DNA from: Thiotrichaceae bacterium
Lineage (GTDB): Bacteria > Pseudomonadota > Gammaproteobacteria > Thiotrichales > Thiotrichaceae
DNA: 21,569 bases
Direction: 5' to 3'
Assembly: GCA_027008885.1 (NCBI GenBank)
Contig: JALVDQ010000430.1
Span: 1-21,569 of the forward strand
The translations under genes and the position numbers were made by a program. Position 1 is the first letter of the stretch. Every line of letters starts with the position of its first letter. Under the pieces are notes generated by a model. That model saw nothing but the letters and a program-made list of their open reading frames with translations, was not told the origin of the DNA and did not search any database. Positions 1 through 21,569 of the stretch are shown here, piece after piece.

Positions 1-4
1 TACA

Positions 5-34
5 ATAATACCAATACAAGCATATAGGTATTAT
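5..34 (+). promoter_or_regulatory. Palindromic operator/promoter of the toxin-antitoxin pair
   Basis: A perfect 8-bp inverted repeat, ATAATACC (5-12) and GGTATTAT (27-34), is separated by 14 nt and ends three bases before the antitoxin ATG. Ribbon-helix-helix antitoxins usually repress their own operon by binding such repeats, so autoregulation is inferred. The right arm includes AGGT (26-29), the only Shine-Dalgarno-like stretch before the start, so binding could also block ribosome access. The promoter itself may lie partly outside the window. Confidence 0.5.
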
Positions 35-37
35 AAA

Positions 38-286
38 ATGCAAAGGTTAAGTATTACGATTGATGATACTATTAAACAAGAACTAGATAAGATCACCGCA
101 AAAGGTGAAAGAGCTGCTTTTGTATCAAAAGCAATAAAAAAAGCCATTGATGATTACCACAAGCAACAGGCTTTAAAAAAAATACTCGCTTTCAAGCCGT
201 ATAAAATTGATCAAGACTCCATTGATGTTTTACGAGAAGTTAGAGATAGCCGTAGTACACAAGTTATTGAAGCAAGCAAAAGCTAA
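38..286 (+). CDS. Ribbon-helix-helix antitoxin (VapB-like)
   Basis: An 82-residue protein. It opens with a short beta strand (RLSITIDD, residues 3-10) followed by two predicted helices (about 11-21 and 27-41), the layout of CopG/Arc-type ribbon-helix-helix DNA-binding domains. The lysine-rich tail (about 42-82) would be the toxin-binding, protease-sensitive part. It lies 14 nt upstream of a PIN-domain gene on the same strand, the classic antitoxin-toxin order. Its role would be to neutralise that nuclease and, with it, repress the operon through the repeat at 5-34. Function is inferred from fold and neighbour. The ATG at 38 is the only sensible start. Confidence 0.75.
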   Translation: MQRLSITIDDTIKQELDKITAKGERAAFVSKAIKKAIDDYHKQQALKKILAFKPYKIDQDSIDVLREVRDSRSTQVIEASKS

Positions 287-300
287 GGAATGTGTAAAAA

Positions 301-729
301 GTGATTCAATGCTATGTAATAGACAGTTCTGTTTTCAATAAGCTATATCTTGATGAGGTTGACAGGGATAAAGCACAAAATCTGTTTGTTCAGGCAGCAG
401 AAAATAAAGCCAAACTTTTTGCGCCTGATCTATTATTTCTGGAAGTCATTAATACAGCCCAGCGATGTGGCGTACCGGTGGAAAAAATTGTTGAACTGTT
501 AGACGCGCAGAAATATTTAATGCAGATACGGACGTTTAATGAAGAAGAAAAGAAAGTGGCATTAGAAATCATGTCGCAAGGGCATCCCAGTAGCGGTTAT
601 CCTTCAATTTATGATGCAATCTTCCATGCAATGGCTCTCTGCAATGATGCCATTTTTATTACAGCAGATAGACGACACTACGAAAAAGCAAAACAGCTTG
701 GGTCTATCTATTTATTAAATTCAATGTAG
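301..729 (+). CDS. PIN-domain toxin ribonuclease (VapC-like)
   Basis: A 142-residue single-domain PIN protein with a GTG start; AAGGAA just after the antitoxin stop (about 285-290) is a suitable ribosome binding site. The acidic metal-binding set is visible: Asp8 in VIDSSVF, Glu48 in FLEV, Asp105 in YDAIFHA and Asp123 in ITADRR. PIN toxins are Mg2+-dependent endoribonucleases that cut tRNA or rRNA when the antitoxin is degraded; the target here cannot be read. Length and residue spacing are normal, so it looks intact. The pair is probably one transcript. PIN plus RHH pairs are often horizontally spread, and the repeat-bracketed Uma2 gene just downstream suggests an accessory spot. Confidence 0.85.
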   Translation: MIQCYVIDSSVFNKLYLDEVDRDKAQNLFVQAAENKAKLFAPDLLFLEVINTAQRCGVPVEKIVELLDAQKYLMQIRTFNEEEKKVALEIMSQGHPSSGYPSIYDAIFHAMALCNDAIFITADRRHYEKAKQLGSIYLLNSM

Positions 730-766
730 CCCAACTTTTAGTCATATCTCATAATCATGTTATAAT

Positions 767-797
767 ACCCACCCCCCCCTATTTTTACAGTTTTTTA
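767..797 (+). repeat. C-run/T-run dispersed motif, copy 1
   Basis: ACCCA followed by eight C, TA, then T-rich sequence with ACAG between two T runs. It is the left member of the pair that brackets the Uma2 gene. It shares the CCCAC variant with copy 2 (1531-1561), whereas the other four copies in the window read CCCATCCCCCCT. It lies in the 225-nt gap between the toxin gene and the Uma2 gene. Confidence 0.6.
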
Positions 798-954
798 ACG
801 GATAAGACTTATGTCAAATGCCATTTTAAGTGATGGGAAAGGCTCAATACATCAAGAAGCAGATTATCATTTAATGTGAGTTCAACTCGTAGTGAAATAA
901 ATATGGTAAACTCCTGTAACAATCGTTGCGAACCATAAAAAGGAAATACAGCGT

Positions 955-1506
955 ATGAGTGTATTTACAAAAGCAGACTTGCCCGCCTACACTTATGAAG
1001 ACTACCAACAATGGGAAGGTGATTGGGAGTTGATTGAGGGTATTCCTTACGCAATGGCACCTGCTCCTGTAAAGCGTCATCAAATGTTAGTATTAGCCAT
1101 TGGCAGCGAGGTACTATCAATAGCCGATCAATGCTCACATTGCGAAGTCTTGATTGATGAAGACTGGAAACTTGACTCCAACACAGTGCTTAAACCAGAT
1201 GTTGCCATTGTTTGCAATGATGATAACCCTAACTTTATTAGCAAAACCCCCGACGTTATTTTTGAAATACTCAGCCCCGCAACCGCACGGCGTGATGAAG
1301 GGATTAAATTCAATCATTATGAAGAACAGGGCGTAAAATATTATATTCTCGTTTATCCTGACGAGCTAATTGCCAAGGTATATCAACATAATGGTGACAA
1401 ATTTAAAAAAGTCGCCGAGTGTGATACAGAACGCTTTGATTTTAAAGCAGCTAGTTGCCCGTTTGGCATTAGCTTTACCAAGGTTTTTAAACGCTTTCGG
1501 AAATAA
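955..1506 (+). CDS. Uma2-family (DUF820) putative PD-(D/E)XK endonuclease
   Basis: A 183-residue protein. It shows the family pattern in order: Tyr/Trp-rich N-terminus with WELIEG (24-29), LKPDVAIV (79-86, Asp82), a second PDVIFEILSP block (99-108, Glu104), Lys118 on the following helix, then GVKYYILVYPDE (126-137). Asp82, Glu104 and Lys118 fit the PD-(D/E)XK nuclease core expected for Uma2/DUF820. The biological role of this family is not settled. The start has AGGAAA at 941-946, 8 nt upstream. The gene stands alone, with its own intergenic space on both sides, and is enclosed by direct copies of a C-run/T-run motif, which suggests it may have moved as cargo. Confidence 0.8.
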   Translation: MSVFTKADLPAYTYEDYQQWEGDWELIEGIPYAMAPAPVKRHQMLVLAIGSEVLSIADQCSHCEVLIDEDWKLDSNTVLKPDVAIVCNDDNPNFISKTPDVIFEILSPATARRDEGIKFNHYEEQGVKYYILVYPDELIAKVYQHNGDKFKKVAECDTERFDFKAASCPFGISFTKVFKRFRK

Positions 1507-1530
1507 TGGTTCTGGAGTGACGCAATAATA

Positions 1531-1561
1531 AACCCACCCCCCCTATATTTTTATATTTTTT
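1531..1561 (+). repeat. C-run/T-run dispersed motif, copy 2
   Basis: AACCCA, seven C, TATA, then T-rich sequence. It begins 24 nt after the Uma2 stop codon, in the same orientation as copy 1 at 767-797. The rest of the 1562-1781 gap is AT-rich. It holds an imperfect hairpin, GCGACT (1640-1645) with AGTCGC (1657-1662), but no gene I can support. Confidence 0.6.
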
Positions 1562-1781
1562 GCTGGTCTTACGCTTAAAAATTGATTATAATCATGAACT
1601 TAGATAATAGAGTCACAAACGAGAATCATTCTTGTCGGCGCGACTTTTAAAATTTCAGTCGCAAGATTAAGAAAACCTTGTAAGTAGCTGATATTATTTA
1701 AAATACACCGAAAACACGGGTAAGACGCGCAGAGCATTGATTTTAAAGTAAAAAATGCACTTTTTGTCAGTAGGTGTCTCT

Positions 1782-2201
1782 TTAGCGTTCTACCAGCACG
1801 GCACATTCTGCGTGGCGTACTACTTTTGCTGCTGTTGAGCCTAGCAGATAATCTTCGAAGCCTGGTTTATGTGAGTTTATGATAATTAAATTCACTTCGT
1901 TTTTGTCTGCTGATTCAAGAATACTGCTGTATGAGCGACCTTTGCGAACTTCGATTTGCACCTTGTCGGTGTTATCTATTTCGGATTTTTCGAGTAATGT
2001 CTGCAAGTCTTTTCTGGCGCTTTCGACCTTGTCTGTTTTAAATTCTTCGGGTAGAAAGTTTTGCACATATTCAGGGACTTCTTCAACGACATGCAATAGT
2101 ATGATGCCTTTTTCTCCTCCCAGTTTATTGGCTTTGTTAATTGATGCAAGCGCCTGTTCTTCATGCGCGAAATCTATTGGAATCAGTATTTTACTGTACA
2201 T
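1782..2201 (-). CDS. Universal stress protein (UspA superfamily, UspF/G-like)
   Basis: A 139-residue single Usp domain. The N-terminus KILIPIDF is the usual first strand. The C-terminal block SHKPGFEDYLLGSTAAKVVR matches the nucleotide-binding loop of the ATP-binding UspF/UspG type, followed by HAECAVLV as last strand. It overlaps the 3' end of the upstream MscS-family gene by 11 nt, so the two are very likely co-translated. AAGG about 8 nt before the ATG is the ribosome binding site. A joint role in envelope or osmotic stress is inferred from the pairing alone. Confidence 0.88.
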   Translation of the reverse strand: MYSKILIPIDFAHEEQALASINKANKLGGEKGIILLHVVEEVPEYVQNFLPEEFKTDKVESARKDLQTLLEKSEIDNTDKVQIEVRKGRSYSSILESADKNEVNLIIINSHKPGFEDYLLGSTAAKVVRHAECAVLVER

Positions 2202-3306
2202 TTTGTCTACCTTTTAGCAATTTTGTTTTGTGCTTGTGTGGCAATATTTCTGATGAGGTGGTTATTGGTGTTGCCAGTGATATACCTTTTTTAATTGATG
2301 TCTCCAGCATGAGTTCCAGTAAACGCTGCCTCGTTTGCATTAGTTTTTCCACGTCTTTAGTATAGTAATAAAACAGCCATTCGACTGCATGATCGCCGGT
2401 GTCTTTGACTCCATACTCGAGTTCATATTGATCTTCGAGGGCAATCCCAGGGTCTTCTTTGGCAAGTTCATAGACGCTTTCAAACAGGTCTTTTAGCTGC
2501 GCGGAGCTGACGTCATAGGATATTTTAAATGTAAGGCTTTCGCGTAACCCCCTGGCGGATGCAAATTTGGAAAGGTTATGCACGGTAAAGTTACGGAGTT
2601 TCGAGTTTCTGATCATTACTCTATGATTATTAACAATATTTAAAATTACAGTATGAAATATTTTGGTTTTGTAAACCAGCCCGTAAATTTCTTCTCCGTC
2701 ATTAAACTGGATTACGTCGCCCTCTGACAGCATGTCGCTATTCAAGATAATGAGTCCGTGAAAAATATCTGGTGCCCAGATGCTTGATGTCAAGGCAAGA
2801 AAAACGCCGATCAGACCAATCACGCCTCCTGCTTCAAGCATCGAGTCAAAGCCAAGCAGACGGATAATGCTGATTAATGCCAGAATACCGATGGCGATGC
2901 TGCTAAAAAAACTAAGCATACGGGTTTGATAGCTGGCAATATGACGTTTTTTGCCGTTGATTTCCCGTTCTTTGCCGTATTGCCGAACCAGAAAAAGATG
3001 TGCAAGGTGCATTGCCAGGTAAGCAAAGTAAATTATGGCGAGTGCAGCCAGCAGATGAAACAGCAGATTTTTATTGTCTTTGTTCTGAAAGAAGCGGTAG
3101 TAGCCATAAGTGATCATAAATAACAGGTTTAAGGCTCTGAATATCATCACCTTGCGCTTGATATCTGATTTGTTATCGCTCTCTTGCGGATTTTGATAGA
3201 GCCATTTGACAAGCTGTGAGGCAAAGATCAGCAATAAGACATTGATGCCCAGAATGATATATCCCAATAAGTCGATATTGTTGATTATGGTGCTTAGACT
3301 GTTCAT
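2191..3306 (-). CDS. Mechanosensitive ion channel, MscS family
   Basis: A 371-residue inner-membrane protein with predicted membrane spans near residues 12-32, 53-70, 82-106, 132-150 and 157-185. The last is the Gly/Ala-rich pore helix (EAGGVIGLIGVFLALTSS). It is followed by the MscS beta domain (LNSDMLSEGDVIQFNDGEE, about 188-206) and the mixed alpha/beta cytoplasmic domain to about 340. Members open on membrane tension and release small solutes during hypo-osmotic shock. It has two or three more N-terminal helices than minimal E. coli MscS, as many family members do. It is first in a two-gene unit with the Usp gene (11-nt overlap) and diverges from the PhnD-like gene. No strong ribosome binding site is seen. 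Confidence 0.85.
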   Translation of the reverse strand: MNSLSTIINNIDLLGYIILGINVLLLIFASQLVKWLYQNPQESDNKSDIKRKVMIFRALNLLFMITYGYYRFFQNKDNKNLLFHLLAALAIIYFAYLAMHLAHLFLVRQYGKEREINGKKRHIASYQTRMLSFFSSIAIGILALISIIRLLGFDSMLEAGGVIGLIGVFLALTSSIWAPDIFHGLIILNSDMLSEGDVIQFNDGEEIYGLVYKTKIFHTVILNIVNNHRVMIRNSKLRNFTVHNLSKFASARGLRESLTFKISYDVSSAQLKDLFESVYELAKEDPGIALEDQYELEYGVKDTGDHAVEWLFYYYTKDVEKLMQTRQRLLELMLETSIKKGISLATPITTSSEILPHKHKTKLLKGRQNVQ

Positions 3307-3432
3307 AGAAGAAATAACCCAATTACAGCTTGTCGGTTTTATAAGTCAGAATAATTAAATATAACTATAATGCAAGGTTTCTATTACTCTTGATAAAAAT
3401 CAAATCAAAAAAACAATAAAAAGAGATTATTT

Positions 3433-4194
3433 ATGAATCATTTTAAGTTAATGGTGTGTCCCCATGATACGGCGAAAAACCCTGAAAACTGGTTTAATTT
3501 TTCACAGTATCTGTCACAGACTGTCTCTTCCAGCTTTCTGTTTCAAAAAAGTATCGACTTTCCTGATTTTCACGATAATTTGATGAGCGGAGGATTGATT
3601 TATGCTAATCCGCAAGATTCGCTAAAACTCATCAGGGAACATGCCTATATACCGGTAGCGCGCCCCTCAAATCTGTCAGATGAAATTGTTTTTATTGCGA
3701 CAAATAGCCTTGAGGCAGCGAAGATTGATGATTTAAGCGGTGAACAAATAAGCAGTGTTGAGTCAATGATGGTGACTAATGTCGGGCTAAAATCCTTATC
3801 TGATCTTGATATTAGACCTTCCGGTATTGATTCAAAAGCAAGCTGGATGGCGGTTGTTAAAAGTATATTTCGTAATGAGGCTGATTATGCCATGGTTTAT
3901 AAGGATTTTTATGAAGGCTTAAACCGGTTGAGCAAAAGCGGCTTGCAAAAAATTGCTGAAACTTATGACGGCAGCATTCATCATAATTTTTTAATTTCTG
4001 AAGAACTTGCTGATTCTGCTGAAAAAATCCGGCAATGCTTGACACAGATGCATGAAAATGAAAAGGGCAAAGCATTATTAAAAGCTTTGAAAATGGAAAA
4101 ATTAGTAACAGTAAGCAGGGAAGAAATATTAAAGTTTGAAGCTCTGGATAGCTATAAGCTGGATAGTCATAAGCCTGAATCCGCGCTGGCTTAA
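3433..4194 (+). CDS. PhnD-like periplasmic-binding-fold protein without signal peptide
   Basis: A 253-residue protein resembling the binding proteins of phosphate/phosphite/phosphonate ABC importers (COG3221). It starts with a short strand and VCPHDTAKNPENWFNFSQYL (8-27), has ANPQDSLKLI in lobe one, and a later GIDSKASWMAVVKSIFRNEA DYAMVY region where the family usually has a GS-x-VxxGxADxA pattern. No signal peptide or lipobox is visible, so it should stay in the cytoplasm, and there are no PhnC/PhnE-type genes next to it. A sensor or ligand-binding role is therefore more likely than import, but this is inference. AAGAG at 3421-3425 is the ribosome binding site. It converges on rluD with only 5 nt between the stop codons. 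Confidence 0.6.
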   Translation: MNHFKLMVCPHDTAKNPENWFNFSQYLSQTVSSSFLFQKSIDFPDFHDNLMSGGLIYANPQDSLKLIREHAYIPVARPSNLSDEIVFIATNSLEAAKIDDLSGEQISSVESMMVTNVGLKSLSDLDIRPSGIDSKASWMAVVKSIFRNEADYAMVYKDFYEGLNRLSKSGLQKIAETYDGSIHHNFLISEELADSAEKIRQCLTQMHENEKGKALLKALKMEKLVTVSREEILKFEALDSYKLDSHKPESALA

Positions 4195-4204
4195 AGGATT
4201 CAGG
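4174..4204. terminator. Bidirectional hairpin across two convergent stop codons
   Basis: CCTGAATCC (4174-4182) and GGATTCAGG (4196-4204) form a perfect 9-bp stem with a 13-nt loop. The hairpin contains the end of the PhnD-like gene (stop 4192-4194) and the last codon of rluD on the other strand (stop 4200-4202). With a 5-nt intergenic gap it is the obvious candidate for stopping transcription from both sides, though neither side has a long T tract. Confidence 0.5.
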
Positions 4205-5165
4205 TCTGAATTTCGAGGCTGTTAACCAGTTTTTGCATTGCTTCTGGCATGGCGACTTGCCACGATACCTCTTTTCCTGTTTCCGGATGCTGTAAGCTTA
4301 AACGGGTGGCATGTAGTGCCTGGCGGTTCATTCTTTGTATTTTATTGCGCACTTCCTGATCCAGTTTTGCGGGTACTCTGGGTCTGCCGCCGTATACCCT
4401 GTCTCCTACTATCGGCATGTGTTTCCATGCCAGATGTACGCGGATCTGGTGAGTGCGTCCTGTTTCCAGATTGACGCGCAGCAAGGTATGCTGGAATAAA
4501 CGCTGTTCCACGGTATAGTGAGTGATAGCTGTTTTTCCGCCTCCCATGGTTAAAACTGTCATGCGTTTTCTGTCACGGGGGTGTCTGCCAATATTGCCTT
4601 CTATGGTGCCACCTGCGATGACATCGCCAGAGACCAGTGCGAGATATTCTCTTTTTACCTGCCTTGCCTGTAACTGCTTAACCAGTGCAGTGTATGCCTC
4701 GAGTGTTTTTGCAACCATCATCAATCCTGTGGTGTCTTTGTCAAGACGATGCACAATGCCTGCTCTGGGCAGGTTTTTTTGCTTTTCATTATGTGCCAGC
4801 AGGGCGTTGACAAGTGTGCCAGTGAGGTTTCCAGCACCAGGATGCACCACCAGACCGGCTGGTTTATTAATAACCAGCATGTGTTCATCTTCAAAAATAA
4901 TGTCAAGCTCTATTGCTTCGGGCAGGTCATGTGTTTGTTCGGATTGCACGGGTGTCACGCTGATTTGTTCGCCTCCAAAAACTTTATCACGTGTTTTAGC
5001 TTTTTTCTGGTTAAGCAGGATATTCCCGGACTTGATCCATTTTTGTAGCTGACTGCGTGAATACTGTGGGCATAATTGAGCTACAACCACGTCCAGACGT
5101 TCGCCCAGTGTTCCCTCAGGTACGATTAAGACTGATTGCTCTTTTGCCTTGTTTTCTGTGTTCAT
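4200..5165 (-). CDS. rluD: 23S rRNA pseudouridine synthase RluD
   Basis: A 321-residue protein with an N-terminal S4 RNA-binding domain (about 21-75: GERLDVVVAQL ... SRSQLQKWIKSGNILLNQ) and a RluA-family catalytic domain. The signature GIVHRLDKDTTGLMMVAK (136-153) contains the catalytic Asp142, and RTHQIRVHL follows later. RluD makes the three pseudouridines of helix 69 in 23S rRNA (1911, 1915, 1917 in E. coli), needed for normal ribosome assembly. Length matches E. coli RluD. The divergent position to bamD is the conserved gammaproteobacterial order and favours RluD over RluA or RluC. Intact. Confidence 0.93.
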   Translation of the reverse strand: MNTENKAKEQSVLIVPEGTLGERLDVVVAQLCPQYSRSQLQKWIKSGNILLNQKKAKTRDKVFGGEQISVTPVQSEQTHDLPEAIELDIIFEDEHMLVINKPAGLVVHPGAGNLTGTLVNALLAHNEKQKNLPRAGIVHRLDKDTTGLMMVAKTLEAYTALVKQLQARQVKREYLALVSGDVIAGGTIEGNIGRHPRDRKRMTVLTMGGGKTAITHYTVEQRLFQHTLLRVNLETGRTHQIRVHLAWKHMPIVGDRVYGGRPRVPAKLDQEVRNKIQRMNRQALHATRLSLQHPETGKEVSWQVAMPEAMQKLVNSLEIQT

Positions 5166-5244
5166 TGCTATCTTGTCTACCCTTCTTCTGAGAACCTGTC
5201 TGTAAAAAACAGGCGCAATTATAAGAGATTAATGAGCAGCTATG

Positions 5245-5287
5245 TTGAAAACCTTAATTTACTGTATAATAGACCGGATATTATAAT
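5245..5287 (+). promoter_or_regulatory. Probable promoter region of bamD
   Basis: Two perfect TATAAT hexamers lie in tandem at 5265-5270 and 5282-5287. The upstream -35 candidates are poor: TTGAAA (5245-5250) is only 14 nt from the first, and TTACTG (5259-5264) is 17 nt from the second. Transcription is likely to start around 5277-5295, which would leave very little leader for an ATG at 5302 and favours the downstream bamD starts. Confidence 0.35.
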
Positions 5288-5334
5288 AAAACGGCTATCT
5301 CATGTTTCTGCTAAATAAAAATCAATTGCAAAAA

Positions 5335-6117
5335 ATGACCATGATAAAAAACTACCTGGGCTTGTTTCTGCTTGCCGGCATTCTGTTTGGGCTTTCTTCC
5401 TGTTCAATTTTCAAGGAAAAAGAACAGCCGGATTTAACCTCTGGTTATTCTGCCAACAAGTTGTTTCAGGATGCCCGCGCATCGCTCAAGTCAGGTAACT
5501 ACGAAACCGCAATCAAGCAATATGAAACGCTTGAGGCAAAGTATCCATTGGGTCGATACGCGCAACAGGCGCTCCTGGAGCAGGCTTATGCCTACTATAA
5601 ATATGATGAACCAGATACTGCACTTGATACAATTGACCGCTATATGCGCCTGTATCCCCGCAGTCCCCGCATGGATTATGCTCTTTATCTGCGTGGTTTG
5701 ATTAACTTCGGCAGGGGCGGAAGTATTATTGATAAAATTTTCCCAAGAAATTTTTCTGATCTTGACGGGGTGAGACAGAAGGAGGCATTTCACGATTTTT
5801 CAACCCTGTTGACACGTCACCCAAACAGTCCCTATGCGGCTGATGCCAGACAGCGCATGCATTTTTTAAAAAATACACTGGCTGAAACTGAAGTTGATGT
5901 CGCCAAATATTATATGAAGCGTGGCGCCTATCTTGCTGCCTATAATCGTGCTGATTATGCCATTAAACATCATCAGGGGACTCCAGCAATAATCGAAGCA
6001 TTGCAGATAAAAATCTGCGCTGCCAGAAAACTTGGAAAAAATGATTTGGCAAATGACACAATGAGGATTTTAAAGCTGAATTTTCCAACAAAGACAAACT
6101 TTAGCTGCCCCAAATAA
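5335..6117 (+). CDS. bamD: Outer membrane protein assembly lipoprotein BamD
   Basis: About 260 residues. A lipoprotein signal peptide (MIKNYLGLFLLAGILFGLSSC) ends in LSSC, so the mature protein starts at a lipidated Cys. TPR-like helical repeats follow: SANKLFQDARASLKSGNYET, then YPLGRYAQQALLEQAYAYYK and YPRSPRMDYALYLRGL. This is the BamD/ComL/YfiO pattern, including the YP..Y...A.L..A repeat. BamD is an essential subunit of the BAM complex that inserts beta-barrel proteins. I chose the ATG at 5335 because it gives MTMIKNYL, like the MTRMKYL of E. coli BamD. An ATG at 5302 would give an unusually long n-region; 5341 is also possible. None of the three has a clear ribosome binding site. Divergent from rluD. 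Confidence 0.9.
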   Translation: MTMIKNYLGLFLLAGILFGLSSCSIFKEKEQPDLTSGYSANKLFQDARASLKSGNYETAIKQYETLEAKYPLGRYAQQALLEQAYAYYKYDEPDTALDTIDRYMRLYPRSPRMDYALYLRGLINFGRGGSIIDKIFPRNFSDLDGVRQKEAFHDFSTLLTRHPNSPYAADARQRMHFLKNTLAETEVDVAKYYMKRGAYLAAYNRADYAIKHHQGTPAIIEALQIKICAARKLGKNDLANDTMRILKLNFPTKTNFSCPK

Positions 6118-6143
6118 AGGCATAAGGCGACATAACGCAATAA

Positions 6144-6184
6144 TTTTGCAGGTCGGATTGGCTCAAAGTGTAATCCGACAAAAT
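6144..6184. terminator. Bidirectional terminator-like hairpin after bamD
   Basis: GTCGGATT (6152-6159) and AATCCGAC (6172-6179) form an 8-bp perfect stem. It is extended outside a small bulge by TTTTG (6144-6148) and CAAAA, giving T-rich sequence on both strands. It lies between the convergent bamD gene and the lysine-rich gene ending at 6184. The arms use the same GTCGG/CCGAC core as the REP-like hairpins elsewhere in this window. Confidence 0.5.
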
Positions 6185-6474
6185 TATTTATTTTCCTGCT
6201 TTTTTAACTGTTTGGCTTTTTTTGCTTTTTTCAGTGCTTTTTTATGTTCCTGCAAAAGTTCAATACCTTTTTTTCGGTGTGCGTGTATCAGAGCCAGTTC
6301 TTTGGAAATTTTTTCCTTGTTGCCTTTTCCCTCTGCAAATTTTGACTCAAGTTTGGCTTCGCGTTTGCGAAGTTTTTTAAGTACATGCTTTAAGCATTTG
6401 ATTTTCTCCTTGCGTTTGCGGTTTTCTGCATTGAGATATTCATCAGCCATTGTCATTAAGTCGTGAATCTTCAT
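6184..6474 (-). CDS. Small lysine-rich coiled-coil protein of unknown function
   Basis: A 96-residue, strongly basic protein made almost wholly of K, E, A, L and R in helix-forming order: KCLKHVLKKLRKREAKLESK (about 26-45), then a long helix ending in KKALKKAKKAKQLKKQENK. It has no signal peptide, Cys or membrane span. A perfect ribosome binding site (AAAAGGAG, 8 nt before the ATG) argues that it is expressed. The tail resembles the lysine-rich tails of nucleic-acid-binding proteins, but I do not recognise a family and assign no function. It lies 72 nt downstream of the Na+/Pi cotransporter stop codon on the same strand and may be co-transcribed with it. Confidence 0.6.
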   Translation of the reverse strand: MKIHDLMTMADEYLNAENRKRKEKIKCLKHVLKKLRKREAKLESKFAEGKGNKEKISKELALIHAHRKKGIELLQEHKKALKKAKKAKQLKKQENK

Positions 6475-6546
6475 TAGCAGTACTCCTTTTCTATTGCCCT
6501 GGTATTGCCTGAATCAGCGAGACTTGTTGTAGCGGATCATACCAAT

Positions 6547-8394
6547 TCAGGCATTGGTATTGGCATTATCACAATCATCTTCTTCTTTTGACTTTCGTGC
6601 TTTTATCGCCTGGGTCGCCTCTTCTTTATTGAGCATTAAACTTTGTTCTGCTTCATGCAGGGCGGTGTCTCTGGATTTAAACAGTGTTTTTCCGATTTTC
6701 AGCAGGTTTTTAGCAATATTATTCGCATAATAATTGTCATTCATTAAAGAAGTTGCCATCTCTGCGGTAATGTGATGTTTGCGGATATGTGTGTCTATGT
6801 CCTTTAACATCTGCTTGTCAGCTTCTTTTATCTGCATTCTCATCGCCTCCAGTGTGGTCAACGCGAGGCGTTCATTTTCCGGCTGTTTTTCAAGTTCTGC
6901 CAAAGTACGCAGGATGGAAGCCAGACGGTAGCGTATCTTGTTGTATTCTTCACGAACATAGGGATTTTTGTCATTCAGGTGATGTGCCAGATTGATGTGT
7001 AGTTGCTGCACGTTTTTTATACTTTCCAGCATTTTTCTGCCAGCCGAACGATAGCCAAAGATTTCATTGTTCTGTTCCTGCGTCATGTTTTTATGCGCCT
7101 GACTGATAAAATCAACGATCCTGGCATAGAGTATCTTGATCTTGTTGGTATATTCCTCCTTGATATTGACCGGTATGGGTTTGCGTTCTGACTCTATAAT
7201 ATCCTTGACGGGAATATCAGATTGAATATCCCGTACCCGAATGCTGATTCCATGCGCGATAATGCCGAAGAAGTGCCGATACAGGTTAAAGGTTTCCTTG
7301 CGTACTGCTTCGACGGCAGCTTCAGGTAATTCGATACTGGCAGAATTAAGAAATTCAGGTTCAGCGATTGGGCGTTCTTTCTCAGGTAACAGGCGCGTTA
7401 AAAAGCTGACGAGTTTGCCTATAAAAGGCAACATGACAAGGATTCCAATCAGATTAAAGAGTGTATGAAAAACGGCTAATTTTAGCGTGTAGTCGTCTTT
7501 TGAAATTCCCAGATGATCCGCAATCCAGCTAACTATCTGTATCAGTTGGGGGATAAACGCAATCGCTATAACGGCGGTTACCAGATTAAAGATAAGGTGA
7601 GCTCCCGCCAGCCTTTTGCCGTTAATATTGGCACTGATTGAGCCCAGTATTGCTGTGATTGTGGTGCCGATATTGCTGCCGATGGCTAGTGCCAGTGCAT
7701 TTTCATAGGTGATTTGCTGACTTGCCAGGGCGGTGATAATCAATACCAGGGTGGCATGGCTGGACTGCATAATGACGGTTGCAATAACGCCAATCAGGGT
7801 ATACAGAAGCATGCCCTTCATGCCCGAGAGCGCATAAGCGGTGAGGTCAATATGTTCGCGGAAGGTCTCGAAGCCTTCTTTCATAAAGGAGATGCCTAAA
7901 AACAGGAAGCCCATACCCGCCAGAACATAGCCAATCCCTTTTAGTTCTTTCTGTTTTTGCAGTACCAGAATGATACCAAAAGCCAGCATGGGCATGGCAT
8001 AGGCAGATATTTTTACCTTCAGACCAAATCCGGCAACCAGCCAGGCACCTGTCGTCGTACCCAGGTTAGCGCCAAAAATAATACCTATTCCGGATGCCAG
8101 CGTGATTAGACCCGCTGACAGAAAAGAGATGGTAATTACCGAGACCAGGGAACTGGACTGCATTAGTGTTGTGGTCACAACACCAAAACTCATGCTTTTC
8201 CAGAGTTTGTCAGTGCTTTTATTTAGAATTTTTTCAAGTATACCGCCAGAAAAAATCTTGAAACCATCTTCCAGGGCAAGCATTCCAAACAGGAAAATTG
8301 CCACTCCAGCAGTAATCTGCTTCAAGTTTGGACTCAACCAAAAGCCATAGGAAAGCAGCAGAAAAATACTGATTAAAATTCCTTTTCTGAACAT
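6547..8394 (-). CDS. Na+/Pi cotransporter family protein with PhoU-like C-terminus
   Basis: A 615-residue protein. The membrane half (about 1-335) carries the duplicated NptA/Na_Pi_cotrans signature: TTLMQSSSLVSV (75-86) with GANLGTTTGA (108-117), and VIMQSSHATLVL (207-218) with GSNIGTTITA (239-248). The paired QSS motifs are the expected Na+ and phosphate sites. From about 360 the protein is soluble, helical and charged, matching the PhoU-like domain often fused to this family, which probably reports or limits phosphate flux. Length is normal for the fused form. It lies 120 nt downstream of a PiT permease gene on the same strand, with a palindromic repeat element between them. No second promoter was identified in that gap. 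Confidence 0.9.
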   Translation of the reverse strand: MFRKGILISIFLLLSYGFWLSPNLKQITAGVAIFLFGMLALEDGFKIFSGGILEKILNKSTDKLWKSMSFGVVTTTLMQSSSLVSVITISFLSAGLITLASGIGIIFGANLGTTTGAWLVAGFGLKVKISAYAMPMLAFGIILVLQKQKELKGIGYVLAGMGFLFLGISFMKEGFETFREHIDLTAYALSGMKGMLLYTLIGVIATVIMQSSHATLVLIITALASQQITYENALALAIGSNIGTTITAILGSISANINGKRLAGAHLIFNLVTAVIAIAFIPQLIQIVSWIADHLGISKDDYTLKLAVFHTLFNLIGILVMLPFIGKLVSFLTRLLPEKERPIAEPEFLNSASIELPEAAVEAVRKETFNLYRHFFGIIAHGISIRVRDIQSDIPVKDIIESERKPIPVNIKEEYTNKIKILYARIVDFISQAHKNMTQEQNNEIFGYRSAGRKMLESIKNVQQLHINLAHHLNDKNPYVREEYNKIRYRLASILRTLAELEKQPENERLALTTLEAMRMQIKEADKQMLKDIDTHIRKHHITAEMATSLMNDNYYANNIAKNLLKIGKTLFKSRDTALHEAEQSLMLNKEEATQAIKARKSKEEDDCDNANTNA

Positions 8395-8422
8395 TTTAGC
8401 AGTCCGTTTTTTGGTGCTTGCC

Positions 8423-8499
8423 GGGTTAAACCTGTTGATTTAATCAATGCGCAGTCGGATTAGCATAGCCCAGCCCGACTGCAAAACACAGGTTTAAGC
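8423..8499 (+). repeat. MITE-like palindromic element (short form)
   Basis: Terminal inverted repeats GGGTTAAACCTGT (8423-8435) and ACAGGTTTAAGC (8488-8499) enclose the internal hairpin GCAGTCGG (8451-8458) / CCGACTGC (8475-8482). The left end, including GTTGATTTA.TCAATGCG, matches the left end of the element at 15811-15934 almost base for base and is in the same orientation. Here it sits between the two phosphate transporter genes, where the hairpin could reduce read-through or set mRNA ends. Confidence 0.6.
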
Positions 8500-8514
8500 A
8501 CTGAATCAGCTTAA

Positions 8515-10092
8515 CTATACCTGGGGCAGTAACATACCCCGAATAGTGTAAAAAATAATTGCAGCAAGTACCGCTGATGCAGGCACAGTGATTAACCAGG
8601 CTGCTGCAATTTTTAATAAGGCAGATCTTTTAACCAGTTCTTTACGATAAACTTTCTTCAAGCTTTTTCTTTCGCGTTTTGAAAAATGAGCTTCACTGCG
8701 TTTTGCCTTTAATTCTTGCAACATGACTTTTTTGCGTTTCACAGATGCTTTCTGAAACTCCTCCAGAAAGGCTTCAATCGTATCATGATCGGCACCATCA
8801 TGGTGCTCCACAATTTCATTCACCATACGATCATACGATTTCTTTAAATATTCACGCAGAAAGCCCACCCCAAAAATACCGCCAACGGCAATATGCGTTG
8901 AACTGACCGGTAAACCAAGCTGGGAGGCAATTATGACTGTAATAGATGCTGCCATCGCAATACTGAAAGCACGCATTTTATTCAGTTCGGTGATCTCTGA
9001 GCCAACCGTGCGAATCAGTTTTGGACCAAATAGTGTCAGACCGACGACAATTCCTATTGCACCAACCAGCATTACCCATAATGGAATTGCTGCTTTTGTG
9101 GCAATACCGCCTGATGTAATGGCATCATTGATTGCTGCCAGAGGACCTACGGCATTGGCTACATCATTCGCTCCATGTGCAAAACTGAGCAGTGCTGCGG
9201 CAAAGATTAGCGGAATAGTAAACAGGTTATTGATAGTCCGCTTGTTATTTTCCAGCTTGTTGGCTGCTTTGTTAATTAAGGGTTTCACAATAACATAGAT
9301 CAGTGCCGCAATCAGCAAGCCAATTCCAACAGCGGTAATAAACTCAACTTTCCATATTTTTTTTAAACCTTTCATAATCAAATAGGTTGAAAAGGCCCAC
9401 GCCATTACGGCTATCAATACAGGTACAACCCGTTTTGCTGCTGCTATCTTGTCAGCCCTGTAGGTAATGGTGTGTTTTATCAAATATAAAAAACCTGCAG
9501 CAATAATTCCGCCCAGTACAGGGGATATTACCCAGCTTGATGCGATAGCAATCATTTTGTCCCAATTTACAATACTCCATCCACCTGCGGCGATTCCTGC
9601 CCCCATAACACCGCCCACAATCGAATGCGTGGTGGAAACAGGTGCGCCCACTGCCGTTGCAATATTCAACCAGATAGCACCTGCAAGAAGGGCAGCCATC
9701 ATCAGCCAAATAAAGACGGCACTATCCTTTATTAGTCCCGGATTGATAATCCCCTTTTTAATGGTGCTGACCACATCACCACCCGCAATTAAAGCCCCTG
9801 CGGCTTCAAATATACCCGCAATGACAATTGCACCAATCAGGGTTAATGCTCTGGAACCCACAGCTGGACCGACATTATTGGCAACATCGTTTGCACCAAT
9901 GTTTAGCGCCATGTATCCACCTATCATGGCTGCAACAATCAAGAGTAATCGACCTGGAATATCATGCGGCACAATATAATTGGTGTACATAACGATACCA
10001 ATCATAAATACCAAAACAATGCTGAGACGAAGTGTTTCACTTTTGCTAAAGCCCGTTGATTGTTCGATTTTATCTACACTTTTTAAGTCCAT
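8515..10092 (-). CDS. Inorganic phosphate permease, PiT/PHO4 family
   Basis: A 525-residue membrane protein with about 10-12 spans. Both PHO4 signatures are present: NIGANDVANNVGPAVGS (64-80) and FAHGANDVANAVGP (304-317). Each is followed by its partner loop, VSTTHSIVGG (152-161) and VSSTHIAVGG (396-405). PiT permeases carry metal-phosphate with protons, or phosphate with Na+, at low affinity. A basic cytoplasmic insert (about 425-490, KRKKVMLQELKAKRSEAHFS and onward) precedes the last helix and explains the length above the usual ~420-500. AAGGAA lies 6 nt before the ATG. Upstream is a 525-nt gap with hairpins; no Pho box was recognised. Confidence 0.92.
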   Translation of the reverse strand: MDLKSVDKIEQSTGFSKSETLRLSIVLVFMIGIVMYTNYIVPHDIPGRLLLIVAAMIGGYMALNIGANDVANNVGPAVGSRALTLIGAIVIAGIFEAAGALIAGGDVVSTIKKGIINPGLIKDSAVFIWLMMAALLAGAIWLNIATAVGAPVSTTHSIVGGVMGAGIAAGGWSIVNWDKMIAIASSWVISPVLGGIIAAGFLYLIKHTITYRADKIAAAKRVVPVLIAVMAWAFSTYLIMKGLKKIWKVEFITAVGIGLLIAALIYVIVKPLINKAANKLENNKRTINNLFTIPLIFAAALLSFAHGANDVANAVGPLAAINDAITSGGIATKAAIPLWVMLVGAIGIVVGLTLFGPKLIRTVGSEITELNKMRAFSIAMAASITVIIASQLGLPVSSTHIAVGGIFGVGFLREYLKKSYDRMVNEIVEHHDGADHDTIEAFLEEFQKASVKRKKVMLQELKAKRSEAHFSKRERKSLKKVYRKELVKRSALLKIAAAWLITVPASAVLAAIIFYTIRGMLLPQV

Positions 10093-10242
10093 GGGAGTTT
10101 CCTTTTTAAATAAACAATTATTCTAATGCAAAATTAGCGTAGCGAAACCACATGCTGCGACCTGTGGATTAGCTCACATTCTAATTCAAGCTACTCAGCG
10201 CAGATTATTCCCGCGCGCAAGGTATTGTGCATTTCGGAGTCT

Positions 10243-10268
10243 GTCGGGTTAGCTGGCGCTAACCTGAC
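10243..10268. repeat. REP-like palindrome
   Basis: GTCGGGTTAGC (10243-10253) pairs with GCTAACCTGAC (10258-10268) at 10 of 11 positions. It belongs to the same GTCGGGTTA/TAACCCGAC type as hairpins at 11724-11750, 14429-14455 and 15886-15920. A small ACCTG/CAGGT hairpin (10267-10282) with T-rich flank follows directly. Confidence 0.55.
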
Positions 10269-10414
10269 CTGCAAAAACAGGTTTTGCTTTAGTGCTAGTT
10301 CTAACATAGCCCGAACAAGTAAAACTGTAAAACTAAAAATAGCACTATACTGACTTAAATTATACTCTTTGAGATTAAGAATACCTCTACTTGTTTTACT
10401 AAATGCATCATTTT

Positions 10415-10455
10415 TATACTGCGACCTTCAATTAGTGATTGAAGGCTGCAGTATA
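10415..10455. other. Strong hairpin, 18-bp stem
   Basis: TATACTGCGACCTTCAAT (10415-10432) and ATTGAAGGCTGCAGTATA (10438-10455) pair at 16 of 18 positions around a 5-nt TAGTG loop; the only mismatch is a GA/AG pair in mid-stem. It is downstream of kdsB (minus strand) and upstream of pit. The stem lacks a T tract, so it may be a processing or protein-binding site rather than a simple terminator. Confidence 0.55.
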
Positions 10456-10509
10456 CGACCCACAAAGCAGCCCTTGATAAACTCTTGACACTTCAGTTTC
10501 AGATTTTTT

Positions 10510-10653
10510 ATGAAAAATCAGTTATTGGAGGTTGAGGTATATAAAGACTCAGGAGTCTATCGAAAGCCCTTCTGTGAATTGGTCTATGCGGAAAACGAGA
10601 GCACATTAAGACGGCTGTTATGTTTGATTGATTATTTCTTCCACAACTTTTAA
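10510..10653 (+). CDS. Possible small protein of 47 residues, unverified
   Basis: An ATG-to-TAA reading frame coding for a 47-residue mixed-charge peptide beginning MKNQLLEVEVYKDSGVYRKP and ending [12 protein letters not shown]. It has no Shine-Dalgarno sequence and its last 36 nt overlap the 3' end of kdsB on the opposite strand. A TTGACA (10485-10490) lies just upstream without a good -10. The composition looks more protein-like than a random frame in AT-rich DNA, and the rest of the region has no other candidate. I do not recognise it and it may be chance. Confidence 0.2.
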   Translation: MKNQLLEVEVYKDSGVYRKPFCELVYAENESTLRRLLCLIDYFFHNF

Positions 10654-11376
10654 ATCAGCTTCAGTATCCACACCATGCCCGGGAAGTTCTGCTGCAATAT
10701 CCACATGGATTTTGGCACCATGCCAGATGGCACGTAATTGCTCAAGCAGCTCAATCTTTTCAATTTCACAGGCGCTCATTTGAGCAAATTTCTTCAGGTA
10801 AGCTGCACGGTAGGCGTATATGCCAATATGTCGTAAGGCAAAGTCTTTTACAGTGCCAGAATGCTCTCTTTGAAAAGGAATTGGAGCACGACTAAAATAA
10901 AGTGCCATGCCGTTTTTATCGGTTACCACTTTTACAATATTGGGGTCATTATATTCATTTTCAGTATGAAGCGGGGTCGCCAGGGTAGCGATTGAAGCAG
11001 TGGTGTTGTTTGCCAGATTATCGGCAACCTGCTCCAGGATTGATACGGGCGTTAATGGTTCATCACCTTGCAAATTGACAACAATGGTGTCATCAGCCCA
11101 GCCCTGTGTTGCTACGACTTCTGCCAAACGGTCGCTGCCGCTTTGGTGCTCGCTGGAAGTCATGCAAACCCTGGCAGCAAACGCTTCACATTGTTCTTTT
11201 ATACGCTGATCATCCGTAGCAACGATGATTTCAGCAAACTTTAATTTGGTTGCGGCTTCTCTGGCACGCTCAAAAACGTGCTGGATCATGGGTTTACCTG
11301 CAATAAGACGCAGGGGCTTGCCTGGCAAACGGGTCGATGCGTACCTCGCCGGAATCACCACAACCGTTTGTGTCAT
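10618..11376 (-). CDS. kdsB: 3-deoxy-manno-octulosonate cytidylyltransferase (CMP-Kdo synthetase)
   Basis: A 252-residue protein, close to the 248 of E. coli KdsB. The N-terminal nucleotide-binding loop is [16 protein letters not shown] (7-22). Other family motifs are ATDDQRI (53-59), SGSDRLAE (79-86), VNLQGDEPL (100-108) for Mg2+ and nucleotide, and the C-terminal [11 protein letters not shown]. It activates Kdo with CTP to give CMP-Kdo for lipopolysaccharide inner-core synthesis in the cytoplasm, so the host makes LPS. Its start overlaps the trm112-like stop by ATGA, so translation is coupled. This matches the common ycaR-kdsB order, but lpxK is not next to it here. Confidence 0.95.
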
Positions 11377-11555
11377 CGTTTAACTTCTTCTGCGGTTAAC
11401 TGGCGTGCTTCTTCCTCCAGCATAACCGGAATACCATCCTTGATCGGGTACGCCAGTCGCGCGGAACGGGAAATCAGTTCCTGATTTTTTTTATCATAAA
11501 TCAATGGACCCTTGGTAACAGGGCAAACAAGTATATCAAGCAATTTACTATCCAT
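11373..11555 (-). CDS. Trm112/YcaR-family small protein
   Basis: A 60-residue protein starting [18 protein letters not shown], the typical YcaR opening with the CP-x-TKG-x-L form, and ending with [19 protein letters not shown], also diagnostic. I start it at 11555 rather than at an upstream ATG (11576) because family members begin MD.KLL and GGAA lies 6 nt before this ATG. Trm112 homologues act as small partners that stabilise methyltransferases; the bacterial YcaR form has no firmly assigned reaction. It overlaps kdsB by 4 nt, the conserved arrangement. Confidence 0.88.
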
Positions 11556-11598
11556 TATAATTTCCAGGTTGAACAACTGTTTCTCGGTTTTTAATCTT

Positions 11599-11805
11599 AA
11601 CCCATCCCCCCTGTTTTTTACATATTTTTTGCAGGGAGCTGGGTCAAGCTGTTGGTTTACTCAATGCATAATTTGGATTAGAGTAGCTTAGTCCAAGCGT
11701 AATCCAATATAGTGCCACGTCTTGTCGGGTTACGCTTGGGCTAACCCGACCTACCTGTCCTCTGTCCTCTGACACACCCATCCCCCCTGTTTTTTATACA
11801 TTTTC
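11599..11805 (+). repeat. Composite repeat element between trm112 and sulP
   Basis: This fills most of the 312-nt gap upstream of two divergent genes. In order: C-run/T-run motif (11599-11630, copy 3); a left end resembling the MITE-like element (GGGTCAAGCTGTTGGTTTAC, 11641-11660); inverted repeat TTGGATTA (11673-11680) / TAATCCAA (11700-11707); REP-like hairpin GTCGGGTTA (11724-11732) / TAACCCGAC (11742-11750); two heptamers CTGTCCT (11755-11768); and a second C-run/T-run motif (11775-11805, copy 4). Both motif copies read CCCATCCCCCCTGTTTTTTA. The same order of parts recurs at 14342-14594. The remaining 80 nt before sulP are AT-rich with a TATAAA shortly before the start. Confidence 0.65.
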
Positions 11806-11888
11806 CAAATTAAAAATAAGCATTTAATAATTAGCAGAAAACGGTATACTTGCGCGCTTTCCAATATGCGTCTGTATAAAATATCGCC

Positions 11889-13421
11889 ATGTTTAGCATT
11901 GTCTCATCCCGTAAAGAATGTATTAAAAACGACCTGTTGTCAGGTTTAACCGTTGCTCTGGCATTAGTACCGGAGGCAGTTGCTTTCGCGCTTCTGGCTG
12001 GCATTCCGCCCATACATGGTTTGTATGCTGCATTTACTATTGGTCTGGTGGCTTCAATCGCAGGGGGTCGCCCGGGAATGATTTCGGGTGCGACTGGCGC
12101 AATTGCCGTGGTTATCGGAACTCTGGTGGCGCAGCATGGCATTGAATACCTGTTTGCTGCGGTGATGATGATGGGTTTGATCCAGATTATTTTTGGTATT
12201 TTGCGCCTCGGAAAGTTTATTCGCCTTGTGCCACATCCTGTCTTTCTGGGGTTTGTTAACGGGCTGGCTCTGGTGATTTTTTTGGCGCAGCTGCAACATT
12301 TTAAAATCGACCTGCCTGACGGAAGTCATGCCTGGATTACTGGCAGCAAGCTTTATATTATGCTGGCGTTAATCGCTCTTACGATGATTATTATCCAGTT
12401 TCTTCCTCGCCTTACCAAAGCAGTGCCTTCTACCCTGGTTGCAATAATTGTGGGTACAGTGATTGTGTTGGTGCTGGGGCTGGATACCCGCACCGTTGCA
12501 GACCTGTCTTCGGTCAAAGGTTCTTTTCCTCCATTTCATTTACCCGAAGTAGAACTTTCCTGGGAAGCTTTTAAAATTGTTTTTCCCTACGCATTAGTGA
12601 TGGCGCTGGTTGGTCTGATTGAAAGCCTGCTGACTCTTAATCTTATTGATGAGCTTACAGAAACAACGGGGCAACCTAATCGTGAATGTATTGGTCAGGG
12701 TGCTGCCAATGTGGTTACTGGCATGTTTAGTGGCATGGGTGGCTGTGCCATGGTGGGGCAAAGCATTATCAATATAAAATCTGGCGGAAGGCAACGGCTT
12801 TCTGGCATTTCGGCGGCTATTTTTCTGCTGTTTTTTATTATGTTTGCCTCTAAACTGATTGATATTATTCCGATTGCGGTACTGGTCGGGGTTATGTTTA
12901 TGGTCGTTATCGGTACTTTTGAATGGGGTAGCTTGCGTATGCTGGGCAAGATACCTCTGGCTGACTGGGTGATAATCGTTGCTGTTACGGCAATTACCGT
13001 GATTACGGATAATCTGGCGCTTGCGGTAGTTACTGGTGTGATTTTATCCGCGCTGGTGTTTGCCTGGGAACATGCCAGCCATATCAATGCAAAAATTCGC
13101 TACAATCGCATGGGTGACAAGGTTTACGAACTTGAAGGACCGCTATTTTTTGCCTCTGCCCAAAATTTTCAGGATATTTTTACCCCCAGGGAAGATACGG
13201 ATGATGTGGTTGTGGATTTTAAAAATTCACGCGTGGCTGATCACTCCGCGATTGAAGCCATAGATAAACTTGCCGAACGCTACGACCGCGCCGGAAAACG
13301 TCTGCATCTAAAACATTTAAGTGAAGAATGTCGTTTGTTGCTGAAAAAGGCAGGTCCGCTGGTTGAGGTGAATGTGGTTGAAGACCCGCATTATCATATT
13401 GCAGATGACAAACTGGGGTAA
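11889..13421 (+). CDS. SulP-family (SLC26) anion transporter with STAS domain
   Basis: A 510-residue protein. The SulP hallmark is near the N-terminus: DLLSGLTVALALVPEAVAFA (15-34) followed by LLAGIPPIHGLYAAF (35-49). About ten to fourteen membrane spans run to about residue 400. The cytoplasmic C-terminus from about 410 is a STAS domain (YELEGPLFFASAQNFQDIF, then DVVVDFKNSRVADHSAIEAI). Family members carry sulfate, bicarbonate or other anions; substrate cannot be read from sequence and no transport partners are adjacent. No Shine-Dalgarno sequence is seen before the ATG. Divergent from trm112-kdsB across the composite repeat. Confidence 0.88.
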   Translation: MFSIVSSRKECIKNDLLSGLTVALALVPEAVAFALLAGIPPIHGLYAAFTIGLVASIAGGRPGMISGATGAIAVVIGTLVAQHGIEYLFAAVMMMGLIQIIFGILRLGKFIRLVPHPVFLGFVNGLALVIFLAQLQHFKIDLPDGSHAWITGSKLYIMLALIALTMIIIQFLPRLTKAVPSTLVAIIVGTVIVLVLGLDTRTVADLSSVKGSFPPFHLPEVELSWEAFKIVFPYALVMALVGLIESLLTLNLIDELTETTGQPNRECIGQGAANVVTGMFSGMGGCAMVGQSIINIKSGGRQRLSGISAAIFLLFFIMFASKLIDIIPIAVLVGVMFMVVIGTFEWGSLRMLGKIPLADWVIIVAVTAITVITDNLALAVVTGVILSALVFAWEHASHINAKIRYNRMGDKVYELEGPLFFASAQNFQDIFTPREDTDDVVVDFKNSRVADHSAIEAIDKLAERYDRAGKRLHLKHLSEECRLLLKKAGPLVEVNVVEDPHYHIADDKLG

Positions 13422-13498
13422 TTTAATTGCCTGATTATTTGAGCAGGAGAATAAAAGACAAGCAAGAACGGTGGGTTTATTAGTGCGCCGCCCCTTCC

Positions 13499-13915
13499 TT
13501 AATCCTTTTTTCCTGAATCCACGTCCAGAGGGTAAAGCAGGGGTTTTACACCTGCCTTTTTGCGTATCCAGTTGAGGCTCTTAAATACTTTCGGATGGCT
13601 AACGAGTTTGCGTTCCAGCCAGTATTTTCCAGGAAAATTACTGACTCCCAGACCAATCAAAATAGTGAGTATCCCCTGCCCGGGTAGCACCAGCATGGCT
13701 ATGCCTGCAAGTATAAAAAGAAGACCAAGTATATTTTTTGCAATCTGTATCAGTAAGGTATTTCTGTTTTCTGTTGAGAATACCTGATGTTTTTCCGCCA
13801 AAAAATAGTCCTCTGGTAAACGTGCAATTATCATTGGAATAACAATCAACGAACCAATAAAGGTGACAACAGAAAATATTGCCAGTGCGGTGAGTATTTC
13901 CGGATTAATTGTCAT
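13499..13915 (-). CDS. Small membrane protein, PGPGW-like
   Basis: A 138-residue protein with membrane spans at about 8-30 and 58-92, the second containing IAMLVLPGQGILTILIGLGV. That is close to the PGPGW family pattern (PG-x-G followed by a hydrophobic stretch and GL). The C-terminus is basic (VFKSLNWIRKKAGVKPLL). Function of the family is unknown. It overlaps the upstream 143-residue gene by 11 nt, so the two are probably translated together, and it converges on sulP. Confidence 0.65.
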   Translation of the reverse strand: MTINPEILTALAIFSVVTFIGSLIVIPMIIARLPEDYFLAEKHQVFSTENRNTLLIQIAKNILGLLFILAGIAMLVLPGQGILTILIGLGVSNFPGKYWLERKLVSHPKVFKSLNWIRKKAGVKPLLYPLDVDSGKKD

Positions 13916-14336
13916 GCTGCTCCAGTATGCTTTGCTGTCCCATTTGATATGCCTTTAGAAGAGCCTTGCTCATGGCTTGATTTTCTTCAAGTTGCTCAAT
14001 ATGAAGTATCTCGGAGGCAATTTTTTGTATCACATCCTGAGCTTTTTGCGTATTGTTTTGCTGCTTTTTTTGAATAAAACACTGCAAGTCAAACTGCCCA
14101 TCAGAATAGCATTCGCTTGCCAGTCCGGTTGCCTGACTAAAGAAAACCGGGGATGATTCCAGAACTTCATATTCATAAGAATAAGGATCTATGTTATTTT
14201 CAGCAGCTATTTGATGAAAAACAGAAGAAAAATCATTATGTTTCTGGATATAGTCATCCAGATCAATAACGCTTGAGGGTTGATAATCCTTGCCCTTGAA
14301 CGAAAATGGTATTGTCACCGTGATTGTGTTTTTCAT
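13905..14336 (-). CDS. Conserved-looking hypothetical protein, unrecognised
   Basis: A 143-residue soluble, acidic protein without signal peptide. The N-terminal part (TITVTIPFSFKGKDYQPSSV) is predicted beta, and the rest mostly helical with a Gln-rich tail. An extended stretch IDPYSYEYEVLESSPVFFSQ precedes two Cys (about 77 and 86). I do not recognise the family. It overlaps the downstream membrane-protein gene by 11 nt, suggesting a functional pair. Its leader runs straight into C-run/T-run motif copy 5 (14342-14370): on this strand the G-run and GGG before the ATG would be the only Shine-Dalgarno-like sequence. Confidence 0.6.
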   Translation of the reverse strand: MKNTITVTIPFSFKGKDYQPSSVIDLDDYIQKHNDFSSVFHQIAAENNIDPYSYEYEVLESSPVFFSQATGLASECYSDGQFDLQCFIQKKQQNNTQKAQDVIQKIASEILHIEQLEENQAMSKALLKAYQMGQQSILEQHDN

Positions 14337-14341
14337 TTTAT

Positions 14342-14594
<253 letters not shown>

Positions 14595-14666
14595 GAGATG
14601 GCTATCTGATTTAAACAAATAACAAGATGACAGTGCCATAAATCTGCCAGTATACTTTGATGGACT

Positions 14667-15215
14667 ATGAATATGAAGAAGCAACACATCATACAGCACA
14701 CCAGGAAGTGGCTGCAATCTGTTATTATTGAACACAATATTTGCCCCTTTGCCAAAAAAGAGTTTGAGCGCGACAGCATCCATTATGAAGTAGCAGAAAG
14801 CTCAAATCGAGAAGATCAACTGCTGCTTATGATTTCAATCTGCAAATTACTTGATCTTGACGATAGCATAGAAACCAGTTTAATTATCTATCCTAATGGA
14901 TTGAATCAATTCGATGATTACCTGAATTTTTTGGCACTGGCAAATGCACTTCTCGAAAAGCAGGGCTATGAAGGCATTTATCAGCTTGCCAGTTTTCATC
15001 CGCAATATCAGTTTGAGGGCGTTGCAAAAGATGATGCCAGTAATTACACCAACCGTTCACCTTACCCCACTTTGCACCTGATTCGTGAAGCCAGTCTTGA
15101 AAAGGCACTTAAAAGCTACCCTGACCCTGAAAAAATACCAGAAAGAAATATTGAATATACGCGCAAGCTGGGCTTAAAAACCATGCAAGATATGCTGAGA
15201 AAGTGTTTGCGCTGA
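14667..15215 (+). CDS. DUF1415-family protein
   Basis: A 182-residue soluble protein that matches DUF1415 along its length: TRKWLQSVIIEHNICPFAKK (12-31) at the N-terminus, LIIYPNGLNQFDDYLNFL in the middle, and the strongly conserved YQLASFHPQYQFEGVAKDDA and SNYTNRSPYPTLHLIREASL blocks. The biochemical function is not known. Conserved Cys26, His/Asp/Asn-rich core segments and a soluble fold would suit an enzyme, but that is only inference. Gene complete, monocistronic, start ATG 14667 (14673 is also possible). Confidence 0.88.
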   Translation: MNMKKQHIIQHTRKWLQSVIIEHNICPFAKKEFERDSIHYEVAESSNREDQLLLMISICKLLDLDDSIETSLIIYPNGLNQFDDYLNFLALANALLEKQGYEGIYQLASFHPQYQFEGVAKDDASNYTNRSPYPTLHLIREASLEKALKSYPDPEKIPERNIEYTRKLGLKTMQDMLRKCLR

Positions 15216-15276
15216 TCCACAATCGGCATATAAGGATGCCAATTTTTACACATTATTCCTTTACTCTATTCCTTAT

Positions 15277-15288
15277 AGGATATATCCT
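15277..15288. promoter_or_regulatory. Perfect 12-bp palindrome upstream of hemerythrin-like gene
   Basis: AGGATATATCCT is a perfect palindrome, extended outward by TA/TA after one mismatch. It lies 58 nt before the ATG at 15347 in a very AT-rich leader, the right distance for an operator at or upstream of a promoter. The binding factor is unknown. Confidence 0.35.
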
Positions 15289-15346
15289 GTATCTATAAAT
15301 AAATAATAATTTTATATCTAATTTAACTATAGCTAGGAATAAAACC

Positions 15347-15781
15347 ATGATTTCATATCAAGAACTAAATGCACAAACCGATAAAATAACTGAATTATCC
15401 AATGTCCTTTCCGTTTTGTTAAAGGATAGAACAATTTGTGATTCTGAAACCTGTTGCAAGATTTTTTATAACTATATGGATCACGTCAATGAGCATATGC
15501 AGCTGGTTGAATCCAATATGTACCCTACCCTGCTAAACAACTCGCTTCCAGACGCAAAGAAAACGGCAAGTAATTTTATGGGAAGCTCGCAGGGTATCAA
15601 GCAGATCATGACAAGCTACATAAAAAAATGGTGTGATAAAAAACACCAGGGTTTGTCTATTGGTGCAAAATACGATGAGTTTATTAAAGACACTGATGAA
15701 ATGTTTGAAACGATCCTCAACAGAATCCAGGATGAAACAGAAAATCTTTACCCGATGGTGCGAAAAATTTCCAATGGCTGA
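15347..15781 (+). CDS. Hemerythrin-like (HHE) helical protein, ligand set incomplete
   Basis: A 144-residue all-helical protein. The segment HVNEHMQLVESNMYPTLL (46-63) aligns with the HHE pattern H...H....E...(F/Y)P, giving His46, His50 and Glu55. The second half ILNRIQDETENLYPMV (123-138) is the repeat that normally supplies HI..EE..LFP, but the His is replaced by Arg126. So part of the di-iron ligand set is visible and part is missing. If it binds iron, it could sense or carry O2 or NO, or repair Fe-S clusters like YtfE. A metal-free helical relative is equally possible. AGGAA at 15335-15339 is the ribosome binding site. It converges on iscR, another iron-sulfur-linked gene, across a hairpin element. 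Confidence 0.5.
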   Translation: MISYQELNAQTDKITELSNVLSVLLKDRTICDSETCCKIFYNYMDHVNEHMQLVESNMYPTLLNNSLPDAKKTASNFMGSSQGIKQIMTSYIKKWCDKKHQGLSIGAKYDEFIKDTDEMFETILNRIQDETENLYPMVRKISNG

Positions 15782-15810
15782 TCTGGATTATAATCCGGGT
15801 AATTGGTGCT

Positions 15811-15934
15811 GGGTTAAACCTGTTGATTTACTCAATGCGTAGCCTAATCCAACGTAATCCAGCCGCAATCCACATAGTGCCGCGCTTTTGTCGGGTTACG
15901 CTGAGGCTAACCCGACAAAACACAGGTTTGACCC
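15811..15934 (+). repeat. MITE-like element with REP hairpin; likely bidirectional terminator
   Basis: Terminal inverted repeats GGGTTAAACCTGT (15811-15823) and ACAGGTTTGACCC (15922-15934) match at 12 of 13 positions. Inside is a perfect 13-bp hairpin TTTTGTCGGGTTA (15886-15898) / TAACCCGACAAAA (15908-15920) with a 9-nt loop. The T-rich outer stem on both strands suits transcription termination for the convergent hemerythrin-like and iscR genes. The left end is shared with the element at 8423-8499. Total 124 bp with no coding capacity, as in a non-autonomous miniature element. Confidence 0.6.
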
Positions 15935-15993
15935 ACTACCCCAAATAATAACGATTGATTTTCGCTATAAATTTACGCTAGTAGTTGCGATTT

Positions 15994-16479
15994 TTAGCTA
16001 ACTAGCTCCTGACGGGGCGGGAACATATTGGCGATGCGACTAGCCGTTGTATCCTGTCTTCGGGAAATCTTGCGAACTTCGGGATCTTTTATAAATTCAG
16101 AAAGCGTTATGCCGTTCAGAAATTCATAAAGCCGCTCACTTAGATCATTCCAAAGATGATGTGTCAGGCATTTTTCGCCTTTGTTGCAGTCCTTGCTACC
16201 CTTGCATCGGGTATTATCAATATTTTCATCAACAGCCAGAATAATATCGGCAACACTTATCTGGTGAGATGGTTTCCCCAGGCGATAACCTCCGCCTGGA
16301 CCACGCACACCTTCCACCAGACCCGTTTGACGCAATTTGGCAAAAAGTTGCTCAAGGTAGGACAGAGAAATACCCTGACAGCTCGATATATCAGATAATG
16401 TAACAGGACCTTCCCTGTCGTGAATTGCAAGATCCATCATTGCAGTGACTGCATATCGACCTTTTGTAGATAACTTCAT
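15994..16479 (-). CDS. iscR: Fe-S cluster regulator IscR (Rrf2 family)
   Basis: A 161-residue protein when started at ATG 16479, which has GGAGGT 4 nt upstream. An upstream in-frame GTG (16491) overlaps that site and is rejected. The winged helix covers about 1-65 ([45 protein letters not shown]). The cluster motif is [17 protein letters not shown], with Cys92, Cys98, Cys104 and His107, the E. coli IscR numbering exactly, so a [2Fe-2S] sensor is expected. It represses or activates Fe-S biogenesis and stress genes according to cluster state. The iscSUA genes do not follow: downstream is a terminator-like element and a convergent gene. Confidence 0.94.
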
Positions 16480-16513
16480 TTTGACCTCCACATCCGTTTC
16501 CGGGACGAATGTA

Positions 16514-16567
16514 TTTCTTGACTAAATTAGTGGGAATTATAATCAACCAAGTGAATTAGTCAAGTAT
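16514..16567 (-). promoter_or_regulatory. iscR promoter with two type-1 IscR sites
   Basis: On the minus strand TTGACT (16563-16558) and TATAAT (16541-16536) are 16 nt apart, a strong sigma-70 promoter. Two sequences fit the E. coli type-1 IscR consensus with its GACT/AGTC arms. One has core TTGACTAAATTAGTGGG (16518-16534), one mismatch in the core, over the start point. The other ends in TAGTCAAGTAT (16557-16567), a perfect right half with two core mismatches on the left, over the -35. This predicts negative autoregulation by cluster-loaded IscR. Confidence 0.65.
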
Positions 16568-16595
16568 TGAATAATACTTCGACATCCAGGATGTC
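16562..16595. other. Tandem palindromes upstream of the iscR promoter; rest of gap
   Basis: Two inverted repeats lie back to back: AAGTATT-gaat-AATACTT (16562-16579) and GACATCC-A-GGATGTC (16581-16595). Both are just upstream of the iscR -35 box and could bind a second regulator. The remainder of the roughly 300-nt gene-free gap, 16596-16781, is AT-rich downstream sequence of the MBL-fold gene. I see no clear terminator and no gene there. Confidence 0.4.
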
Positions 16596-16781
16596 TGTTC
16601 GAGAATAACTAAAAATACGATTTTCAACAATTTAGTGAAAATTAAGTTCCTTGTTTTCAATGACTTAAAAAATGATTTTTTTGGGGAATTGCTGATTTCT
16701 TGATTCTTGGCAGGCTTCTAGATGGACATCTTTTAATAATTCTCAGACTCTGGGCGGGAGCCTGTATTTTCAAGCGTTTGT

Positions 16782-17630
16782 TTAAAGATCGATAATGGTG
16801 TGTATATCGCCTTCTTTTGCAATATAGACCTTACAGGCAGGATAGTGATGTTTCATCCATTTCCGGGAATCTTTTCCTATTTGGTCTAACTGCGCATCTG
16901 TTCGTGCTGGATCATGGTGAAACAGGATAAGCTTTTTTATCTTGGCATCAACTGCCAGTTGTAATACCTGTGATATTAATGAATGTCCCCAGCCATGAAT
17001 TTTTTCGAGGTCTTCATCAAGATACATTGCATCATGTATAAGACAATCAACATTCTTCAAAAAATCAACCCATTCCTGATAAGCTGTTACGGGTGGCTTT
17101 GGCGGATCAAGCTCATTGTCCGTTACATACGCCATACTACCCCGAGGTGTTTCCAGACGATAGGCAGAGCCACCTCCTGGATGGTTTAACGATCTGGAGT
17201 AGATTTTATTCTCGCCTATTTCCAGTTTGTTATTATCTATTGAAAGTAAAATAACCCTGGCTTCAAGCTTGTCACCAGGCACAGGAAAATGCGGGTTGGT
17301 CATTTGGGTTAAAACCGCATGTGCATTAACGTCTTTTAAATGCGCAGTGAGTAAATTAATGACCTGATTTTTTTTATATGCTGGAAGAAAAAAAGGAAAG
17401 CCCTGTATATGATCCCAGTGGTAATGACTAAACAATAAGTTGATCTCTTTTGACAGTTCTTGCGCGATCAAATCTTCGCCAAGTTTTCTTATTCCTGTAC
17501 CCGCATCAAATATAAATAAGGTACCATCATCAGCTTCAACAAAAACACAGGATGTATTTCCGCCGTATCGGACGGTCTCTTTCCCTGGTGAAGCAATCGA
17601 GCCACGCACACCATAGAATTTAATTTGCAT
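16782..17630 (-). CDS. Metallo-beta-lactamase-fold hydrolase
   Basis: A 282-residue protein. It starts MQIKFYGVRGSIASPG and has YGGNTSCVFVE, a common opening of one broad MBL subgroup. The metal site is complete: HYHWDH (69-74; His69, His71, Asp73, His74), His150 in LNHPGG, Asp171 in VTDNE and His238/His239 in LFHHDP. That ligand set and the length fit RNase Z/PhnP-like phosphodiesterase-type members, some of which act on cyclic nucleotides or related esters. The substrate cannot be named. No signal peptide, so cytosolic. It is 116 nt downstream of the FecR-domain gene on the same strand; a 10-bp inverted repeat in that gap may separate the transcripts. Confidence 0.85.
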   Translation of the reverse strand: MQIKFYGVRGSIASPGKETVRYGGNTSCVFVEADDGTLFIFDAGTGIRKLGEDLIAQELSKEINLLFSHYHWDHIQGFPFFLPAYKKNQVINLLTAHLKDVNAHAVLTQMTNPHFPVPGDKLEARVILLSIDNNKLEIGENKIYSRSLNHPGGGSAYRLETPRGSMAYVTDNELDPPKPPVTAYQEWVDFLKNVDCLIHDAMYLDEDLEKIHGWGHSLISQVLQLAVDAKIKKLILFHHDPARTDAQLDQIGKDSRKWMKHHYPACKVYIAKEGDIHTIIDL

Positions 17631-17637
17631 ACTAAGA

Positions 17638-17715
17638 AAGCCCTTATGACTGAATCCTTGAAGTCAATACAGTTTTGAATCATAAGCTATTGATTTTAAA
17701 GTGAGATAAGGGCTT
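17638..17715. repeat. Inverted repeat in the fecR-MBL gap
   Basis: AAGCCCTTAT (17638-17647) and ATAAGGGCTT (17706-17715) are perfect 10-bp inverted repeats, 58 nt apart, and fill the gap between the FecR-domain gene and the MBL-fold gene. A smaller TGACT/AGTCA repeat (about 17647-17666) lies inside. They could be a long-armed hairpin or a pair of regulator half-sites. Confidence 0.4.
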
Positions 17716-17746
17716 ATAATACATGCATGGTAGCTTTAGAGTCATA

Positions 17747-19162
17747 CTACTCAACAATGAAAACACCCTCAATATGATTGGTTTCCCTGTTATTTTCTGA
17801 AAATCCAAAACTGCCTAATACTGCTTCAGCCTTATTTCCAATAAAGTCACCGTTAATAAACCCACTGGCACCACGGACAGCTCCTGAATTATCTGGATTT
17901 GAATCAATGACATTGACACCATTTAACTGTAAATCCATATCACCTGCTTCTATTTTCCCATCAAACACCGCTATCCATGTATCTTTAGGCGTATTCGCCG
18001 ATAATGCTCCATTAGTGACATTACCTGACTCAAAGTTCACATCCATTTGTACCTGAAGGTTGCTAACTTGTCCTGATGATGCACTTAACAGGCTTTCACT
18101 AACATTATCATAGCGAACAGTACCCGTTCGGGCTGCTACAACTGATGGATCTGATTTATCGTATGCTGCCCAGATCATTCCTTCTGAGGGAGAAGTAGAA
18201 TCAATATCCCTTGTTATATTTATTATGGAAAATTTATTCCAGAAGCCCCAGCTTAGTTTATATCCACCGACCGCCTGCTGAAAATTGGAAAGCTGTCCAG
18301 TGCTTGCCAACTGATATTGTTCCAGACCTACTTTAAATACAGGATTATTTGAATCTATGCTGTCAGCCTTTGAAATTATTTCGGTTGATGGGCGGGTTCT
18401 ATCTATATTTAGACCATTGTGATTAAATACTTTCCCTGCTGGAAGCGGCAATGATTGTAATAATGGTTCAATAACAGTTTTTCTGGATGCTTTAGCTACA
18501 CCACTGTTACGCTTGAGATTTATATTAGAACTATGCCCTGCTCTAAAAACATTGGGTACCTGTTGCAAGCCTTTGCATTTTCCCTGACGATCTATAAACA
18601 CAAACATATAAGGTTGTGAGCGACCAAGTAGCATATTACATCCATTTTTCAGGCGAGACCTTAAATGAATAATTCCTTCCCAGGTCGCAACATACATGCC
18701 ATTTGAAACGATCTCGACTTCATAGTCTGTGCCACGAATACCAATGGTGGCTAATGGTGTACGAAGTTCATAGGCTTTTTTATTACCTTTGCCTATCGCA
18801 CCGGTAATGGTTCGTAATCCACCCTTTAGCAACTCAAGCAGGGCTGAATTTGATGTTGCTCCCCGAGTGAATTTATATTTTTTTATTTGTAGTACAGAAT
18901 TTTCCTGGAGTGAAATTATTGCCTGATCAATCATTCTGAATTGTGCGCGAGCACTCCGACCGACATGAATCTCGTCTTTTTCAAAAATTGGAGAACGCCT
19001 TTTTAATCCGATATTTCCACTGCTTCGTTTTGCAATTACGCTTCCTCTTGTTAAAAGTGTTTTTCCTGCCTGTTTTTCTCTTGCAATGACAGGATGTGCC
19101 AATAAACACAGGGACATAAATAACAGTATGTTTTGTAAAAATTTTTTATTAATCCCATTCAT
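17747..19162 (-). CDS. Exported FecR-domain protein with TbpB-like C-terminal beta-barrel
   Basis: A 471-residue protein from ATG 19162, chosen because it begins a clean Sec signal peptide (MNGINKKFLQNILLFMSLC, cut after PVIA) and has GGGAA upstream. A longer frame to 19279 would only add residues inside the upstream gene. Residues ~35-170 form a FecR domain (GSVIAKRSSG, SLQENSVLQI, LLKGGLRTITG, TPLATIGIRGTDYEV). After a linker, ~298-471 are beta-rich: SWGFWNKFSI, TGTVRYDNV, QVQMDVNFESGNVTNGAL, GDFIGNKAEAVLGSFGF (437-453), IEGVFIVE at the end. This resembles the eight-stranded TbpB-type barrel of Slam-secreted proteins. No cytoplasmic or membrane segment, so it is not a sigma-factor regulator like FecR proper. 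It overlaps the Slam-like gene by 14 nt, supporting a cargo role. Confidence 0.6.
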   Translation of the reverse strand: MNGINKKFLQNILLFMSLCLLAHPVIAREKQAGKTLLTRGSVIAKRSSGNIGLKRRSPIFEKDEIHVGRSARAQFRMIDQAIISLQENSVLQIKKYKFTRGATSNSALLELLKGGLRTITGAIGKGNKKAYELRTPLATIGIRGTDYEVEIVSNGMYVATWEGIIHLRSRLKNGCNMLLGRSQPYMFVFIDRQGKCKGLQQVPNVFRAGHSSNINLKRNSGVAKASRKTVIEPLLQSLPLPAGKVFNHNGLNIDRTRPSTEIISKADSIDSNNPVFKVGLEQYQLASTGQLSNFQQAVGGYKLSWGFWNKFSIINITRDIDSTSPSEGMIWAAYDKSDPSVVAARTGTVRYDNVSESLLSASSGQVSNLQVQMDVNFESGNVTNGALSANTPKDTWIAVFDGKIEAGDMDLQLNGVNVIDSNPDNSGAVRGASGFINGDFIGNKAEAVLGSFGFSENNRETNHIEGVFIVE

Positions 19163-19835
19163 AACGAATTCCCATCTTGATTTCATTTCTGTTGACATCA
19201 TAAAGATTAAGATTGCTTTCATTTGCAATATGACTTGCAGAAAATACAAGAATTGCCTTATCTGAGGTCTGAAATTCATGCGTCAGCCGAATGGAATAAC
19301 GATTATCTTTTCTCTTGTCAGGAAAAACAGGGTAAGCTGCCTGATGTTTGTAAATATTGTAATTCAGATTTAAAAAAGACGTATTCTTTGCGTTCCATTC
19401 GTGACTTGTCTTGAAGGCAAGCCCAAGTATGTTTCGGCTAAATTGTTTTCCTGCTTTATGCTCAGGAAATTCTTTGCCTAAATGGAAACCAAGTAAATAT
19501 TGGTTTCTTCCGTTTGTTTTACCTAATGTAATCCCCAGTAGTCCCCTGTTACGATCTGTCAAAGGCTTTTTATTGTTATGATAATTTTCAAGACTAATAG
19601 ATGTATTTAAAAGAGTTTGTTGATTTAGCTGCTTTTTTAGAATTGCATCAATACCCAAGGTATTGCTATATAAATTACCATCAAGAAAAACAGGTCTGCT
19701 CCTTGCATTTAACTGATATTGTCTGTTTTTGTGATTAATCGAAAAACCGGTGCGTAAATCCAGCTCAGTAAAATCAAAGTCAGTTTTTTTGAAATATTTT
19801 CTATGATTTATATTGGCTAAAAAAATGTACTTTTT
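19149..19835 (-). CDS. Slam-like (DUF560) translocator, C-terminal barrel part, frameshifted
   Basis: This is the continuation, in another frame, of the gene starting at 20452. The frame is open from the homopolymers at 19819-19836 to the stop at 19149 (about 228 codons); an ATG at 19658 is internal. It reads as alternating transmembrane beta strands: KYIFLANINHRKYF, LDLRTGFSINHKNRQYQLNA, NQYLLGFHLGKEF, NTSFLNLNYNIYKHQ and a terminal strand NRNEIKMGIRYEWD ending in an aromatic pair, as outer-membrane barrels do. The ESNLNLYDVNRNEI stretch resembles the end of DUF560 barrels. Together with the N-terminal part it would make a ~434-residue protein, near Slam length. Overlaps the FecR-domain gene start by 14 nt. 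Confidence 0.6.
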   Translation of the reverse strand, partial: KKYIFLANINHRKYFKKTDFDFTELDLRTGFSINHKNRQYQLNARSRPVFLDGNLYSNTLGIDAILKKQLNQQTLLNTSISLENYHNNKKPLTDRNRGLLGITLGKTNGRNQYLLGFHLGKEFPEHKAGKQFSRNILGLAFKTSHEWNAKNTSFLNLNYNIYKHQAAYPVFPDKRKDNRYSIRLTHEFQTSDKAILVFSASHIANESNLNLYDVNRNEIKMGIRYEWD

Positions 19836-20452
19836 TGTCGCTTGCCAGCTTCTCGCATTAACTGAAACTTCGCTTCTGCAAAACCACTTTGTTGTTTTAC
19901 GACAGAATCATTTAAAGTCACCAAACCAAATCCGGGTAATTTGATTTCAGAATTTTCAGTACCAAAATTAATATTGCTATCATAGCCAATAGAGAAAGCT
20001 GTCAGCTTTTTTATGACTGCCTTTTTTGAGGATTCATCCTTTCTTTGCAATTCAGCAATATAGATACCTACATTATTTTTAACATTTGGCGGAGGTGATA
20101 AAGACAGAACATCCTGAAATTCCTTGATAGCAGCTTTTTTGTTATTAAGTTTTAAATAGGCACGAGCAAGATCCAGCCTTGGGCGAATAACATTTGGATT
20201 TGCCACAGTTACACGATCAAGTGCAAACACCGCTTCATTATAGTGACCTGTTTCAAGTGCAGACAAGCCGTATAAATAATCAAAACGGGGATCTCCTTCA
20301 TTTTGAGAGCGCTGTTTTAAGGCTTGTTTATATGCTTTGCCATACTGTTTTTGTTGAATATGGTATTCAATCACAGGGTAGCTCCGGGCATACACTGTGA
20401 TTGAAGACAAGAAACCAAAAAACAAAAAAAAGAGTTTGTGTTTTATAAGCAT
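19817..20452 (-). CDS. Slam-like (DUF560) translocator, N-terminal TPR part, frameshifted
   Basis: A 211-residue fragment. It has a signal peptide (1-22, LFFLFFGFLSSITVYA), a TPR region (~27-135: YGKAYKQAL, FDYLYGLSALETGHYNEAVF, PRLDLARAYLKLNNKKAAI) and the first barrel strands (AFSIGYDSNINFG, 152-164; FAEAKFQLM). Then it stops after RQKSTFF. A periplasmic TPR domain followed by a barrel opening with GYD.N.N is the Slam/type XI secretion layout. Slam proteins move cargo with a small C-terminal barrel across the outer membrane. The stop results from a one-base frame change, either in an A6 run (19831-19836) or a T7 run (19819-19825, minus strand). It starts 57 nt after the PKD-repeat gene, with AAGGGA before the ATG. 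Confidence 0.65.
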   Translation of the reverse strand: MLIKHKLFFLFFGFLSSITVYARSYPVIEYHIQQKQYGKAYKQALKQRSQNEGDPRFDYLYGLSALETGHYNEAVFALDRVTVANPNVIRPRLDLARAYLKLNNKKAAIKEFQDVLSLSPPPNVKNNVGIYIAELQRKDESSKKAVIKKLTAFSIGYDSNINFGTENSEIKLPGFGLVTLNDSVVKQQSGFAEAKFQLMREAGKRQKSTFF

Positions 20453-20509
20453 AATTCCCTTTTGGGTTGATATAAAAAATTAGCCAAGCTACTTATCTCC
20501 GATCAATTC

Positions 20510-21569
20510 TTAATAAACTACTTCTATTGAAACACTATCTGGAATTGAATCTACCTGACCATCGTTTACGATCAGTTTGGCAATATAAGTACCAAACTGA
20601 TCAGGAACAAAGGAAGGAGATACCGTGTCAGAGCCAGTTAGAGGAACACTATTTCCACCAGGATCTGTCAAGGTCCAGGAATAGCTTATATTATCCCCAT
20701 CAGGGTCATAAGAATTGGATCCATCTAAAGTTACAGTATCATAAAAAATAACTGTCTGGTCGACACCTGCATCGGCTATCGGTTTGGTATTCAAGGTACT
20801 GATTGTTACTGTATCTGCTACCGAGTCAGTCTTGCCGTCATTTACGATGAGCTGGGCTATGTAAGTTCCTGGCAGATCAATAAGAAAGCCGGGATTGACT
20901 ACTGCGGGATTATCAAGAGCTGCCTGACTGCCTGTCGGGATACTGCTTAGTGACCACAGATAGGTCAAGGGATCGCCATCTATATCGTGGGAGGCTGAGC
21001 CATCCAGTGTGATTTTATCTCCTATGTGTCCCGTCTGATCAGCACCTGCATCAGCCACCGGTTTGGTATTGAGGGTAGTGATTGTTACTGTATCCGCTAC
21101 CGAGTCAGTTTTGCCGTCATTTACAATGAGCTGTACGATATAGGTTCCCGGCAGATCAATAATAAAGCCGGGATTGACTACTGCGGGATTATCAAGAGCT
21201 GCCTGACTGCCTGTCGGGATACTGGTCAGTGACCACAGATAGGTCAAGGGATCGCCATCTATATCGTGGGAAGCTGAGCCATCCAGTGTGATCTTGTCTC
21301 CTATGTGTCCCGTCTGATCAGCACCTGCATCAGCCACCGGTTTGGTATTGAGGGTAGTGATTGTTACTGTATCCGCTACCGAGTCAGTCTTGCCGTCATT
21401 TACGATTAACTGTGCAATATAAGTTCCCGGCAGATCAATAATAAAGCCGGGATTGACTACTGCGGGATTATCAAGAGCTGCCTGACTGCCTGTCGGGATA
21501 CTGCTTAGTGACCACAGATAGGTCAAGGGATCGCCATCTATATCGTGGGAGGCTGAGCCATCCAGTGTG
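20510..21569 (-). CDS. PKD/Ig-like repeat surface protein, 3' end only
   Basis: The frame is open to the window edge, so the start is missing; a TTG at 21526 lies inside a repeat and is not a start. The 352 visible residues are tandem ~93-residue PKD-type beta-sandwich domains. Each has KPVADAGADQT, ITLDGSASHDIDGDPLTYLW, a mid block GSQAALDNPAVVNPGFIIDL and GTYIAQLIVNDGKTDSVADT. The last domain is divergent (SNSYDPDGDNISYSWTLTDP) and ends in SIEVVY, without RTX repeats, an LPXTG site or a PEP-CTERM anchor. Such proteins are usually secreted or surface-exposed and often adhesive. It is the first visible gene of the operon with the Slam-like and FecR-barrel genes. Confidence 0.8.
   Translation of the reverse strand, partial: TLDGSASHDIDGDPLTYLWSLSSIPTGSQAALDNPAVVNPGFIIDLPGTYIAQLIVNDGKTDSVADTVTITTLNTKPVADAGADQTGHIGDKITLDGSASHDIDGDPLTYLWSLTSIPTGSQAALDNPAVVNPGFIIDLPGTYIVQLIVNDGKTDSVADTVTITTLNTKPVADAGADQTGHIGDKITLDGSASHDIDGDPLTYLWSLSSIPTGSQAALDNPAVVNPGFLIDLPGTYIAQLIVNDGKTDSVADTVTISTLNTKPIADAGVDQTVIFYDTVTLDGSNSYDPDGDNISYSWTLTDPGGNSVPLTGSDTVSPSFVPDQFGTYIAKLIVNDGQVDSIPDSVSIEVVY
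20782..21569 (-). repeat. 279-bp tandem coding repeats (PKD units)
   Basis: Units at 20782-21060, 21061-21339 and 21340-21569 (cut by the window edge) repeat with exactly 279 bp (93 codons). By hand I count about 18 differences between the first two and about 10 in the 230 nt shared by the last two. Long identical blocks around CTGCCTGTCGGGATACTG suggest recent duplication or gene conversion. Confidence 0.9.

Follow-up and report, generated by a model that had tools for sequence, protein, structure and literature searches.

The window, i.e. the whole 21,569-nt stretch of DNA analysed, ends in three minus-strand genes encoding a PKD-repeat protein, an outer membrane protein (OMP) with TPRs and a beta-barrel, and a FecR-domain protein with a C-terminal lobe (FecR-lobe protein). 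All three genes were found as described in the initial annotation (Table 1). The 14-nt overlap proposed for the last two was likewise confirmed, at 19162-19149, and the OMP and FecR genes of L021, L025, L026 and L029 overlap identically. The MBL-fold hydrolase encoded next to the FecR-lobe gene matches NF041851 at E 4e-8, where its 32.9 bits fall below the cut-off of 400, and RNase Z models score higher. A similar start of the MBL gene was seen by eye in L021, L022, L028, L029 and L032. The consensus scan for terminators did not pick up the inverted repeat between the FecR and MBL genes, the promoter scan gave no excess above shuffled sequences, and the search for RNA families and tRNAs found none.

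Table 1. Position of genes, protein domains and sequence elements in the window.
Feature	Position	Strand	Basis or remark
FecR-lobe protein gene	17747..19162	-	471 aa; ORF, translation, Pfam, homologues
Signal peptide, about residues 1-27, no lipobox cysteine	19082..19162	-	Cleavage site by eye; model helix 6-21
FecR / cell-surface-signalling domain, residues 31-213	18524..19072	-	
Low-confidence linker, residues 214-246	18425..18523	-	pLDDT < 50 at 211-240
TbpB-type handle domain, residues 247-350	18113..18424	-	TbpB structural matches span 247-471
Eight-stranded C-terminal barrel, residues 354-471	17750..18103	-	
Slam-like TPR + barrel OMP gene, frameshifted in assembly	19149..20452	-	Pieces 20452..19817 and about 19901..19149
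Giant PKD/Ig-repeat protein, 3' part	20510..21568	-	Runs off window edge; K319L-like PKD, 142 bits
MBL-fold hydrolase, possible cyclic-nucleotide phosphodiesterase (weak)	16782..17630	-	PF12706; directly downstream of FecR-lobe gene
10-nt perfect inverted repeat, 58 nt between arms	17638..17715	.	Between FecR and MBL genes

The first frame of the OMP gene stops at 19817, and a second open frame spans about 19901 to 19149. An intact OMP of 434 residues, P0158, matches the two window pieces with identities of 100% over 211 residues and 99.6% over 224, respectively. The gene is complete in one frame at 12 of the 13 family loci that carry it, the 13th (L021) being cut by a contig end. Programmed frameshifting or phase variation of the OMP was also considered, alongside the existence of this intact copy.

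When solved structures were searched by sequence, neither the FecR protein nor the barrel piece had a convincing match, and predicted folds were needed. The FecR-lobe protein was modelled at a mean pLDDT of 88.9. Residues 60-213 of the model match PupR-type signalling domains and residues 247-471 match TbpB lobes, with eight strands between residues 354 and 470 and structural matches to TbpB, NHBA and fHbp. The TbpB-type C-terminal domain that had been proposed from the sequence thus holds up as a handle followed by an eight-stranded barrel in the model, PF01298 (TbpB_B_D) matching residues 361-468 at E 6e-4 with 20.7 bits, under the Pfam cut-off of 26. PF01298 matches 41 of 61 FecR-lobe members at E <= 0.01 and is a precomputed domain in P0031, P0060 and P0070; it matched 0/47 of the class-wide FecR partners described below. 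The beta-rich handle, or pedestal, ahead of the barrel is as expected of cargo of the type XI secretion system (T11SS). Among the members with a handle of at least 80 residues (49/61) the lobe spans 206-241 residues and the linker 8-112. At least two further genomes (L083, L089) encode FecR proteins of this kind with two to four barrel domains.

The protein differs from both of the groups that it resembles. TbpB-type Slam cargo comprises TbpB, LbpB, fHbp, NHBA and hemophilin. In contrast to these, the window protein has no lipobox, a pattern present in 3 of the 61 aligned members, and its N-terminal part is a FecR/PupR-like signalling domain with a variable linker. Compared with FecR/PupR anti-sigma regulators, the periplasmic signalling domain is present and a TbpB lobe is added, whereas there is no space for the cytoplasmic anti-sigma domain: the stretch ahead of the FecR domain is a signal peptide of only about 30 residues, and Pfam found no other domain there.

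The barrel protein had been proposed to be of Slam type, and it proved to be a remote relative. The window piece, half of the gene, scores 20.2 bits with SlipAM (PF04575; cut-off 22), 17.8 bits with TPR_Slam (cut-off 35.2) and 40.5 bits with PF14559. DUF2860, of unknown function, is its only barrel-type Pfam match over the cut-off (25.9 against 22.9 bits). Among 48 aligned OMP members, DUF2860 matches 24, BBP2_2 20, SlipAM 18 and TPR_Slam 10, the latter two at E <= 0.01. Five of these 48 rows (P0228-P0232) are distant outliers, two with precomputed SlipAM, and the best SlipAM E-value in the set (9.6e-13) may belong to them. With these outliers left out, an alignment of 21 OMP rows matched six Slams in HHalign at a probability of 98 and E 1.7e-13 over 381 collinear columns. 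In the model of an intact relative (P0121, pLDDT 92) TPR helices at residues 37-151 precede 14 strands; both the N-terminal periplasmic TPR domain and the C-terminal barrel expected of a Slam OMP are accordingly present, the latter being 14-stranded in excerpts of PMC5449769. Foldseek placed the cellulose exporter BcsC, also TPR plus barrel, first. No Slam entry stood among the Foldseek and VIA matches listed for the OMP model, which was not counted as evidence. A SlipAM search of the source genome gave no match at E 0.001, nor did the control. Of 30 over-cut-off SlipAM places in 274 genomes, 16 are FecR-paired OMPs.

Taken together, sequence profiles and the predicted fold support the OMP as a distant Slam/SlipAM homologue with periplasmic TPRs and a 14-strand barrel. 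An unrelated porin family, named at the outset as one outcome that would refute the proposal, finds a point in its favour in that DUF2860 passes the cut-off with SlipAM just under it; it was judged unlikely from the 381-column Slam profile match and the conserved pairing. The locus shares with Slam/type XI systems (T11SS, DUF560) the N-terminal TPR domain, the 14-strand barrel and a gene adjoining that of a TbpB-type barrel protein. It differs in that the partner carries FecR and in some genomes has no barrel, in the recurrent CHASE2 cyclase, and in that the window piece falls under the SlipAM cut-off and far under that of TPR_Slam.

Adjacency of the pair in other genomes, which the initial annotation had made a test of its proposal, was extensive. 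The OMP gene lies directly upstream of the FecR gene in 76 of 77 scored loci of titled genome records, and FecR is directly downstream of 43 of the 47 OMP frames of at least 160 bits, three of the other four lying at contig ends. Named strains carrying the pair are Cocleimonas flava DSM 24830, Alteromonas facilis and Pseudoalteromonas luteoviolacea; as named-strain loci share assemblies with genomes of the family survey, the counts are not independent. Class-wide, starting from OMP matches, FecR is downstream in 47/59. These 47 partners were chosen by a FecR profile, so that their all matching Pfam FecR is circular. A C-terminal barrel was detected in 29 of the 47 by an iterated local barrel HMM and in 5 by the un-iterated version, and most barrels outside the A1 family therefore rest on the iterated profile. 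Neither version matched reversed sequences. Part of the training set of the barrel HMM came from Alteromonadales rows of A1, whose kin it then recovers in the titled-record survey. In all, 50 of 54 frames found by the iterated HMM are FecR frames; of the remaining four, one is a family piece truncated by its contig (L035), and three are located where the FecR frame of L085 ends or beyond that point. At L114 and L115, Slam-like OMPs are paired with a FecR protein that has no lobe at all.

The neighbourhood of the pair repeatedly includes genes for giant repeat proteins and for CHASE2 adenylate/guanylate cyclases. The PKD-type gene, which had been suggested to encode a second surface partner, has a counterpart at other loci as a recurrent giant neighbour, the survey having scored length (600 aa or more), not domains. 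CHASE2 is found in 15 of 16 family genomes with a FecR-lobe gene as opposed to 7 of 20 without (Fisher p 4e-4, a test that ignores shared ancestry). At the loci themselves it occurs at 7 of 13 family OMP loci, where four contigs end too soon, at 17/59 class-wide OMP loci and, within flanks no longer than 6 kb, at 25/77 titled loci. L024 and L028 have no adjacent CHASE2, and no CHASE2 match was obtained in G029, the genome to which L024 belongs. In Alteromonas facilis (L214), OMP, FecR, giant protein and CHASE2 form, in that order, a four-gene run on one strand. In the source genome, contig C455 (L141) carries the start of a PKD-repeat protein and a divergent CHASE2 cyclase, and ends in the same repeat type as the window. 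The CHASE2 cyclase of this genome lies beside the start of a like repeat protein, the linkage of C455 to the window contig C430 being putative.

Related arrangements are known from cyclase signalling. In Sinorhizobium, FecR and TPRs are combined in a single 1209-aa ORF that adjoins a CHASE2 cyclase; unannotated in the record, this ORF is very probably NsrA, judged from position, size and domains. NsrA of Sinorhizobium meliloti is described as an outer membrane receptor for the CHASE2 cyclase CyaK, and residues 600-1200 are reported to form its barrel (PMC7529298, PMC13001267). Pfam found no barrel in the ORF, and in a comparison with the window OMP profile only the TPRs aligned, at a probability of 5. 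The FecR, TPR and outer membrane barrel parts of an NsrA-type receptor are all present here, split over two genes as opposed to the single 1209-aa chain, in which no TbpB lobe was detected. The Campylobacterota cAMP cluster combines a FecR-domain outer membrane protein, a TPR protein, a CHASE2 adenylate cyclase and a phosphodiesterase, for which one pathway is suggested by the authors; Slam homology, a TbpB lobe and a giant repeat protein are unmentioned in section 9 of that paper (PMC9239204). The Burkholderia BiofilmReg operon, in the excerpts of PMC5192318, likewise places a FecR-domain protein beside a CHASE2-domain sensor. It differs in that these are a LysM-FecR protein and a CHASE2 histidine kinase, the main text naming neither TPR nor OmpA; the stimuli of CHASE2 were there called unknown in 2016. 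The recurrence with CHASE2 cyclases and the Sinorhizobium protein speak against the earlier view of FecR in such a protein as far from signalling, which is probably wrong.

The computed domain architecture, modelled folds, homology, OMP-FecR order and recurrent giant repeat protein and CHASE2 cyclase are best explained, with a probability that we put at about even, by a split outer membrane receptor feeding a CHASE2-type adenylate/guanylate cyclase. The FecR-lobe partner, in which a flexible linker connects a PupR-like FecR signalling domain to a TbpB-type lobe, would be exported by Sec. The lobe would then be brought to, or through, the OMP in the manner of a Slam client and meet the outside, possibly acting there together with the giant repeat protein. 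In the periplasm, the FecR domain would remain with the TPRs of the OMP and may pass the state of the complex to the inner membrane CHASE2 domain, changing cAMP or cGMP. More tentatively, and with the chances leaning against it, the OMP may thread the TbpB lobe alone to the surface, with FecR left in the periplasm; a single polypeptide would then cross the outer membrane via the OMP, reporting surface ligand, adhesion or export state to the CHASE2 cyclase. Counted against a receptor were that standard Slam cargo surfaces whole, which would remove FecR from CHASE2, that CHASE2 is found at a part of the loci only, that Pfam found no barrel in the NsrA-like ORF and only its TPRs aligned with the OMP, and the top Foldseek rank of BcsC.

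An ordinary type XI pair, in which the OMP exports the whole FecR-lobe protein, FecR is an extracellular binding module and the cyclase is a separate operon regulator, is unlikely. In its favour, the cargo architecture is complete (variable N-terminal part, handle and eight-stranded barrel; cf. PMC12282271), the signal peptide has no lipobox, the OMP has SlipAM homology, and the adjacency is like that of the Slam-cargo pairs in excerpts of PMC5449769. Against this, the pairing is kept where the FecR protein has no lobe, a periplasmic location of FecR is suggested by the NsrA-like protein and the association with CHASE2, and the barrel is detected in just a part of the class-wide partners, mostly by the iterated profile. 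The initial proposal of the FecR protein as Slam cargo stands as regards fold and ancestry, whereas "cargo" cannot be the whole story, since some Slam-like OMPs pair with a lobe-less FecR protein. We consider it quite doubtful that the complex signals without translocation, with the lobe a periplasmic ligand-binding or plug domain docking on the TPRs or lumen of the OMP, as lobes of the TbpB type are known to be secreted or displayed on the surface (excerpts of PMC5449769) and a near-constant lobe behind a linker of such variable length suits delivery across a barrier. That a porin or other exporter adjoins the FecR gene by chance or general envelope co-regulation, as the Pfam counts and the Foldseek ranking might be read, is extremely improbable and brought close to refutation by the survey, given the adjacency counts, the 14-nt overlap in four relatives and the Slam match.

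In the open-licence PMC literature we found no paper joining type XI (Slam) secretion with FecR-based outer membrane signalling, and "FecR" is absent from the main text of PMC12282271, PMC8406197, PMC5449769 and PMC9090332. The locus, whose gene pair is conserved in marine bacteria, connects the two and looks like a surface receptor assembled from secretion parts. If the receptor reading is true, Slam-family OMPs would be more than exporters, a defined partner chain would be assigned to CHASE2 domains in many marine bacteria, and outer membrane events would be coupled by FecR to second messengers besides sigma factors.

The three minus-strand genes at the end of the window were found, on inspection of open reading frames and sequence, to agree with the initial annotation of a TPR and beta-barrel gene adjoining a FecR protein with a beta-rich C-terminus, next to a PKD-repeat protein. 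The gene for the outer-membrane protein (OMP; signal peptide, TPRs and beta-barrel) is frameshifted in the source assembly, a draft of 2.97 Mb in 494 contigs of which the window is C430; P0158 is an intact copy. In the window's family the gene is whole in 12 of 13 loci, the other being truncated by a contig end, and its 14 nt overlap with the FecR gene is the same in four relatives. Relatives among the matches listed include uncultured Thiotrichaceae, Leucothrix and Cocleimonas.

Coordinates of genes and repeats in the window and in fetched loci (L)
Locus	Position	Strand	Feature
Window	19162..17747	-	FecR gene, 471 aa; start inside OMP gene end
Window	20510-21568		PKD repeats at contig end, very similar to those of L141
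L141 (on contig C455)	3450-6968		PKD repeats at contig end, very similar to those of the window
Window	14290-14622		ORF with short low-complexity tandem repeat in translation, amid ordinary genes (by eye)
Window	38-729		Two small adjacent genes resembling a VapBC-type toxin-antitoxin pair (by eye)
L114	4717-6801		Slam-like OMP and lobe-less FecR pair
L115	5120-7228		Slam-like OMP and lobe-less FecR pair
L083	7397-11401		FecR protein, four TbpB-like barrel matches (un-iterated profile)
L083	11549-14671		Adjoining FecR protein, three such matches
L085	3974-5711		Barrel-profile matches in three frames, at and past FecR frame end

Conservation of the gene pair was evaluated in 274 genomes of the class, where 60 loci around OMP matches, one of them weak (genome G117), yielded 59 OMP frames of at least 70 bits in a six-frame search. 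FecR lay downstream of 47, the contig ended in 4 and 8 had no FecR downstream; among these 8, L111 carried FecR upstream and L135 and L136 were Slams by class-wide Pfam search. Above 160 bits, 43 of 47 frames had FecR downstream. In titled genome records (78 loci kept, 77 scorable) the OMP was directly upstream of FecR in 76, the exception sitting at a contig start. The pair is in other words conserved elsewhere. A barrel was found in 73/77 of these FecR proteins, and CHASE2, a domain found in adenylate/guanylate cyclases, inside the flanks (up to 6 kb) in 25/77, as well as within 17 of the 59 class-wide loci.

The proposal that the barrel protein is a Slam held as remote homology but not for Slam proper. 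Profile comparison of 21 family OMP rows with six Slams gave a probability of 98 and an E value of 1.7e-13 over 381 collinear columns (barrel alone 1.7e-5, 264 columns; TPR alone 2e-7), and the model of P0121, an intact relative (pLDDT 92), has the TPR helices and 14 strands given for Slam in PMC5449769. Against cut-offs of 22 and 35.2 bits, SlipAM and TPR_Slam scored 20.2 and 17.8 in the window OMP piece, and DUF2860 exceeded its own cut-off across the last 78 residues. SlipAM matched 18 and DUF2860 24 of 48 aligned OMP rows; class-wide, 16 of 30 places over the SlipAM cut-off were OMPs with FecR downstream. The top Foldseek match was the cellulose exporter BcsC, which likewise combines TPRs and barrel. 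We regard the OMP as a remote Slam homologue, not a Slam.

Among the 47 class-wide FecR partners a C-terminal barrel was detected in 29 by iterated and 5 by un-iterated profile, and in none by Pfam. The FecR-alone partners in L114 and L115 are about 250 aa long without a lobe, and their OMPs are still over the SlipAM cut-off. Multi-barrel partners occur in L083 (four) and L089 (two); the L083 proteins exceed the two lobes of TbpB. The L085 gene looks frameshifted in its assembly.

In the best-covered family relatives (L025) the order is a divergent CHASE2 cyclase, a giant Ig/PKD protein, the OMP and the FecR-lobe gene, followed in five family loci by an MBL hydrolase recognised by eye. CHASE2 was present in 7/13 family OMP loci; of the other six, four are on contigs that stop early and two have no CHASE2 alongside. 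The window's genome encodes one CHASE2 cyclase, on C455, and divergent to it begins a PKD-repeat protein, which exits the contig in the same repeat kind as opens the window; we infer that this start is linked to the window's PKD end; the similar repeats probably caused the assembly break. Across 36 family genomes, CHASE2 occurred in 15/16 with the FecR-lobe gene versus 7/20 without (Fisher p 4e-4, shared ancestry ignored). The OMP was found in 14 of those 16, the FecR gene being at a contig end in both misses (G003, G034). A second FecR and CHASE2-cyclase arrangement was observed within this family in L037, L039 and L040, with FecR proteins of 423–582 aa, a third gene of weak OMP-profile similarity and, by eye, a cNMP-binding-like protein nearby.

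Among 69 testable titled loci, an ORF of 751–2016 aa directly followed FecR in 54 and one of at least 600 aa preceded the OMP in 10 (seven in the window's family, at 951–1527 aa, and three elsewhere, at 644–654 aa). These counts are by length; repeats were confirmed in all three followers checked (Ig/cadherin-like) and all three family proteins checked (Ig/PKD; L024, L025, L141). Two lineages have these same parts in differing arrangements, which suggests that the parts function jointly.

The nearest known system is NsrA-CyaK. Garnerone reportedly placed nsrA immediately upstream of cyaK in 2018. A plasmid search with the CHASE2 protein returned a Sinorhizobium meliloti region where a CHASE2-cyclase-like ORF has a 1209-aa ORF just before it; in the latter Pfam gives FecR at 85–179 and TPRs to about 606, with no match in the remainder. 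This 1209-aa ORF fits NsrA, described in PMC7529298 and PMC13001267 as the outer-membrane receptor for the signal transduced by CyaK, with a barrel at residues 600–1200. An Ensifer plasmid carries FecR, TPR, cyclase (a match of the CHASE2 query) and MBL genes together. In Campylobacterota, PMC9239204 describes a gene cluster that combines a TPR protein and a FecR outer-membrane protein with a CHASE2 cyclase and a phosphodiesterase, and proposes a single pathway for it.

Searches of open-licence PMC text yielded no paper that connects FecR domains to TbpB or T11SS, and the word FecR is absent from the main text of PMC12282271 and PMC8406197; the combination of FecR with Slam/TbpB thus appears unreported in that text. 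Viewed from the OMP side, the constant partner is FecR; a lobe was detected in many of the partners, not in all. This favours signalling as the putative core function of the pair, in which the Slam-type lobe may act as a surface-facing sensor or anchor.
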